Source: Burkholderia pyrrocinia (GTDB lineage Bacteria; Pseudomonadota; Gammaproteobacteria; Burkholderiales; Burkholderiaceae). From it: a DNA stretch of 64,000 nt. Positions 1-64,000 of this stretch are shown here, one piece after another (within the stretch, counting starts at the first letter, position 1; the number at the start of each line of letters is the position of its first letter). The notes under the pieces are model-generated. The model saw only the letters and a program-made list of their open reading frames with translations, did not search any database and had not been told where the DNA came from. The stretch lies in the NCBI RefSeq assembly GCF_018417535.1, contig NZ_CP070977.1, forward strand, positions 3,596,001 to 3,660,000. Reading direction: 5' to 3'. The position numbers and the translations under genes were made by a program.

Positions 1-307
1 CGAACTGCGGATCGGTGCGCAGCGTGCTGGCGACGCGCCGCGACAGCGCGGCGCGCGTGCCCGCATCGCCGCCGTCGATCGCGACGAGGATCAGCCGCGA
101 CACGATGCCGTCGCGCAACTGGTCGACGAGTACGCGCTGCCCGGCGCTCGGCGAGCCTGGCAGGAACGCGGACAGGTCGGCCGTGAAGTGTGCGCGGCCG
201 ATCGCGATACCGCACGCGACGAGCGCGAGCAGCCACACGAGCACCGCACGCTGCCGCAACACGTGCAGGCGGCGAGCGACGGGCGAGGGCCGGATGCGTT
301 CGTCCAT
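1..307 (-). CDS. MMPL/RND-family exporter, N-terminal part (runs off left edge)
   Basis: Only the first 102 residues are in the window. The N-terminus has a basic stretch followed by one hydrophobic segment (about residues 23-37, LVWLLALVACGIAIG) and then a periplasmic-type region containing 'ADLSAFLPG', which is typical of MMPL-type exporters found in aryl-polyene and xanthomonadin clusters. The ATG at 307 overlaps the stop of the LolA-like gene by one base (TGATG), so translation is coupled. In this gene context it probably moves the polyene lipid across the inner membrane. The family call rests on a short fragment plus context; the length and the remaining transmembrane segments cannot be seen. 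Confidence 0.75.
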   Translation of the reverse strand, partial: MDERIRPSPVARRLHVLRQRAVLVWLLALVACGIAIGRAHFTADLSAFLPGSPSAGQRVLVDQLRDGIVSRLILVAIDGGDAGTRAALSRRVASTLRTDPQF

Positions 308-942
308 CAGTTCGGGTTCGCCGGAACGGGTTGCAGGCGCATCACCGAATGATCGCCGTCGGCCTGCCGGATCGCGACGCTGCGCAACATGTCGCGCGTA
401 CCGTCGAGCGTGATCGTGCTGACGACCTTCAGCATCCGCGAGTCGAGCGGCGTGAGCGTCAGCGTCCAGTCGTCGCCGCGCCCGGCGAGCGCGACCTTGT
501 ACACCTGTTCGAGCGCGAAGCGGTTGCCGGCGAGCGTCGCGCGGATGCTGTCGATGAACGCGCCGAGTTCCGGATAGCGCGCGAGCGCGAGCGTGTACTT
601 GCGGTTGTTGCGCTCGACGGTGAGCATGTCGCCGTCGACGACGAGGTGTTCGGGCTTCGGGCTCAGCGTGTGCTTTTCCAGATGGTCGGGCGCGACGAAC
701 ACGAGTTCGCCGGATGATTCGACCGGCTGCGTGGCGATCGACAGGTACTTCGTCTCGGTGAATGTTGCGCGTCCCGACTTGTGCTGCGCGAGCGTCGACA
801 TCAGCCGGTCGAGGTTCCAGGCCGAACTCGTGTCGGCCGCGTGCGCGGGCGCGGCCAGCGCGATCGCGCTGGCGGTGGCGGCGAGCAAGCGGGCGACGCG
901 GGGCAACGCGAACGGGAGCAGGAAGCGGCGAACGGCGGTCAT
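307..942 (-). CDS. LolA-like periplasmic carrier protein of the pigment cluster
   Basis: The product is 211 residues. It starts with a signal peptide (basic MTAVRRF, hydrophobic core, likely cleavage after AHA near residue 35). The mature part has a LolA-like beta-strand pattern: an early 'ATFTETKYLS' strand, 'SSGELVFVAPDHLEKHT', and 'VDGDMLTVERNN'. LolA-family proteins carry lipoproteins through the periplasm; the paralogues in aryl-polyene clusters are thought to carry the polyene lipid instead, which is inference here. The start overlaps the stop of the acyltransferase gene by four bases (ATGA), and its own stop overlaps the MMPL gene, so this is a tightly coupled operon. It is unlikely to be the housekeeping LolA, which sits in a different gene context. 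Confidence 0.8.
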   Translation of the reverse strand: MTAVRRFLLPFALPRVARLLAATASAIALAAPAHAADTSSAWNLDRLMSTLAQHKSGRATFTETKYLSIATQPVESSGELVFVAPDHLEKHTLSPKPEHLVVDGDMLTVERNNRKYTLALARYPELGAFIDSIRATLAGNRFALEQVYKVALAGRGDDWTLTLTPLDSRMLKVVSTITLDGTRDMLRSVAIRQADGDHSVMRLQPVPANPN

Positions 943-1916
943 GCGTCGGAATCCCTCGTGGCGGGCAGGTCGGCAGCGGCGCGCGCAGCGTCGCGGCGCG
1001 CGGCCGTGGCATCGCCGACTTGCCAGAAATCGAAATAGTTGAACCAGTTGTACGGCGCCGCGCGGCAGTACTGGTCGAGCAGCGCGACGTAGCGTGCGAG
1101 TGCCGCGTCGACGGCCGCCGCGCGCGCGTCGCGCCGCACGTCGGAGAAATCGGCGAGCGTCTCGAAGTGCACATCGTAGCGGTTGCCGTCGCGATAGAGG
1201 CCCGTCATGAAGATCACCGGGCGCCGCAGCATCGCGGCCATGTAAAGCGGCCCGAGCGGGAACGCGGCCGGCGCGCCGAGCAGCGGCAGCCGCCGCAGCG
1301 ACGCGGCCGCGTCGTCGAGCAGCGTGCGGTCGGCGAGCATGCCGATCATGCAGTTCGCGTCGAGGCGCTCGCGCACCTTCAGCATCGAGTCGACCTGCCC
1401 CAGCGGGATCACTTCCGGCTTCGCGGCCGGATTCACCGCGGCGAGCGTCGCGTTGATCTTGCGCGCGTTCTTCTCGTACATCGTGACGACGACGCGCAGG
1501 TCCGGGCGCGTGCGGCCGATCGCACGCACGACCTCGAAGCTGCCGAGGTGCGCGCCCATCAGGAACACGCCGCGTCCGCCCGCGAGCGCATCGTCGACGA
1601 GCGTTTCGCCGTGCAGCCGGATGTCGAACAGGTCGAAGCGCCCGTTCATCAGGTAGATGCGGTCGTGGATCGTCGCCGCGAACGTGAACACGTGCCGGTA
1701 CACGTCGCGCCAGCGCGCGGGGCGGCCGAGCACGCGGCGCAGGTAGTCGCGCGACGCCGCGCATGCGACCGGCGAGAACAGCACGAAATACGTCGCGATC
1801 AGGTGCAGCACGATGCGCGCGCGCTGCCGGCCGAAGCGCAGCGAGATCCACGTCATCGTGCGCAGCAATCCCGCGTTGCTGCGCTCCTGGCGTTCGGCCC
1901 ACGCGGTGCGCTTCAT
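939..1916 (-). CDS. LpxL-type lysophospholipid acyltransferase
   Basis: The product is 325 residues and resembles the Kdo2-lipid IVA acyltransferase (LpxL/HtrB) superfamily. The catalytic HX4E motif is seen in 'GAHLGSFE' (about residue 117), followed by 'LADRT' and a hydrophobic N-terminal segment around residues 33-50 ('IVLHLIATYFVLFSPVA'). In aryl-polyene clusters such enzymes are proposed to esterify the polyene to a lipid or glycan carrier in the inner membrane. The gene overlaps both neighbours by ATGA, between the ligase-dehydratase and the LolA-like protein. The acyl donor cannot be read from the sequence. Confidence 0.85.
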   Translation of the reverse strand: MKRTAWAERQERSNAGLLRTMTWISLRFGRQRARIVLHLIATYFVLFSPVACAASRDYLRRVLGRPARWRDVYRHVFTFAATIHDRIYLMNGRFDLFDIRLHGETLVDDALAGGRGVFLMGAHLGSFEVVRAIGRTRPDLRVVVTMYEKNARKINATLAAVNPAAKPEVIPLGQVDSMLKVRERLDANCMIGMLADRTLLDDAAASLRRLPLLGAPAAFPLGPLYMAAMLRRPVIFMTGLYRDGNRYDVHFETLADFSDVRRDARAAAVDAALARYVALLDQYCRAAPYNWFNYFDFWQVGDATAARRDAARAAADLPATRDSDA

Positions 1917-3667
1917 GGCTGCGCGCCGTCCTGCGCGGCCGGCGGCGCGGACAGCACGCCGGTCGCGACATCGCGCGACCCGGCGCGCAGCATGAAGCGG
2001 ATCGCGCCGCCGGCTGCGGTGTCGAACGCGAGATCGAGCGGTTCGCCGGGCGCGACCGGGCTCAGGAATTTCGCGGAACCGAGCCGCCATGCGTGCAGCG
2101 GGCGGTTCAGTGCCACGCCGATCGCATGGATCGCGTGATCGAGCAGCACGACGCCCGGCACGACCGGATGGCCGGGGAAATGGCCGGGCAGCGCCGGATG
2201 GTCGGCGGGAATCGTGAACGCGAGCGCGGGCGTGCCGGCCGTGTCGCGTGCGGGCGTCGGCGCGGTCGCGGCACGCGCGTGTCGTGCAACGAGCGCGGCG
2301 AGCACGTCGCGCGGCAGCTTGCCCGTTTCGTTGCGCGGCAGCGCATCGACGAACACGAGCGGGCGCGGCATGAACGCAGGATCGATCCGCTCGCGCAGCG
2401 CGCGCTGCAGATCGGCGGCCGCGAGCGTCGGCGCGACGACGAGCGCGACGAGGCGCGTGACCGGTTCGAGGCTCGCGTCGTCGTGCGCCGGCGCGGCTTC
2501 GTCGGGCATGAAGAACACGCCGTCGATTACATCCGGAATCGCGTTGAGCTGATGGTTCAGATACGCGAGCGACGTGCGCTTGCCGGCGATGTTGACGAGG
2601 TCGGCCTTGCGGCCGTGCAGCAGGAAGCGGCCGTCGCCGAGCAGTTCGAGTGCATCGCCCATCGGCACGGGCGCCTCGACGTGCCCGCCCGACACCCAGA
2701 CGGTCGGCCCGCTGTCGTCGCCCGCGCCGTCGCTTGCCGGTTCGTCGCGCGCGTCGAGCCGGATGCCCGGGAACAGCACCCACGTCGCGCCCTGCGACGT
2801 GCGGCGGGTTGCGATCTGGCCGGTCTCGGTGCTGCCGTAGATCTCGACGAGCGGCGCGTCGAGCGCGGCCTCGGCTTCGCATGCGAGCTTTTCCGACAGC
2901 GGCGCGGTGGCCGACAGCACGAGCGCCGCGCACGGCAGCGCATGGCCGGCCGACAGCAGCGCGCGCAGGTGGATCGGCGACGTGACGAGCACGCGCGGCT
3001 GCGGGATCGCTTCGAGTTCGTCGCGAATGTCGACCGGGTAGAACGGCTGGCGGTTGCTGAACGCGAGGCCGCCGATCAGTGCGAGCAGCACCGTCGACTC
3101 GAAGCCGTACATGTGCTGCGCGGGCACCGTGCCGATCAGCGTGGCCGCGCGACCGTCGAGCAGCCCGAGGCGGTCGGCCGCCGCGCGCACGCAGCCGACC
3201 AGGAAGCCCCAGGTCTTGCGGTGCGGCACCGGCGCGCCGGTCGAGCCGGACGTGAACACATATGCCATGATCCGCGCCGCATCGATCTGCGGCACCGCGA
3301 ACGGCGCATCGTCGGCGAGGTCGCCGGGGGCGGCGTCGGGATACGCGAAGCGCGGCAGGTCGATCGCGCAGTCGGGTGCGTCGTGCAGGCAGAACGCGTC
3401 CGGCGCGAACGACGCGAGCTGGCGGACCATTTCCGGCGTGTGCGTCGACGGCAACAGGCTGACCTTGCCGGCGACGAGCGCCGCGCACAGGCTGACCGCG
3501 AAACGGTAGCGGTCGCGGCACACGTTGAACACGTGGCCGCCGGCGGGCAGTGCGGCGGCGACGCGCGTGACGTCGGTGACGAACGCGCGCACGGTGACGG
3601 GCGCACCGTCGCGCCAGGCGATCGTCTGGTCCGGCGAAGAATGGAATACCAGCGGGTGAGTCGGCAT
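1913..3667 (-). CDS. AMP-forming acyl/aryl ligase fused to a FabZ-like dehydratase
   Basis: The product is 584 residues with two modules. Residues about 1-445 form an ANL-superfamily adenylation domain: P-loop 'FTSGSTGAPVPHRKTWG', 'YGSTETGQIATR', a hinge region near 'LLHGRKADLVNIAGKR', and the catalytic lysine motif 'NETGKLPRD'. The usual P-loop lysine (SGSTGxPK) is absent, which I believe is shared by ligases of this cluster type. The C-terminal 130 residues contain 'HFPGHPVVPGV', the FabZ/hotdog dehydratase signature. The ligase probably activates the hydroxybenzoate starter and loads it on the ACP, and the hotdog module may contribute to polyene double-bond formation. The start at 3667 is chosen because homology begins at 'MPTHPLVFHSS'; longer in-frame starts give low-complexity residues. 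Confidence 0.85.
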   Translation of the reverse strand: MPTHPLVFHSSPDQTIAWRDGAPVTVRAFVTDVTRVAAALPAGGHVFNVCRDRYRFAVSLCAALVAGKVSLLPSTHTPEMVRQLASFAPDAFCLHDAPDCAIDLPRFAYPDAAPGDLADDAPFAVPQIDAARIMAYVFTSGSTGAPVPHRKTWGFLVGCVRAAADRLGLLDGRAATLIGTVPAQHMYGFESTVLLALIGGLAFSNRQPFYPVDIRDELEAIPQPRVLVTSPIHLRALLSAGHALPCAALVLSATAPLSEKLACEAEAALDAPLVEIYGSTETGQIATRRTSQGATWVLFPGIRLDARDEPASDGAGDDSGPTVWVSGGHVEAPVPMGDALELLGDGRFLLHGRKADLVNIAGKRTSLAYLNHQLNAIPDVIDGVFFMPDEAAPAHDDASLEPVTRLVALVVAPTLAAADLQRALRERIDPAFMPRPLVFVDALPRNETGKLPRDVLAALVARHARAATAPTPARDTAGTPALAFTIPADHPALPGHFPGHPVVPGVVLLDHAIHAIGVALNRPLHAWRLGSAKFLSPVAPGEPLDLAFDTAAGGAIRFMLRAGSRDVATGVLSAPPAAQDGAQP

Positions 3668-3731
3668 AAATCGGTAAAAACGGGAGCGAAGGCCGGCGCG
3701 GCCGCGTTGCGGCGCCGCGCCGGCCGTGAAT

Positions 3732-4385
3732 TCATCGTGACGCCTGCGACGCGTGGGTTGTCGCGCGATACGCGCGCACCGCGTCGACCATCCGCGGCCG
3801 CGGCTCGTGCGGCAGTGCGAAGCGCCGGCACGCATGCTCGGCGGCGAACATCACGGCAACGAGCGGCAGCGACAGGTAGTTCGCGAATGTCGACCACGTG
3901 ACGATCGGCGCGGTCGCGAACAGCAGCGTCGACGCGGCGGCGATCGCGACGAAGAACAAAGTCCACGCGAGCGTGACCTGCCGCGTATAGCGCGTGACGG
4001 CCGGCGTGACCGTGCCGTGGATCATTGCCGCGAAACGCGTGCACAGCGGCACCTCGCCGGCCGCGAGCGTGCGGCCGAACAGCAGCGCCATCGCGACGTT
4101 GAAGCTCGCGTGTTCCAGATACAGGCCCCATTCGAAGTGCTGCGCGAGCGGCGCGCGCGCGGCCCACAGCGCGGCGGCGGCCAGCAGCCATGCCGGCACG
4201 AACCATGCGCGATGCGGCGAGCGCAGCGCCACGCCGAGCGCGAGCAGCAGCGGCGGCACGAGCGCCATCGCGAGGCCGAAGCCGTGCGCACCGGGCGTCG
4301 CGGCCGCGTAGTGCGCGCCGGCCTGGTAGGCCGCCACGGCGCCGACTGCAGCGATACCGCGCGCGACGGGCAGCAGCCGGCTCAT
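3732..4385 (-). CDS. COG4648-like integral membrane protein of the pigment cluster
   Basis: The product is 217 residues and mostly hydrophobic, with about six possible membrane segments (for example residues 35-50 'FGLAMALVPPLLLALG', about 58-70, and 'VTLAWTLFFVAIAAAS' near 135-150). Small membrane proteins of this type accompany the ligase in aryl-polyene and xanthomonadin clusters; their role is unknown. I chose the ATG at 4385 (MSRLLPVARG) because the upstream extension is Arg/Ser/Pro-rich and looks non-coding. It is the first leftward gene, 64 nt before the ligase, and probably opens the operon. Confidence 0.75.
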   Translation of the reverse strand: MSRLLPVARGIAAVGAVAAYQAGAHYAAATPGAHGFGLAMALVPPLLLALGVALRSPHRAWFVPAWLLAAAALWAARAPLAQHFEWGLYLEHASFNVAMALLFGRTLAAGEVPLCTRFAAMIHGTVTPAVTRYTRQVTLAWTLFFVAIAAASTLLFATAPIVTWSTFANYLSLPLVAVMFAAEHACRRFALPHEPRPRMVDAVRAYRATTHASQASR

Positions 4386-4959
4386 CGGCGGCCTCCGCGC
4401 GCACGGCGCGGGCATCCGCGTCCGACTGACGCTGCGGTGCAGCGGCTGACGGGCGGACGAACCGGAACGGAGCGGAAGGACGGACGCGGCATGACTGGAG
4501 GCATCGGGCTGATCGTGGCCGGACGCGGTGGTCGGGCCGTCAAACATCATATGAATGGCGGCCGGGACGCGGGTCCGGGCCGGTGGTCGGGCACGCTCAT
4601 TTTAGGGCCCCGGCACCGCGTGTTCGGGGCGGGCGCGGAGGGGTTTTGTAACCGATTGTATGGCACCGGACGAACGGTTTCGCGGGGTCGGTCCATTTCC
4701 ATCCAAAGCGGCTCAAGCGTCTCGTGCATCCGGATCCCGAAACGGGCCGCGGCGCCGGCCCGCCAGTCTGTAACCATTCCCGGTATACGGCCCGATACCC
4801 TTCGTCTAGAATCCGCGTAACTTTTACCAACGATCCCCAAATAACGCAGGCGGGGAAGCCGGCAGACGCCGGAGGGACGGAGACTTGCACGCGCCGGGCG
4901 TGCACGACAGTTGCCGTTTCCGGGCATCTCCCGCTGCCATGGGCCGCCTGCTCGCACGC
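4386..4959. other. Divergent intergenic region of the pigment cluster
   Basis: This is 574 nt without a credible gene. The right part holds a candidate -10 box (TAGAAT, 4807-4812) for the rightward ACP operon, an inverted repeat GGTAT-N8-ATACC (4782-4799) just upstream of it, and a hairpin in the presumed leader, TGCACGC-GCCGG-GCGTGCA (4886-4904). No convincing -35 box was found at the usual distance. I see nothing recognisable in 4386-4770. Confidence 0.45.
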
Positions 4960-5223
4960 ATGATGAACGCACTGGAACAAGAGCTCGCCACGCTGATCAT
5001 CGGCGAACTGAATCTCGAAGACGTCCCGCTCGAAACAGTGACGGCCGAGACCGCGCTGTATGGCGAAGGTTTCGGGCTCGACTCCATCGACATCCTGGAA
5101 ATCGCGCTGCTGATCTCGAAGAAATACGGCTTCGAACTGCGCTCGGACAATCCGGATAACCAGAAGATCTTTGCGACGCTCGGCGCGCTGGCCGCGTACG
5201 TCGCCGCGCATCGCACGAAGTGA
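4960..5223 (+). CDS. Acyl carrier protein of the pigment cluster
   Basis: The product is 87 residues, the usual ACP size. The phosphopantetheine attachment motif is visible as 'FGLDSIDILEIALL' with Ser at about residue 41. This carrier would hold the aryl starter and growing polyene chain for the ketosynthases, which must lie outside the window. The start is uncertain: ATG 4960 or 4963 fits family length, ATG 4939 adds seven residues, and a TTG at 4885 has the better upstream purine stretch (GGAGGGA, 4871-4877) but would add a non-ACP-like N-terminal extension. It is followed 68 nt later by the reductase gene. Confidence 0.85.
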   Translation: MMNALEQELATLIIGELNLEDVPLETVTAETALYGEGFGLDSIDILEIALLISKKYGFELRSDNPDNQKIFATLGALAAYVAAHRTK

Positions 5224-5291
5224 CGGCGGCGCGCAGTTGATGACGGTACGCAGCGGCGATCAAGGTGGAACGCGATGAACGGAGCAATTCG

Positions 5292-6008
5292 ATGCGGGCG
5301 CTCGTGACGGGCGGCAGCGGCGCACTCGGGCAGGCGATCTGCCTGGCGCTCGCGCAGGCCGGCCATGAAGTGTGGGTCCATGCGAACCGCCAGCTCGCGC
5401 AGGCGGAGGCGGTCGCGCAGCAGATCGTCGCGGCCGGCGGCACCGCGCGCGCGATCGCATTCGACGTGACCGACGCCGACGCGACGCTTGCCGCGCTGGC
5501 GCCGCTCGCCGACGAGTCGCCGGTGCAGATCCTCGTCAACAACGCGGGCATTCACGACGACGCGCCGATGGCCGGCATGTCGCGCCAGCAGTGGCACAGC
5601 GTGATCGACGTGACGCTCAACGGCTTTTTCAACGTCACGCAGCCGCTGCTGCTGCCGATGATCCGCACGCGGCGCGGGCGGATCATCAACATCGCGTCGG
5701 TGGCCGGCGTGACCGGCAATCGCGGGCAGGTCAATTACGCGGCCGCGAAGGCGGGGCTGATCGGCGCGACGAAGTCGCTGTCGCTGGAGCTCGCGTCGCG
5801 CGGCATTACCGTGAACGCGGTCGCGCCCGGCATCATCGAATCGCCGATGGCCGAACAGGCGTTTCCCGCCGAACGGATCAAGCAGCTCGTGCCCGCGCAG
5901 CGCGCGGGCCGGCCCGACGAAGTCGCGGCGATGGTCGCGTATCTGGTGTCCGACGCCGCGGCCTACGTGACGGGGCAGGTGATGTCCGTCAACGGCGGGC
6001 TCGCATGA
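5292..6008 (+). CDS. 3-oxoacyl-ACP reductase (FabG-like SDR)
   Basis: The product is 238 residues, classical short-chain dehydrogenase size. The NAD(P)-binding glycine motif is 'TGGSGALGQAI' (residues about 6-16), followed by 'NNAG', and the catalytic Ser-Tyr-Lys set is seen in 'NIASVAGVTG' and 'YAAAKAG'. It presumably reduces the beta-keto group of ACP-bound polyene intermediates. The ATG at 5292 is preferred over an upstream in-frame start because GGAG (5281-5284) sits seven bases before it. It lies between the ACP and chorismatase genes, and a paralogue rather than the housekeeping FabG is likely. Confidence 0.9.
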   Translation: MRALVTGGSGALGQAICLALAQAGHEVWVHANRQLAQAEAVAQQIVAAGGTARAIAFDVTDADATLAALAPLADESPVQILVNNAGIHDDAPMAGMSRQQWHSVIDVTLNGFFNVTQPLLLPMIRTRRGRIINIASVAGVTGNRGQVNYAAAKAGLIGATKSLSLELASRGITVNAVAPGIIESPMAEQAFPAERIKQLVPAQRAGRPDEVAAMVAYLVSDAAAYVTGQVMSVNGGLA

Positions 6009-6095
6009 CGAAACGCGCGGCGTCGGCCTGACGTCGCGCAACGCGATGCTGGCTGCGATGTCGCGCGGCCTGCGCCGCATAGTGAGGAAATCGAA

Positions 6096-7406
6096 GTGTC
6101 CGTGCATCCAGTCGACGCCGAACGGCGCCCGTGTTCCCTGTCGTCAGCCACCGCGCCGGTCGCGCGCGGGCAGGCGGCCAGCGGGCCGGACGCATCGCGA
6201 TCGGGCGCGCCGCTCGCGCACGGCGGCGACCGCGCGCTGCGGCTCGTCCAGATGAGTCATGCGCGGCTCGCCGCGTCGCTGCACGATGCGCGCATCCGCG
6301 GCGACGGATTCGACCGCGCGTTTCCGGGCGCGTTGGGCGCGGTGTGCATCGGCGCGGCCGGGTTGCAGCGCGAATCGTATGCAGAATCACAGGCCGAATC
6401 GCACGCCGATGCGGCGGCGCGGATGCTGGCCGATGCCGCGCCCGATCTGCCGGTTGCGCCGGTGCAGATGGCGCTGCTCGGCGCCGGCGTCGCACCGGAC
6501 GATGCCGTCTGCGAAATCTGGCAATGTAATGCGCGCGACCTGCGCAGCGAACGGCGCGGCGCGCTGCACTATCGCTACAGCGAAGCGGCGGGGCTCGTGT
6601 TCGGCAACATCATCGTGCAGGAAACGCCCGGCGCGGCGCGCGACGGCGGCACGCCGCTCGAACGCGCGACGCACGATGCGTACCGCGCGCTGTTCGACGT
6701 GCTCGATACACTCGGCATGCCGCATCCGCTGCGCATCTGGAATACCGTGCCGGCGATCAACGCCGTGCAGGTCGGAATCGAGCGCTATCGTCAGTTCAAT
6801 ATCGGTCGTCAGCACGCGTTCGACGCGTGCCGTCGCGCATTGACGGGCGGCGTGCCGGCCGCGTGCGCGCTCGGTTCGGTCGTACCGGTCGCGGGCGACG
6901 CATTGCCGGCCGCGCCGCTGGCGATTCATTTCCTCGCGAGCCGCACGCCGGCCGATCCGGTCGAGAACCCGCGCCAGGTCAGCGCGTATCACTATCCGGC
7001 GCAGTACGGCCCGCGCGCGCCGACGTTCGCGCGCGCAGCCGCCTGGTCCGATGGCGACGCCGCGCCGGTGCTGTTCGTATCGGGCACCGCGAGCATCGTC
7101 GGGCACCGCACCGTGCATCACGGCGACGTCGTCGCGCAGACGCGCGAGACAGTCGCGAACCTCGCGGCCGTGCTCGAGCAGGCCGCGCGGCAGGGGCATG
7201 GCCCGTTCTCGCTCGCCGACCTGAGCTATCGCGTCTACGTACGCGACGCCGGCGATGCCGCGGCGCTTGCCGAGATCGGGCGCGTGCTGCGCGATGCGGC
7301 CGGCCCCGGCGTGCGGCCGCTCTTCGTCCATGCGGACGTGTGCCGCGACGACCTGCTGGTCGAGATCGAAGCCAGCGCGGGGCACGCAGTGGAGTGGCTG
7401 TCATGA
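6096..7406 (+). CDS. xanB2: Chorismatase (XanB2/FkbO/Hyg5 family), hydroxybenzoate-forming
   Basis: The product is 436 residues, starting at GTG 6096, which is supported by GAGG at 6084-6087. The family is recognised from the C-terminal half: 'PRQVSAYHYPAQYGPRAP' followed by 'FARA' (about residues 291-312), a 'FVSGTASIVGH' segment, and RidA-fold features downstream. XanB2-type chorismatases convert chorismate to 3- and/or 4-hydroxybenzoate; in Xanthomonas 3-hydroxybenzoate is the xanthomonadin precursor and 4-hydroxybenzoate feeds ubiquinone. In this cluster it probably supplies the aryl starter for the ligase at 1913-3667. The first 50 or so residues look disordered. The stop overlaps the glycosyltransferase start (ATGA). 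Product specificity cannot be told by eye. Confidence 0.85.
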   Translation: MSVHPVDAERRPCSLSSATAPVARGQAASGPDASRSGAPLAHGGDRALRLVQMSHARLAASLHDARIRGDGFDRAFPGALGAVCIGAAGLQRESYAESQAESHADAAARMLADAAPDLPVAPVQMALLGAGVAPDDAVCEIWQCNARDLRSERRGALHYRYSEAAGLVFGNIIVQETPGAARDGGTPLERATHDAYRALFDVLDTLGMPHPLRIWNTVPAINAVQVGIERYRQFNIGRQHAFDACRRALTGGVPAACALGSVVPVAGDALPAAPLAIHFLASRTPADPVENPRQVSAYHYPAQYGPRAPTFARAAAWSDGDAAPVLFVSGTASIVGHRTVHHGDVVAQTRETVANLAAVLEQAARQGHGPFSLADLSYRVYVRDAGDAAALAEIGRVLRDAAGPGVRPLFVHADVCRDDLLVEIEASAGHAVEWLS

Positions 7407-8305
7407 AGCGGGTAAACCTCACGATCCGGCAACCGGCGCCCGGCGTCGACGAAGCCTGCCGTCCGTCGCCGGCAAGTCATAAACTTTTGTCAGGATCCCT
7501 GTCTTCGCATTCGGCCGTCCCCATGTCCAAGCTGCACGCCTCATCCACCCATCTCGTGCTGATTCCGAGCTACAACCCGGGCGTCAAGGTCGACACGACC
7601 GTGCGCAATGCCCGCGCGCAGTGGAATCCGGTGTGGGTCGTCGTCGACGGCAGTACCGACGGCAGCGCCGAGCGGCTGCAGGCGATGGCCGAGCGCGATC
7701 CCGGGTTGCGCGTGATCGTGCTGCCGGAGAACCGCGGCAAGGGCGCCGCGGTGCTCGCGGGGCTCGACGCGGCTGCCGCGAGCGGCTTCACGCACGTGCT
7801 GACGATGGATTCCGACGGCCAGCATCCGGCCGACCTGATTCCCGCTTTCATGGCCGCGTCGCAGGCCGAGCCCGATGCGATGGTGCTCGGCGTGCCGAAG
7901 TTCGACGCGAGCGCGCCGCAGTTGCGCGTGCAGGGGCGCCGGCTGTCGAACGCATGGGCCGACCTCGAGACGCTGTGGGCCGGGATCGGCGATTCGCTGT
8001 ACGGCTTTCGCGTGTATCCGGTCGCGCCGCTCGCCGCGATCATGCGGCGCCAGCCGTGGATGCGCGGCTTCGACTTCGATCCCGAGGCGGCCGTGCGGCT
8101 GTGCTGGGCCGGCGTGCGTCCGATCCGCATCGACGCGCCGGTGCGCTACTTCGGCCGGCACGAGGGCGGTGTCTCGCACTTCCACTACGGCCGCGACAAC
8201 GCACTGCTCGCGTGGATGCACCTGCGGCTTTTCATCGGCTTCGCGGTGCGGCTGCCGATGCTGGTCGCGCGGCGGCTGACGAGGCGCCGCGATCAGGCCG
8301 CCTGA
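7403..8305 (+). CDS. Family 2 glycosyltransferase of the pigment cluster
   Basis: The product is 300 residues if it starts at the ATG overlapping the chorismatase stop, which has GGAG (7391-7394) eight bases upstream. A start at 7523 would give 260 residues and coincides with the beginning of recognisable homology ('HLVLIPSYNPG'), but lacks a ribosome-binding site. The GT-A fold is shown by 'RGKGAAVLAGL' and the metal-binding 'TMDSDGQHPADL'. The C-terminus ends in a hydrophobic stretch ('LFIGFAVRLPMLVA') and a basic tail, suggesting a peripheral membrane enzyme. It probably glycosylates the polyene lipid or its carrier; the sugar is unknown. Confidence 0.85.
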   Translation: MKRVNLTIRQPAPGVDEACRPSPASHKLLSGSLSSHSAVPMSKLHASSTHLVLIPSYNPGVKVDTTVRNARAQWNPVWVVVDGSTDGSAERLQAMAERDPGLRVIVLPENRGKGAAVLAGLDAAAASGFTHVLTMDSDGQHPADLIPAFMAASQAEPDAMVLGVPKFDASAPQLRVQGRRLSNAWADLETLWAGIGDSLYGFRVYPVAPLAAIMRRQPWMRGFDFDPEAAVRLCWAGVRPIRIDAPVRYFGRHEGGVSHFHYGRDNALLAWMHLRLFIGFAVRLPMLVARRLTRRRDQAA

Positions 8306-8427
8306 GCGGCGCACCCGTTTTCCGTCCCGATCGTCGCCCGCTCGCGGCGATTGAGCCGGTTTTTGTCGTCAATTCCGCTCAAAATCGCTGCTTGATTTCA
8401 ATCCGCTGAGTAATTAAGGTGTCATCG

Positions 8428-8439
8428 GATGTAAACATC
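8428..8439. promoter_or_regulatory. Inverted repeat upstream of the M48 protease gene
   Basis: GATGT-AA-ACATC lies in an AT-richer stretch 65 nt before the protease start. It may be a regulator-binding site or a chance palindrome. No regulator gene is adjacent. Confidence 0.3.
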
Positions 8440-8503
8440 TGGTAATTTTCTGCCGGATTATGCAAAATCGCCGCTCCCAAATACAACTATCGAGGGATCC
8501 GGG

Positions 8504-9265
8504 ATGCAACTCAAGAAAGCGGTGGCAGCGTGTGGCGTGGCGTTCCTGTTGAGCGCATGCGGCGGGGTACAGAGCCTTGACGCGAACAGCCTGACGTCGG
8601 CGGGGACGAACCTGTTCAAGGCAGCGACGCTGTCGGATGCGGACATCGCCGCGCTGTCGAACGACTCGTGCAAGTCCAGCGACGCCGAATCGAAGATCGC
8701 GCCGGCGAACAGCGCGTATTCGAAGCGCCTGACGAAGGTGATGAAGGGCTTCGGCGACATGACGCTGAACGGCCAGAAGATCAACTACAAGGTCTACATG
8801 ACCAAGGACGTCAACGCGTGGGCGATGGGCAACGGCTGCGTGCGCGTGTACAGCGGCCTGATGGACATGATGAACGACGACGAACTGCGCGGCGTGATCG
8901 GCCATGAAATGGGCCACGTCGCACTGGGTCACTCGAAGAAGGCGATGCAGACGGCGTACGCGGTGAGCGCGGCGCGCAGCGCGGCCGGCGCGGCATCGCC
9001 GGGCGTGGCGGCACTGTCGAGTTCGCAGCTCGGCGACATCACCGAGAAGTTCATCAACGCGCAGTTCTCGCAGACGCAGGAAAGCGCGGCGGACGACTAC
9101 TCGTTCGACCTGATGAAGCAGAAGGGCATGCCCCAGAAGGGCCTCGTCACCGCATTCCAGAAGCTCGCGAAGCTCGATGGCGGCCAGAGCTCGATGATGA
9201 GCTCGCACCCGTCGTCGTCGAGCCGTGCGCAGCATATCGAGGATCGCATCGCGAAGGGGAGCTGA
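8504..9265 (+). CDS. M48-family metalloprotease lipoprotein
   Basis: The product is 253 residues. It has a lipoprotein signal (MQLKKAVAACGVAFLLSACG, lipobox LSAC, Cys19) and the zinc-binding 'HEMGH' motif near residue 135, with a downstream 'ESAADDYS' that supplies the third zinc ligand typical of M48 peptidases. It resembles LoiP/YggG-type outer-membrane-associated proteases involved in envelope quality control. GAGGGA (8492-8497) precedes the ATG. It stands alone between two transcription units and is closed by a strong terminator. The substrate is unknown. Confidence 0.88.
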   Translation: MQLKKAVAACGVAFLLSACGGVQSLDANSLTSAGTNLFKAATLSDADIAALSNDSCKSSDAESKIAPANSAYSKRLTKVMKGFGDMTLNGQKINYKVYMTKDVNAWAMGNGCVRVYSGLMDMMNDDELRGVIGHEMGHVALGHSKKAMQTAYAVSAARSAAGAASPGVAALSSSQLGDITEKFINAQFSQTQESAADDYSFDLMKQKGMPQKGLVTAFQKLAKLDGGQSSMMSSHPSSSSRAQHIEDRIAKGS

Positions 9266-9317
9266 TTGCACGGCCGATCGCCGGCCGGCGTCGGCGATCG
9301 GCAGGCGGAAAGAAAAA

Positions 9318-9349
9318 CCCCACGCTCTTCCGGGCGTGGGGTTTTTTTT
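9318..9349 (+). terminator. Rho-independent terminator, probably bidirectional
   Basis: CCCCACGC (9318-9325) pairs with GCGTGGGG (9334-9341), followed by eight T (9342-9349). A five-base A run on the left side would serve the opposite strand. It lies between the converging M48 and lldP genes. Confidence 0.92.
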
Positions 9350-9364
9350 CGGACCGTGCGCCGC

Positions 9365-11065
9365 TTACGGCACCATCCCCGGCAACACGTAAGCCTGCAC
9401 GAGCGTGATCAACCCGACGATCACCGCGAACAGCAGGCTGTGCCGCACCGTGAAGCGGAACAGCTCCGATTCCTTGCCGACGAGGCCCGTCGCCGCGCAC
9501 GCGACCGCGATCGACTGCGGCGAGATCATCTTCGCGGTCACGCCGCCTGTCGTGTTTGCGGCCACCGCGAGCGTTTCGGGCACGCCGAGCTGATGGGCCG
9601 TGGCCTGCTGCAGCGAACAGAAGAGGGCGTTCGACGACGTGTCCGAGCCGGTCAGGAACACGCCGAGCCAGCCGAGGAACGGCGAGAAGAACGGGAATGC
9701 GGCGCCGGTCGCGGCCAGCATCAGCGCGAGCGTCGACGACATCCCCGAGTAGTTCGCGACGAACGCGAACGCGAGCACGAGGCCGATCGACAGGATCGGG
9801 CGCGTCAGCTCCTTCAGCGTCTCGCCGAACGTGACGAGCGCGTCGCGCGGCTTCATCCGCAGCAGTGCCATCGAGATCAGCGCGGTCACGAGGATCGCGC
9901 TGCCCACCGCCGATACCAGATCGATCTTCAGCACGGCTTCGAGCGCCTTCGGCGTCGCTGCGATCGGCGCGGTCTTCACGACGAGCTGGTCGAGCCCGGC
10001 CACGTGGAACTTCAGTACGGTCGACGCGAGCGCGCCGTGCGCGGCGAACAGCGCCTTGAACGGCGCGATGCTCCACACGGTGACGACGGCCGTCAGGATC
10101 AGGAACGGCGACCACGCGCGCACGGTCTGCGCGAGCGTGTACGGCGACGCCTGCCGGCTCGTGCCCGTGCCGAAGCCGCCCACGCCGAACCCGGCCAGCG
10201 CCGCGCCGCCGCCGGACGCGACGATGCCGCCGGCCGGCAGCCGCGCGGTGCGCGGTTGCCAGACTTTCAGGAACGCCGCGAGCGCGACGAGGCTGACGAG
10301 CGACGACGTAATGTCCGGCAGTTCGGGCCCGATGTGGTTCGACGTGAAGTACTGCGTGACCGCAAAGCTGCCGCCCGCGACGAGCGCGGCGGGCCAGGTC
10401 TGCCGCACGCCGCGCAGCCCGTCCATCATGAACACGAGCCAGAATGGCACCGCGAGCGACAGCAGCGGCAACTGGCGGCCGGCCATCGCGCCGATATGGA
10501 ACGGGTCGATGCCCGTCACCTGCCCGGCGACGATGATCGGGATGCCCATCGCGCCGAACGCGACCGGCGCCGTGTTCGCGATCAGGCACAGCCCGGCCGC
10601 GTGCAGCGGCTTGAAACCGAGGCCGACGAGCAGCGCGGCCGTGATCGCGACGGGCGCGCCGAAGCCGGCCGCGCCTTCCAGGAACGCGCCGAACGAGAAG
10701 CCGATCAGCAGCATCTGCAGGCGCTGGTCGTCGGTGATCGACAGCACGGACGCGCGGATGACGTCGAACTGGCCGGTCTTCACGACGATCTTGTACAGGA
10801 ACACGGCCGCGACGATGATCCACGCGATCGGCCACAGGCCGTATGCGAAGCCGAAGCCGGCCGCCGCGAGCGCCTGCGGCACGGGCATCCCGTACGCGAC
10901 GATCGCGACGCCGAGCGCCAGCAGCAGCGTGACCGCGGCTGCAACATGGCCCTTCATCCGCAGCGCGGCGAGCGCGACGAAAAAGAAGATGATCGGGATC
11001 GCGGCGACGAACGCCGACAGCCCGAGGCTGCCGAGCGGGGTGTAGATCTGATGCCAAACCTGCAT
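9365..11065 (-). CDS. lldP: L-lactate permease (LldP family)
   Basis: The product is 566 residues of very hydrophobic sequence with about 12-14 membrane segments. Family features include '[20 protein letters not shown]' near residue 125 and '[10 protein letters not shown]' towards the C-terminus. It imports lactate (and possibly glycolate) by proton symport. The start at 11065 is chosen over an in-frame ATG at 11080 because a near-perfect Shine-Dalgarno (GGAGGAG) falls between them at the right distance. It is the last gene of the lutA-lutC-lutB-lldP operon and supplies substrate to the three oxidation proteins. Confidence 0.93.
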
Positions 11066-11123
11066 GGGTGTCTCCTCCATCTGTGTCTGTATCTCTATGG
11101 GTACTGGCGGGTAAAGCGGGGTG

Positions 11124-12569
11124 CTATTCGGGCTGGCCTCGTGCGCGCAGCAGGTCGGACAGGCTGCGCGGCGCCGGTTCGAGCGGCGTGCGGTGCTGCG
11201 TCCAGCCCAACTGTTTCGGAGGCGTCAGCGCATGCAGGCGCGTCGCGGCCCAGCGGAACGCGCGGTACGCGCGCGGATGCGCGAATGCGCCGGACCAGAA
11301 GCGCCACACGAGGTCTTCCGCGCGGTTGTAGTTCGCGCCCTGGCCGCGCAGCGGATGCGCGACGGGTTCGTCGGGCTTGCGGTTCGCCTCGGTGCGCAGC
11401 CGCACGAGCAGTTGCGGGATCGGGATTCGGACCGGGCACACCTCGCCGCATGCGCCGCACAGCGTCGACGCGGTCGGCAGGTCGGCCGTCGCGTCGAGGC
11501 CGAGCAGGTGCGGCGAGATGATCTTGCCGATCGGTCCCGGGTAGGTGGTTCCGTATGCGTGGCCGCCGATGCGCGTATAGACGGGGCAGTGGTTCATGCA
11601 CGCACCGCAGCGGATGCACTGCAGCGTCGCGCGCAACTGTTCGTCCGCGTAGGCCTGCGTGCGACCGTTGTCGAGCAGCACGAGATGCAGTTCGCGCGGG
11701 CCGTCGCGTTCGCCGTCGCGGCGCGGGCCCGTGATCAGGTTGAAGTAGGTCGTGATCGCCTGGCCGGTGGCCGAGCGTGTGAGCAGGCTCGACAGCGGCA
11801 CGATGTGCTCGAGCTTCTCGACGACCTTCTCGATCCCCATGAGCGCGATGTGCGTGTCGGGCACCGTCGTCGACAGGCGGCCGTTGCCTTCGTTCTCGAC
11901 GAGCCACAGCGTGCCAGTGTCGGCCGCCGCGAAGTTTACGCCCGACAGGCCGATGTCCGCGTCGGCGAATGCGCGGCGCAGCGCGCGCCGGCCGGTCTGG
12001 ATCAGCTCGTCGACATCCTCCGTGTAGCGCGTGCCGGGGATGTGTTCCGCGAACAGTTCGGCGATGTCGCCGCGCGTCTTGTGGATTGCCGGCATCACGA
12101 TGTGCGACGGTTTCTCGCCCGCGAGCTGCACGATGAACTCGCCCATGTCGGACTCGATGCAGTCGACGCCGTGATCCGCGAGGTAATGGTTCAGCTCGAT
12201 TTCCTCGCTCGCCATCGATTTGCCCTTGATCACGCGGCGCGCCTTCTTCGCCTGCGCGATGCCGAGCACGATCGCGTTCGCGTCGGCGGCCGTCTCGGCC
12301 CAGTGCACGTGCACGCCGGCTTCGACGAGCTTCGCCTCCAGCCGTTCGAGCAGCGCGGGCAATTGCGCGAGCGCGTGCCGGCGCACGGCTTCGCCGAGAT
12401 CGCGCAACTGCTGCAGCTCGGTGTCGTCGGGGAATTGCGTCGCGCGCTTGCCCTGCAGGAAATCCATCGCGCCGCGAAAGCTCTGGCGCAATGCGGGATC
12501 GTCGAGCGCGGCGCGCGCGCGGGCCCTGAAGTCGCCGGGGGCGACGAATTGCAGCGTGTGGTCGCTCAT
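11124..12569 (-). CDS. lutB: Lactate utilisation iron-sulfur protein LutB (YkgF/LldF)
   Basis: The product is 481 residues. Two ferredoxin-type cysteine clusters are visible: '[12 protein letters not shown]' (about residue 319) and '[13 protein letters not shown]' (about residue 372), within the LUD/Fer4 architecture of LutB. It forms, with LutA and LutC, the membrane-associated complex that oxidises L-lactate to pyruvate without an FMN-type dehydrogenase. GAGGAG precedes the ATG by about eight bases. The start overlaps the lutC stop by four bases (ATGA). Downstream, lldP follows after a 58-nt gap. Confidence 0.93.
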
Positions 12570-13291
12570 CGCGGCAACTCCTCGCAAGCGGTGGCGGCCG
12601 GCCGGGCGGCCGAGTCGATGACGATTACGACCCACAGGCGGCGCGGGCCGTGTGCGCCGTAGGCGAGCGTCTGCTGGATGTCGGACGTCTTCGACGGCCC
12701 CGACACCAGCACGAGGTTGGTCGGCATGCCGGCGTGCCAGCGCTCCGCGTGCACGGCCGCGTGCAGGTCCGCATGCAGCGTGTTGGCGTGGACGAGCGCG
12801 ACATGCAGCGGCGGCACCAGCGACACCGTGCGCGGCGTGCCGGCATCGGGCGCGAGCACGACGGTGCCGGTTGCCGCGATGCCCGAACGTGCGACGGTGA
12901 AGCCCGCATCGATCGTGTCGAACAGTTCGGCCTTCCACGCGTCGATCGGCCGGTCGAACGGCACGGACGCGACCGCGTCGGGCAGCGCGCGGGCGAGCGC
13001 CGCGGATTCGGCGCGGGCCGGGTCGAGCAGCAGGCGGCGCACGCCGGCGTCGGCGAGACGCGCGGCAAGCCGAGCGGGCCATTCGTCGTCGGTTGCGCAC
13101 CAGACCTCCGCGTGCGAGGCGGCGAGCGCGGCCTGCATCGCCGGTGCGAGCGCGTGCGGATCGCGCGCGGCCGACGCGCGGCGCGTGTCGTAATGCGTGT
13201 CGATGCGCGCATCGAGCGCGGGGGCGGCCGTCGCGGCGGCGCCCGGGGCGGCGGCGCGCAGGCGCGCGAGAATCGCGGCGCGCGCGCTCAT
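12566..13291 (-). CDS. lutC: Lactate utilisation protein LutC (YkgG/LldG)
   Basis: The product is 241 residues with the LUD domain: the C-terminal 'GIAATGTVVL', 'HVALVHANTLHADL' and 'LVLVSGPSKTSDIQQTLAYG' (the SKT/ADI-type motif typical of LutC). It is the non-Fe-S subunit of the LutABC lactate oxidase. It overlaps both lutA and lutB by four bases, so the three subunits are translationally coupled. The first 40 or so residues are Ala-rich and variable. Confidence 0.92.
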   Translation of the reverse strand: MSARAAILARLRAAAPGAAATAAPALDARIDTHYDTRRASAARDPHALAPAMQAALAASHAEVWCATDDEWPARLAARLADAGVRRLLLDPARAESAALARALPDAVASVPFDRPIDAWKAELFDTIDAGFTVARSGIAATGTVVLAPDAGTPRTVSLVPPLHVALVHANTLHADLHAAVHAERWHAGMPTNLVLVSGPSKTSDIQQTLAYGAHGPRRLWVVIVIDSAARPAATACEELPR

Positions 13292-14085
13292 TGCTTGTCT
13301 CCGCGCAGCGACGCGGCACCGGCCGTGCGCCGCCACAGGAAGCTCGCAAGATGTTCGACCGGCAGCGGCGCGCCAGACTTGTCGGCCGCGTGGCCGATGT
13401 TCAGCAGGCAGCCGCAGTCCGCGGACACGAGCCGGTCGCAGCCGGTCGCGCAGGCCGACGCGACCTTGTCGCGCACCATCGCGCCGGAGATGTCGGGATG
13501 CTTCAGCGAGAACGTGCCGCCGAAGCCGCAGCATTCGGATTCGCGTTCGTGTTCGATCCGTGTCACGCCCGGCAGCGCGTCGACGAGCGCGACGCCATGC
13601 ACGCGCGTGCCCATTTCGCGGCGCGCCGCGCACGACGTGTGCAGGACGACGCGCTCGTCGGGCCCGGCGTTTGCCGCGATCGCGTCGAGTTGCACGTCGA
13701 GCACATGGACGAGGAATTCGGCGAGTTCGTAGGTCCGCTCCGCGATCGCGCGAGCCTTCGGGCCGTGGACGGGATCGTCGGCGAACAGCGCCGGCCAATG
13801 GTGACGGATCATGCCCGCGCACGAGCCGGACGGCACGATCACGGGCCACGGTTCGGCGAACAGGCCGAGCTGCGCGGCCGCGACGCGGCGCGCTTCGTCG
13901 GGATTGCCGCTGCTGTAGGCCGGCTGCCCGCAGCAGCTCTGGCCGCGCGGATAGTGGACGGTCAGGCCTTCGCGTTCCAGCAGGCGGACCGCGTCGAGCC
14001 CCGCTTCGGGGACGAACAGGTCGACCAGGCAGGTCGCGAACAGATAGACGTGCGCAGCGGCGGCGGGGTACTGCCTTTCGTTCAT
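13288..14085 (-). CDS. lutA: Lactate utilisation protein LutA (YkgE/LldE)
   Basis: The product is 265 residues with two CCG (cysteine-rich) domains: 'CLVDLFVPEAG' then 'SCCGQPAY' in the first half, and 'LHTSCAARREMG' then 'CCGFGGTFS' in the second. Such domains bind a non-cubane 4Fe-4S cluster and pass electrons to the quinone pool. GGAG lies about seven bases before the ATG. It is the first gene of the lactate operon and diverges from the regulator gene at 14220, with a candidate operator between them. Confidence 0.93.
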   Translation of the reverse strand: MNERQYPAAAAHVYLFATCLVDLFVPEAGLDAVRLLEREGLTVHYPRGQSCCGQPAYSSGNPDEARRVAAAQLGLFAEPWPVIVPSGSCAGMIRHHWPALFADDPVHGPKARAIAERTYELAEFLVHVLDVQLDAIAANAGPDERVVLHTSCAARREMGTRVHGVALVDALPGVTRIEHERESECCGFGGTFSLKHPDISGAMVRDKVASACATGCDRLVSADCGCLLNIGHAADKSGAPLPVEHLASFLWRRTAGAASLRGDKQ

Positions 14086-14170
14086 GTCTCGCTCCAGGGA
14101 CGACGGCCCGGCATGCGGATGCGGGACGACGATTTCGCTGCATAATTCCCGCGACGGCGCCGCAGCTCAA

Positions 14171-14185
14171 ATTGGTTGGGCCAAT
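14171..14185. promoter_or_regulatory. Candidate GntR/FadR-type operator between lutA and its regulator
   Basis: ATTGG-TTGGG-CCAAT is an inverted repeat preceded by AA, giving AATTGG at the left side. It is close to the LldR/PdhR-type consensus (TTGGT-N3-ACCAA). Its place between the divergent lutA and regulator genes fits control of both by the neighbouring regulator; this is inference. Confidence 0.6.
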
Positions 14186-14219
14186 CGGCGCGATGGGCAT
14201 TCCGGAGGGAGACGCGACG

Positions 14220-14936
14220 ATGGCAGCGATGACGGCACGGGGCCGGACCGAAGTGGTGATGCGCAAGATCGAGACGGCGCTGCTCGACGGCACCTGGCCG
14301 GCCGGTGCGCGCCTGCCGGCCGAGCGCGTGCTCGCGCAGCAGTACGGCGTCGCGCGCAATACGGTGCGCGAGGCGACCCAGCGGCTCGTTGCGCGCGGGC
14401 TGCTGCAGAGCCGGCGCGGCGCGGGCGTCTACGTGACGGACCAGTTGCGCGCGGGTATCGCATCGCCGTGGGGCCAACTGGTGGCCGATCATCCGGCGCT
14501 GCGCGACGACATCCTCGAATTCCGCCGCGTGCTCGAAGGCGCGACCGCGTATTTCGCCGCGCTACGGGCCGACGCGAACGACCGGCGCCGGATCCGCGCG
14601 CTGCTGCGCGAACTCGAAACCGCGCATGCGAACGACGAAGCAGCCGTCGAAGCCGCGACCGACGCGAAGCTGCACGAGGCGATCGCGCTCGCGTCGCACA
14701 ACACGATGTTCCTGCATCTGCATACGAGCGTGATCGGGATGCTGCGCGAGCACATCTCGATCAACGTCGCGGGCATGACGACGGAGGACGAGCAGGCGTC
14801 CGAGCTGCTGTTGCTGCAGCACCGCGTCGTGTGCGATGCGATTTGCGCGCGCCGGCCCGAAGAGGCGCGCACCGCGATGCAGACGCATATCGATTACGTG
14901 CGCAGCCATTTCGAGCGCAGCGGCGACGGGCAATGA
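14220..14936 (+). CDS. lutR: FadR-subfamily GntR regulator of lactate utilisation
   Basis: The product is 238 residues. The N-terminal winged helix-turn-helix is clear ('LPAERVLAQQYGVARNTVREATQRL', split here as LPAERVLAQQYGVAR and NTVREATQRL, about residues 34-58), followed by an FCD ligand-binding domain with conserved metal/ligand residues ('RRVLEGATAYFA', 'DAKLHEAIA', 'LLLQHRVVCDAI'). It is probably a lactate-responsive repressor like LldR/LutR. ATG 14220 is preferred because GGAGGGA lies at 14203-14209; 14193 and 14229 are alternatives. It is divergent from lutA-lutC-lutB-lldP. Confidence 0.85.
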   Translation: MAAMTARGRTEVVMRKIETALLDGTWPAGARLPAERVLAQQYGVARNTVREATQRLVARGLLQSRRGAGVYVTDQLRAGIASPWGQLVADHPALRDDILEFRRVLEGATAYFAALRADANDRRRIRALLRELETAHANDEAAVEAATDAKLHEAIALASHNTMFLHLHTSVIGMLREHISINVAGMTTEDEQASELLLLQHRVVCDAICARRPEEARTAMQTHIDYVRSHFERSGDGQ

Positions 14937-14939
14937 GAT

Positions 14940-14950
14940 TGGTCGGACCA
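14940..14950. promoter_or_regulatory. Second candidate FadR-type operator after the regulator gene
   Basis: TGGT-CGG-ACCA is a perfect match to the TGGT-N3-ACCA pattern of FadR-subfamily GntR regulators. It lies four bases after the lutR stop codon, upstream of the phospholipase D-like gene. A hairpin CCAC-TTCG-GTGG (14948-14959) overlaps it, so the palindrome might instead be part of a transcript end without a T-tract. Confidence 0.45.
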
Positions 14951-15182
14951 CTTCGGTGGGCGGTCCGTCCGGCGGGCGGGTTCGGGGCAGTCAGGCATCG
15001 GCGCCGGTCGTTCGTTCGCCGGCTACCCGCGCCGCGCGCCGCTGCAGCGTGGCGCCACCCGTGCCGCCCGTGCGATTGACCGGTTCATCGGGCGCCCACT
15101 AGAATCGGCCGGGACCGCCCGCCAGCCGCGCGCCGCGGCGAATGCGGACCCGTTGTTCCGCCAGCCAGTCGAGGAAGCTTCC

Positions 15183-16808
15183 GTGCTCACGTCTTTCATC
15201 CGGCGCGCGCCGGCCGCGCCGTCGTGGCGCGCCGCATGCCGACCGGCCCGCGCGCTGGCCGTCTGCGTGCTGCTGTCGCTCGTCGCCGCGTGCGCGACGC
15301 ATCCGCCCGCCACCACGCTCGATCGCCCGGCCTCCCATGCATTGCCGCCCGATACCGCGACGCCGCTACGCGACGCGCTGGCCGCGCCCGAGGCCGTGCA
15401 TCCGGGCCAGTCGGGCTTCCGGCTGCTGGCCGACGGGGCCCAGGCGCTGCAGATGCGCATCGCGCTCGCGCGCGCCGCGACGAAGACGCTCGACATGCAG
15501 TACTACATCGCGACCGAGGACACGACCGGCAAGCTGCTGCTCGCCGCGGCGCTGTACGCGGCCGATCGCGGCGTGCGCGTGCGGATGCTGGTCGACGACC
15601 TGAACTTCCGCGACATCGATCGCATCATGGCCGCGCTGAACACGCACCCGAACATCGAGATCCGCGTGTTCAACCCGTTCGGCGCGTCGCGGCAGCGCAT
15701 GGTCGAGCGCACCACCGACTTCTTCACGCGCATCGACAGCTTTACGCGCCGGATGCACAACAAGGCGATGATCGCGGACAACCAGATGGCGATCGTCGGT
15801 GGCCGCAATCTCGGAGACGAATACTTCAGCGCGAGCCCGACGCTGCAGTTCCGCGACCTCGACGTGCTCGCCGCCGGCCCCGTGACGAACGACATCTCGG
15901 CGAGCTTCGACACTTACTGGGCGAGCGCGAGCAGCTATCCGCTGCGCGTGCTGAATCACCAGTCGTTCGATCCGAAGGATCTCGACGCGATGCGCGACGA
16001 ACTGCGCAACCACTGGCGCCAGAACGCCGATCCGTACAACGCGAAGCCGCTGAACGCGACACCGCTCGCACAGCAGATCGCGCGCGACGAACTCGCGCTC
16101 GTGTGGGCGCCGGCCGAGTTCAAGGCCGACGCGCCCGACAAGGTCGCGCAGCCGACCGACGCGTACGTGAGCCCGCCGATGCAGCGCCTCGTCGAGCTGA
16201 CACGCGGCGCGCAGCAGGAATTCCTCGCGTTCTCGCCGTATTTCGTGCCGCACGACGCGGGCGTGAAGATCCTCGGTGACACGACTGCGCGCGGCGTGCG
16301 CGTCGCGATCCTGACGAATTCGCTCGCCGCGACCGACGCGGTCGCCGTGCAGGCCGGCTACGGGCCGTGCCGCGTGCCGCTGCTGCAGCACGGCGTCGAG
16401 CTGTACGAGTTCAAGGCGCAGCCGGGCCGGCAGCGCGCACGCCTGTTCGGGTCGCGCTCGCGCGCGAGCCTGCACGCGAAGGCGTACGTGATCGACCGGA
16501 AGATCCTCGTGATCGGCTCGATGAACCTCGATCCGCGCTCCGCATACCTGAATACGGAACTGGCGCTCGTGATCCACAGCCCGGCGCTCGCGCAGCAGGC
16601 CGCGACGATCTTCGCGCGCGCGACGCAGCCGGACGAAAGCTATCGCGTGAGCCTCGCGACGCCGGCGGGCGGCGGTACGCCCGAACTCGAGTGGACGGGC
16701 ACCGACGACGGCCGGCCGACCACCTATCACGTCGATCCGCACGCAGGGCTGCTGCGCAACCTGATGACCGGCATCTTCATGCTGCTGCCGGTCGACGACC
16801 AGCTTTAG
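15183..16808 (+). CDS. Phospholipase D-like lipoprotein (cardiolipin synthase-related)
   Basis: The product is 541 residues from GTG 15183, chosen because GAGGAA (15171-15176) is six bases upstream. A lipoprotein signal is present (LSLVAAC, Cys about residue 37). Two HKD motifs define the PLD superfamily: 'HNKAMIADN' with 'GGRNLGDEYF' (about residue 190-210) and 'HAKAYVIDR' with 'GSMNLDPRS' (about residue 430-450). This resembles the ClsC/YmdC-type group or secreted PLD phosphodiesterases, acting on phospholipids in the envelope. It stands alone, 246 nt after lutR. The exact reaction cannot be assigned. Confidence 0.85.
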   Translation: MLTSFIRRAPAAPSWRAACRPARALAVCVLLSLVAACATHPPATTLDRPASHALPPDTATPLRDALAAPEAVHPGQSGFRLLADGAQALQMRIALARAATKTLDMQYYIATEDTTGKLLLAAALYAADRGVRVRMLVDDLNFRDIDRIMAALNTHPNIEIRVFNPFGASRQRMVERTTDFFTRIDSFTRRMHNKAMIADNQMAIVGGRNLGDEYFSASPTLQFRDLDVLAAGPVTNDISASFDTYWASASSYPLRVLNHQSFDPKDLDAMRDELRNHWRQNADPYNAKPLNATPLAQQIARDELALVWAPAEFKADAPDKVAQPTDAYVSPPMQRLVELTRGAQQEFLAFSPYFVPHDAGVKILGDTTARGVRVAILTNSLAATDAVAVQAGYGPCRVPLLQHGVELYEFKAQPGRQRARLFGSRSRASLHAKAYVIDRKILVIGSMNLDPRSAYLNTELALVIHSPALAQQAATIFARATQPDESYRVSLATPAGGGTPELEWTGTDDGRPTTYHVDPHAGLLRNLMTGIFMLLPVDDQL

Positions 16809-16987
16809 GGCCAGCGCAAGCCCGCCATAAGCGGGAACAGGCCCCAAGAGGGCGGAAGCGCTCCGGCTAAACCCGCGTTACCGACGCGCGGGGAAAGATG
16901 ATATGGTTGTGCGCGCAACTATCATGGCTGTGTGACGGTACCGCCGGACGGCTCCCGCCATGCGCACATCTGCAACCGGAGTTCCCC

Positions 16988-17761
16988 ATGCAACGTGTAC
17001 CGAACCAGCCGTTCACGCGTCCCGCCCGCTTCTCCGAAGCCGAATGGCAGGCGCGCGTGCAACTCGCGGCGGCCTACCGCATCTTCGATCATCTCGGCTG
17101 GACCGAGCTGATCTACAACCATATCTCGTTGCGCGTGCCGGGCGAGGACGGGCATTTCCTGATCAACCCGTTCGGGCTCCATTACCGCGAGGTGTGCGCG
17201 TCGAACCTTGTGAAGATCGACATCGACGGCAACGTGATCGGCCATTCCGACTGGCCGATCAATCCGGCCGGCTTCACGTTCCACAGTGCGATCCATGCGG
17301 CGCTGCCCGATGCGCACTGCGTGATGCACGTGCACACGACGCCCACGATGGCCGTGTGCTGTTCGCGCGACGGGCTGTCGTTCTCGAATTTCTATTCCGC
17401 GCAGTTGTACGGGAAGATCGCGTATCACGACTTCGAGGGCATCACCGTGCATCTGGAGGAGGGGCGGCGCATCGTCGAGAGCGCCGGCGGGCGGCCCGTG
17501 CTGCTGCTGCGCAACCACGGACCGGTGACGATCGGCGCGACGCTCGCGCAGACGTTCTCGCTGATGTGGCTGCTCAACCGCGCGTGCGAGGTGCAGGTCG
17601 CCACGCACGCGATCGGCAACGCACTGCCGATCGCGCCGCCCGTGCTCGAAGGGTGCGTGCGCGATTCGCTGAATTTCGATCCGAAGCATGGCGCGGGGCA
17701 GGACGCATTCGACGCGCTGCAGCGCATCGTCGATCGCATCGATCCCGGTTATCGCGCGTGA
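16988..17761 (+). CDS. Class II aldolase/adducin family protein
   Basis: The product is 257 residues. Zinc-binding residues of the class II aldolase fold are visible in 'HVHTTPTMAV' (about residue 115) and 'LLLRNHGPVTIG' (about residue 170). The start at 16988 has GGAG (16978-16981) at a good distance. Related proteins include fuculose-phosphate aldolase-like enzymes and many uncharacterised cytosolic members; this member lacks operon partners that would reveal the substrate, so only the superfamily is called. Confidence 0.85.
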   Translation: MQRVPNQPFTRPARFSEAEWQARVQLAAAYRIFDHLGWTELIYNHISLRVPGEDGHFLINPFGLHYREVCASNLVKIDIDGNVIGHSDWPINPAGFTFHSAIHAALPDAHCVMHVHTTPTMAVCCSRDGLSFSNFYSAQLYGKIAYHDFEGITVHLEEGRRIVESAGGRPVLLLRNHGPVTIGATLAQTFSLMWLLNRACEVQVATHAIGNALPIAPPVLEGCVRDSLNFDPKHGAGQDAFDALQRIVDRIDPGYRA

Positions 17762-18156
17762 CGCGAAGTGCCGTTGTGCCGCGAGCGGCGGCGCAATCGC
17801 TTCGTCATGCTTGTGACGACGCGAACCGGATTCGGCGGCGCAAAAAAAACGCGGCCGGGTGGCCGCGTGAATACTCGCAGACTCCTTCGGACGAAGGAAA
17901 CAAGCAACTGTGAGACGAAGTGTAGCGAAAGGCCGCGCGCGGATTCAGCCGTCAGGCTGCAAAGGTCCGTTCCAGCCTGAAGCAGACTGACGCGATGAGC
18001 GCCGCCCGAGATGGCCGGCCTCGCACGGCGCGCCGACGGGCGGCGCGGCGATTCGCTGCATGGCCGTTCGGCGGGCTGCCGGATCGGCGGCGATCGACTA
18101 CCATCACGAGTAGCGTCCCCGTTCGGGCGGCGTACAACGTCGTGCAAGGAGAGTCC
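17762..18156. other. Intergenic region holding a candidate small RNA
   Basis: This is 395 nt without a credible protein gene. It contains the minus-strand small RNA candidate at 17842-17912, an inverted repeat CAGCC-GTCA-GGCTG (17946-17959), and the ribosome-binding site AAGGAGAG (18146-18153) of the CHRD gene. No clear sigma-70 promoter for the CHRD gene was found; TACCAT at 18099-18104 is a weak candidate -10. Confidence 0.5.
17842..17912 (-). ncRNA. Candidate small RNA with intrinsic terminator
   Basis: On the minus strand a textbook intrinsic terminator is present: ACGCGGCC/GGCCGCGT stem (17849-17868, loop of four) followed by eight U (A run 17842-17849 on the plus strand). No minus-strand gene ends here: both neighbours are on the plus strand. 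Upstream on the same strand is a second hairpin TCCTTCG/CGAAGGA (17883-17898) and a possible -10 box TACACT (17924-17919), which would give a transcript of about 70 nt. No good -35 was found. Strand and 3' end are well supported; the 5' end is a guess. Confidence 0.5.
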
Positions 18157-18591
18157 ATGTCCAAGCTGCGTTTGCTCCAGGTCGCGTTACTCGCGGGCGT
18201 GCTGGCCGCCGGCAGCGCCGCCGCCGAAACGGTGCGCCTGTCCGCCAATCTGCAGCCGTCGAGCGAAGTGCCGCCGACGGCGACCAAGGGCTCGGGCACC
18301 GTCGACGCCACCTACGACACGGCCTCGCACATGCTGCAGTGGGCGGTCACGTACGAACACCTCACGGGGCCGGCCACTGCCGCGCATTTCCATGGGCCCG
18401 CGCCGGTCGGCCAGAACGCCGGCGTGCAGGTGCCGATTCCGAAGGACGAGCTGGCGAGCCCGATCAAGGGCTCGAAGCAGCTCACCGACGCGCAGGTCAC
18501 CGACCTGATGGGCGGCAAGTGGTACTTCAACGTCCATACGAAGGAGCACCCGTCCGGCGAGATCCGCGGCCAGGTGATGCCGGCGAACTGA
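18157..18591 (+). CDS. CHRD-domain exported protein
   Basis: The product is 144 residues with a signal peptide (MSKLRLLQVALLAGVLAAGS, cleavage probably after SAAA near residue 25). The mature part matches the CHRD domain pattern: 'LSANLQPSSEVPPTATKGSG', 'AAHFHGPAPVGQNAG' and the C-terminal 'HPSGEIRGQV'. CHRD domains occur in chordin and in many bacterial secreted proteins of unknown function; a periplasmic or secreted structural or binding role is likely. The start is fixed by AAGGAGAG just upstream. Confidence 0.88.
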   Translation: MSKLRLLQVALLAGVLAAGSAAAETVRLSANLQPSSEVPPTATKGSGTVDATYDTASHMLQWAVTYEHLTGPATAAHFHGPAPVGQNAGVQVPIPKDELASPIKGSKQLTDAQVTDLMGGKWYFNVHTKEHPSGEIRGQVMPAN

Positions 18592-18680
18592 GTGCCGGCG
18601 TTTGATGTAGAGGCACTTATCGAGCGGCGCGGGAACGATCGCACGTACCATCGTCACACTGCGATTACGGAGTGCGTCCG

Positions 18681-19643
18681 ATGAGTTGGCAAAGCAAGTT
18701 CGCCTGCTGGCTGCTGCGCTGGCAGTTCCGTCCCGAGACCACGCGCGAGGTGCTCGATCCTGCCCGCGCGCGGCGCTTTACCGACCTGCGGATGGTCGTG
18801 CCGCGCCGCGCGCCGTCGGGCTATCGGCTGCGGCAGTGCTACGGCGCGGGCGACGCGCCGCTGCGCGGCGAATGGCTCGAACGCACCGACGCGGGCGCGG
18901 GTCGCGGGCCCGGCCGCACGCTGCTGTACTTCCACGGCGGCGGCTATTACTTCTGTTCGACGAGAACCCACCGGCCGCTCGTGTTCGGCCTGACGAAGCG
19001 CGCGGGCGCGCGCTCGTTCTCGCTCGACTACCGGCTCGCACCGGAAAACCGCTTCCCGGCCGCGCTCGACGATGCGCTGGCCGCGTACCGGCAACTGCTG
19101 GCGCTCGGCACGCCGCCCGAGTCGATCGTGCTCGGCGGCGATTCGGCGGGCGGCGGCCTCGCGCTCGCAACGCTCGTCGCGCTGCGCGACCGCGGCGAGC
19201 CGTTGCCGGCCGGCGCGATCCTGTTCTCGCCGTGGACCGATCTCGCGGCCACCGGCGATTCGTTGCGCACGAACGACGGTGCCGATCCGATGTTCGCCGG
19301 CGCGGCGCTGCCGAAGGCCGCGAAGCTGTACCTCGGCGACGCGCCGGCGACGGATCCGTACGCATCGCCGTTCTATGCGGATTTCGCGGGCCTGCCGCCG
19401 CTGTATATCCAGGTCGGCAGTACCGAGGTGCTGCTCGACGATTCGCGCCGCGTCGCCGAGAAGGCGAAGGCGGCCGGCGTGCCGGTGGAGATCGAGGTGT
19501 GGCCGGACGTGCCGCACGTGTGGCAGCTCTATGTGCCGATGGTGCCGGAAGCGCGCGATGCGCTCGACCGCGCGGCTGCGTTCCTGCGCCGCGTCGCGGT
19601 AGAACGCGCGGTTCAGCGCGTCGGCGAGGCGTCGATCGCCTGA
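18681..19643 (+). CDS. Alpha/beta hydrolase, hormone-sensitive lipase type
   Basis: The product is 320 residues. The oxyanion-hole motif HGGG is in 'YFHGGGYYF' (about residue 88), the nucleophile elbow in 'GGDSAGGGLA' (Ser about 157), and the remaining triad in 'GSTEVLLDDSRR' (Asp) and 'DVPHVWQLY' (His). This is an esterase or acetyl-hydrolase of the HSL family, likely cytosolic, acting on short acyl esters. ATG 18681 has GGAG eight bases upstream; a GTG at 18672 is in frame. The last 31 nt overlap the 3' end of the converging EcsC gene. Confidence 0.88.
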   Translation: MSWQSKFACWLLRWQFRPETTREVLDPARARRFTDLRMVVPRRAPSGYRLRQCYGAGDAPLRGEWLERTDAGAGRGPGRTLLYFHGGGYYFCSTRTHRPLVFGLTKRAGARSFSLDYRLAPENRFPAALDDALAAYRQLLALGTPPESIVLGGDSAGGGLALATLVALRDRGEPLPAGAILFSPWTDLAATGDSLRTNDGADPMFAGAALPKAAKLYLGDAPATDPYASPFYADFAGLPPLYIQVGSTEVLLDDSRRVAEKAKAAGVPVEIEVWPDVPHVWQLYVPMVPEARDALDRAAAFLRRVAVERAVQRVGEASIA

Positions 19644-20455
19644 TAGGCGGCCTTGACGGCTACCGCGCCGTACTTGCGCTCGAGCCGGCGTACGGTGAAG
19701 TGGCCGTGCGCCATCTGCTGGAAGTGATCGATGAACAGCGTGTTGACGGTCGCGCCGAGCACGGCGCCGATCGCCGGGATCGACTTTGCGGCCATCTGCT
19801 CGGTCACCTGCACCGAGAAGCGCGATGCCACCGTCTGCACGAGCTTGAACACGGCCGCCGAGCTGTGCGCGGCGATGCCTTTCGTCGTGATGTCCGACGA
19901 CGCCTTCGAGATCGCCTGTGCGAGCGCGCCGCGCAGCACGAAATAGCCGAGATCGGCGTCCTCTTCCTGCTTGTCCGGGTTGCCGCCCATGCCGAGCACG
20001 GCCAGGCATTGCAACTGCGTATCCACCGATGCCAGGTCCTCGCCCTCGCTGCGTGCGATGTCGCACACCGAGCGGAAGATCAGCGTGGTCGTGACCGGCA
20101 GCTCGACCGGCAGCGCGAGAAAGCCGAATGCGCCGCCCGCCGCGCCGGTCGTCGCGACCGCGAGCTTGTGCAGCAGGTTGCTGGGTTTCTCGGGTTCGGC
20201 GTCCGGCGCCTGCGGCTTGCCGAGCGTGCGCAGCGCGATGTTCAGGCACTTGCGCAGCGCGAGTTGCGTCGCATCGTTGATCTTGCCGGTCGCGAAATCG
20301 GGCAGCCGCGCGATCATCTTCTCGACCGGTGCGCCGAGCACGCCCGTCAGCTTCATCGTCAGCGACGGGCTTTCCAGCACCTGCTTCGCGCGCCGCAGCG
20401 CGTCCCGATCCTCCTGCGACAGCGTCGTCGCGGGGGTGATTGAAATCGGTTCCAT
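19613..20455 (-). CDS. EcsC family protein
   Basis: The product is 280 residues. It resembles the EcsC family: an amphipathic helical protein with glycine-rich hydrophobic stretches ('ATTGAAGGAFGFLALPVELP', about residues 105-124) and the conserved 'GYFVLRGALAQAI' and 'IPAIGAVLGATVNTLFIDHF' segments. The function of stand-alone EcsC proteins is not known. AAGGAGA precedes the ATG. The gene converges with, and overlaps, the esterase gene by 31 nt. Confidence 0.82.
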   Translation of the reverse strand: MEPISITPATTLSQEDRDALRRAKQVLESPSLTMKLTGVLGAPVEKMIARLPDFATGKINDATQLALRKCLNIALRTLGKPQAPDAEPEKPSNLLHKLAVATTGAAGGAFGFLALPVELPVTTTLIFRSVCDIARSEGEDLASVDTQLQCLAVLGMGGNPDKQEEDADLGYFVLRGALAQAISKASSDITTKGIAAHSSAAVFKLVQTVASRFSVQVTEQMAAKSIPAIGAVLGATVNTLFIDHFQQMAHGHFTVRRLERKYGAVAVKAAYQAIDASPTR

Positions 20456-20515
20456 CTTTCTCCTTGGTGGTCGGGAGCGGGTTGCCCGTCGGCAGCCTAG
20501 ATTACTCCGGCATGC

Positions 20516-20545
20516 TAGAATTTTGAGATTGTTTGACTCGTCAAA
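20516..20545 (+). promoter_or_regulatory. Promoter and palindromic operator of the MFS-MarR operon
   Basis: TAGAAT (20516-20521) is a plausible -10 box. Eleven bases later lies the perfect palindrome TTTGAC-TC-GTCAAA (20532-20545), at the expected transcription start, 17 nt before the MFS start codon. MarR proteins usually bind such sites and repress the operon that encodes them; the MarR gene is the second gene here. No good -35 box was recognised. Confidence 0.55.
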
Positions 20546-20562
20546 AGTTGCATCAACAAAAA

Positions 20563-22158
20563 ATGGCCGTCCATACTGCCGCCCACCATTCGAGCGGGCA
20601 AGTCTTGCCGTTCCGCGAATCGCTGCTCGCGATGATCGGGATCTCGTTCGTCACCATGCTCGTCGCGCTCGACCAGACCGTCGTCGGCACCGCGCTGCCG
20701 ACCATCGTCGCCGAGCTCAGGGGTTTCGACCTGTACGCGTGGGTCGCGACCTCGTACCTGCTCAGTTCCGTGATCACGGTGCCGATCTTCGGCCGCCTCG
20801 GTGATTATTACGGCCGCAAGCCGTTCGTGATCGTGTCGATCGTCGTGTTTACCGGCGCGTCCGTGCTGTGCGGGATGGCCAACGACATGCTGAGCCTCGT
20901 GCTCGCGCGCGGGCTGCAGGGGATCGGCGGCGGGATGCTGGTCGGCACCGCGTTCGCGTGCATTCCCGACCTGTTCCCCGATTCCGTCGTGCGGCTGCGC
21001 TGGCAGGTGCTGATGAGCTCGGCCTTCGGCATCGCGAACGCGGTCGGTCCGTCGCTCGGCGGCGTGCTGACCCAGTCGTTCGGCTGGCGCTCGGTGTTCT
21101 ACGTGAACCTGCCGGTCGGCCTGCTGTCGCTGCTGTTCGTGTGGCGCTACCTGCCGCACCTGCGCCACGTCGAGCACGATCGCAAGATGCGGCTCGACTG
21201 GCCGGGCGCGCTGCTGATCGCGCTGTCGCTCGGCGCGCTGCAATTGTTCGTCGAATGGCTGCCGAAGTACGGCGTCGCGAGCTGGGCGTCGCTGCTGCTC
21301 GTCGTCGCGGTCGGGGCCGGCGTCGGCCTGTGGCACTGGGAAAAGCGCTGCGCGCAGCCGATTCTGCCGTTCGACATGTTCGGCAACCGCGCGCTGTCGG
21401 CGCTGTTCGTGCTCGCGATCCTCGCCGGCTTCTCGATGTTCTCGCTGCTGTTCTACGCGCCGCTGCTGTTCCAGGGCGGCTTCGGGATGTCGCCGAAGGC
21501 GGCCGGGCTCGTGATCACGCCGCTCGTCGTGTTCATCACGATCGGCAGCATCATGAACGGCCGCGTCGTCACGCGCATCCGCAATCCGAACGCGATGCTG
21601 CACGTCGGCTTCGTGCTGTTCGCGATCGCGTGCGCGGGCATCGTCGTGTCGACGCACACGACGCCGACCTGGATGCTGATGGCGCTGATGGTTGCCGGCG
21701 GCATCGGTCTCGGCTTCGTGCTGCCGAACCTCACCGTGTTCGCGCAGCAGGCGGCCGGCCGCGAGCACCTCGGCATCGCGACGGCGCTGCTGCAGTCGCT
21801 GCGGATGGTCGGCGGGATGATCGGCACCGCGCTGACGGGCACGCTCGTCAACCAGATGTATTCGGGCGGCGTGCGCAATGCACTCGCGGCCGACCATGCG
21901 ATGCAGTGGCATGCGCAGCTCGCCGATCCGCAGATCCTGATCGACCGCGCGGCGCAGGGCGGTCTCGTCGCGGAGCTGACGCGTGCCGGGCATAATGGCG
22001 CGCTGCTGCTGGAAGCGGCCCGCGAATCGCTCGTCAGCGCGATTCACCTGGGCGTCGCGATGGCGGCCGTCGTCGCCGTGGTGTCGGTGTGGCAGTGCCG
22101 CCGCGTGCCGCCGATTGCGCTGCGGCACAAGATCGAGCCGCACGTCGCGGCCGATTGA
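20563..22158 (+). CDS. MFS multidrug efflux transporter (DHA2/EmrB type)
   Basis: The product is 531 residues with about 14 membrane segments. DHA2 features are visible: motif D1-like 'LDQTVVGTALPTI' in the first helix, motif A 'GRLGDYYGRKP' in the loop between helices 2 and 3, and motif C-like 'GPSLGGVLTQSFGWRSVF' in helix 5. It probably exports drugs or toxic metabolites using the proton gradient. ATG 20563 is chosen; a TTG at 20533 would place the operator palindrome inside the coding sequence. It is followed by a MarR regulator 35 nt downstream. Confidence 0.9.
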   Translation: MAVHTAAHHSSGQVLPFRESLLAMIGISFVTMLVALDQTVVGTALPTIVAELRGFDLYAWVATSYLLSSVITVPIFGRLGDYYGRKPFVIVSIVVFTGASVLCGMANDMLSLVLARGLQGIGGGMLVGTAFACIPDLFPDSVVRLRWQVLMSSAFGIANAVGPSLGGVLTQSFGWRSVFYVNLPVGLLSLLFVWRYLPHLRHVEHDRKMRLDWPGALLIALSLGALQLFVEWLPKYGVASWASLLLVVAVGAGVGLWHWEKRCAQPILPFDMFGNRALSALFVLAILAGFSMFSLLFYAPLLFQGGFGMSPKAAGLVITPLVVFITIGSIMNGRVVTRIRNPNAMLHVGFVLFAIACAGIVVSTHTTPTWMLMALMVAGGIGLGFVLPNLTVFAQQAAGREHLGIATALLQSLRMVGGMIGTALTGTLVNQMYSGGVRNALAADHAMQWHAQLADPQILIDRAAQGGLVAELTRAGHNGALLLEAARESLVSAIHLGVAMAAVVAVVSVWQCRRVPPIALRHKIEPHVAAD

Positions 22159-22193
22159 ACGATTCAACGATTTACCGGAAACGAAATCAGCGC

Positions 22194-22640
22194 ATGGAAG
22201 AACAGGACCGCGTCGCGATCTTGCAGCAATTCGGACGCACGTATCGCGCGTTCATGACCGCGTTCGAAGCGCACGTCGGGCAACCGATGCCGCGCTGGCG
22301 CATCATGGTCGCGTTGCACACGATGGGCGGGCATTCGTCGCAGAAGAAGCTGGTCGAAGTGCTGCGCATCGATCCGGGCGCGCTCACGCGCCAGTTGAAA
22401 TCGCTCGACGCGCTCGGCTGGATCGAGCGCGAATCCGACGCACGCGACAACCGCGTGACCAATGTGACGCTGACGGACGATGGCCGTGCCGCGTTCGATG
22501 CATGCCTGCCGCGCCGCAAGGCGTTTCTCGAACAGACGATGGCGCAGTTGCCGGACGACGTGCTGAATTCGCTGTCGGGCGCGCTGGCGATGCTGGAATC
22601 GCGGATCGCGGACGTCGGTTCGACGCCGGTCGTGCGCTGA
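22194..22640 (+). CDS. MarR-family transcriptional regulator
   Basis: The product is 148 residues with the MarR winged helix: recognition region 'SQKKLVEVLRIDPGALTRQL' (about residues 47-66) and wing 'RESDARDNRVTNVTLTDDGR'. It is the second gene of the efflux operon and most likely represses it until a ligand binds, acting on the palindrome at 20532-20545. The ribosome-binding site is weak (GGAA), so translation may be coupled or low. Confidence 0.9.
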   Translation: MEEQDRVAILQQFGRTYRAFMTAFEAHVGQPMPRWRIMVALHTMGGHSSQKKLVEVLRIDPGALTRQLKSLDALGWIERESDARDNRVTNVTLTDDGRAAFDACLPRRKAFLEQTMAQLPDDVLNSLSGALAMLESRIADVGSTPVVR

Positions 22641-22752
22641 AGCACGGCGCGGGCAGGCGCGTGCGTCGCGCCCGCGATCGATCGCGACCGGCAAGCGGGC
22701 ACGAATTCCCGCCGCCGGCCGGCGCTTCATTTCATCTCAATTCACTTCAGGT

Positions 22753-23334
22753 TCACAGCTCGATGCGCGTTCCCAGCAACGCGAGGAACTGCGCGAGCCA
22801 TGCCGGATGCGCGGGCCACGCGGGCGCGGTGACGAACGGCGCGTCGGTCACGGCCGCATCGACCGGGATGTCCGCGTATTCGCCGCCCGCGAGCTTCACC
22901 TCGGGCGCGCAGGCCGGGTAGGCCGAGATGCGCTTGCCGCGGATCACGTCGGCGGCCGCGAGCAGTTGCGCCGCGTGGCAGATCGCGGCGATCGGCTTGC
23001 CGGCCGCGGCGAACTCGCGCACGAGCGAAATCACCTTCGGGTCGAGTCGCAGGTATTCGGGCGCACGGCCGCCCGCGATCGCGAGCGCGTCGTAGCGCGA
23101 TGCGTCGACATCGTCGAACGCCGCGTTCAGCGTGAACTGGTGGCCGGGCTTCTCGGTGTAGGTCTGGTCGCCCTCGAAATCGTGGATCGCGGTCTTGATC
23201 TTGTCGCCCGCGCGCTTGCCCGGGCAGACTGCATCGACGTGGTGGCCGACGGCCTGCAGCGCCTGGAATGGCACCATCGTTTCGTAGTCTTCGGCGAAAT
23301 CGCCGGTCAGGAACAGGATCTTCTTCGCGGCCAT
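22753..23334 (-). CDS. DJ-1/PfpI family protein
   Basis: The product is 193 residues with the flavodoxin-like DJ-1/PfpI fold. The nucleophile-elbow cysteine is in '[10 protein letters not shown]' (about residue 119), with the supporting glutamate near the N-terminus ('DFAEDYE'). '[10 protein letters not shown]' is typical of the PfpI branch. Possible roles are glyoxalase III-like or protein/nucleotide deglycase activity; which one cannot be told by reading. GGAG precedes the ATG. It lies downstream of the D-amino-acid enzyme on the same strand, 151 nt away. Confidence 0.88.
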
Positions 23335-23448
23335 GGCTTTCTCCAGTGAAGCAGCGTTGAGGGCCCGTTCGCGCCGTGCGCAACGGCCTCGAGGGGCCCC
23401 GGGGACGAAAGCGCAGTGTACTCCGGCAGATTGAAGCGCGCGTGACGG

Positions 23449-23472
23449 CCGCCCCGCGCGAGCGGCGGGGCG
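23449..23472. other. GC-rich hairpin after the DSD1-like gene
   Basis: CGCCCCGC-GCGAGCG-GCGGGGCG-type arms form a strong hairpin just past the stop of the minus-strand gene at 23486. There is no T-tract, so intrinsic termination is not supported; it may be a 3'-end stabiliser or a Rho-dependent end. Confidence 0.35.
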
Positions 23473-23485
23473 CGCGCAACGTGCG

Positions 23486-24766
23486 TCAGAAGAACGTTTC
23501 GACCACTTCCGTCACGCGGAACTGCGGATCGAGCACGAGCACCTGGCGCCACTTGTCGAACGTCAGGCACGGGTGCGAGATGTCGAACGCGACCATGTCG
23601 CCGACCTTCACGTCCGCGCCCGGCGGGATCTGCAGGTACGCGTGCTGGTCCATCATCCCGGTCACGGCCCAGCCTTCGGTAGCGGCGACGTCGCGCGGCG
23701 CGGTGTCGCGGCCCGGGCGGAAGTGGCGCGCCGGCTCGGGCAGGCCCGCGTCGAACGCCGCGTCGCGCTTGCCGAGCGCGACGATCGCACGGTCGGCTTC
23801 CGGCACCGACTGCACGTAGGCCCACAGTTGCAGCGCGGGCAGTAGCCCTTCGCCCATCGTGCGTGCGATCGGGTTGCGCGCGAACACGTCGGTCTGCGCC
23901 TTCTTGTAGATGCCGACATCGTGCGTCAGGTAGCAGCCCGGGCGCAGCACGACTTCCGCGAAACCGGCTTCGGACGCCTTCGCGAATTCTTCCGCAACCA
24001 CGTCGTACCACGCCGAACCGGCGCCGGACAGGATCGCCGGGGTGCGCGCGAAGCGGCCCGCGTCGGACAGCTCGCGCGTGAGCGCGACCGCGTCCTGCAG
24101 GAACGCGCGGATCTCGCCTTCCTCCTTCAGCACGCCTTCGTAGAGCTCGATGCCGGCCAGCTTCAGCGTGTCCGGATAGCGCGCGAGCGCGGCGAGCACG
24201 GCCTCGCGTTGCGCGGCATCGCGCACGCCCGCGCGGCCGCCCGGCACGCCGAGCTCGAGCAGCACGTTCAGCGTTTTCTTCGCGTCGCCGAAGAAGCGGC
24301 CGAGCTGGTCGACGCTCTCGGCGGAATCGACGAGGCAGAAGAATTCGAAGTCGGGATCGGACAGCAGCCCGGCGATGATCGTCATGTTCTGGCGGCCGAC
24401 GAGCTGGTTCGCGAGCAGCACGCGCCGCACGCCGCCGTGATACGCGGCCTGCGTCTGGTGCGCGGTCGCGAGCGTGATGCCCCATGCGCCGGCGTCGAGC
24501 TGGCGGCGGAACAGTTGCGGCGCCATCGTCGTCTTGCCGTGCGGCGCAAACTTGACGCCATACTGCTGGACGAACGCCTGCATCCAGTTCAGGTTGTGTT
24601 CGATGCGGTCCTCGTAAAGCACGGCGGCCGGCAGGCTGACGTCTTCCGCGAGCAGGTTCCACTCGAGCCGGCCCGCGTCGCCGAGCGGCACGCTGGCGCT
24701 CGGCAAGTTGCCCAGGCCCTTGCCGAAAGGATCGATCGTCGCTTCCTGATAGTTTGTAACTTTCAT
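23486..24766 (-). CDS. PLP-dependent D-amino-acid deaminase/aldolase (DSD1-like)
   Basis: The product is 426 residues. It belongs to the alanine-racemase-fold group that includes D-serine dehydratase DSD1 and D-threonine aldolase: the PLP lysine is in '[16 protein letters not shown]' (about residue 66), and the C-terminal metal site is suggested by '[19 protein letters not shown]' (His and Cys). It likely deaminates or cleaves a D-amino acid in the cytoplasm. The start at 24766 (MKVTNYQEA) is preferred; longer forms begin at 24784 or 24811. It diverges from the RpiR regulator and belongs functionally with the deacylase and RidA. Confidence 0.85.
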
Positions 24767-24804
24767 GTCATCCCGCTCCATCATCACTATATATTGCACT
24801 GAAG

Positions 24805-24834
24805 TTGACATGCCGATGGTACAGAAAGTAGCAT
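24805..24834 (+). promoter_or_regulatory. Sigma-70-type promoter of the rpiR-deacylase-ridA unit
   Basis: TTGACA (24805-24810) is followed after 18 bases by TAGCAT (24829-24834). Initiation would fall near 24841, right at the operator palindrome, and about 45 nt before the rpiR start. Confidence 0.6.
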
Positions 24835-24842
24835 CGGCGCGG

Positions 24843-24863
24843 TGATGTTATTTAGTAACATCA
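24843..24863. promoter_or_regulatory. Palindromic operator, probably for the RpiR regulator
   Basis: TGATGTTA-TTTAG-TAACATCA has perfect eight-base arms. It sits at the predicted transcription start of rpiR and in the divergent region with the DSD1-like gene, so binding could control both directions. RpiR-family proteins bind palindromes of this style; the assignment is inference from position. Confidence 0.7.
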
Positions 24864-24885
24864 AGCTTCGCAACCTTTCCCGCAG

Positions 24886-25824
24886 ATGAATACGCCCGTC
24901 ACCCCGTCCGCTCCGCTCGCGGCCGAGCTTCATCCGGCTCCGGTTGCCCCGCCGGTCCTCGACATCGTCGCGCGGATCGCCGAATGCGCGCCCGAGCTGC
25001 GCGAAGCCGAGCGCAAGGTCGCCGCGTTCATCCTCGCCGATCTCGCGCGCGCCGCGCATGCGAGCATCGGCGCGCTCGCGCGCGACGCGGAGGTCAGCGT
25101 CGCGACGGTCACGCGCTTCGCGAAGGCCGTCGGCTGCCGTGACGTGCGCGAACTGAAGGTGCTCGTCGCGCAGGCGGCGGCCGTCGGCCAGCGCTTTCTG
25201 GTGCCGTCCGACGGTGCGCCGGCCGACGACGCGAGCCCCGCGTCGGTCGTCTACGACGAGATCCGCGTGGCGCTCGCCCACAACCATCAACTGCTGCGCA
25301 ACACGTCGTTCGACGCGGCGGCCGACCTGCTCGCCGGCGCAAAGATGATCTACGTGTACGGGCAGGGCGGCGGCTCGACCGCGCTGGCCGACGAGCTGCG
25401 CTTCCGGCTCGTGCGCTTCGGCCGGCCGGTCGCGAGTTACCAGGACAGCCTGCTGCAGCGGATGGTGTCCGCGACGCTGTCGCGCGACGCGGTCGTCGTC
25501 GCGTTGTCGGTGAGCGGGCGCGTGCCCGAGTTGCTCGAGAGCTGCCGGCTCGCGAAGCGCTACGGCGCGAAGCTGATCGCGATCACCGCGCCGGCTTCGC
25601 CGCTCGCGAAGCTCGCCGACCACCTGATCCCGGTCGTCGCGTTCGAAACCGATTTTATTTACAAGCCGTCGACGTCGCGCTACGCGATGATGATGGCGAT
25701 CGACGTGCTCGTCACCGGAGTCGCGCTGCGGCTCGGCGATGCGGGCCGAGAATCGCTGCGCCGCATCAAGCATGCGCTCGATGCGCATCGCGGCGGCGGA
25801 GACCGTCAACCGGTAGGAGACTGA
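24886..25824 (+). CDS. RpiR/MurR-family regulator with SIS domain
   Basis: The product is 312 residues. The N-terminal HTH_6 domain includes 'SIGALARDAEVSVATVTRFA' (about residues 65-84). The C-terminal SIS domain includes 'YVYGQGGGSTALADELRFRL' (about residues 152-171) and 'ALSVSGRVPELLE'. SIS domains in this family sense phosphosugars or related metabolites; here the neighbours suggest a D-amino-acid or N-acyl-D-amino-acid signal. The stop is two bases before the deacylase start, so the two are co-transcribed. Confidence 0.9.
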   Translation: MNTPVTPSAPLAAELHPAPVAPPVLDIVARIAECAPELREAERKVAAFILADLARAAHASIGALARDAEVSVATVTRFAKAVGCRDVRELKVLVAQAAAVGQRFLVPSDGAPADDASPASVVYDEIRVALAHNHQLLRNTSFDAAADLLAGAKMIYVYGQGGGSTALADELRFRLVRFGRPVASYQDSLLQRMVSATLSRDAVVVALSVSGRVPELLESCRLAKRYGAKLIAITAPASPLAKLADHLIPVVAFETDFIYKPSTSRYAMMMAIDVLVTGVALRLGDAGRESLRRIKHALDAHRGGGDRQPVGD

Positions 25825-25826
25825 CC

Positions 25827-27308
25827 ATGCATTCGCATCCCGAAGCCGCCGATACGCTGATCGTCGGCGCGCAGCTTTACGACGGCACTGGCACACCGCC
25901 CGTCACGCGCGACGTCGCGATCCGTAACGGCGTGATCGCGGCGATCGGCAACCTGTCGAACTGGCTCGCCGAGACCGTCGTCGATGCGAACGGCCGCGCG
26001 CTCGCGCCGGGTTTCGTCGACGTGCATACGCACGACGACACGCACGTGATCCGCGCGCCGCAGATGCTGCCGAAGATCTCGCAGGGCGTGACGACCGTGA
26101 TCGTCGGCAACTGCGGGATCAGCGCGTCGCCGGTGACGCTCGCTGGCGATCCGCCCGACCCGATGAACCTGCTCGGCGAGCGCGGCGCATTCCAGTACCC
26201 GACCTTCGCCGACTACGTCGCAGCCGTGAACGATGCGCGTCCGGCCGTGAACGTCGCGGCGCTCGTCGGCCACACGGCGCTGCGCAACAACCAGATGGAC
26301 CGCCTCGACCGCGCGGCGACCGACGGCGAGATCGCGGGGATGCGCGCGCAGCTCGAGGAGGCGCTCGCGAACGGCGCACTCGGATTGTCGTCGGGCCTTG
26401 CGTACGGTTCCGCGTTCGCGGCGCCGACCGAGGAAGTGATGGCGCTCGCCGAGCCGCTCGCAAACGCGGGCGCGCTGTATACGACGCACATGCGCACCGA
26501 GTTCGACGCGATCCTCGATGCGATGGACGAGGCGTATCGCGTCGGCCGCCATGCGCAGGTGCCGGTCGTGATCTCGCACCTGAAGTGCGCGGGCCCGTCG
26601 AACTGGGGGCGCAGCACCGAGGTGCTCGCGTCGCTCGAAGGTGCGCGCCGCTACCAGCCGGTCGGCTGCGACTGCTATCCGTACAGCCGCAGCTCGTCGA
26701 CGCTCGACCTGAAGCAGGTGACGGGCGACATCGACATCACGATCACGTGGTCCGAGCCGCACCCGGAAGTCGCGGGCAAGCTGCTGAAGGCGATCGCGGC
26801 CGACTGGGGCGTGACCGAGCAGGAAGCCGCGCAGCGCATCCGCCCGGCCGGCGCCGTGTACCACAACATGTCAGAGGACGACGTGCGCCGGATCCTGTCG
26901 CACCCCGCGACGATGGTCGGCTCGGACGGGCTGCCGAACGATCCGCTGCCGCACCCGCGGCTGTGGGGTGCATTTCCGCGCGTGCTCGGCCATTACGTGC
27001 GCGACACGAACCTGCTGCCGCTCGAGGAGGCGATCCGCAAGATGACATCGCTGTCCGCGCGCCGCTACGGGATTGCGCGGCGCGGCGAGGTGCATGTCGG
27101 CTACCACGCGGATCTCGTGCTGTTCGATCCGGCGCGCGTGATCGACGCCGCGACGTTCGAGAAGCCGCAGCAGCCCGCGCACGGGATCGATGCCGTGTGG
27201 GTGAACGGCGTGCTGACCTACGAGAACGGCCAGCCGACCGGCGAGCGCGCCGGCGGCTTCGTCGCACGCGGCGAACGCGTGCCGGCGGGCGCCGACGCCG
27301 CGTTCTGA
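25827..27308 (+). CDS. N-acyl-D-amino-acid deacylase (D-aminoacylase)
   Basis: The product is 493 residues of the amidohydrolase superfamily. The metal-binding HxH is in 'VDVHTHDDTHVIR' (about residue 67), with later ligand motifs 'TTHMRTE', 'VISHLKCAG' and the C-terminal 'VGSDGLPND'. It hydrolyses N-acyl-D-amino acids to free D-amino acids, which the divergent DSD1-like enzyme can deaminate. AGGAGA immediately precedes the start, which lies two bases after the rpiR stop. The C-terminal region carries the usual small beta-sandwich of the family. Confidence 0.92.
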   Translation: MHSHPEAADTLIVGAQLYDGTGTPPVTRDVAIRNGVIAAIGNLSNWLAETVVDANGRALAPGFVDVHTHDDTHVIRAPQMLPKISQGVTTVIVGNCGISASPVTLAGDPPDPMNLLGERGAFQYPTFADYVAAVNDARPAVNVAALVGHTALRNNQMDRLDRAATDGEIAGMRAQLEEALANGALGLSSGLAYGSAFAAPTEEVMALAEPLANAGALYTTHMRTEFDAILDAMDEAYRVGRHAQVPVVISHLKCAGPSNWGRSTEVLASLEGARRYQPVGCDCYPYSRSSSTLDLKQVTGDIDITITWSEPHPEVAGKLLKAIAADWGVTEQEAAQRIRPAGAVYHNMSEDDVRRILSHPATMVGSDGLPNDPLPHPRLWGAFPRVLGHYVRDTNLLPLEEAIRKMTSLSARRYGIARRGEVHVGYHADLVLFDPARVIDAATFEKPQQPAHGIDAVWVNGVLTYENGQPTGERAGGFVARGERVPAGADAAF

Positions 27309-27371
27309 GCGCGGCGGTTATTCCGGTCTTCCGCGTGTGCCGCTGCAGGCGCGCGCATCCGCAACCGTGCG

Positions 27372-27417
27372 TTGCATGGGATCCGGGTCAGTGCTGAAGC
27401 GCCTGCCCGGGTCGACA
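27372..27417 (+). other. 46-nt conserved hairpin element, copy 1 (ridA leader)
   Basis: Copy 1 of a two-copy element; copy 2 is at 52009-52054. It opens with TTGCATGGGATC and ends TCGACA. Outer stem GATCCGGGT (27380-27388) pairs with GCCCGGGTC (27405-27413) with two G-U pairs; inner stem GTGC/GCGC closes a TGAA loop. The two copies are the same length with 36 of 46 identical bases, and all seven differences in stem positions keep pairing. It lies 17 nt before the ridA start. It could be a structured mRNA leader or a short repeat. Confidence 0.65.
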
Positions 27418-27434
27418 AAACAAGGAGTGAAACG

Positions 27435-27821
27435 ATGAAGCGATATGGCGTAGGCGAAGCGAAGGGTACCGGCGGCCAGGTGATGCCGTTTGCACGCGCG
27501 GTCGAGGCCGACGGCTGGCTGTACGTGTCGGGCCAGACGCCGATGGTCAACGGCGAGGTCGTCGAAGGCGGGATCGTCACGCAGTCGAAGCAGACGATCG
27601 AGAACGTGATCGCGATCCTGAAGGAAGCCGGTTACGGCCTCGAGCACGTCGTGCGCTGCGGCGTGTGGCTCGACGACGCGCGCGATTTCGCGTCGTTCAA
27701 CAAGGTGTTCGTCTCGTACTTCGGCGAGCATCCGCCGGCGCGCGCGTGCGTGCAGTCGAGCATGGTCATCGACTGCAAGGTCGAGGTGGACTGCATCGCG
27801 TACAAGGCGCCGGCGAAGTAA
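27435..27821 (+). CDS. ridA: RidA-family enamine/imine deaminase
   Basis: The product is 128 residues. RidA fold features are present: 'LYVSGQTPM', 'NVIAILKEAGYGLEHVVR', the key arginine in 'PPARACVQ' (about residue 104) and the glutamate in 'KVEVDCIAY'. RidA proteins hydrolyse reactive 2-aminoacrylate and related imines released by PLP dehydratases, matching the D-amino-acid enzymes beside it. AAGGAGTG precedes the ATG. It is 126 nt after the deacylase with the structured element between them, so it may be regulated separately. Confidence 0.92.
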   Translation: MKRYGVGEAKGTGGQVMPFARAVEADGWLYVSGQTPMVNGEVVEGGIVTQSKQTIENVIAILKEAGYGLEHVVRCGVWLDDARDFASFNKVFVSYFGEHPPARACVQSSMVIDCKVEVDCIAYKAPAK

Positions 27822-28173
27822 CGTACGAGCGCGCATTGTTGGATGACGAGGCCGGTGCATTGGTGTGCGCCGGCCTCGTTGCGTTATGGCGCAATAGCTG
27901 TGTTGCCGGCGCTGGGCACCGTGGGGGCGGGCGTCCCGGCAATTGCGATAATTCGGTGGGAGGCCCGGTCACGATTGATGTGAGGGCCGCCGAATTTTTA
28001 CGCTCTGAATGAAATCCTTGCGACGCGAGCGTGACGCGATGTGCCGCGTCTGGCGGCGGTGCCAGGGATGGCCGGACAATACGCCGACGGCGTCAATGAA
28101 TCTCGATGGAGCAAATCAGCTGGACTGCCGTGTAGGGTCGTCATTCCGATCAACGATTTCGTGAAGTCGAATC
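27822..28173. other. Intergenic stretch between ridA and the low-GC gene pair
   Basis: These 352 nt hold the ridA terminator hairpin (27846-27879). From about 27890 onwards base composition falls towards the lower GC of the following two genes. I see no gene, tRNA, direct repeat or attachment site here, and no promoter with both boxes. Confidence 0.5.
27846..27879 (+). terminator. Strong hairpin, probable terminator after ridA
   Basis: ACGAGGCCGG (27846-27855) pairs with CCGGCCTCGT (27870-27879), and the stem extends inwards by four more pairs including one G-U. The T-tract is short (TTGCGTTA), so termination efficiency is uncertain. Confidence 0.6.
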
Positions 28174-28608
28174 ATGACGAGCAATACATACCGCTACGGG
28201 GTTCATTCGGATCTCACGCCCGCCGAGCTTTTCTTTTTCGTTGCCGTGGAAGAGACGTGCGCACGGGTCGGGATCGACGATGTCGAAGCCGTGGTTCTTA
28301 TTTTGGCCGGGTGGCCCGTTTTGCCGACCCGGCAAAAATTCGGCGGCGCGACGAAAGGGACGTCCGTCGCATCCGTGATGGCGCGTTCGATTTTTCGCTA
28401 CCAGCTCAACAGGAAGGTTTTGCCAACCGTGACGCTTCAAAGTATCAAGTCGTTTCGAATCATCCTGACCAGGAAGCTCAGCGTGTTCGTCGGGCGTGCC
28501 GTTCCGGGCGTGGGCTGGGCGCTACTTGCACGCGACGTGTTCGGGATCGTTCACGGCACCGTCTCCAGATACAACGGCCTCGTCAAGCCGGAGGATAAGG
28601 TGTTCTGA
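28174..28608 (+). CDS. STM2901-like protein of unknown function
   Basis: The product is 144 residues. I recognise it as resembling the STM2901 family (uncharacterised, named from Salmonella): 'TPAELFFFVAVEETCARVGI' near the start, 'LILAGWPVLPTRQKFGGATK' (about residues 47-66), and a C-terminal 'VGWALLARDVFGIV' hydrophobic helix. Function is unknown. The gene is visibly lower in GC (about 54%) than its flanks and overlaps the next gene by one base (TGATG). It is often paired with DUF1493, as here. No clear ribosome-binding site was seen. Confidence 0.7.
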   Translation: MTSNTYRYGVHSDLTPAELFFFVAVEETCARVGIDDVEAVVLILAGWPVLPTRQKFGGATKGTSVASVMARSIFRYQLNRKVLPTVTLQSIKSFRIILTRKLSVFVGRAVPGVGWALLARDVFGIVHGTVSRYNGLVKPEDKVF

Positions 28609-28961
28609 TGGAAAACGTGAGTTGGGACCAGATCGAAGCGTTTGTCCGGTCAGAGGTGGGGCTCGGTCCGTCGAAGCCGCTCTCCGCCGGCACGCGCCTG
28701 TGGGAGGATCTGGGGCAAACCGGCGACGAAGCCAATGACTTCATGGGGCGCTATTTTGAGCATTTCGCCGTCGACACCGGAGATTTCGATTTCCACCGGT
28801 ACTTCTTGATGGAAGGCGAGGGTTTGCTCTATTCGCTATTCCAGCGGTGGGTGCTTCGAAAGCCGCACGACTTCAAGCGAGAATCGATTACGCTCGCGAT
28901 GCTGCATCATGCGGCCGTCGAAGGAAAATGGGACGCCGCACGACTGGCCGCACTGCCGTGA
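28608..28961 (+). CDS. DUF1493 family protein
   Basis: The product is 117 residues. It matches the DUF1493 pattern: an N-terminal helix 'VSWDQIEAFVRSEVGL', 'RLWEDLGQTGDEANDFMGRY' (about residues 30-49), then 'DFDFHRYFLMEGEGLL'. The DLG-x-xGDEA stretch vaguely recalls an ACP-like helix, but there is no phosphopantetheine serine. Function is unknown. It is translationally coupled to the STM2901-like gene, and both share the lower GC, suggesting a two-gene cassette acquired from elsewhere. Confidence 0.75.
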   Translation: MENVSWDQIEAFVRSEVGLGPSKPLSAGTRLWEDLGQTGDEANDFMGRYFEHFAVDTGDFDFHRYFLMEGEGLLYSLFQRWVLRKPHDFKRESITLAMLHHAAVEGKWDAARLAALP

Positions 28962-28988
28962 CAGGCTGGATCGATTGACGTCTTCAAG

Positions 28989-29037
28989 ATGCTTTTTCCG
29001 CAAGCATTGGGTGTTGGCGGGCCGACGAATGCCCGCC
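28989..29037. terminator. Two hairpins between converging DUF1493 and queF genes
   Basis: ATGCTT-N7-AAGCAT (28989-29007) is followed by GGCGGGC-N8-GCCCGCC (29016-29037). Neither has a long T-tract on either strand, so this is a likely but unproven transcription end for the two converging units. Confidence 0.4.
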
Positions 29038-29050
29038 CATTCCACTTCAT

Positions 29051-29875
29051 CTACTGCCGCGCCGTACGCGCGTTGTCCGGCATCGGCTGGTTGTAGTTCG
29101 TGCGGAACGGGTTGATGTCGAGCCCGCCGCGACGCGTATAGCGCGCATACACCGCGAGCTTCACCGGTTTGCACGCATGCAGGATGTCGAGGAAGATCCG
29201 CTCGACGCACTGCTCGTGAAAGCCCGTGTGATTGCGGAACGAGATGATGTAGCGCAGCAGGCCGGCATGATCGATCTGCGGCCCGACATAGTGGATCTGC
29301 ACGCTGCCCCAGTCGGGCTGGCCCGTGACCGGGCAGTTCGAGCGCAGCAGGTCGGACACGAGCGTTTCCTCGACCGGCGCTTCGTCCTCGGCGGCCGACA
29401 GCAGCGACGGATCGGGTTCGTACACGTCGGTGTCGAGGTCGAGCCGGTCGAGCGACAGCCCGTCGAGCTCTTCCATCTCGAGCTTGCCGAAATCGCGCGC
29501 CGACACGAGCTGCACGGCGACGCTCGCGCCGCACGCGGCCGATACGTCGCGCTTCAGCGTGTCGCGCACCGCATCGATCGAGTCGAACGTCGACTGCGCG
29601 AACGAGCCGAGATACAGCTTGAACGACTTCGATTCGACGATGTTCGGCGATTCGGCCGGCACGTAGAAGGTCGCGACCGCGACCTGCGGCTTGCCGCGCG
29701 CGTTGAGCCACGACAGTTCGTACGCGTTCCAGATGTCGGTGCCGAAGAACGGCAGCGCCGACGTGATGCCGAGCTGCGCGCGCGCACCGGCGCGCGGGAT
29801 CGGGAACAGCAGCGACGCGTCGTACCGGGCCGCGTAGACGGTGGCCTTGCCGAGCGGGGAATGTTCGGGATTCAT
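29051..29875 (-). CDS. queF: NADPH-dependent 7-cyano-7-deazaguanine reductase (long form)
   Basis: The product is 274 residues, the YqcD/long-type QueF size. The QueF motif '[12 protein letters not shown]' (about residue 80) and the catalytic cysteine in '[13 protein letters not shown]' (about residue 184) are present, as is '[10 protein letters not shown]'. It reduces preQ0 to preQ1 in queuosine biosynthesis, in the cytoplasm. It follows ilvA by 12 nt on the same strand, so the two are probably co-transcribed. I see no preQ1 riboswitch here, as expected for a second gene in an operon. Confidence 0.95.
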
Positions 29876-29887
29876 TGCGTGGCGCCT

Positions 29888-31411
29888 TTACGACAGGAAG
29901 AGGCGGTAAGCCGGGTTGGCGCTCTCTTCGACATACGGATAGCCGAGTGCCGCGAGGAAGCGCTCGAATTCGGCACGATCGGCCTGCGGCACCTGCAGCC
30001 CGACGAGGATCGAGCTGTAGTCGGCGCCCTGGTTGCGGTAGTGGAACAGGCTGATGTTCCAGTCCGGCGCCATCGACGACAGGAACTTCATCAGCGCGCC
30101 CGGCCGCTCCGGGAATTCGAAGCGGAACAGGCGCTCGTCGAGCGCGAGCGGCGAGCGGCCGCCGACCATGTAGCGGATATGTTCCTTCGACAGCTCGTCG
30201 TGCGTCAGGTCGACGGTGTTGAAGCCGTGCGACTCGAAGTTCGCGGCGATTTCCGCCGATTCGCCGCGGCGGCGGATCTGCACACCGACGAAGATGTGCG
30301 CGGATTGCGCATCGGCGATCCGGTAGTTGAACTCGGTGACGTTGCGGTCGCCGACGAGCGAGCAAAAGCGCTTGAAGCTGCCGCGCTCCTCGGGGATCGT
30401 GACCGCGAACACGGCTTCGCGCGCCTCGCCGACCTCCGCGCGCTCGGCGACGAAGCGCATCCGGTCGAAGTTCATGTTCGCGCCGGACGTGACCGCGACG
30501 AGCACCTGGTTTTCGATGCCTTCGCGTTCCGCGTACAGCTTCGCGCCCGCGACCGCGAGCGCGCCGGACGGCTCGAGCACGCTGCGGGTATCCTGGAACA
30601 CGTCCTTGATCGCCGCGCACAGTGCGTCGGTGTCGACGGTCACGACGTCGTCCAGGTATTCGCGGCACAGCCGGAAGGTTTCCTCGCCGACGAGCTTCAC
30701 CGCGGTGCCGTCCGCGAACAGGCCGACCTCGGTCAGCTCGACGCGTTCGCCGGCCTTCAGCGATTGCGCCATCGCGCACGAATCCTCGGCCTGCACGCCG
30801 ATCACCTTGATCTCCGGGCGCACGGCCTTCACGTACGCGGCGACGCCGGACGCGAGACCGCCGCCGCCGATCGGCACGAAGATCGCGTGGATCGGGCCCT
30901 GGTGCTGGCGCAGGATCTCCATCGCGATGGTGCCCTGGCCGGCGATCACGTAAGGATCGTCGAACGGGTGGACGAACGTGAGGCCGCGCTCTTCCTGCAC
31001 CTTGACCGCATGCGCGTACGCGTCGCTGTACGACTCGCCGGCCTGGATCACCTCGACGCCCGGGCCGCCGTGCGCACGCACCGCGTCCACTTTCACCTGC
31101 GGCGTCGTGACGGGTACGACGATCACCGCCTTGACGCCCATCCGGGCCGCCGAGAACGCGACGCCCTGCGCGTGGTTGCCGGCCGACGCGGTAATCACGC
31201 CGCGCGCAAGCGCGTCCGCCGGAATGTGCGCCATCTTGTTGTACGCGCCGCGCAGCTTGAACGAGAACACCGGCTGGTTGTCCTCGCGCTTCAGGTACAC
31301 GGGGTTGTGCAGCCGGGCCGACAGGTTGCGGGCGGGTTCGAGTTCCGTCTCGATCGCGACGTCGTAGACGCGCGCGGTGAGGATTTTCTTCAGGTAATCG
31401 TGGGATGCCAT
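29888..31411 (-). CDS. ilvA: Threonine ammonia-lyase, biosynthetic
   Basis: The product is 507 residues, close to the usual IlvA length. The PLP lysine is in 'QPVFSFKLRGAYNKM' (about residue 53), with 'SAGNHAQGVA' and the phosphate-binding glycine loop 'VPIGGGGLASG'. Two ACT-like regulatory domains follow (about residues 325-507), matching the isoleucine-inhibited biosynthetic form. It converts threonine to 2-oxobutanoate, the first step of isoleucine synthesis. The start at 31411 matches family N-termini; longer in-frame extensions look non-coding. Confidence 0.95.
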   Translation of the reverse strand: MASHDYLKKILTARVYDVAIETELEPARNLSARLHNPVYLKREDNQPVFSFKLRGAYNKMAHIPADALARGVITASAGNHAQGVAFSAARMGVKAVIVVPVTTPQVKVDAVRAHGGPGVEVIQAGESYSDAYAHAVKVQEERGLTFVHPFDDPYVIAGQGTIAMEILRQHQGPIHAIFVPIGGGGLASGVAAYVKAVRPEIKVIGVQAEDSCAMAQSLKAGERVELTEVGLFADGTAVKLVGEETFRLCREYLDDVVTVDTDALCAAIKDVFQDTRSVLEPSGALAVAGAKLYAEREGIENQVLVAVTSGANMNFDRMRFVAERAEVGEAREAVFAVTIPEERGSFKRFCSLVGDRNVTEFNYRIADAQSAHIFVGVQIRRRGESAEIAANFESHGFNTVDLTHDELSKEHIRYMVGGRSPLALDERLFRFEFPERPGALMKFLSSMAPDWNISLFHYRNQGADYSSILVGLQVPQADRAEFERFLAALGYPYVEESANPAYRLFLS

Positions 31412-31989
31412 GGGCGCTCGCGTGCAGTGCGGAAGCAGACGGTAAAACATCAATGATAGCGCCAAGGGTCCGCCCGCATGCAAGCGGCATGCCGAGCGCA
31501 CGGTCGCGGGGCCGCGCGGGCGGCGCGTTCGCGACGCCGGGCGTCCCGTTTTTACCGGTTTAACCGCACGGTTACCGACCGGACGGACGGCGAATGATCG
31601 CACGAAACCGCGCCGAGCCAGGCCTGGCGCGGCTTGCGGCGATAGCCCCACGACCTGTCCGGCGTGTCACGCGTGGCCCGATCATGGGTTAGAATTCCGT
31701 TTTGAATCAAGGATCGGAAGATGCAGAGGCACCCTCGGATCGCCCCGTTGAAGCCGACGCCGCGCGCAGCCAGCCCCGCGGCGGAACGGCATGCGCGCAG
31801 CGCGCGATCGTGCTGATGGTTCCGAGTGCCGCCAGGCCCTGTCGCCGGCCAGGAGGGGTGAGTCAACACCCGCTCCGGCCCCATGAAGGACAGCCGCACG
31901 CCTGGTAACAGAACAGATTTCCCCAAGATTGCGCCCACGCGCTTGCCGACGCCCGTGCACGGTGTATCGGCCCTCCGAGTCGTCCGAAC
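31412..31989. other. Intergenic region between ilvA and the FAD/Fe-S oxidoreductase
   Basis: These 578 nt separate two divergent genes. I see a palindrome TAACCG-CA-CGGTTA (31561-31574), a candidate -10 box TAGAAT (31690-31695) for rightward transcription, and a small hairpin GGGTG-AGTCAA-CACCC (31855-31870) in what would be a leader of nearly 300 nt. I could not match the leader to a known riboswitch. Confidence 0.45.
31561..31574. promoter_or_regulatory. Palindrome upstream of ilvA
   Basis: TAACCG-CA-CGGTTA is a perfect inverted repeat 150 nt upstream of ilvA and in an AT-richer patch of a GC-rich region. It may be an operator for either divergent gene; no adjacent regulator gene supports an assignment. 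Confidence 0.35.
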
Positions 31990-34900
31990 ATGAACGCACC
32001 ACAAGTTTTCGATCCGAATGGCGCGGCCGCCGCCGTCGCCGCCGATCCCGCGCCCCGGTTGCGCGAGATTCCCTACAACTACACGTCCTTCTCGGATCGC
32101 GAGATCGTGATCCGCCTGCTCGGCGAAGAGGCGTGGTCGGTGCTCGACGAATTGCGCGCCGAGCGCCGTACGGGCCGCTCGGCACGGATGCTGTATGAAG
32201 TGCTCGGCGACATCTGGGTCGTGCGCCGCAACCCGTACCTGCAGGACGACCTGCTCGACAACCCGAAGCGCAGCGCGCTGCTGATCGAGGCGCTGAACCA
32301 CCGCCTGACCGAGATCGGCAAGCGCCGCAGCGCGGATCTCACCGCGCATCGCGACGACGCGGGCCGCGAGCGCGCGTTGCGCGTCGAGATGCTCGAAGCC
32401 GCCGCGCAGCGTGCGGTCAACGAGTTCGCCGACGAATTCGCGAAAATGGCCGACCTGCGCCGCCGCGCGACCAAGGCGCTCGGCCGCTGCACGCAGAAGG
32501 ACAACATCCGCTTCGACGGGCTGTCGCGCGTGTCGCACGTCACCGACGCGACCGACTGGCGTGTCGAATACCCGTTCGTCGTGCTGACGCCCGACACCGA
32601 AGCGGAGATCGCGGCACTGATCAAGGCCTGCTTCGAGCTCGGCCTGACCGTGATCCCGCGCGGCGGCGGCACCGGCTACACGGGCGGCGCGGTGCCGCTC
32701 ACGCCGTTCTCCGCGGTGATCAACACCGAGAAGCTCGAACAGCTCGGCGCGGTCGAGCTGACCGAGCTGCCGGGCGTCGCGCACAAGGTGCCGACGATCT
32801 TCTCCGGCGCGGGCGTCGTCACGCGCCGCGTGACCGAGGCGGCCGAGGCGGCCGGCTACGTGTTCGCGGTCGATCCGACGTCGCTCGACGCGTCGTGCAT
32901 CGGTGGCAACGTCGCGATGAACGCGGGCGGCAAGAAGGCCGTGCTGTGGGGCACCGCGCTCGACAACCTGGCCTGGTGGCGGATGGTCGACCCGGACGGC
33001 AACTGGCTCGAAGTCACGCGCCACGAGCACAACCAGGGCAAGATCCACGACATCGCGGTCGCGCGCTTCGAGCTGAAGTGGTTCGACGGCGCATACGCGC
33101 CGGGCGAGAAGCTGCTGCGCACCGAGATGCTCGAGATCGAAGGCCGGCGCTTTCGCAAGGAAGGGCTCGGCAAGGACGTGACCGACAAGTTCCTCGCCGG
33201 CCTGCCGGGCGTGCAGAAGGAAGGCTGCGACGGGCTCATCACGTCCGCGCGCTGGGTGCTGCACAAGATGCCCGCGCACACGCGCACCGTCTGCCTCGAA
33301 TTCTTCGGCCAGGCGCGCGAGGCGATCCCGAGCATCGTCGAAATCAAGGATTACCTGTTCGAGACGTCGAAGCAGGGCGGCGCGATCCTCGCGGGCCTCG
33401 AACACCTCGACGAGCGCTATCTGCGCGCGGTCGGCTACGCGACCAAGAGCAAGCGCAATTCATTCCCGAAGATGGTGCTGATCGGCGACATCGTCGGCGA
33501 CGATGCCGATGCGGTCGCGCACGCGACGTCCGAAGTGATCCGGATGGCGAACGGCAAGAGCGGCGAGGGTTTCGTCGCGGTCAGCGCGGAGGCGCGCAAG
33601 CGCTTCTGGCTCGACCGCAGCCGCACGGCCGCGATCGCGAAGCACACGAACGCGTTCAAGATCAACGAGGACGTCGTCATCCCGCTGAACCGGATGGGCG
33701 AGTACACCGACGGCATCGAGCGGATCAACATCGAACTGTCGCTGAAGAACAAGCTGCAGCTCGTCGACGCGCTGGAAGCGTTCTTCCGCGGCGGCAACCT
33801 GCCGCTCGGCAAGACCGACGACGCGAACGAGATCCCGAGCGCCGAGCTGCTCGAAGACCGTGTCCAGCAGGCGCTGGAGCTGCTCAAGCGCGTGCGCGCG
33901 CGCTGGGAATTCGTGCGCGACCGGCTCGACCAGCCGCTGCGCGAGGCGCAGCACTACCTCGTGCAGCTCGGCTACGAGGCGCTGGCCGAGAAGTTCGCGG
34001 ATCGTGCCGACGAGCAGCCGGGCGCGACCGTGTTCCACATCACGCAGGACCGCACGGTGCGCATCTCGTGGAAGCAGGAGATCCGCGCGGAGCTGCGCGC
34101 GATCTTCAACGGCGGCGCGTTCAAGCAGATCCTCGACGAAGCGCAGGCGATCCACAAGCAAGTGCTGCGCGGCCGCGTGTTCGTCGCGCTGCACATGCAC
34201 GCCGGCGACGGCAACGTCCACACGAACATCCCGGTCAACTCCGACAACTACGAGATGCTGCAGGACGCGCACGCGTCGGTTGCACGCATCATGAAGCTCG
34301 CGCGCTCGCTCGACGGCGTGATCTCCGGCGAGCACGGGATCGGCATCACGAAGCTCGAGTTCCTGACCGACGACGAGATTGCCGAATTCCGCGCGTACAA
34401 GCAGCGCGTCGACCCGAACGGCCGCTTCAACAAGGGCAAGCTGCTCGACGGCGCCGATCTTCGCAACGCGTACACGCCGAGCTTCGGGCTGATGGGCTAC
34501 GAGTCGCTGATCATGCAGCAGTCCGACATCGGCGCGATCGCCGATTCGGTGAAGGACTGCCTGCGCTGCGGCAAGTGCAAGCCGGTGTGCGCGACGCACG
34601 TGCCGCGCGCGAACCTGCTGTACAGCCCGCGCAACAAGATCCTTGCGACGTCGCTGCTGGTCGAGGCGTTCCTGTACGAGGAACAGACGCGCCGCGGCGT
34701 GTCGATCAAGCACTGGGACGAGTTCAACGACGTGGCCGACCACTGCACGGTGTGCCACAAGTGCGCGACGCCGTGCCCGGTGAAGATCGACTTCGGCGAC
34801 GTCACGATGAACATGCGCAACCTGTTGCGCAAGATGGGCAAGAAGAAATTCAACGCCGGCAATGCGGCGGGCATGTTCTTCCTGAACGCGACCAATCCGC

Positions 34901-36015
34901 AGACGATCAACATCGCGCGCGGCGTGATGATGGGCGTCGGCTACAAGGTGCAGCGCTTCGCGAACGACATGCTGAAGAAGGTCGTGACGAAGCAGACGCA
35001 GCACCCGCCGGCGACCGTCGGCAAGCCGCCGGTCGTCGAGCAGGTGATCCACTTCGTCAACAAGAAGATGCCGGGCAACCTGCCGAAGAAGACGGCGCGC
35101 GCGTTGCTCGACATCGAGGACAACAAGATCGTGCCGATCATCCGCAACCCGAAGTCGACGACTGTCGATTCGGAAGCGGTGTTCTACTTCCCGGGCTGCG
35201 GCTCCGAGCGCCTGTTCTCGCAGGTCGGGCTGGCTACGCAGGCGATGCTGTGGGAAGCCGGCGTGCAGACCGTGCTGCCGCCGGGCTACCTGTGCTGCGG
35301 CTATCCGCAGCGCGGCGCGGGGCAGTACGACAAGGCCGAGAAGATCGTCACGGACAACCGCGTGCTGTTCCACCGGGTCGCGAACACGCTGAACTACCTC
35401 GACATCAAGACGGTCGTCGTGTCGTGCGGCACCTGCTACGACCAGCTCGCAGGCTACGAATTCGACAAGATCTTCCCCGGCTGCCGGATCATCGACATCC
35501 ACGAGTTCCTGCTCGAGAAGGGGATGAAGCTCGACGGCGTGACGGGCACGCGCTACATGTATCACGACCCGTGCCATACGCCGATCAAGACGATGGATCC
35601 GATCAAGCTCGTCAACGAGCTGATGGGCTCGGAGAAGGACGGCTACAAGATCGAGAAGAACGACCGTTGCTGCGGCGAATCGGGCACGCTCGCGGTGACG
35701 CGCCCGGACGTGTCGACGCAGGTCCGCTTCCGCAAGGAAGAGGAGATCCGCAAGGGCGCGGCGAAGCTGCGCAGCATCCCGGTCGTGGCCGGCGGCGCGA
35801 GCGCACCGGCACCGGCCGCGAACGCCGGCCCGGACGTGAAGATTCTGACGAGCTGCCCGTCGTGCCTGCAGGGCCTGTCGCGCTACAACGAGGATGCGAA
35901 CATCGAGGCCGACTACATCGTGGTCGAGATCGCGCGCCAGGTGCTCGGCGAGAACTGGATGGCCGATTATGTCGCACGTGCGAACCATGGCGGGATCGAG
36001 CGCGTGCTGGTCTAA
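31990..36015 (+). CDS. Giant FAD-binding and iron-sulfur oxidoreductase (DUF3683 family)
   Basis: The product is 1341 residues with four modules. An N-terminal DUF3683-like region (about 20-110, '[20 protein letters not shown]') precedes a FAD_binding_4 domain (about 194-330, '[17 protein letters not shown]') and a FAD-oxidase C domain ('[15 protein letters not shown]' at about 734, 'GEHGIGITK' at about 780). Two 4Fe-4S motifs follow ('[11 protein letters not shown]' about 857, '[11 protein letters not shown]' about 919). The C-terminus has two CCG modules ('[10 protein letters not shown]' about 1102, 'RCCGESG' about 1227). It resembles GlcD plus GlpC/GlcF in one chain, so a quinone-linked D-2-hydroxyacid (for example D-lactate) dehydrogenase is likely; substrate is inference. 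It is followed by quinone-biosynthesis genes. Confidence 0.88.
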
Positions 36016-36102
36016 TGCGGGCGTGACGACCGCCCGACCGGGCTTGGGATGAGAGCGGGCGCCGGCGCTGATGCGCGGGCGCCCGTCCACATGGGAGCGA
36101 CG

Positions 36103-36546
36103 ATGGAATGCGTGTTTTGCCGTGAAGACGGCGGCGAGCTGCTCTGGCGGGACGATGCGCTGCGCGTCGTCCTCGCGACGGGCGAGCACGACTACCCGGG
36201 CTTCTGCCGGGTGATCTGGGGCGCGCACATGGCCGAGTTCTCCGATCTCGGCGAGCCCGAGCGGGCACACCTGATGCGCGTGGTCTACGCGGTCGAGCGG
36301 GCGGTGCGCCGCGTGATGCAGCCGAACAAGGTGAATCTCGCGAGCCTCGGCAACATGGTGCCGCACGTGCACTGGCACGTGATCCCGCGCTTCTCGAACG
36401 ACGCCCATTTCCCGCAGCCCGTGTGGGCGCCGCGCCAGCGCAGCGTGTCCGAGGCGCTGCTGCGCACGCGCGCCGCGCAGGCCTCGCTGCTGCACAATGC
36501 GGTGCGCGAGGAAATTCAACGAACGACCGATTCGAGGCAGCCATGA
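36103..36546 (+). CDS. HIT-family hydrolase
   Basis: The product is 147 residues. The histidine triad is 'HVHWHVIPR' (about residue 90), and a CxxC pair near the start ('ECVFCRED') may bind zinc. HIT proteins hydrolyse or transfer nucleotides from dinucleotide or AMP-conjugated substrates. GGGAG (36093-36097) precedes ATG 36103. The stop overlaps the DUF971 start (ATGA). Confidence 0.88.
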   Translation: MECVFCREDGGELLWRDDALRVVLATGEHDYPGFCRVIWGAHMAEFSDLGEPERAHLMRVVYAVERAVRRVMQPNKVNLASLGNMVPHVHWHVIPRFSNDAHFPQPVWAPRQRSVSEALLRTRAAQASLLHNAVREEIQRTTDSRQP

Positions 36547-36956
36547 GCGGTTTGACTTCCACGACGCCGATTCCGTCCGGCGTCGTCGTGCACGCGGTAT
36601 CGCGCGTGCTCGAATTGCAGTACCCGAACGGCGACAGCTACCGGATTCCGTTCGAGCTGATGCGCGTCTATTCGCCGTCGGCCGAGGTGCGCGGCCACGG
36701 GCCCGGCCAGGAGACGCTGCAGACGGGCAAGCGCGAGGTGACGATCACCGCGCTCGAAGGCGTCGGCAACTATGCGCTGCAACCGACCTTCTCCGACGGC
36801 CATTCGACCGGCATCTACTCGTGGGACCTGCTGTACGAACTGGCGACGCAGCAGGACGCGCTGTGGCGCGACTATTTCGACAAACTGAAGGCGGCGGGCG
36901 TCGATCGCGACGCCCCGATGCAGGCGGCCACGGCGCCGCACGGCCACTGCCACTGA
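36543..36956 (+). CDS. DUF971 (gamma-butyrobetaine hydroxylase-like N-terminal) protein
   Basis: The product is 137 residues. It matches the DUF971 pattern: '[20 protein letters not shown]' near residue 22, '[20 protein letters not shown]' (about 75-94) and 'WDLLYELA'. The His-rich C-terminus ends PHGHCH. Related proteins have been linked to Fe-S cluster biology, which would suit the neighbouring Fe-S enzyme, but this is inference. It is coupled to the HIT gene by ATGA and lies 52 nt before ubiE. Confidence 0.85.
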
Positions 36957-36960
36957 AATC

Positions 36961-36983
36961 GACGGCGCCCGCTCGGCGCCGTC
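36961..36983. other. Hairpin between DUF971 and ubiE
   Basis: GACGGCGC-CCGCTCG-GCGCCGTC forms a strong eight-pair stem starting four bases after the DUF971 stop. There is no T-tract after it, so it may modulate rather than end transcription ahead of ubiE. Confidence 0.4.
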
Positions 36984-37008
36984 TTGCCATTTACTGAGGA
37001 TCAACGCG

Positions 37009-37740
37009 ATGAGCAAAACCCACTTCGGCTTCGAAAGCGTCGAGGAAAACGAAAAAGCGAAGAAAGTGGCGGGTGTGTTCCATTCGGTCGCGAGCAACTA
37101 CGATCTGATGAACGACCTGATGTCGGCGGGCATGCACCGCGCGTGGAAGGCGTTCACGATCGCGCAGGCGAACGTGCGCCCCGGCTACAAGGTGCTCGAT
37201 ATCGCGGCCGGCACCGGCGACCTGACCAAATCGTTCGCGAAGGCGGCCGGGCCGACGGGCGAGGTCTGGCACACGGACATCAACGAATCGATGCTGCGCG
37301 TCGGCCGCGACCGGCTGCTCGACAAGGGCATCGTGACGCCGTCGCTGCTGTGCGACGCCGAGAAAATTCCCTTTCCGGACAACTACTTCGATGTCGTCAC
37401 GGTCGCGTTCGGGCTGCGCAACATGACGCACAAGGACGCCGCGCTGGCCGAGATGCGCCGCGTGACGAAGCCCGGCGGCCGCGTGATGGTGCTGGAATTC
37501 TCGAAAGTCTGGGACCCGCTGAAAAAAGCGTACGACCTGTATTCTTTCAAAGTATTACCGTGGCTTGGCGACAAATTCGCGAAAGATGCTGAAAGTTACC
37601 GGTATCTTGCCGAATCTATCCGGATGCACCCCGATCAGGACACGCTGAAGACGATGATGGAACAAGCGGGCCTCGATGCCGTCAAATATTACAATTTGTC
37701 AGGTGGCGTGGTAGCTTTACACATGGGAACCAAGTACTAA
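37009..37740 (+). CDS. ubiE: Ubiquinone/menaquinone biosynthesis C-methyltransferase
   Basis: The product is 243 residues. UbiE signatures are visible: '[19 protein letters not shown]' (about residues 24-42), SAM-binding '[19 protein letters not shown]', and '[20 protein letters not shown]'. It methylates the benzoquinol ring during ubiquinone synthesis. It is followed, after a Tim44-like gene, by ubiJ and ubiB, the accessory factors of the same pathway. Confidence 0.97.
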
Positions 37741-37781
37741 GGGGTTCTTTCCATACATTCGCCTTACATCTGGAGAAAGTG

Positions 37782-38822
37782 ATGTCCGAATCGCGTTCGT
37801 TGTTCAACCGTAGCAAGCCGTCGAAGCCGTGGGCTCGACGGGTCGGCACGCTGCTGATGGTCGGCCTGCTCACGGCCGGCACGTTCGCATCGCTCGACGC
37901 CGAAGCCAAGCGCATGGGCGGCGGGCGCAGCATCGGCCGCCAGAACTCCACCGTCACGCAGCGCCAGGCCACGCCGCCCGCGCAGCAGCCGATGCAGCAG
38001 GCCGCGCCGTCGCAGGCGCAGCGTGCCAATCCGGCCGCGCCCGCGCCGGCCGCGCAGCCCAACCGCTCGCGCTGGCTCGGGCCGATCGCGGGCCTCGCGG
38101 CCGGTCTCGGCATCGCGGCGCTGCTGTCGCACTTCGGCCTCGGCGAGGCATTCGCCGGCATGATGTCGAACATCATCGTGATCGCGCTGCTCGCGATGGT
38201 CGGCATCTGGCTGGTGCGCAAGTTCATGAACCGCCGTCGCACGCAGGAGCCGTCGTATTCGGTCGGCGGCTCGGCATCGTCGTCGGGCGGCTACTCGCAA
38301 AGCCCGTCGTTCCAGCAGGGCAACACCGGCAGCAACTATGCGGGCAGCGGCAGCAGCTACGCGAACGAAGCGCAGGGCGTGTTCGGCGGCGGTGCCGCGG
38401 CTGCCGGCGCGGCAGCGGGTGCGACGGCTGCGGCCGCACCGCTCCAGGTGCCGGCCGGCTTCGACACCGAAGCGTTCCTGCGCAGCTCGAAGGTCTATTT
38501 CGTGCGCCTGCAGGCCGCGTGGGACCAGGGCAACCTGGCCGACATCCGCGAGTTCACGACGCCCGAAATGTTCGCGGAGATCAAGATCGACCTCGATTCG
38601 CGCGGCAACGAGTCGAACCAGACCGACGTCGTGCAACTCGACGCGGAACTGGTCGCGATCGAGGATCGCGGCATCGAGCAGTCGGCGAGCGTGCGCTTCC
38701 ACGGCCTGATCCGCGAATCGGCGAATGCGTCGGCCGCGCCGTTCGACGAAGTGTGGAACCTGTCGAAGTCGGGCAGTCAGGGTTGGCTGCTCGCGGGCAT
38801 CCAGCAACTCAACACGCACTGA
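37782..38822 (+). CDS. Tim44-like domain membrane protein
   Basis: The product is 346 residues. It has a signal or anchor segment at about 22-38 ('VGTLLMVGLLTAGTFAS'), a low-complexity Gln/Pro/Ala region (about 60-90), two further membrane helices (about 100-145), a Gly/Ser/Ala linker, and a C-terminal Tim44-like domain (about 225-346: 'AFLRSSKVYFVRLQAAWDQG', 'DLIREFTTPEMF'-like segment, 'WLLAGIQQL'). The bacterial family is uncharacterised. GGAGAAAG fixes ATG 37782. It sits within the ubiquinone block between ubiE and ubiJ. Confidence 0.85.
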   Translation: MSESRSLFNRSKPSKPWARRVGTLLMVGLLTAGTFASLDAEAKRMGGGRSIGRQNSTVTQRQATPPAQQPMQQAAPSQAQRANPAAPAPAAQPNRSRWLGPIAGLAAGLGIAALLSHFGLGEAFAGMMSNIIVIALLAMVGIWLVRKFMNRRRTQEPSYSVGGSASSSGGYSQSPSFQQGNTGSNYAGSGSSYANEAQGVFGGGAAAAGAAAGATAAAAPLQVPAGFDTEAFLRSSKVYFVRLQAAWDQGNLADIREFTTPEMFAEIKIDLDSRGNESNQTDVVQLDAELVAIEDRGIEQSASVRFHGLIRESANASAAPFDEVWNLSKSGSQGWLLAGIQQLNTH

Positions 38823-38929
38823 GCGTGACCGGCGGCCCGTGCCGCCGGACGCCCGGGCGACGGCCGCCGCACTGCGACCGCTTGCCGCCCGGGTGTACGG
38901 TCGGGCACGGTCTGCCGACGATCCGACGT

Positions 38930-38935
38930 TACAAT
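38930..38935 (+). promoter_or_regulatory. Candidate -10 box before ubiJ
   Basis: TACAAT is a good -10 match, 57 nt before ubiJ. No convincing -35 hexamer is at the usual distance. The transcript would begin at the terminator-like hairpin described next. Confidence 0.35.
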
Positions 38936-38937
38936 AG

Positions 38938-38973
38938 AAACCCGCGTGGGCGCCCGGCCTGCGCGGGTTTTTT
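38938..38973 (+). terminator. Intrinsic terminator or attenuator between the Tim44-like gene and ubiJ
   Basis: AAACCCGCG (38938-38946) pairs perfectly with CGCGGGTTT (38962-38970), followed by TTTTTT (38968-38973). The loop contains a further palindrome GGGCGCCC (38948-38955). It lies 14 nt before ubiJ. Confidence 0.85.
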
Positions 38974-38986
38974 CTTTCCCAGCCCG

Positions 38987-39613
38987 ATGACCTTTGCCGC
39001 CAAGCCTTTTGCTGCTGCTGTCAATCACCTGCTCGCGCGCGAATCGTGGGCGCGCGACCGCCTGATTCCGTATGCGGGCAAGACTGCCCGGATCGACGTA
39101 TCCCCCGTCACGCTCACGCTGCTGGTGCAGCCGGACGGCTATCTGTCGGCTGTCGACGCGCACGATGCGCAACAGGTCGACGTGTCGATCGCACTCGCGG
39201 GCGACACGGTCGCCGCGTTCCTGCAGGGCGGCCAGGCGGCCGTGATGAAGCACGTGAAGATCGAGGGCGATGCAGAGTTCGCGACGCAGATCGCGAAGCT
39301 GGCCGAGCACCTGCGCTGGGAACCGGAAGAAGATCTTGCGAAGCTGGTCGGCGACGCGGCGGCGTACCGGATCGCGACGGTCGTGCGCGATGCCGGCGCT
39401 CGCGCGCGACGCACGGGCCGCAACGTGCTCGATTCCGTCGCCGAATACTGGCTCGACGAGAACCCGCAAGTCGTCCGGCGCACGGCGCTCGGAGGCTTCG
39501 ACGCCGAACTGGCGCGCGCACGCGATGCGCTCGCGCGGGTCGAAAAGCGGGTCGAGCGACTCGAACAAAAAATCGGCACGCGCACGGGTTCCGGCCCGCG
39601 CGGCGCGCACTGA
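38987..39613 (+). CDS. ubiJ: Ubiquinone biosynthesis accessory factor UbiJ
   Basis: The product is 208 residues. The N-terminal SCP2-like lipid-binding domain is recognisable ('LTLLVQPDGYLSAV', 'AGDTVAAFLQGGQAAVMKHV', 'IEGDAEFATQIAKLAEHLRW'), and the C-terminus is a coiled coil ('RVEKRVERLEQKI'). UbiJ organises the Ubi enzyme complex in the cytosol and presents the lipid intermediates. The terminator just upstream and the close ubiB downstream (12 nt) suggest a ubiJ-ubiB unit. Confidence 0.92.
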   Translation: MTFAAKPFAAAVNHLLARESWARDRLIPYAGKTARIDVSPVTLTLLVQPDGYLSAVDAHDAQQVDVSIALAGDTVAAFLQGGQAAVMKHVKIEGDAEFATQIAKLAEHLRWEPEEDLAKLVGDAAAYRIATVVRDAGARARRTGRNVLDSVAEYWLDENPQVVRRTALGGFDAELARARDALARVEKRVERLEQKIGTRTGSGPRGAH

Positions 39614-39625
39614 GGGCCGCAGGGC

Positions 39626-41203
39626 ATGCGCATTTTCCGTTTCATCAAGATTGTCTACACCGTCATCCGCTTTGGTCTCGACGAAGTGATGCTGTCCCGG
39701 ATCGACGACCGGCGCGTGAAGCTGCTGCTGCGGATCACGACGATCGGCCGCCGCTATTCCGATCCGCCCGCCGTGCGGCTGCGTCGTGCGCTCGAAAGCC
39801 TCGGCCCGATCTTCGTGAAGTTCGGCCAGGTGCTGTCGACGCGTCGCGACCTGCTGTCGGTCGATTTCGCGAACGAACTCGCGAAGCTGCAGGACCAGGT
39901 GCCGCCGTTCGATTCGGCGGTCGCGATCGCGATCATCGAGAAGTCGCTCGGTGCGCCGGTCGACGAGTTGTTCGACGAATTCGAGCGCGAGCCCGTGGCG
40001 AGCGCGTCGATCGCGCAGGTGCATTTCGCGAAGCTCAAGCAGGGCGTGCACGCGGGCAAGGCCGTCGCCGTGAAGGTGCTGCGCCCGAACATGCTGTCGG
40101 TGATCGATTCGGATCTCGCGCTGATGCGCGACATCGCGATCTGGACCGAGCGGATGTGGGCCGACGGCCGGCGCCTGAAGCCGCGCGAGGTTGTCGCCGA
40201 ATTCGACAAGTACCTGCACGACGAGCTCGACCTGATGCGCGAAGCCGCGAACGGCAGCCAGTTGCGCCGCAATTTCGCGGGCCTCGACCTGCTGCTCGTG
40301 CCCGAGATGTTCTGGGATTTCTCGACGTCGCAGGTGCTCGTGATGGAGCGCATGACCGGCGTGCCGATCAGCCAGGTCGAGACGCTGCGCTCGGCGGGCG
40401 TCGACATCAAGAAGCTCGCGCGCGAAGGCGTCGAGATCTTCTTCACGCAGGTGTTCCGCGACGGCTTCTTCCATGCGGACATGCACCCCGGCAACATCCA
40501 GGTGAGCCTCGACCCGAACACGTTCGGTCGCTACGTCGCGCTCGATTTCGGGATCGTCGGCGCGCTGTCCGATTTCGACAAGAACTACCTCGCGCAGAAC
40601 TTCCTCGCGTTCTTCAAGCGCGACTACCACCGCGTCGCGACGCTGCACCTCGAATCGGGCTGGGTGCCGCCCGAGACGCGCGTCGAGGAGCTCGAAAGCG
40701 CGATCCGCGCGGTGTGCGAACCGTATTTCGACCGTGCACTGAAGGATATCTCGCTCGGCCAGGTGCTGATGCGCCTGTTCTCGACGTCGCGCCGCTTCAA
40801 CGTCGAGATCCAGCCGCAACTCGTGCTGCTGCAGAAGACGATGCTGAACGTCGAAGGGCTCGGCCGCTCGCTCGACCCCGAACTCGACCTGTGGAAGACC
40901 GCGAAGCCGTACCTCGAGCGCTGGATGACCGAGCAGATCGGCCTGCGCGGCTGGTACGAGCGCTTCAAGGTCGAGGCGCCGCAGTGGAGCAAGACGCTGC
41001 CGCAACTGCCGCGCCTGATCCACCACGCGATGGCGGCGCGCCATGACGCGCCGCGCGCCGCGAGCGAGGACCTGATGCGCCAGGTCCTCGTCGAACAGAA
41101 ACGTACCAACCGGCTGCTGCAGGCGCTGCTGATCTTCGGTCTTGCCGTCGGCGTCGGGGCGCTCGTCGCGCGCGTGCTGCTCGCGCTCGCGTACGGCGCA
41201 TGA
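39626..41203 (+). CDS. ubiB: Ubiquinone biosynthesis ATPase-like protein UbiB
   Basis: The product is 525 residues, typical for UbiB. The atypical kinase features are present: the KxGQ motif in '[16 protein letters not shown]' (about residue 57-72), '[12 protein letters not shown]' (Ala-rich loop), '[10 protein letters not shown]', '[11 protein letters not shown]' and 'DFGIVGAL'. Two C-terminal membrane helices end the protein (about 490-525). UbiB is thought to use ATP to extract ubiquinone intermediates from the membrane. The stop overlaps a possible upstream ATG of the next gene. Confidence 0.97.
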
Positions 41204-41220
41204 CCGAAAGGAGCGGCGCG

Positions 41221-41847
41221 ATGTCCGATCCGAAGCAACCGGCCGCGCCGACGGCCGCCGATTTCGCGACGCGAGACCCCGGCAACGCGTCGTTCTGGGA
41301 CGAGCGTTTCGCGCGCGGCGTGACGCCGTGGGAATTCGGCGGCGTACCGGACGGCTTTCGCGTGTTCGCGCATCGGCTCGAGTCGTGCGCGGTGCTGATC
41401 CCCGGCTGCGGCAGCGCGCAGGAGGCCGGCTGGCTTGCCCAGGCCGGCTGGCCCGTGCGTGCGATCGATTTCGCCGCGCAGGCGGTGGCCACCGCGAAGG
41501 CGCAGCTCGGTGCGCATGCGGACGTCGTCGAGCAGGCCGATTTCTTCGCATACCGGCCGCCGTTCGACGTGCAGTGGGTGTACGAGCGCGCGTTCCTGTG
41601 CGCGCTGCCGCCGAGCCTGCGCGCCGACTATGCGGCGCGGATGGCCGAACTGCTGCCGGCGGACGGGTTGCTGGCCGGCTATTTCTTCCTGATGGCGAAA
41701 CCGAAGGGCCCGCCGTTCGGGATCGAGCGTGCCGAACTCGACGCGCTGCTCGCGCCGCACTTCGAACTGATCGAGGATTTGCCCGTCGCGGACTCGCTGC
41801 CGGTGTTCGAAGGGCACGAGCGCTGGCTCACGTGGCGCCGCCGCTGA
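41221..41847 (+). CDS. TPMT-family SAM-dependent methyltransferase
   Basis: The product is 208 residues. It resembles the thiopurine S-methyltransferase fold used by small-molecule methyltransferases: 'FWDERFARGVTPWEFGG' (about residues 22-38), SAM-binding 'VLIPGCGSAQEAGWLAQAGW', and 'WVYERAFLCALPPSLRADYA'. Substrate is unknown (candidates include thiol, halide or tellurite-type acceptors). AAGGAG (41208-41213) supports ATG 41221; an ATG at 41200 overlapping the ubiB stop would add seven residues. It closes the ubiquinone block. Confidence 0.85.
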   Translation: MSDPKQPAAPTAADFATRDPGNASFWDERFARGVTPWEFGGVPDGFRVFAHRLESCAVLIPGCGSAQEAGWLAQAGWPVRAIDFAAQAVATAKAQLGAHADVVEQADFFAYRPPFDVQWVYERAFLCALPPSLRADYAARMAELLPADGLLAGYFFLMAKPKGPPFGIERAELDALLAPHFELIEDLPVADSLPVFEGHERWLTWRRR

Positions 41848-41892
41848 TGCCCGGGCGTCGCGGTCGATACCGGGGCGCGCCAGGGTTTCGGC

Positions 41893-41898
41893 TATAAT
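41893..41898 (+). promoter_or_regulatory. Perfect TATAAT -10 box before the fmdB-DUF502-aspS unit
   Basis: TATAAT lies 45 nt before the FmdB-like start. The -35 region is GC-rich and unrecognisable. It is the best promoter signal in this area and probably drives the following genes. Confidence 0.5.
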
Positions 41899-41942
41899 TC
41901 AAGGTTTTGCAAGCCGTTTCCAGTTTCCGCGGGAAAAATATC

Positions 41943-42293
41943 ATGCCGATCTACGCCTATCGATGCGAAGCGTGTGGTTTCGCGAAGGACGTGCTCCAGA
42001 AGATGAGCGACGCGCCGCTGTCGCAGTGTCCGGAATGCGGGAAGGATGCGTTTCGCAAGCAGGTGACTGCCGCGGGCTTCCAGCTGAAGGGCTCGGGTTG
42101 GTATGTCACCGATTTCCGCGGTGGCGCGGGCGGCGCCAGCGCGCCGGCGACCGCGTCGGGCGATGCGGCTGCGGCGGCGCCCGCGGCGGCGGCACCGGCA
42201 GCGGCCGCGTCGGCCGCGGCGAGTTCCGAAAGCACGACGACGACGAGCGCCGCGCCGGCACCGGCTGCAGCGCCCGCCGCCGCCAGCAGTTGA
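41943..42293 (+). CDS. FmdB-type zinc-ribbon protein
   Basis: The product is 116 residues. The first 65 form a zinc ribbon: 'MPIYAYRCEACGF' and 'LSQCPECGKDAF' give the two CxxC knuckles. The rest is a low-complexity Ala/Ser/Thr/Pro tail, about 45% of the protein. FmdB-family proteins are small and poorly understood. Upstream of DUF502 and aspS, this position is conserved in Burkholderia as far as I know. The ribosome-binding site is weak (GGGAAA). Confidence 0.85.
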   Translation: MPIYAYRCEACGFAKDVLQKMSDAPLSQCPECGKDAFRKQVTAAGFQLKGSGWYVTDFRGGAGGASAPATASGDAAAAAPAAAAPAAAASAAASSESTTTTSAAPAPAAAPAAASS

Positions 42294-42354
42294 ACGTCGC
42301 GGCCCGGCCGGGTCGCGACCACCCCGCGCCGCCGGCGCGGTTCATTGACGGCAG

Positions 42355-43005
42355 ATGATGAAAAAGACGACCCTGAAATCGGTGTTTCTGACCGGCCTGC
42401 TGGTTCTCGTCCCGCTCGCGATCACGCTGTGGGTGCTCGGACTCATCATCGGCACGATGGACCAGACGCTGCTCCTGCTGCCCGAATCGTGGCAGCCCGA
42501 GCGGATGCTCGGTTTCCATCTGCCGGGGATCGGCGCGGTGCTGACGCTCGCGTTCATCTTCGTCGTCGGGCTGGCCACTCGGAACTTCATCGGCCAGAAG
42601 CTCGTCACGTGGTGGAACGCGGTCGTGCGTCACATCCCGGTGGTCGGGCCGATCTACACGAGCGTCAAGCAGGTGTCGGACACGCTGCTGTCGAGCAGCG
42701 GCAACGCGTTCCGCAAGGCGCTGCTGATCGAATACCCGCGCCGCGGCTCGTATACGATCGCGTTTCTGACCGGCACGCCCGGCGGCGACGTGCTGAATCA
42801 TCTGACGGAAGAATACGTGAGCGTGTACATCCCGACGACGCCGAACCCGACGTCCGGCTTCTTCCTGATGCTGCCGAAGAGCGAAGTCATCGAACTCGAC
42901 ATGTCGGTCGATGCCGCGCTCAAGTACATCGTCTCGATGGGCGTGGTGGCGCCCCCGGCGCCGGCCCCGGCGCCCGCCCGCCGCCCCGTCGAGCCGCCGC
43001 TGTAA
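42355..43005 (+). CDS. DUF502 membrane protein
   Basis: The product is 216 residues. Two membrane helices ('VFLTGLLVLVPLAITLWVLG', about residues 10-29; 'GAVLTLAFIFVVGLATR', about 61-77) are followed by a soluble region with 'VPIVGPIYTSVKQV'-like conserved sequence ('HIPVVGPIYTSVKQVSDT'). The C-terminus is Pro/Ala-rich. Members are inner-membrane proteins of unknown role. It stands between the FmdB-like gene and aspS, 68 nt before aspS. Confidence 0.88.
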   Translation: MMKKTTLKSVFLTGLLVLVPLAITLWVLGLIIGTMDQTLLLLPESWQPERMLGFHLPGIGAVLTLAFIFVVGLATRNFIGQKLVTWWNAVVRHIPVVGPIYTSVKQVSDTLLSSSGNAFRKALLIEYPRRGSYTIAFLTGTPGGDVLNHLTEEYVSVYIPTTPNPTSGFFLMLPKSEVIELDMSVDAALKYIVSMGVVAPPAPAPAPARRPVEPPL

Positions 43006-43072
43006 GTAAAGAATCATCGCCCGGGCCGCGCGTTGCGGCGCCCGTTGATCAAACCGAACGAAAGCAAACATC

Positions 43073-44875
43073 ATGTCGATGCGTACTGAATACTGCGGTC
43101 TCGTGACCGAACACCTGCTGGGCCAAACCGTGTCGCTGTGCGGCTGGGTGCAGCGCCGCCGCGATCACGGCGGTGTGATCTTCATCGACCTGCGCGATCG
43201 TGAAGGCCTCGTGCAGGTGGTGTGCGACCCGGATCGCGCGGAGATGTTCGCGACCGCCGAAGGCGTGCGCAACGAGTTCTGCGTGCAGATCAAGGGCCTC
43301 GTGCGCAACCGTCCGGAAGGCACGGTCAACGCCGGCCTGAAGAGCGGCAAGATCGAAGTGCTGTGCCACGAGCTGAACGTGCTGAACGCGTCGGTCACGC
43401 CGCCGTTCCAGCTCGACGACGACAACCTGTCGGAAACGACGCGTCTCACGCACCGCGTGCTCGACCTGCGCCGTCCGCAGATGCAGCACAACCTGCGCCT
43501 GCGCTACCGCGTCGCGATCGAGGCGCGCAAGTACCTCGACGAACAGGGCTTCATCGACATCGAAACGCCGATGCTGACGAAGAGCACGCCGGAAGGCGCG
43601 CGCGACTACCTCGTGCCGTCGCGCGTGAACGCGGGCCAGTTCTTCGCGCTGCCGCAGTCGCCGCAGTTGTTCAAGCAGTTGCTGATGGTCGCGAACTTCG
43701 ACCGTTACTACCAGATCACCAAGTGCTTCCGCGACGAAGATCTCCGTGCCGACCGTCAGCCGGAATTCACGCAGATCGACTGCGAGACGTCGTTCCTCGG
43801 CGAGCAGGAAATCCGTGACCTGTTCGAAGACATGATCCGTCACATCTTCAAGACGACGATCGACGTCGAGCTCGACGCGACGTTCCCGGTGATGCCGTAC
43901 TCGGAAGCGATGGCGCGTTTCGGTTCGGACAAGCCCGATCTGCGCGTGCAGCTCGAATTCACCGAGCTGACCGACGCGATGAAGGACGTCGACTTCAAGG
44001 TGTTCAGCACGCCGGCCAACGCGAAGGACGGCCGTGTCGCGGCGCTGCGCGTGCCGAAGGGCGGCGAACTGTCGCGCGGCGACATCGACGGCTACACGGA
44101 ATTCGTGCGCATCTACGGCGCGAAGGGCCTCGCATGGATCAAGGTCAACGAGAAGGCAAAGGGCCGCGACGGCCTGCAGAGCCCGATCGTCAAGAACCTG
44201 CATGACGCATCGATCGCGGCGATCCTCGAGCGCACCGGCGCTGAAGACGGCGACATCATCTTCTTCGCGGCAGATCGCGCGAAGGTCGTCAACGACAGCC
44301 TCGGCGCGCTGCGCCTGAAGATCGGCCATTCGGAATTCGGCAAGGCGAACGGCCTCGTCCAGGCCGGCTGGAAGCCGCTGTGGGTCGTCGACTTCCCGAT
44401 GTTCGAATACGACGACGAAGATGCGCGCTACGTCGCCGCGCACCACCCGTTCACGAGCCCGAAGGACGAACACCTCGAGTACCTCGAGACCGACCCGGGC
44501 CGTTGCCTCGCGAAGGCATACGACATGGTGCTGAACGGCTGGGAAATCGGCGGTGGCTCGGTGCGTATCCACCGCGAGGAAGTGCAGAGCAAGGTGTTCC
44601 GCGCGCTGAAGATCGGCGCGGAAGAGGCGCAGCTGAAGTTCGGCTTCCTGCTGGACGCACTGCAGTACGGCGCGCCGCCGCACGGCGGTATCGCGTTCGG
44701 CCTCGACCGCATCGTCACGATGATGGCCGGCGCCGACTCGATCCGCGACGTGATCGCGTTTCCGAAGACGCAGCGTGCGCAGGATCTGCTCACGCAGGCA
44801 CCGAGCCCGGTCGACGAGCGTCAACTGCGCGAACTGCACATCCGTCTGCGTCAGCCGGAACAGCCGAAGGCGTAA
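43073..44875 (+). CDS. aspS: Aspartate-tRNA ligase
   Basis: The product is 600 residues, the bacterial-type AspRS. The N-terminal OB-fold anticodon domain ('[20 protein letters not shown]') is followed by the class II catalytic core: motif 2 '[20 protein letters not shown]', the GAD-type insertion domain (about residues 290-420), and motif 3 '[15 protein letters not shown]' (about residue 540). It charges tRNA-Asp. Whether it also charges tRNA-Asn (non-discriminating form) cannot be told by eye. Confidence 0.98.
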
Positions 44876-44925
44876 CGCGCTTGTCGCAGGTCGTGTGCGC
44901 GGCGACGCGCATACGACGCAACTGG

Positions 44926-44950
44926 AAAAGGCGCAGCGATGCGCCTTTTT
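44926..44950 (+). terminator. Rho-independent terminator after aspS
   Basis: AAAAGGCGCA (44926-44935), loop GCGA, TGCGCCTTTT (44940-44949): a perfect ten-pair stem running into a T-tract, 50 nt past the aspS stop. Confidence 0.92.
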
Positions 44951-45033
44951 CATTTTTTGCGGTACAGTCGCAGCACTTGCCGCACGTTCGGAGCACATGC
45001 CCGGCGCGCGGCCCTGTGCCGCATGAAACAAAG

Positions 45034-45528
45034 ATGACGAAGCCGCCGAAAATCCCCGAATCCGTTCTCGTCGTGATCTACACGCCCGACCTCGATGTGC
45101 TGGTGATCAAGCGTGCCGACCAGCCCGATTTCTGGCAATCGGTGACCGGATCGAAGGACACGCTCGACGAGCCGCTCGCGGTCACCGCCGCTCGCGAAGT
45201 GGCCGAGGAAACCGGCATCTCGGTCGGCACGCCGGACGTGCCGGCCGCCGCGCTCGTCGACTGGCGCCACCGGATCGAATACACGATCTATCCGCAATAT
45301 CTGCACCGCTACGCACCGGGCGTCACACGCAATACCGAGCACTGGTTCGGCCTGTGCGTGCCGCATCGTGTCGGCGTGACGCTGTCGCCGCGCGAGCATG
45401 TCGATCACGCATGGCTGCCGTTCCGTGAGGCGGCCGCGCGCTGCTTCTCGCCGTCGAACGCCGAGGCGATCCTGCAATTGCCCGCGCGCGTGGCACTCGC
45501 GCGTGCGCCGCACGGCTCGTCCGCATGA
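45034..45528 (+). CDS. nudB: Dihydroneopterin triphosphate diphosphatase (Nudix)
   Basis: The product is 164 residues. The Nudix box is seen as 'TGSKDTLDEPLAVTAAREVA' continuing EETGI (about residues 38-62), with one extra residue in the first loop compared with the standard GX5E spacing. The start region 'VLVVIYTPDLDVLVIKR' and the C-terminal length match NudB, the folate-pathway enzyme that removes pyrophosphate from dihydroneopterin triphosphate. Its stop overlaps the clsB start by four bases (ATGA). Confidence 0.87.
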   Translation: MTKPPKIPESVLVVIYTPDLDVLVIKRADQPDFWQSVTGSKDTLDEPLAVTAAREVAEETGISVGTPDVPAAALVDWRHRIEYTIYPQYLHRYAPGVTRNTEHWFGLCVPHRVGVTLSPREHVDHAWLPFREAAARCFSPSNAEAILQLPARVALARAPHGSSA

Positions 45529-46799
45529 ATGCGGAGACCCGCAAGCGCTTCGCGCAATTGCGGCAGATGTTCCTGCAGGAACGCGGCTCCGCGTCGCGGC
45601 TCGCGTTCACGGCGGGCAACACGGTGCGGCTGTGCGAGAGCGGCGGCGAATTCTTCCGGGCCCTGATCGAACGGATCGATGCCGCGCGCGAACAGGTGAT
45701 GCTCGAAACCTATATCTTCTGCGACGACGCGGCCGGCCGGCCGGTGTCGGACGCGCTGATCCGCGCGGCGCAGCGCGGCGTGCGCGTGCGCGTGATCACC
45801 GACGGCATCGGCACCGCGCGCCTGCCGCTGTTCGACACGTGGGCGCAATCCGGCGTCGAGCACTGCATCTACAACCGCTTCCTGTTCGGCCGCTTCGGTT
45901 TCTCGCGCACGCACCGCAAGCTCGCGGTGATCGATCGCGCGGCCGCGTTCTGCGGCGGCATCAACATCATCGACGACTACGCGCAAAACGGCACGACGCT
46001 GCCGTTTCCGCGCTGGGATTTCGCGGTCGAGATGGCGGGGCCCGCGGTGTCCGACGTGCGCGCCGCGTTCGAGTTGCAGTGGCACCGGATCCAGTTCGGC
46101 CACAAGCCGTATGCGCAGTACGCGGCCGGGCTGAATGGCGGCGAAGCGTTCCCCGACATGTTCCGGCGCTGGATGCGCAGCCACCGGTGGATCAAGGCCG
46201 GCGCGCTGCGGGTCGTGACGGAGCCGAGCGTCGCGTTCGTCGCGCGCGACAACGTCGTGAACCGCCGTGCGATCGAGAAGGCCTATCTCGCGGCGATCGG
46301 CCAGGCGCGCCAGCGGATCCTGCTCGCGAATCCGTACTTCATGCCGGGCCGCAAGCTGCGCCGCGCGCTGACGGGCGCCGCGCGGCGCGGCGTCGACGTG
46401 CGGATCCTGATCGGCCGCAAGGAGTTCGCGGCGCTCGATACGGCCGTGCCGTTCCTCTATCACACGCTGCTGCGCGCGGGCGTGCGCGTCGCCGAATACG
46501 ACAAGACGATGCTGCACGGCAAGGTGGCCGTGATCGACGACAACTGGGCGACGGTCGGCTCGTCGAATCTGGACGCGCTGAGCCTGATGCTGAACAATGA
46601 AGCGAACGTCGTGCTGGTGCGCTACGATGCGGTCACGAACGAACTGCGCGACGCGATCGCGGCCGCGTTCGCCGATGGCCGGGAGATCGACCCCGCGCGC
46701 TTCGCCGCGCGCCCGCGCATCGAGCGTATGCTGAACTGGCTCGCCTATACGGCGTATCGCGTCGTGATGAAGGCGCTGACGGTCGGTAGTTACGACTGA
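45525..46799 (+). CDS. clsB: Cardiolipin synthase B
   Basis: The product is 424 residues, ClsB size. Two HKD motifs are present: 'HRKLAVIDRAAAFCGGINI' (about residue 130) and 'HGKVAVIDDNWATVGSSNLD' (about residue 331). It joins phosphatidyl groups to make cardiolipin at the inner membrane. It is translationally coupled to nudB. The C-terminus has a hydrophobic end ('LNWLAYTAYRVVMKAL'). Confidence 0.92.
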   Translation: MNAETRKRFAQLRQMFLQERGSASRLAFTAGNTVRLCESGGEFFRALIERIDAAREQVMLETYIFCDDAAGRPVSDALIRAAQRGVRVRVITDGIGTARLPLFDTWAQSGVEHCIYNRFLFGRFGFSRTHRKLAVIDRAAAFCGGINIIDDYAQNGTTLPFPRWDFAVEMAGPAVSDVRAAFELQWHRIQFGHKPYAQYAAGLNGGEAFPDMFRRWMRSHRWIKAGALRVVTEPSVAFVARDNVVNRRAIEKAYLAAIGQARQRILLANPYFMPGRKLRRALTGAARRGVDVRILIGRKEFAALDTAVPFLYHTLLRAGVRVAEYDKTMLHGKVAVIDDNWATVGSSNLDALSLMLNNEANVVLVRYDAVTNELRDAIAAAFADGREIDPARFAARPRIERMLNWLAYTAYRVVMKALTVGSYD

Positions 46800-46830
46800 C
46801 GCAGACTAAGCATTCGCTTCAAAAAATCTG

Positions 46831-46848
46831 TCCGCACGTTCGTGCGGA
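46831..46848. other. Perfect palindrome after clsB
   Basis: TCCGCACG-TT-CGTGCGGA begins 32 nt past the clsB stop, with an A-run to its left. It could be a 3'-end hairpin, or a regulator site belonging to the TetR intergenic region. No T-tract follows on the plus strand. Confidence 0.35.
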
Positions 46849-46957
46849 AAAGCCGCTCCGGTCCCGCCGGAATCGCGCAAAATAGCGGCTCGGTTAGACA
46901 CCGGTTTCTAATAATTTCCTTGTTTCGCGAGCGGCCGCACTCAATAATAGTACGGCC

Positions 46958-46975
46958 GTTCGATTTTATTCGAAC
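46958..46975. promoter_or_regulatory. Inverted repeat before the TetR gene
   Basis: GTTCGA-TTTTAT-TCGAAC is a perfect inverted repeat 25 nt before the TetR start. A second CGAACGG (46979-46985) matches CCGTTCG at 46956-46962, adding a further overlapping repeat. It is a plausible autoregulatory operator. Confidence 0.5.
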
Positions 46976-46999
46976 CCCCGAACGGTTACAGAAATAGCT

Positions 47000-47599
47000 A
47001 TGCGAAAAGGCGAACAGACGCGTGCCGCGATACTTGAAGCTGCTTTGGACCTCGCCAGCCGTGACGGGCTGGAGGGGCTGACGATCGGCCTGCTGGCCGA
47101 GCGCATGCAGATGAGCAAGAGCGGCGTGTTCGCGCACTTCGGATCGCGCGAGGACCTGCAGGTCGAGGTCGTCCGCGAGTATCACCATCGTTTCGAAAAC
47201 GAGGTGTTCTTTCCGAGCCTGCGCGAAGCGCGCGGTCTACCGCGTTTGCGGGCGATGCTGGCGCGCTGGATCGAGAAGCGCATCCAGGAGGTGACGACCG
47301 GGTGCATCTACATCAGCGGCGCAGTGGAGTACGACGATCGGCCGGACAGCCCCGTGCGCGAGCAGTTGATCGCGAGCGTGACGGCCTGGCGTGCCGCGTT
47401 GCTGCGCGCCATTTCGCAGGCGATGGAGGAGGGGCATCTGCGCCCGGATACCGATCCGGACCTGATGCTCTTCGAGTTGTACAGCTTCACGCTCGGCCTG
47501 CATCACGACGCACGTTTCCTGCATTCGCCGGACGCCGTGCGCCTCACGTGGGCCGCGCTGGAAAAGACGATTGTTTCGTATCAGAGCGAGAGCCGTTAG
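47000..47599 (+). CDS. TetR-family regulator of the beta-oxidation genes
   Basis: The product is 199 residues. The N-terminal helix-turn-helix is 'LTIGLLAERMQMSKSGVFAH' then 'FGSREDLQ' (about residues 26-53). The C-terminal ligand domain is of the TetR_C_13-like type. It lies 58 nt before the acyl-CoA dehydrogenase and probably represses that set in response to an acyl-CoA, like FadR/PsrA-type TetR proteins; this is inference from position. Confidence 0.88.
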   Translation: MRKGEQTRAAILEAALDLASRDGLEGLTIGLLAERMQMSKSGVFAHFGSREDLQVEVVREYHHRFENEVFFPSLREARGLPRLRAMLARWIEKRIQEVTTGCIYISGAVEYDDRPDSPVREQLIASVTAWRAALLRAISQAMEEGHLRPDTDPDLMLFELYSFTLGLHHDARFLHSPDAVRLTWAALEKTIVSYQSESR

Positions 47600-47657
47600 C
47601 GGCGCGTGACACGCCCGCCAGGAGCTCGAGCCGTTTTGCCCACCTTTGGAGAGAGTC

Positions 47658-49445
47658 ATGGGACAGTACGCCGCGCCGCTGCGCGACATGCAATTCGTGT
47701 TGCACGAGCTTCTGAACGTCGAAGCCGAAGTCAAGCAAATGCCCAAGCATGCGGACCTCGACGCCGACACGATCAACCAGGTCCTCGAAGAAGCGGGCAA
47801 GTTCTGCTCCGAGGTGCTGTTCCCGTTGAACCAGGTCGGCGACCGCGAAGGCTGCACGTATGAAGGCGACGGCGTCGTGAAGACCCCGACCGGCTTCAAG
47901 GAGGCGTACCGGCAATACGTCGAGGCCGGCTGGCCGGCACTCGGCTGCGATCCGGACTACGGCGGCCAGGGCCTGCCCGCGTTCGTGAACAACGCGCTCT
48001 ACGAAATGATGAACTCGGCGAACCAGGCATGGACGATGTATCCGGGCCTGTCGCACGGCGCGTACGAATGCCTGCACGCGCACGGCGCGCCGGAACTGCA
48101 GAAGGCCTACCTGCCGAAGCTCGTGACGGGCGAATGGACCGGCACGATGTGCCTGACCGAGCCGCACTGCGGCACCGACCTCGGCATCCTGCGCACCAAG
48201 GCCGAACCGAACGGCGACGGCTCCTACTCGATCAGCGGCACGAAGATCTTCATCTCGAGCGGCGAACACGACATGGCGGAGAACATCGTCCACCTGGTGC
48301 TCGCGCGCCTGCCGGACGCGCCGCAGGGCACGAAGGGCATCTCGCTGTTCATCGTGCCGAAATTCATTCCCGACGCGTCGGGTGCGCCGGGCGAGCGCAA
48401 CGGCATCAAGTGCGGCTCGATCGAGCACAAGATGGGCATCCACGGCAACTCGACCTGCGTGATGAACCTCGACAACGCGAAGGGCTGGATGGTCGGCGAG
48501 CCGAACAAGGGCTTGAACGCGATGTTCGTGATGATGAACGCGGCCCGTCTCGGCGTTGGCGCGCAGGGCCTCGGCCTCACGGAAGTCGCGTACCAGAACT
48601 CGCTCACGTATGCGAAGGAGCGCCTGCAGATGCGCTCGCTGACGGGCCCGAAGGCACCGGACAAGCCGGCCGACCCGATCATCGTGCACCCGGACGTGCG
48701 CCGCATGCTGCTCACGCAGAAGGCGTACGCGGAAGGCGCGCGCGCGTTCACGTACTGGTCCGCGCTGCAGATCGACAAGGAACTGTCGCACGCCGATGAA
48801 GCGGTGCGCAAGGAAGCGGCCGACCTCGTCGCGCTGCTCACGCCGATCATCAAGGCGTTCCTGACCGACAACGCGTTCGAGTGCACGAACCACGCGATGC
48901 AGATCTACGGCGGCCACGGCTTCATCTCCGAGTGGGGCATGGAGCAGTATGTGCGCGACGCGCGGATCAACATGATCTACGAAGGCACGAACTCGATCCA
49001 GTCGCTCGACCTGCTGGGCCGCAAGGTGCTCGGCGACATGGGCGCGAAGCTGAAGAAGTTCGGCAAGCTCGTGACGGAATTCGCGGAAGCCGAAGGCGTG
49101 AAGCCGGAAATGGCCGAGTTCATCAACCCGCTCGCCGACATCGGCGACAAGGTGCAGAAGCTGACGATGGAAATCGGCATGAAGGCGATGCAGAACCCGG
49201 ACGAAGTCGGCGCTGCCGCCGTGCCGTACCTGCGCACTGTCGGCCACCTGGTGTTCTCGTACTTCTGGGCGCGGATGGCGCGCCTCGCACTCGACAACGA
49301 AGCGTCGGGCGATCCGTTCTACAAGTCGAAGCTCGCGACGGCCCGCTTCTACTTCGCGCGCCTGCTGCCCGAGACGGCGTCGACGATCCGCGCCGCGCGC
49401 GCCGGCTCGAAGACGCTGATGGAAGTCGACGAATCGCTGTTCTGA
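47658..49445 (+). CDS. Acyl-CoA dehydrogenase (FadE-like, long form)
   Basis: The product is 595 residues. Acyl-CoA dehydrogenase features: 'MCLTEPHCGTDLGILRTKA' (FAD/acyl site, about residue 162), 'MNAARLGVGAQGLGLTEVAY' (about 294-313), and 'QIYGGHGFISEWGMEQYVRD' then 'YEGTNSIQSLDLLGRKVL'. The catalytic glutamate is in 'IYEGTN'. The C-terminal extension past residue 450 marks the long form found beside FadN-type enzymes. GGAGAGAG precedes ATG 47658. It carries out the first step of fatty acid beta-oxidation. Confidence 0.93.
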   Translation: MGQYAAPLRDMQFVLHELLNVEAEVKQMPKHADLDADTINQVLEEAGKFCSEVLFPLNQVGDREGCTYEGDGVVKTPTGFKEAYRQYVEAGWPALGCDPDYGGQGLPAFVNNALYEMMNSANQAWTMYPGLSHGAYECLHAHGAPELQKAYLPKLVTGEWTGTMCLTEPHCGTDLGILRTKAEPNGDGSYSISGTKIFISSGEHDMAENIVHLVLARLPDAPQGTKGISLFIVPKFIPDASGAPGERNGIKCGSIEHKMGIHGNSTCVMNLDNAKGWMVGEPNKGLNAMFVMMNAARLGVGAQGLGLTEVAYQNSLTYAKERLQMRSLTGPKAPDKPADPIIVHPDVRRMLLTQKAYAEGARAFTYWSALQIDKELSHADEAVRKEAADLVALLTPIIKAFLTDNAFECTNHAMQIYGGHGFISEWGMEQYVRDARINMIYEGTNSIQSLDLLGRKVLGDMGAKLKKFGKLVTEFAEAEGVKPEMAEFINPLADIGDKVQKLTMEIGMKAMQNPDEVGAAAVPYLRTVGHLVFSYFWARMARLALDNEASGDPFYKSKLATARFYFARLLPETASTIRAARAGSKTLMEVDESLF

Positions 49446-49450
49446 CGCGA

Positions 49451-49483
49451 GTCCGGGCGGTGCGCCGAGCGCGCCGCCCGGAC
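49451..49483. other. Strong hairpin between the acyl-CoA dehydrogenase and FadN-like genes
   Basis: GTCCGGGCGG pairs perfectly with CCGCCCGGAC across a 13-nt loop, six bases after the stop. There is no T-tract. It may stabilise the upstream mRNA or set the ratio of the two gene products. Confidence 0.45.
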
Positions 49484-49558
49484 GCAACGGTTCCTGGTAC
49501 TCACTTCGCCGTGCAGCCCTCACATCCCGCGCTGCACGACACTATCCGGAGACATCCC

Positions 49559-51994
49559 GTGAGCAATTTCCTGATTCGCAAGGTCGCCGTGCTGGGCGCC
49601 GGCGTGATGGGCGCGCAGATCGCCGCGCACCTCATCAACGCGCGCGTGCCGGTGCTGCTGTTCGACCTGCCGGCCAAGGAAGGCCCGAAAAACGCGATCG
49701 CGCTGAAGGCGATCGAGAACCTGAAGAAGCTGTCGCCCGCGCCGTTCGGCGTGAAGGACGACGCGAAGTACCTCGAAGCGGCGAACTACGAAGACGACAT
49801 CGCGAAGCTGGCCGAATGCGACGTCGTGATCGAGGCGATCGCCGAACGGATGGACTGGAAGCACGACCTGTACAAGAAGGTCGCGCCGCACATCGCACCG
49901 AACGCGATCTTCGCGACCAACACGTCGGGCCTGTCGATCACGAAGCTGTCCGAAGGGTTCTCGGACGAGCTGAAGTCGCGCTTCTGCGGCGTGCACTTCT
50001 TCAACCCGCCGCGCTACATGCACCTCGTCGAGCTGATCCCGACCGCGCATACGCGCCCGGAAATCCTCGACCAGCTCGAGACGTTCCTGACGAGCATCGT
50101 CGGCAAGGGCGTCGTGCGCGCGAAGGACACGCCGAACTTTATCGCGAACCGCGTCGGCATCTTCTCGATCCTCGCGGTGATCACCGAGGCCGCGAAGTTC
50201 GGCCTGCGCTTCGACGAAGTCGACGACCTGACGGGCAGCCGTCTCGGCCGCGCGAAGTCGGCGACGTTCCGCACCGCGGACGTGGTCGGCCTCGACACGA
50301 TGGCGCACGTGATCAAGACGATGCAGGACAACCTCGCCGACGATCCGTTCTTCCCGGTCTACCAGACGCCCGCCGTGCTCGCCGAACTGGTGAAGCAGGG
50401 CGCGCTCGGCCAGAAAACGGGCGGCGGTTTCTACAAGAAGGAAGGCAAGGCGATCAAGGTGCTCGACGCGAAGACGGGCACCTATGTCGACTCGGGCGCG
50501 AAGGCTGACGAAACTGTCGGCCGCATCCTGAAGCGTCCGCCGGCCGAGCGCCTGAAGCTGCTGCGCGAGACGGACCATCCGCATGCGCAGTTCCTGTGGT
50601 CGATCTTCCGCGACGTGTTCCACTACATCGGCGTGCATCTCGAGTCGATCGCCGACAACGCGCGCGACGTCGACCTCGCGATCCGCTGGGGCTTCGGCTG
50701 GAACGAAGGCCCGTTCGAGGGCTGGCAGGCCGCCGGCTGGAAGCAGGTCGCCGAGTGGGTGCAGGAAGACATCGCGGCCGGCAAGGCGCTCGCGAACGTG
50801 CCGCTGCCGTCGTGGGTGCTCGAAGGCCCGGTTGCCGAGCAGGGCGGCGTGCACACGGCCGAAGGCTCGTGGGCACCGGCGGCGCAGCGCTTCGTGCCGC
50901 GTTCGGACCTCGCGGTCTACGGCAAGCAGGTCTTCCGTGCGCCGCTGCTCGGCGAAGCGGGTGCCGATCCGAAGTCGTACGGCAAGACGCTGTTCGAGAC
51001 CGACGCGGTGCGCGCCTGGGTCGACGACCGTGCGGGCGAGGACGACGTCGTGATCGTGTCGTTCAAGTCGAAGATGAACACGATCGGACCGAGCGTGATC
51101 GACGGGCTCGTGCAGGCGATCGAACTCGCGGAGAAGGACTACAAGGGCGTGGTGATCTGGCAGCCGACGTCGCTGAAGCTCGGCACGCCGGGCGGCCCGT
51201 TCTCGGCCGGCGCGAACCTCGAAGAGGCGATGCCCGCGTTCATGATGGGCGGCGCGAAGGGCATCGAGCCGTTCGTGAAGAAGTTCCAGGAAGGCATGCT
51301 GCGCGTGAAATACGCGAACGTGCCGGTCGTCGCGGCCGTGTCGGGCATTGCGCTCGGCGGCGGGTGCGAGCTGATGCTGCACAGCGCGAAGCGCGTCGTG
51401 CACGTCGAGAGCTACATCGGTCTCGTCGAAGTGGGCGTCGGCCTGGTGCCGGCGGGCGGCGGTCTGAAGGAAGCGGCACTGCGCGCGGCGGAAGCGGCAA
51501 CGGCCGCGAACGCGACCACCGACATCCTGAAGTTCGTCACGAAGTCGTTCGAGAACGCGGCAATGGCGAAGGTGTCGGCGTCCGCGCACGACGCACGTGC
51601 GATGGGCTACCTGAAGCCGTCCGACACGATCGTCTTCAACGTGTTCGAACTGCTCGACACCGCGAAGAAGGAAGCGCGCGCACTGGCCGCCACCGGCTAT
51701 CGCGCACCGCTTCGGGCGAAGGACGTGCCGGTCGCGGGCCGCTCGGCGATCGCGACGATCAAGGCATCGCTCGTCAACATGCGTGACGGCCGCTTCATCA
51801 GCGACCACGACTACCTGATCGCGAGCCGCATCGCCGAAGCCGTGTGCGGCGGCGACGTCGAAGCCGGCAGCCTCGTCGACGAGCAGTGGCTGCTCGCGCT
51901 CGAGCGCCGCGCGTTCGTCGAGCTGCTCGGCACGCAGAAGACGCAGGAACGGATCATGGGCATGTTGCAGACCGGCAAGCCGGTGCGTAACTGA
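49559..51994 (+). CDS. FadN-type 3-hydroxyacyl-CoA dehydrogenase/enoyl-CoA hydratase
   Basis: The product is 811 residues from GTG 49559 (GGAG at 49548-49551). The NAD-binding dehydrogenase domain comes first ('VAVLGAGVMGAQIAAHLINA', residues about 9-28; 'HFFNPPRYMHLVELIPT' near 149; 'IANRVGIFSI'), and a crotonase domain comes last ('GGPFSAGANLEEAM' and 'GIALGGGCELMLHSAKRVVH', about residue 545-620). This is the reverse of E. coli FadB/FadJ order and matches the Bacillus FadN arrangement. The two crotonase glutamates are both visible. It does steps two and three of beta-oxidation. Downstream thiolase is 70 nt away. Confidence 0.92.
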   Translation: MSNFLIRKVAVLGAGVMGAQIAAHLINARVPVLLFDLPAKEGPKNAIALKAIENLKKLSPAPFGVKDDAKYLEAANYEDDIAKLAECDVVIEAIAERMDWKHDLYKKVAPHIAPNAIFATNTSGLSITKLSEGFSDELKSRFCGVHFFNPPRYMHLVELIPTAHTRPEILDQLETFLTSIVGKGVVRAKDTPNFIANRVGIFSILAVITEAAKFGLRFDEVDDLTGSRLGRAKSATFRTADVVGLDTMAHVIKTMQDNLADDPFFPVYQTPAVLAELVKQGALGQKTGGGFYKKEGKAIKVLDAKTGTYVDSGAKADETVGRILKRPPAERLKLLRETDHPHAQFLWSIFRDVFHYIGVHLESIADNARDVDLAIRWGFGWNEGPFEGWQAAGWKQVAEWVQEDIAAGKALANVPLPSWVLEGPVAEQGGVHTAEGSWAPAAQRFVPRSDLAVYGKQVFRAPLLGEAGADPKSYGKTLFETDAVRAWVDDRAGEDDVVIVSFKSKMNTIGPSVIDGLVQAIELAEKDYKGVVIWQPTSLKLGTPGGPFSAGANLEEAMPAFMMGGAKGIEPFVKKFQEGMLRVKYANVPVVAAVSGIALGGGCELMLHSAKRVVHVESYIGLVEVGVGLVPAGGGLKEAALRAAEAATAANATTDILKFVTKSFENAAMAKVSASAHDARAMGYLKPSDTIVFNVFELLDTAKKEARALAATGYRAPLRAKDVPVAGRSAIATIKASLVNMRDGRFISDHDYLIASRIAEAVCGGDVEAGSLVDEQWLLALERRAFVELLGTQKTQERIMGMLQTGKPVRN

Positions 51995-52008
51995 GCGAGC
52001 GCATAACT

Positions 52009-52054
52009 TTGTATGGGATCGGAGTAAGCGCTGAAGCGCCGACTCCGATCGACA
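52009..52054 (+). other. 46-nt conserved hairpin element, copy 2 (thiolase leader)
   Basis: Copy 2 of the element also found at 27372-27417. Stem GATCGGAGT (52017-52025) pairs perfectly with ACTCCGATC (52042-52050); inner GCGC/GCGC closes the same TGAA loop. GACTCC (52041-52046) can alternatively pair with GGAGTC (52055-52060), which includes the thiolase Shine-Dalgarno. It ends ten nt before the thiolase start. Confidence 0.65.
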
Positions 52055-52064
52055 GGAGTCTCAA

Positions 52065-53264
<1,200 letters not shown>

Positions 53265-53287
53265 GCGGGACGCGACGAAAAGCGACG

Positions 53288-53323
53288 ACGGTGTGCGGGC
53301 CACGAGCTCGCGCACCGTTTTTT
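53288..53323 (+). terminator. Rho-independent terminator after the thiolase
   Basis: ACGGTGTGCG (53288-53297) pairs with CGCGCACCGT (53309-53318, one G-U), followed by TTTTTT (53318-53323). It separates the thiolase from the enoyl-CoA hydratase gene. Confidence 0.88.
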
Positions 53324-53356
53324 CATTCCGATAGAGGAAAGTCAAAGGAGACGGTT

Positions 53357-54124
53357 GTGGCCGAAATTCAAGTGGAACGCGCCGACGGCGTAATGACGAT
53401 CACGATTGCGCGCCCGGCGAAGAAGAACGCGCTGACGGCAGCGATGTACCAGACGATGGCCGATGCGCTCGCCGACGCGCAGGAAGACAAGGCGATCCGC
53501 GTGATCCTGCTGCGCGGCAGCGACGGCAATTTCAGCGCGGGGAACGATCTCGAGGATTTCCTGAAGGCGCCGCCGAAGGACGATAACGCGTCGGTGTTCC
53601 AGTTTCTCGCACGGATCAGCGGTGCGCAGAAACCGATCGTCGCCGCGGTGCCGGGCATCGCGGTCGGCGTCGGCGTGACGATGCTGCTGCACTGCGATCT
53701 GGTCTATGCGGCCGACACCGCGACGTTCTCGCTGCCGTTCGCGCAACTCGGGCTGTGCCCGGAAGCCGCATCGAGCGTGTTGCTGCCGCGCCTGGCCGGC
53801 CATCAGGTCGCCGCCGAGAAGCTGCTGCTCGGCGAGGCGTTCGACGCGCTGGAAGCGCACCGGATCGGCATCGTCAATCGCGTGCTGCCGGCCGCCGAGC
53901 TCGACGCGTTCGCGGCGAAGCAGGCGGCGAAGCTTGCGGCGCTGCCGGCGTCGTCGCTGCGCGTGACGAAGGCGCTGTTGAAGGATACGGGTGGCGTGGC
54001 TACCGCCGCGCGGATGACCGAGGAGGCAGGCCACTTCTCCACGATGCTGCGCGCGCCGGAAGCGCGCGAGGCGATGACGGCGTTCTTCGAGAAGCGCAAG
54101 CCGGATTTCCGTCAGTTCGACTGA
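53357..54124 (+). CDS. Enoyl-CoA hydratase/isomerase family protein
   Basis: The product is 255 residues from GTG 53357, supported by AAGGAG (53345-53350). Crotonase fold features: 'SDGNFSAGNDLEDFLKAP' (about residue 54), 'AAVPGIAVGVGVTMLLHCDL' and 'FSLPFAQLGLCPEAASSVLL'. It resembles the enoyl-CoA hydratase/isomerase group acting on unsaturated fatty acyl-CoA. It follows the beta-oxidation set but has its own upstream terminator and ribosome-binding site, so it may be expressed separately. Confidence 0.88.
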   Translation: MAEIQVERADGVMTITIARPAKKNALTAAMYQTMADALADAQEDKAIRVILLRGSDGNFSAGNDLEDFLKAPPKDDNASVFQFLARISGAQKPIVAAVPGIAVGVGVTMLLHCDLVYAADTATFSLPFAQLGLCPEAASSVLLPRLAGHQVAAEKLLLGEAFDALEAHRIGIVNRVLPAAELDAFAAKQAAKLAALPASSLRVTKALLKDTGGVATAARMTEEAGHFSTMLRAPEAREAMTAFFEKRKPDFRQFD

Positions 54125-54175
54125 CGGAGCAGGCCGCGCCGGCGGCGGTCGGCCGGCGTGATCCCGCGATCGCGA

Positions 54176-55018
54176 TCAGGCCGTGCCGTAGTCGACGTGG
54201 CCGGTTTCGCGGCAGAAGCTGACGAGCCGCAGGCCGGCCGCCTTCGCGATCTCGATCGCGAGCGACGAAGGCGCGGAGATTGTCGCGACCATCGGGATGC
54301 CGACCCGTGCGGCCTTGCGCACGAGCTCGTAGCTGGCGCGGCTCGACAGGAACACGAAACCGTCGGTCGTGTCGACGCGCGACAGCACGAGCGAGCCGAT
54401 CAGCTTGTCCAGCGCGTTGTGGCGGCCGACGTCCTCGAACGCGATCCGGATCGCGCCTGTTGCGTCGCACCACGCGGCCGCATGCAGGCCGCCCGTGAGC
54501 TGCGTGAGCGCCTGGTGGGCCGGCAGCGCATGTGCCGCGCGCGCCAGCGCGTCGGGTGCGAGGCGCGCGAGAAAGCCCGTGTCGGGCACGCGTTCGGGCG
54601 CGAGGTCGAGCAGATCGATGCTTTCGATCCCGCATACGCCGCAGCCGGTGCGCCCCGCCAGCGCGCGGCGCCGGTCCTTCAGTGCGGCGAACGCCTGCTG
54701 GACGACTTCCAGGTGCACTTCCGCGTGCGGCAGCGGCGCGTCGGCGTGCAGGATCACCTCGATGTCCTTGATGTCGCTGCCGCGCGCGACGATCCCTTCC
54801 GAGATCGCGAAGCCGACCGCGAACGCTTCGAGGTCGCACGGCGTACACATCATCACCGCGTGCGAGATGCCGTTGAAGACGAGTGCGACGGGCCATTCCT
54901 GGCCTACATGGTCGTGCGCGGTTTCGACGGTGCCGCCGCGCGTGCGGCTCACGGACAGTTCGATCGCGCCGCGCGGCTCGGCGCGCAGTTCGTCTGTTTC
55001 GGTCGGATTCACGAGCAC
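54176..55018 (-). CDS. fdhD: Formate dehydrogenase accessory sulfurtransferase FdhD
   Basis: The product is 280 residues from a GTG start. The signature 'GRTGCGVCGIESI' carries the CxxC pair used for sulfur transfer, with 'FNGISHAVMMCTPCDLEAFA' (about residues 49-68) and 'AFEDVGRHNALDKLIG'. FdhD passes sulfur from IscS to the molybdenum cofactor of formate dehydrogenase. No formate dehydrogenase genes are in the window. The divergent neighbour is a nitrate-reductase-associated protein. Confidence 0.94.
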   Translation of the reverse strand: MLVNPTETDELRAEPRGAIELSVSRTRGGTVETAHDHVGQEWPVALVFNGISHAVMMCTPCDLEAFAVGFAISEGIVARGSDIKDIEVILHADAPLPHAEVHLEVVQQAFAALKDRRRALAGRTGCGVCGIESIDLLDLAPERVPDTGFLARLAPDALARAAHALPAHQALTQLTGGLHAAAWCDATGAIRIAFEDVGRHNALDKLIGSLVLSRVDTTDGFVFLSSRASYELVRKAARVGIPMVATISAPSSLAIEIAKAAGLRLVSFCRETGHVDYGTA

Positions 55019-55134
55019 TCCCGTTGATTCGAAGCACGGCCGGCGGACAATCGTGTCCGCCGGCCGCGCGTAGAGGTTCTAAAATACCTCAGGCAGGCCG
55101 GCCGCGCCGGCATCCGCCACGTCAGGTAACGACC

Positions 55135-55617
55135 ATGGGACTCAGCGACGCTCCGTTGCTATTCAACTTCGAACACGATTCGTCGGAAAACTTCACGTAC
55201 ATCCCGATGATCGTGCGTTTCAACCTCGACCGTTTCGGTCTGCGGATCTCGCTCGAGCAATGGCAGTTGCTGCCGCTCGAGGACCGCAAGCTGCTCGCGC
55301 GCTTTCCGGCCGACGACGACACCGCGATCGAGCCCAACTTCGATCACGCGCTGTTCGAAATGCTGCGCACGCATGCCGATCTGGAACCGTCGTGGTTCCA
55401 GCCCGACGAGCGGCCGACCTGGCGCGCGATCGACACGGTGCCGGAGTCGCTCGTACAGCAGAGCGCGCTGGCCGGGCTGTCGGCGCCCGCGCTCGCGCAG
55501 TGGCAGCGGCTCGCGCCGTTCCAGCGCTATGTGTTGGTGAAGCTGTCGCGCAAGCCGAAGCTGAATCACGATTTCCTGCCCGCGATGCGCGAGTTCGGGC
55601 TGACGGCCACGCACTGA
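55135..55617 (+). CDS. Nitrate reductase-associated protein family member
   Basis: The product is 160 residues. I recognise the pattern of the small 'nitrate reductase associated' family: 'FEHDSSENFTYIPMIVRFNL' (about residues 11-30), 'RFGLRISLEQWQLLPLEDR', and 'LARFPADDD'. Such proteins are found near molybdoenzymes; the mechanism is unclear. It diverges from fdhD, another molybdoenzyme accessory gene, which supports a shared theme. The ribosome-binding site is weak. Confidence 0.75.
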   Translation: MGLSDAPLLFNFEHDSSENFTYIPMIVRFNLDRFGLRISLEQWQLLPLEDRKLLARFPADDDTAIEPNFDHALFEMLRTHADLEPSWFQPDERPTWRAIDTVPESLVQQSALAGLSAPALAQWQRLAPFQRYVLVKLSRKPKLNHDFLPAMREFGLTATH

Positions 55618-55649
55618 CGGGCCGCGTGCCGCGCCGCGGCGCTCGCCCG

Positions 55650-56045
55650 TCAGAGCGGCGGCAGTTGCCGCGGCTTGCGATCCGGGCCGGTTGCAACGTA
55701 CGTGAGCGTCGCTTCGGTGACCTTCACGATTTCGCCCATCAGGCGCATGCGCTGCGCGTACACCTCGACGTCGACCGTGATCGACGTGTTGCCGGTGCGC
55801 GTGATGGTCGCGTAGAAGCTCAAAAGATCGCCGACGAACACCGGCTGCTTGAACACGAACGAGTTGACCGCGACCGTCGCGACGCGGCCGTTCGCGCGCT
55901 GGCTCGCGGGGATCGAGCCGGCGATGTCGACCTGCGACATGATCCAGCCGCCGAACACGTCGCCGTGGACGTTCGCGTCGTGCGGTTGCGGGACGACGCG
56001 CAGCGCGGGCTGCTTTTGCGGGAGTTCGAGGGTCGAATCGGTCAT
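55650..56045 (-). CDS. Acyl-CoA thioesterase (YciA-like hotdog)
   Basis: The product is 131 residues. The hotdog signature includes 'HDANVHGDVFGGWIMSQVDI' (about residues 22-41; the Asn-x-x-Gly-Asp pattern of YciA-type enzymes) and 'DLLSFYATITRTGNTSITVD'. It hydrolyses acyl-CoA, typically medium to long chain. A longer form starting at 56060 adds five residues; neither start has a clear ribosome-binding site. Confidence 0.88.
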   Translation of the reverse strand: MTDSTLELPQKQPALRVVPQPHDANVHGDVFGGWIMSQVDIAGSIPASQRANGRVATVAVNSFVFKQPVFVGDLLSFYATITRTGNTSITVDVEVYAQRMRLMGEIVKVTEATLTYVATGPDRKPRQLPPL

Positions 56046-56183
56046 GGCGGGGGCTTTCATCCTGTAATAAATGCGCCGCCGCGCGCAGGCTGGCCGGCAA
56101 GACCGCCGGCAGCGGCGCGAAGCGGCTTCTGCGACAATACAACGTTCGCAAATTGTACGAGAAAGCGGGCGAGCCGGCCGCCG

Positions 56184-58091
56184 ATGAGAGCATCCGGCAC
56201 CGCCGCCGATCCTTCCCCCATGCGCCGATTTCCTGCTTCCGGCGAGCCCGCGCCGGCTCCGACCGGGCCCCGCAACGACTGGCAGACCATCCGGTCGCTG
56301 CTGCCGTACCTGACCACCTACAAATGGCGCGTCGCGCTCGCGCTCGCGTGCCTGATCGGCGCGAAGGTCGCGAACCTCGGCGTGCCGGTCGTGATGAAGC
56401 GCATCGTCGACCACCTGTCCTACGTGCAGCAGATCACCGCGCTCGGCCGCGCCGAACAGTCGGCCGGCATCGTGCTTGCAGGCGGCGTCGGCCTGCTGGT
56501 CGTCGCGTATGCGTTCGTGCGGCTGTCGACGTCGCTGTTTACCGAACTGCGCGAGATCCTGTTCTCGAAGGTGACCGAGAGCGCGGTGCGCCAGCTCGCG
56601 CTGCAGGTGTTCCGGCACCTGCACGGGCTGTCGCTGCGGTTTCACCTGGAGCGCCAGACGGGCGGCATGTCGCGCGACATCGAGCGCGGCACGCGCGGCA
56701 TCCAGCAACTGATTTCGTATTCGCTGTACAGCATCCTGCCGACGCTCGTCGAGGTCGGGCTCGTGCTCGGCTTCTTCGTGGTCAAGTACGAGGCCTATTA
56801 CGCGTACGTGACGTTCGCGGCGCTGGTCACGTACATCGTGTTCACCGTGAAGGTCACCAACTGGCGCACGCACTTCCGCCGCACGATGAACGAGCTCGAT
56901 TCGCGCGCGAACTCGCGGGCGATCGATTCGCTGATCAATTACGAGACGGTGAAGTACTTCGGCAACGAGGAGTGGGAAGCGCAGCGCTACGACGAGAACC
57001 TGAAGCGCTACCGGAAGGCCGCGATCCGCTCGCAGAACTCGCTGTCGGTGCTGAACTTCGGCCAGCAGGCGATCATCGGCACGGGGCTCGTGTTCATCCT
57101 GTGGCGCGCGACGCAGGGCGTGCTCGCGGGCAAGCTGACGCTCGGCGATCTCGTGCTGATCAACACGTTCATGCTGCAGCTCTATATTCCGCTGAACTTT
57201 CTCGGCGTCGTCTACCGCGAGCTGAAGCAGAGCCTCACCGACATGGACCGGATGTTCGGGCTGCTGTCGTCCGCGAAGGAAGTCGCGGACCTGCCCGATG
57301 CACGGCCGCTCGCGGTGGCCGGCGCGCAGGTGCGCTTCGAGCACGTGAACTTCGCGTACGAGCCGGCGCGGCCGATCCTGCACGACGTGACGTTCACGAT
57401 CGACGCGGGCACGACGACCGCGGTGGTCGGTCACAGCGGTTCCGGGAAGTCGACGCTGTCGCGCCTGCTGTTCCGCTTCTACGATCTCGATCGGCAGGCG
57501 GGCGGCGCGATCCGGATCGACGGCCAGGACATCCGCGACGTCACGCAGGATTCGCTGCGCGCATCGATCGGGATCGTGCCGCAGGACACCGTGCTGTTCA
57601 ACGACTCGATCTACTACAACATCGCGTACGGCCGGCCGACCGCGACCCGCGACGAAGTGGTCGCGGCCGCGCGGGCCGCGCACATCCACGATTTCATCGA
57701 AAGCTTGCCGAAGGGCTATGACACGCCGGTCGGCGAGCGCGGGCTGAAGCTGTCGGGCGGCGAGAAGCAGCGCGTCGCGATCGCGCGCACGCTGCTGAAG
57801 GATCCGCCGGTCCTGCTGTTCGACGAAGCGACGTCGGCGCTCGATTCGCGCTCGGAACGCGCGATCCAGCACGAGCTCGACCAGATCGCGCGACATCGCA
57901 CGACGCTCGTGATCGCGCACCGGCTGTCGACGGTCGTGCACGCGCAGCAGATCCTGGTGATGGATCACGGGCGGATCGTCGAGCGCGGCACGCACGACGA
58001 ACTCGTGCGCGCGGACGGGCTGTATGCGCAGATGTGGGCGCTGCAGCAGCAGCGCGCGGCGGCCGGCGGGGAAGAGGCCGAGGCCGTGTGA
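56184..58091 (+). CDS. Atm1-like ABC exporter (fused membrane and ATPase domains)
   Basis: The product is 635 residues: six membrane helices (about 40-340) and a C-terminal ATPase. Walker A is 'VVGHSGSGKSTLSRLLF' (about residue 414-430), the signature 'KLSGGEKQRVAIARTLL' (about 523-539) and Walker B 'PVLLFDEATSALDSRSERAI'. 'GTRGIQQLISYSLYSILPTL' and 'NYETVKYFGNEEWE' match the Atm1/HMT1 subfamily, which exports glutathione conjugates or Fe-S-related compounds. ATG 56184 is used; 56220 is an alternative. It stands alone. Confidence 0.9.
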   Translation: MRASGTAADPSPMRRFPASGEPAPAPTGPRNDWQTIRSLLPYLTTYKWRVALALACLIGAKVANLGVPVVMKRIVDHLSYVQQITALGRAEQSAGIVLAGGVGLLVVAYAFVRLSTSLFTELREILFSKVTESAVRQLALQVFRHLHGLSLRFHLERQTGGMSRDIERGTRGIQQLISYSLYSILPTLVEVGLVLGFFVVKYEAYYAYVTFAALVTYIVFTVKVTNWRTHFRRTMNELDSRANSRAIDSLINYETVKYFGNEEWEAQRYDENLKRYRKAAIRSQNSLSVLNFGQQAIIGTGLVFILWRATQGVLAGKLTLGDLVLINTFMLQLYIPLNFLGVVYRELKQSLTDMDRMFGLLSSAKEVADLPDARPLAVAGAQVRFEHVNFAYEPARPILHDVTFTIDAGTTTAVVGHSGSGKSTLSRLLFRFYDLDRQAGGAIRIDGQDIRDVTQDSLRASIGIVPQDTVLFNDSIYYNIAYGRPTATRDEVVAAARAAHIHDFIESLPKGYDTPVGERGLKLSGGEKQRVAIARTLLKDPPVLLFDEATSALDSRSERAIQHELDQIARHRTTLVIAHRLSTVVHAQQILVMDHGRIVERGTHDELVRADGLYAQMWALQQQRAAAGGEEAEAV

Positions 58092-58160
58092 GCGGCGACG
58101 TGGCGAGCAGGCGGCGGTCTGCCGGAAGGGCGGCCCGACGTGGTGCCGTCCGTCGTCCGG

Positions 58161-58880
58161 TCAGCCCGCGGCGCGCAGTCGCGCGTCGAGCTCGCCGAGC
58201 TGCGCGGGCGTGCCGACGTTCTCCCAGATGCCTTCGTACAGTTCGCCGCTCGCGCGGCCGGCTTCGATCGTCGCGCGGAAGTACGGCGTCAGTGCGCGTC
58301 GCGTGCCGGGCGCGAGATTGCGGAACATCCGCGTGTCGTACAGGCCGATGCTGCCGAACGTGACGCGCTCGCCGCCGTCGAGCGACAGGCGCCCGTCGCC
58401 ACCGAGCACGAAGTCGCCGGACGGATGGAACGGCGGGTTCGGCACCATCACGAGATGCATCGCGGGCGCGTCGAGCGCCGACATGCGCGCCGCCGGGGCG
58501 GCGAGCTTCCGGTAATCGAACTCGGCGAACACGTCGCCGGCCACCGCGACGAACACCGTCGACCGCCCGTCGCGCTCGAGCAGCGGCAGCGCCTGCGCAA
58601 TACCGCCGGCGGTTTCCAGCGCTTCACCTTCGGCCGAATACGCGAGCCGCACGCCCCAGCGCGAACCGTCGCCGAGCGCGGCCTCGATCCGTTCGCCGAG
58701 CCACGCGTGGTTGATCACGATCGTCTCGATGCCCGCGCGCGCGAGCGCTTCGATCTGCCAGACGATCAGCGGCTTGCCGCCGGCTTCGAGCAGCGGCTTC
58801 GGGCGGGTGTCGGTCAGCGGGCGCATCCGTTCGCCGCGCCCGGCGGCGAAGATCATCGCCGTGGTCAGGGTGTCGCTCAT
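58161..58880 (-). CDS. murU: N-acetylmuramate-1-phosphate uridylyltransferase
   Basis: The product is 239 residues. The nucleotidyltransferase motif is 'MIFAAGRGERMRPLTDTRPK' (about residues 9-28) with later 'VAVAGDVFAEFDYRKL' and 'GSIGLYDTRMF'. MurU uses UTP and MurNAc-1-phosphate to make UDP-MurNAc in the peptidoglycan recycling route that bypasses de novo synthesis. It follows amgK on the same strand, 31 nt away; the pair is diagnostic of the pathway. Confidence 0.92.
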   Translation of the reverse strand: MSDTLTTAMIFAAGRGERMRPLTDTRPKPLLEAGGKPLIVWQIEALARAGIETIVINHAWLGERIEAALGDGSRWGVRLAYSAEGEALETAGGIAQALPLLERDGRSTVFVAVAGDVFAEFDYRKLAAPAARMSALDAPAMHLVMVPNPPFHPSGDFVLGGDGRLSLDGGERVTFGSIGLYDTRMFRNLAPGTRRALTPYFRATIEAGRASGELYEGIWENVGTPAQLGELDARLRAAG

Positions 58881-58911
58881 GTTCGGCTGGGTGTCAGGAC
58901 AGTCAGGACGG

Positions 58912-59961
58912 TCAGAACGTATAGCCCACGTCGGCCGCCGCGTTGCCCTCGAGTTCGTCGAGCAGCTTTGCGAACGGCACGAGCGGGCGGTAGCGCAGCG
59001 CGACCTTGCGCGCGTACGCGAGGAAGCGCGGCAGGTCGTTCAGGTAGTGCGGCTTGCCGTCGCGGTAATTGATGCGCGCGAACAGGCCGAGGATCTTGAT
59101 ATGGCGCTGCAGCCCCATCCATTCGAGCTGGCGGTAGAACTCGCCGAAATCGGGATCGACCGGCAGGCCGACCTTTTTCGCCTTTTCCCAGTAATACGCG
59201 AAGCAGTCGAGCTCGAACTCCTCGTCCCAGCTGATGAACGCGTCGCGCAGCAGCGACACGACGTCGTAGGTCAGCGGCCCGTACACGGCGTCCTGGAAGT
59301 CGAGCACGCCCGGATTCGGCTCGCAGACCATCAGGTTGCGCGGCATGAAGTCGCGCAGCATGAAACCCTGCGGCTGCGCGTGCGCGCTGGCGACCAGCAG
59401 CGCGAAGGTGCGCTCGAGCGTGCCGCGCATCGCGTCGGTGACGGGCTTGCCGAGGTGGCGGCCGACGAACCATTCGGGCAGCAGCTCCATTTCGCGGCGC
59501 AGGAACGCTTCGTCGAACGGCGGCAGCACGTCGGGCTTCGACGTGAGCTGGAAGCGGATCAGCGCGTCGAGCGCGTCGCGCATCAGCGGCCGCGCGGCGG
59601 CCGGGTCGGCCGGATCGAGCACCGAGATGTACGACGTGCGGCCGAGGTCCGTCACGAGCATGAAGCCTGCGTCGAAATCGTGGGCCAGCACGTCCGGCAC
59701 GTGATCGCCGGCCGCGGCGAGCAGTTGCGCGACCTGGACGAACTCGCGGCACTTCTCGGGCGGCGGCGCGTCGACGGCGATCAGCGTGCCGCCGGGGCTC
59801 GTGGCCGACGCGACACGGAAATAGCGGCGGAAACTGGCGTCCGACGATGCGGGCGCGAGGGTCGACAGGTCGAGCGCGTAGCGCCCGGCGAGCGGGTGCA
59901 GCCACGCGGTGAGTGCGTCGAGGCGGGCGTCGGACTGGGATGCGGCGGATGGGGGCGTCAT
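58912..59961 (-). CDS. amgK: N-acetylmuramate/N-acetylglucosamine kinase AmgK
   Basis: The product is 349 residues of the aminoglycoside phosphotransferase fold. Catalytic motif 'MLRDFMPRNLMV' (about residue 200, Asp) and metal-binding 'GVLDFQDAVYGPLTYDVVSL' (about residues 216-235) are visible, plus 'DASFRRYFRV' near the start. It phosphorylates MurNAc or GlcNAc at the anomeric position, feeding MurU. It diverges from lptD across 223 nt. Confidence 0.93.
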   Translation of the reverse strand: MTPPSAASQSDARLDALTAWLHPLAGRYALDLSTLAPASSDASFRRYFRVASATSPGGTLIAVDAPPPEKCREFVQVAQLLAAAGDHVPDVLAHDFDAGFMLVTDLGRTSYISVLDPADPAAARPLMRDALDALIRFQLTSKPDVLPPFDEAFLRREMELLPEWFVGRHLGKPVTDAMRGTLERTFALLVASAHAQPQGFMLRDFMPRNLMVCEPNPGVLDFQDAVYGPLTYDVVSLLRDAFISWDEEFELDCFAYYWEKAKKVGLPVDPDFGEFYRQLEWMGLQRHIKILGLFARINYRDGKPHYLNDLPRFLAYARKVALRYRPLVPFAKLLDELEGNAAADVGYTF

Positions 59962-59992
59962 GAAACTCGGGGGAGGGGGGAACGTCTTGCCA

Positions 59993-59998
59993 TATAAT
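59993..59998. promoter_or_regulatory. Perfect TATAAT in the amgK-lptD intergenic region
   Basis: TATAAT on the plus strand (TATTAT-like on the minus strand) lies 32 nt from the amgK start and 187 nt from lptD. No convincing -35 box was found. A hairpin TGACGCG-CCC-CGCGTCA lies at 60015-60031. A sigma-E-type promoter, known for lptD in E. coli, was not recognised. Confidence 0.45.
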
Positions 59999-60184
59999 AC
60001 CCCACGACTTTTTTGACGCGCCCCGCGTCAGCTTCCGCCGTGCAGGCCCGCTGCCTGTCGCGCCGTCCGCCCGATCGCCTCCCCGGTTTGCGCTCAGCCG
60101 CAGTCGCGGTTCGACGGCGCGGCCCGCCGTGCGCGAATGTGCCGTGAAGGCGCGGTTGACAAGGGGCGATTCGCCAAACGATAG

Positions 60185-62545
60185 ATGCCGCCCAAACCGC
60201 TATTCCCGAATGTTTTCCCCGGTGACGGGGCGCCGCGCAAACGGCGGCTCGCGCTCGCGCTCCTGGCCGTGCCCGGCCTCGTGCCGGCCGTGTCGTACGC
60301 GCAGCTGTCGGGCGCGGCTGCGCAGCCGCAGCCGCTCGACACTCCGTGGGATCTGCGTCTCGCACCCCAGCTCGAGGATCATCCGCTGAAGGACGGCGCG
60401 AAGCCTTCTGCCTTCGTGATCGCCGACCACACGAGCGGCACGGCCGAGCAGGACCTGGCCGCGAAGGGTTCGGCCGAGCTGCGGCGCGGCGACGCCATCG
60501 TGAAGGCCGACGCGATCCACTACGATCAGGATACCGACATGGCCGATGCGTACGGCCAGGTCAGGGTGATCAATGGCGGCACGTCGTTCGCGGGCCCCGA
60601 GGCGCATCTGAAGATCGAGGCGAACCAGGGCTTCATGACGGCGCCGAAGTACCACTTCAACATGACGGGCGGCTCGGGCAGCGCGGAGCGCGTCGACATG
60701 GTCGACAACGAGCGCTCGGTGTTCGTCAACGGCACGTACACGGCGTGCCAGTGCTCGACGAACCCCGCGTGGTACATCAAGGGCAGCCGCTTCGACTTCG
60801 ATACGGGCGCCGACGAAGGCACCGCGCGCAACGGCGTGCTGTTCTTCCAGGGCGTGCCGATCTTCGCAAGCCCGTGGATGACGTTCCCGCTGTCGGGCGA
60901 GCGGCGCAGCGGCCTGCTGCCGCCGACGTTCTCGGTGAACTCGAGCAACGGCTTCGAGCTGACGCTGCCGTACTACTTCAACATCGCGCCGAACCGCGAC
61001 CTGACGCTCACGCCGCGCATCATCTCGCGGCGCGGCGTGATGGCCGAAGCGACGTTCCGCTACCTGTCGCCGTCGTATTCGGGCACGTTTACGGCCAATT
61101 ACCTGCCGGATGACCGGCTCGCGCACCGCAACCGCTACGCGATCTACTGGCAGCACCAGCAGAACTTCGGTGGCGGCTTCGGCGGCTACGTCTACTACAA
61201 CAAGGTCTCGGACAACACGTATCCCGAAGATCTTGGGTCGATGAACCAGTTCGTCAACGGGACGCAGACGCTGTACCAGCAGGAAGCCGGCCTCACGTAC
61301 AACACCGGCCCGTGGTCGGTGCTTGCGCGTTACCAGCACTGGCAGACGCTGCCGCCGTCGATCGCGCCGTACAGCCGCGAGCCGCAGTTGAACGTGAAGT
61401 ACACGAAGTACAACGTCGGCGGCTTCGACTTCGGCGCGGAAGCCGATTATTCGCGGTTTCGCATCACGACGGCCGATGCGACCGAAGGCGACCGGATCGC
61501 CTTCAACCCGTACATCGCATACGGCGTGTACGGCCCCGGCTACTTCGTCGTGCCGAAGGTCCAGTACCACTTCGCGTCGTACGACCTGAGCCACCTGTCA
61601 TCGAGCACGCCGAACAACCCGAAGCGCTTCACCGAGTCGATCCCGACCGTGACCTTCGATTCGGGCCTGATCTTCGACCGCTCGGTGCGCCTGTTCGGGC
61701 AGGACTTCATCCAGACCCTCGAGCCGCGCCTGTACTACGTGTACACGCCGTATCGCGACCAGTCGAACGCGCCGCTGTTCGACACCGCGGAATCGGACTT
61801 CGGCCTCGCGGAGATCTACCAGCCGAACACGTTTGTCGGCAACGACCGGATCGCCGATGCGAACCGGATCACGGCCGGCCTCACGTCGCGCTTCATCGAT
61901 CCGCGTACCGGCGACGAGCGCGCGCGCTTCGTGATCGCGCAGCAGTACTACTTCGCCAATCAGCGCGTCACGCTGAATTCCGGGCAGACCGCGGCGCAGG
62001 CGCGCCACTCGGACCTGATCGTCGGCGCCGCGCTGAAGCTCGGCTCGGGCTTCATGTCGGAGACGGCGTTCCAGTACAACCAGAACAACAACCAGCTCGT
62101 GAAGTCGAGCGTCGGTTTCGGCTACAGCCCGGGCGAGCGCCGCGTGATCAACGTCGGCTACCGCTATACGCGCGCGAACACCACGCTCGACGGGCAGCCG
62201 ATCAACCAGTTCCTGGTGTCCGCGCAATGGCCGCTCACGCGCCGCCTGTATGCGATCGGTCGTTTCAACTACGATCTCGCCGGCGATCGCGTGGTCGACG
62301 GTCTGCTCGGCTTACAATACGACGCGGATTGCTGGGCGCTCGGGGTCGGCGTGCAGCGGGCTGCGAACGGCGTGAATTCGTCGGGGCAGCAGAACTCGTC
62401 GACGCGATTCATGATGCAACTGACGCTCAAGGGCTTGTCGACCGTCGACAACGGCCTCGTGTCCGCATTCCGCGCCGGGGTGCCGGGCTACACGCCGCTG
62501 CCGCCGCCGCCACCGCCGATGTCCCGCTTCAGCAACTACGAGTAA
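60185..62545 (+). CDS. lptD: LPS-assembly outer membrane protein LptD
   Basis: The product is 786 residues. After the signal region, an OstA/LptA-like N-terminal domain spans about 75-220 ('[20 protein letters not shown]', '[18 protein letters not shown]'). The C-terminal barrel follows ('[20 protein letters not shown]', about 239-258; '[20 protein letters not shown]'). Cysteines are at about 188 and 190 (TACQCS) and 716 (ADCWAL); the adjacent C-terminal pair of E. coli LptD is a single Cys here. It inserts LPS into the outer membrane and pairs with LptE. surA and pdxA follow, the classical order. Confidence 0.95.
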
Positions 62546-62590
62546 CGCCGGCTTGTCTGCACCGGTCAGCACGATTTCAATGGAGTTTCA

Positions 62591-63955
62591 GTGGCAATGA
62601 AGAAAACCCTTCGTTTCGCGGCAGTCGTGTCCAGTCTCGCCGCGTCCGCCGCGCTGCTCGCCGCCGCGCCGGCCGCGGCGCAGGCGCTCGGTTCGCAAGG
62701 TGCGCAACTCGCCGACGAAGTCGTCGCGGTCGTCAACAACGACGTGATCACGGGCCGCGAACTCGACCAGCGCGCCGGCCTGATCGCGCGCCGGCTGCAG
62801 CAGCAGAACGCGCCGGTGCCGCCGGCCGACCAGCTGCGCGCACAGGTGCTGAACCAGATGGTGCTCGAGCGGATCCAGGTGCAGAAGGCCAAGGACGACG
62901 GGATTCGCGTCGACGACGCGACCGTGCAGTCGACGCTGCAGCGTCTCGCGCAAGCGAACGGGATGACGCTCGAACAGTACCGCGCGCGTCTCGAGGCGCA
63001 AGGCGTGCCCTGGAGCATCTTCACGAGCGATGCGCGTACCGAGCTGATGCTGTCGAAGCTGCGCGAGCGCGAGGTCGACGGCAAGATCACCGTGTCGGAC
63101 GCCGAAGTCGCGAACTACATCGCCAGCCAGCGCGGGCCGAATGCGTCGCAGCAGCAGGACCTGCGCTTCCAGCACATCTTCATCAAGGCGCCGACCAACG
63201 CGCCGCAGGCCGACATCGAAGTCGCGCAGAAGAAGGCCGACGCGCTGCTGCAGCAGGCGAAGTCGGGCGCCGATTTCGAGCGGCTCGCGAAGAACAATTC
63301 GGAAGCGAACGACGCGAAGAAGGGCGGCGATCTCGGCTTCAAGGCGCCGAGCGCGCTGCCGGCCGAGGTCGTCGATGCCGCGTCGAAGCTGCGCCCGGGC
63401 CAGGTCAACCCGACGCTGATCCGCGTGCCGGACGGCTTCGAGATCGTGCGTCTCGTCGACCGCCGCCAGAGCCAGGGCGCAACCGCCGCGGCACCGAAGA
63501 TCGTCCAGACGCACGTGCGCCACATCCTGCTGCGCGTGGGCGAAGGCAAGTCGGAAGGCCAGGCGCGCCAGCAACTGGTCGACATCCGCAACCAGGTCGA
63601 GGCCGGCGGCGATTTCGCGAAGTTCGCGCGCACCTACTCGCAGGACGGTTCGGCGTCGCAGGGCGGCGATCTCGGCTGGATCAGCCCGGGCGAGACCGTG
63701 CCGGAATTCGAGCGTGCGATGAACAACCTGCAGGACGGCCAGATCAGCCAGCCGATTCGTACCGAGTACGGCTACCACCTGATCCAGGTGCTGAACCGCC
63801 GCGAGGCGGAAGGCTCGGTGCAGCAGCAGATGGACATCGCGCGTCAGGCGATCGGCCAGCGCAAGGCCGAGCAGGCATATGCCGACTGGCTGCGCGAGCT
63901 GCGCGACTCGTCGTACGTGCAGTACAAGATCGGCGGCGTCGGCCCGGCGAACTGA
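62591..63955 (+). CDS. surA: Periplasmic chaperone SurA (peptidylprolyl isomerase)
   Basis: The product is 454 residues. A signal peptide ('[17 protein letters not shown]', cleavage about residue 32) precedes the SurA N-terminal domain ('[20 protein letters not shown]', about residues 48-67), then two parvulin domains ('[11 protein letters not shown]' near 190 and '[20 protein letters not shown]' near 306, each followed by 'GGDLG'). It folds outer membrane proteins including LptD. The GTG at 62591 has GGAG at a close spacing; ATG 62597 is the alternative. Confidence 0.95.
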
Positions 63956-63966
63956 ACGAGCTTCAC

Positions 63967-64000
63967 ATGACCACGCCCGCGCTGCAGATCGCGATCACCA
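63967..64000 (+). CDS. pdxA: Probable 4-hydroxythreonine-4-phosphate dehydrogenase, N-terminus only
   Basis: Only the first 11 codons are present (MTTPALQIAIT), 11 nt after surA. The sequence is compatible with PdxA, and pdxA follows surA in the conserved lptD-surA-pdxA order. The call depends mainly on gene order. Confidence 0.65.
   Translation, partial: MTTPALQIAIT

Follow-up and report, generated by a model that had tools for sequence, protein, structure and literature searches.

A mobile palindromic repeat of Burkholderiaceae located mainly at ribosome-binding sites

The short hairpin that occurs twice in the window, by which we mean the whole 64,000-nt stretch of Burkholderia pyrrocinia DNA analysed here, is a mobile palindromic repeat located mainly at ribosome-binding sites. 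The original prediction had offered two readings, a short mobile hairpin repeat and a cis-regulatory RNA family, and the first of these is well supported by dispersed copies, head-to-tail arrays, presence and absence at three orthologous sites and clean insertion ends at two of them. We class the element with the small interspersed palindromic repeats, among which its docking place is unusual; in searches of the open-access literature, judged by titles and abstract beginnings, no description of it was found among the matches listed.

Two copies before unrelated genes

Each copy comprises 46 nt on the forward strand, at 27372-27417 before ridA and at 52009-52054 before a thiolase gene (Table 1). 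The copies align without gaps at 36 of 46 positions, and seven of the ten differences fall in stems with pairing kept in all seven, including two double compensatory changes (C-G to G-C and G-C to A-T), exactly as had been claimed for them. Both forward strands are predicted to fold into a nine-pair outer stem, a 2x2 internal loop, a four-pair inner stem and a UGAA loop, so that the stems and the terminal loop of the original prediction stand, while its internal loop is symmetric rather than asymmetric. The fold energy is -22.5 kcal/mol for copy 1 (z -2.65) and -23.5 kcal/mol for copy 2 (z -4.62), and in neither case did any of 200 shuffles fold as well. The reverse strand of copy 1 reaches -18.2 kcal/mol, matched by 10 of 200 shuffles, and that of copy 2 reaches -24.2 kcal/mol (z -6.06; 0/200 shuffles); since both strands fold, the fold by itself does not choose between them. 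A 27-base degenerate pattern, allowed up to three mismatches, found no site in the window beyond the two copies and none in 100 shuffles. Pattern search, shuffle tests and the genome-wide matches described below lead us to reject a chance resemblance.

The claim that both copies directly precede the Shine-Dalgarno (SD) sequence of unrelated genes was confirmed, with a gap of at most 4 nt at ridA and at the thiolase gene. That gap is too short to hold a promoter between the element and the SD, and we reject one accordingly; the one promoter-like match, at 52049-52077, starts within the final bases of the unit and spans the thiolase start codon. A Rho-independent terminator was likewise rejected, as no terminator-like site was present. 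Within the ridA copy, an ATG opens a frame of 20 codons (27376-27438). Its TGA shares bases with the start codon of ridA (ATGA), so that in this genome the frame might be translationally coupled to ridA. The 3-hydroxyacyl-CoA dehydrogenase / enoyl-CoA hydratase gene ahead of the thiolase gene starts further upstream than 49913.

Table 1. Coordinates of the repeat units and associated features (window positions unless a locus is named)
Feature	Position	Strand	Evidence
Repeat unit copy 1, model positions 1-47	27371..27417	+	R1 match, 61 bits, at G000:C1:3623371-3623417; fold
Copy 1 outer stem	27380-27388 with 27405-27413	+	Predicted fold
Copy 1 inner stem	27391-27394 with 27399-27402	+	Predicted fold
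Segment absent from the orthologous site of element-free relatives	27367..27416	+	Filled versus empty ridA leaders; right end uncertain by a few bases
ridA Shine-Dalgarno, AAGGAG	27422..27427	+	Also in empty leaders L201, L203, L213
ridA (Rid family, Ribonuc_L-PSP)	27435..27821	+	PF01042, 92.8 bits; TIGR00004, 98 bits, under cut-off 106.25
Amidohydrolase gene, upstream of ridA, same strand	25827..27308	+	PF07969; ends 62 nt before unit
Repeat unit copy 2, model positions 1-47	52008..52054	+	R1 match, 70 bits, at G000:C1:3648008-3648054; fold
Thiolase gene Shine-Dalgarno, AGGAG, abutting unit	52054..52058	+	Sequence
Acetyl-CoA C-acyltransferase (thiolase)	52065..53264	+	NF006553, 773.1 bits (cut-off 567); PF00108, PF02803
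3-Hydroxyacyl-CoA dehydrogenase / enoyl-CoA hydratase gene, 3' part, upstream of thiolase	49913..51994	+	PF00725, PF00378, N-terminally cut PF02737
Y1-like protein related to REP-associated tyrosine transposases	L255:1123-1833	-	NF047646, 52.8 bits, under cut-off 80

A dispersed family in Burkholderiaceae

The description of the element as two-copy holds for the window only, as the genome that contains it (8.54 Mb, three contigs) carries a dispersed family. The core GCTGAAGCGCC occurs at 44 places in this genome versus 54 for a reversed-pattern control; many of these places are chance matches, and others have common flanks and structure. A covariance model, R1, built from 19 own-genome copies, returned 106 rows in the same genome at E<=0.1, with reverse-strand shadows counted, and these were grouped into 42 clusters. 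The full unit is about 49 nt long, owing to a conserved GC directly 5' of the 47 model positions, and a profile of 75 clusters shows conserved flanks of GC-TTT-GCATGG (GCATGGG) and CGACA. Units also form head-to-tail arrays with a period of 49 nt and the same linker throughout, the relative G109 carrying an array of about 14 units; this array (L334) precedes a gene that by eye resembles a CoA-transferase.

Under stricter filters that lose weak matches, R1 matched all 25 same-genus genomes surveyed (our own counted), 85 of 200 genomes in 8 of 25 genera of the family Burkholderiaceae, and 2 of 200 genomes in an order-wide draw, both of them Burkholderiaceae; 16 genomes of the same order but of other families gave no match. 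Among eight named ridA loci, clear R1 matches were obtained in Burkholderia stagnalis (64.7 bits) and B. cepacia (44.1 bits), and blastn recovered arrays of this kind from 10 replicon records, which belong to Burkholderia, Caballeronia and Paraburkholderia. Phage records contained no match to the element, and the four matching stretches opened in plasmid records held no annotated gene. In Rfam, no match reached the gathering score in the window, and searches around each copy at E<=10 gave only matches far under it. A covariance model, a genome search and a comparison with Rfam, as the original prediction had proposed, gave a covarying family lying mostly before SD sequences and no known Rfam family.

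Some copies lie in other settings. Three identical 47-nt sequences of our genome (L103, L115 and L140; 36.8 bits) sit antisense between tRNA-Ile(gat) and tRNA-Ala(tgc), at sites that are probably rRNA operon spacers. At loci of G073, G052 and G162 (among L229-L248; L316-L318, L320 and L322) and at L119 (reverse strand) and L120 of our genome, the unit is found inside another GC-rich intercistronic repeat, CCCCCTCGGGGGG ... AGCGAACG ... GTGAGCGTGGGGG. In G073 the unit has been amplified together with this enclosing repeat.

Position before the Shine-Dalgarno sequence

Each cluster was scored by the 45 nt that follow its last unit 3' on the same strand, which had to contain an SD-like word and a start codon opening a reading frame of at least 60 codons with a GC3 of at least 0.7. 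This arrangement was found in 29 of 37 own clusters, versus 2 of 37 in the reverse-strand control, and in 29 of 40 loci from 11 other genomes, versus 1 of 40. Of the intergenic positions of the window, 6.8% show it, and against this baseline 29/37 has a p of about 3e-27. The 3' end of the unit tends to lie directly against the SD: across 75 clusters, GGAGA is favoured at the five positions that follow CGACA (69, 60, 57, 69 and 71%). For 24 of 37 own and 30 of 40 other clusters, the 300 nt upstream include the end of a reading frame on the same strand, so that many copies are probably intercistronic.

The arrangement was lacking in 8 of the 37 own and 11 of the 40 other clusters. Seven of these 19 are nested in another repeat, three are the antisense copies between tRNA-Ile and tRNA-Ala genes, and one (L111) lies ahead of a tRNA-Ser gene; at L304, L307 and L321, CGACA-GGAGACA followed by ATG is present and only the reading-frame criterion was missed. 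The copies are thus not scattered at random through intergenic DNA and, as described below, covariation extends beyond the two in the window, contrary to the outcome that the original prediction had named as telling against it. The downstream genes are unrelated: they include ridA, the thiolase gene, atpC and moaE (the last two named by eye) and the tRNA-Ser gene, and many of the encoded proteins look catabolic as judged by eye.

Presence and absence at orthologous sites

At ridA and atpC, comparison of orthologous leaders reveals the element as a discrete insertion. Empty ridA leaders read AACC-GAAACAAGGAG and the filled leader of G237 reads AACC-(unit)-GAAACAAGGAG; at atpC, empty leaders read CTCAACC-AGGAG and our own genome reads CTCAACC-(unit)-AGGAG. 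The inserted segments, of 50 nt at ridA and 48 nt at atpC, enter cleanly ahead of the gene's own SD with no obvious target duplication. Insertion ends are less clean at the thiolase gene. The position of the insert there varies between genomes, which speaks for gain on more than one occasion. On trees built from flanking coding DNA, whose change counts do not separate gain from loss, the 19 filled of 32 ridA leaders imply seven presence changes on the best tree (five forced by well-supported branches), the 9 filled of 30 thiolase leaders imply seven (six forced), and the 14 of 30 atpC leaders with a full unit in strict register imply eight. Some of the other 16 atpC leaders carry remnants or off-register units. 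Short remnants lie upstream of atpC at L163, L165-L167 and L189; by eye, they resemble products of deletion between two GGAGT motifs, one in the 5' arm and one in the SD.

Pairing, wobble and the level at which the hairpin may act

Pairing in the stem persists across copies, and double changes are numerous. In 84 distinct copies from other genomes, aligned by fitting to the structure model, 97.3% of cells are paired and 80 double-change cells are found versus 16.5 after shuffling. The 19 own units (alignment A2) are 94.3% paired with 20 double-change cells versus 6.1, and 17 ridA leaders are 93.5% paired with 22 versus 9.4. Other measures give a weak signal: pairs with a double change number 5 versus 3.2 shuffled in A2 (33 of 500 shuffles as high), and pair types number 17 versus 15.1 at ridA (62 of 500). 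Among the 17 ridA leaders the loop and inner stem vary and the pairing is kept.

A DNA palindrome under selection would covary as well. Sense-strand RNA helices tolerate G.U and not A.C, whereas change at the DNA level or neutral change is expected to be strand-symmetric. In dispersed copies, G.T to A.C departures number 6:8 (A2), 42:41 (A3, 74 rows) and 20:18 (A5), that is, they are strand-symmetric. At ridA, G.U outnumbers A.C by 25:9 when cells are counted and by 19:5 (p 0.007) when minimal tree events are counted; atpC, with 6:4 events, shows no significant bias. An RNA role of the hairpin is therefore suggested at one locus, ridA, and not generally.

These observations bear directly on a purely selfish or neutral palindrome, in which the hairpin would matter only as DNA (single-stranded or cruciform) for mobilisation, would have no host role, and would be seen before SDs because insertion is tolerated or targeted there. 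The symmetric departures in dispersed copies, the lack of significant bias at atpC, the frequent presence/absence changes at all three loci, the decayed atpC remnants and the copies nested in and amplified with another repeat would all fit this explanation, but the 19:5 excess of G.U events and the covarying stem kept at the orthologous ridA site speak against it, and we regard it as unlikely, though a serious possibility. Were the element instead a palindromic DNA site bound by a transcription factor or nucleoid protein, strand-symmetric departures would be accommodated as well; near-fixed orientation, SD register and clean insertion at two loci are unexpected for a plain DNA site, and we find this explanation highly improbable.

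The cis-regulatory RNA option of the original prediction has mixed support. In a specific form, the hairpin or hairpins would bind a protein, sRNA or metabolite and so control the translation of mainly catabolic genes, and the non-random placement on the coding strand before the SD, the conserved GCATGGG and CGACA flanks, the wobble bias at ridA and the catabolic look of many downstream proteins are in keeping with it. However, the element also precedes genes that by eye are atpC-like and moaE-like, as well as ridA and a tRNA-Ser gene, a set of unrelated genes; many orthologues do without it, its presence changes often, the ridA loop is not conserved, Rfam gave no match, and pairing departures in dispersed copies are strand-symmetric. 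We judge such regulation improbable. A two-copy riboswitch was rejected in view of the dispersed family, the variable ridA loop and the polymorphic presence. An off switch in which the ACTCC of the 3' arm pairs with the GGAG of the SD was unsupported; judged by eye, variation in the arms is independent of the SD. A micro-ORF in the unit (ATG, three codons, stop) occurs in 70 of 83 A5 rows and 38 of 73 A3 rows; as a feature it was unsupported, since it is not kept among ridA leaders and may reflect shared ancestry only. Excerpts from PMC5688073 compare the double-hairpin sRNAs of Burkholderia with sRNAs of Neisseria in which CU-rich stretches are able to base-pair with ribosome-binding sites.

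Candidate mobilisers

At E<=0.1, R1 found no match at 10 Y1_Tnp loci fetched from eight genomes, and no copy lay within about 1.5 kb. A Y1-transposase-like protein common to the eight searched genomes is present in 183 of 200 family genomes, usually once, versus 85 of 200 for the element, and the own-genome protein has QVQ at the position where an HUH motif would be expected. As a mobiliser this single-copy protein is unsupported, given its wider spread, its QVQ motif and the absence of a unit beside it; the protein encoded at L255, with QVQ, is possibly a domesticated, catalytically dead relative. G089 and G162 each have one more Y1_Tnp gene, with strong matches of 153 and 150 bits. Non-autonomous elements of the IS200/IS605 type enter a fixed short target with no target duplication and are moved by an HUH transposase; for the present family, the clean ridA and atpC insertions show no obvious duplication, and no fixed target emerged.

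Discussion

We consider it moderately probable that these elements are mobile palindromic repeats of Burkholderiaceae that insert upstream of the SD on the coding strand and act passively as insulating hairpins. On this reading a copy enters directly 5' of the SD that belongs to a gene, in the sense orientation and often in the gap between two cistrons, and slippage or repeated insertion would presumably generate the head-to-tail arrays. Once transcribed, every copy would form a hairpin with its 3' foot directly against the ribosome-binding site. A retained copy might then act passively: as a self-contained hairpin in a leader or between cistrons, it would insulate the ribosome-binding site from what lies upstream, and it may protect the downstream cistron after cleavage, roles that we infer only tentatively. 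Across 52 leaders, the predicted probability that the SD is unpaired is 0.589 with one unit versus 0.505 with none (p 0.0015) and 0.502 with a shuffled unit (p 0.0005 versus the real unit); a reversed unit gives 0.543, which is not clearly worse (p 0.10). As the gain is small and the reversed unit not clearly worse, SD accessibility does not explain the orientation of the element. A more ambitious version, in which insertion itself, and not just later selection, recognises the ribosome-binding region and the element is a portable 5'-leader module that is repeatedly gained, duplicated and lost at genes throughout a bacterial family and tunes their translation as RNA, seems to us rather unlikely and is put forward with corresponding reserve.

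The family combines a fixed strand and a fixed register to the ribosome-binding site with occurrence in dozens of leaders of one genome, and it suggests how 5' leaders can be quickly remodelled between close species. The natural pairs of filled and empty alleles make the effect of a hairpin at the SD on expression directly testable.

Several known systems share features with the element. Correia elements and the pneumococcal BOX and RUP repeats are small non-autonomous repeats beside genes and are transcribed with them; the present family is likewise a small interspersed repeat next to genes, but it has one 49-nt hairpin per unit and a fixed SD register. Riboswitches and other cis-regulatory RNAs are structured leaders before the SD and sometimes occur in tandem, whereas our element has no Rfam match, a loop unconserved at an orthologous site, unrelated downstream genes and a presence that is not conserved. 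CRISPR arrays also consist of tandem palindromic units, with unique spacers between them; here there are no unique spacers, the 49-nt period and the linker being constant, and the arrays stand before genes.

The closest parallels lie with REP sequences, their BIME composites and RAYT proteins, for which excerpts from two sources describe short palindromes that are scattered through each genome in many copies, mainly between genes, with stems kept by complementary changes, variability between related species and some tandem REPs (PMC2817692, PMC3733652), all of which applies to the present family. According to excerpts from one of these, REPs bear a tag, GTAG or CGTC, that is left unpaired at one of their ends, lie mainly downstream of coding regions and, where close together, are mostly in opposite orientation (PMC3733652). 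As far as these excerpts allow comparison, the present family differs in that neither tag is present, the flanks across 75 clusters being GC-TTT-GCATGG and CGACA; in that no repeat-flanked RAYT gene, as in the GTAG class, was found at 10 Y1_Tnp loci of eight genomes; and in that its units are head-to-tail and stand before the SD (29/37 and 29/40 clusters) rather than downstream or opposed. REPs, as the best known short palindromic repeats, mostly follow genes, whereas the family described here mostly precedes them.
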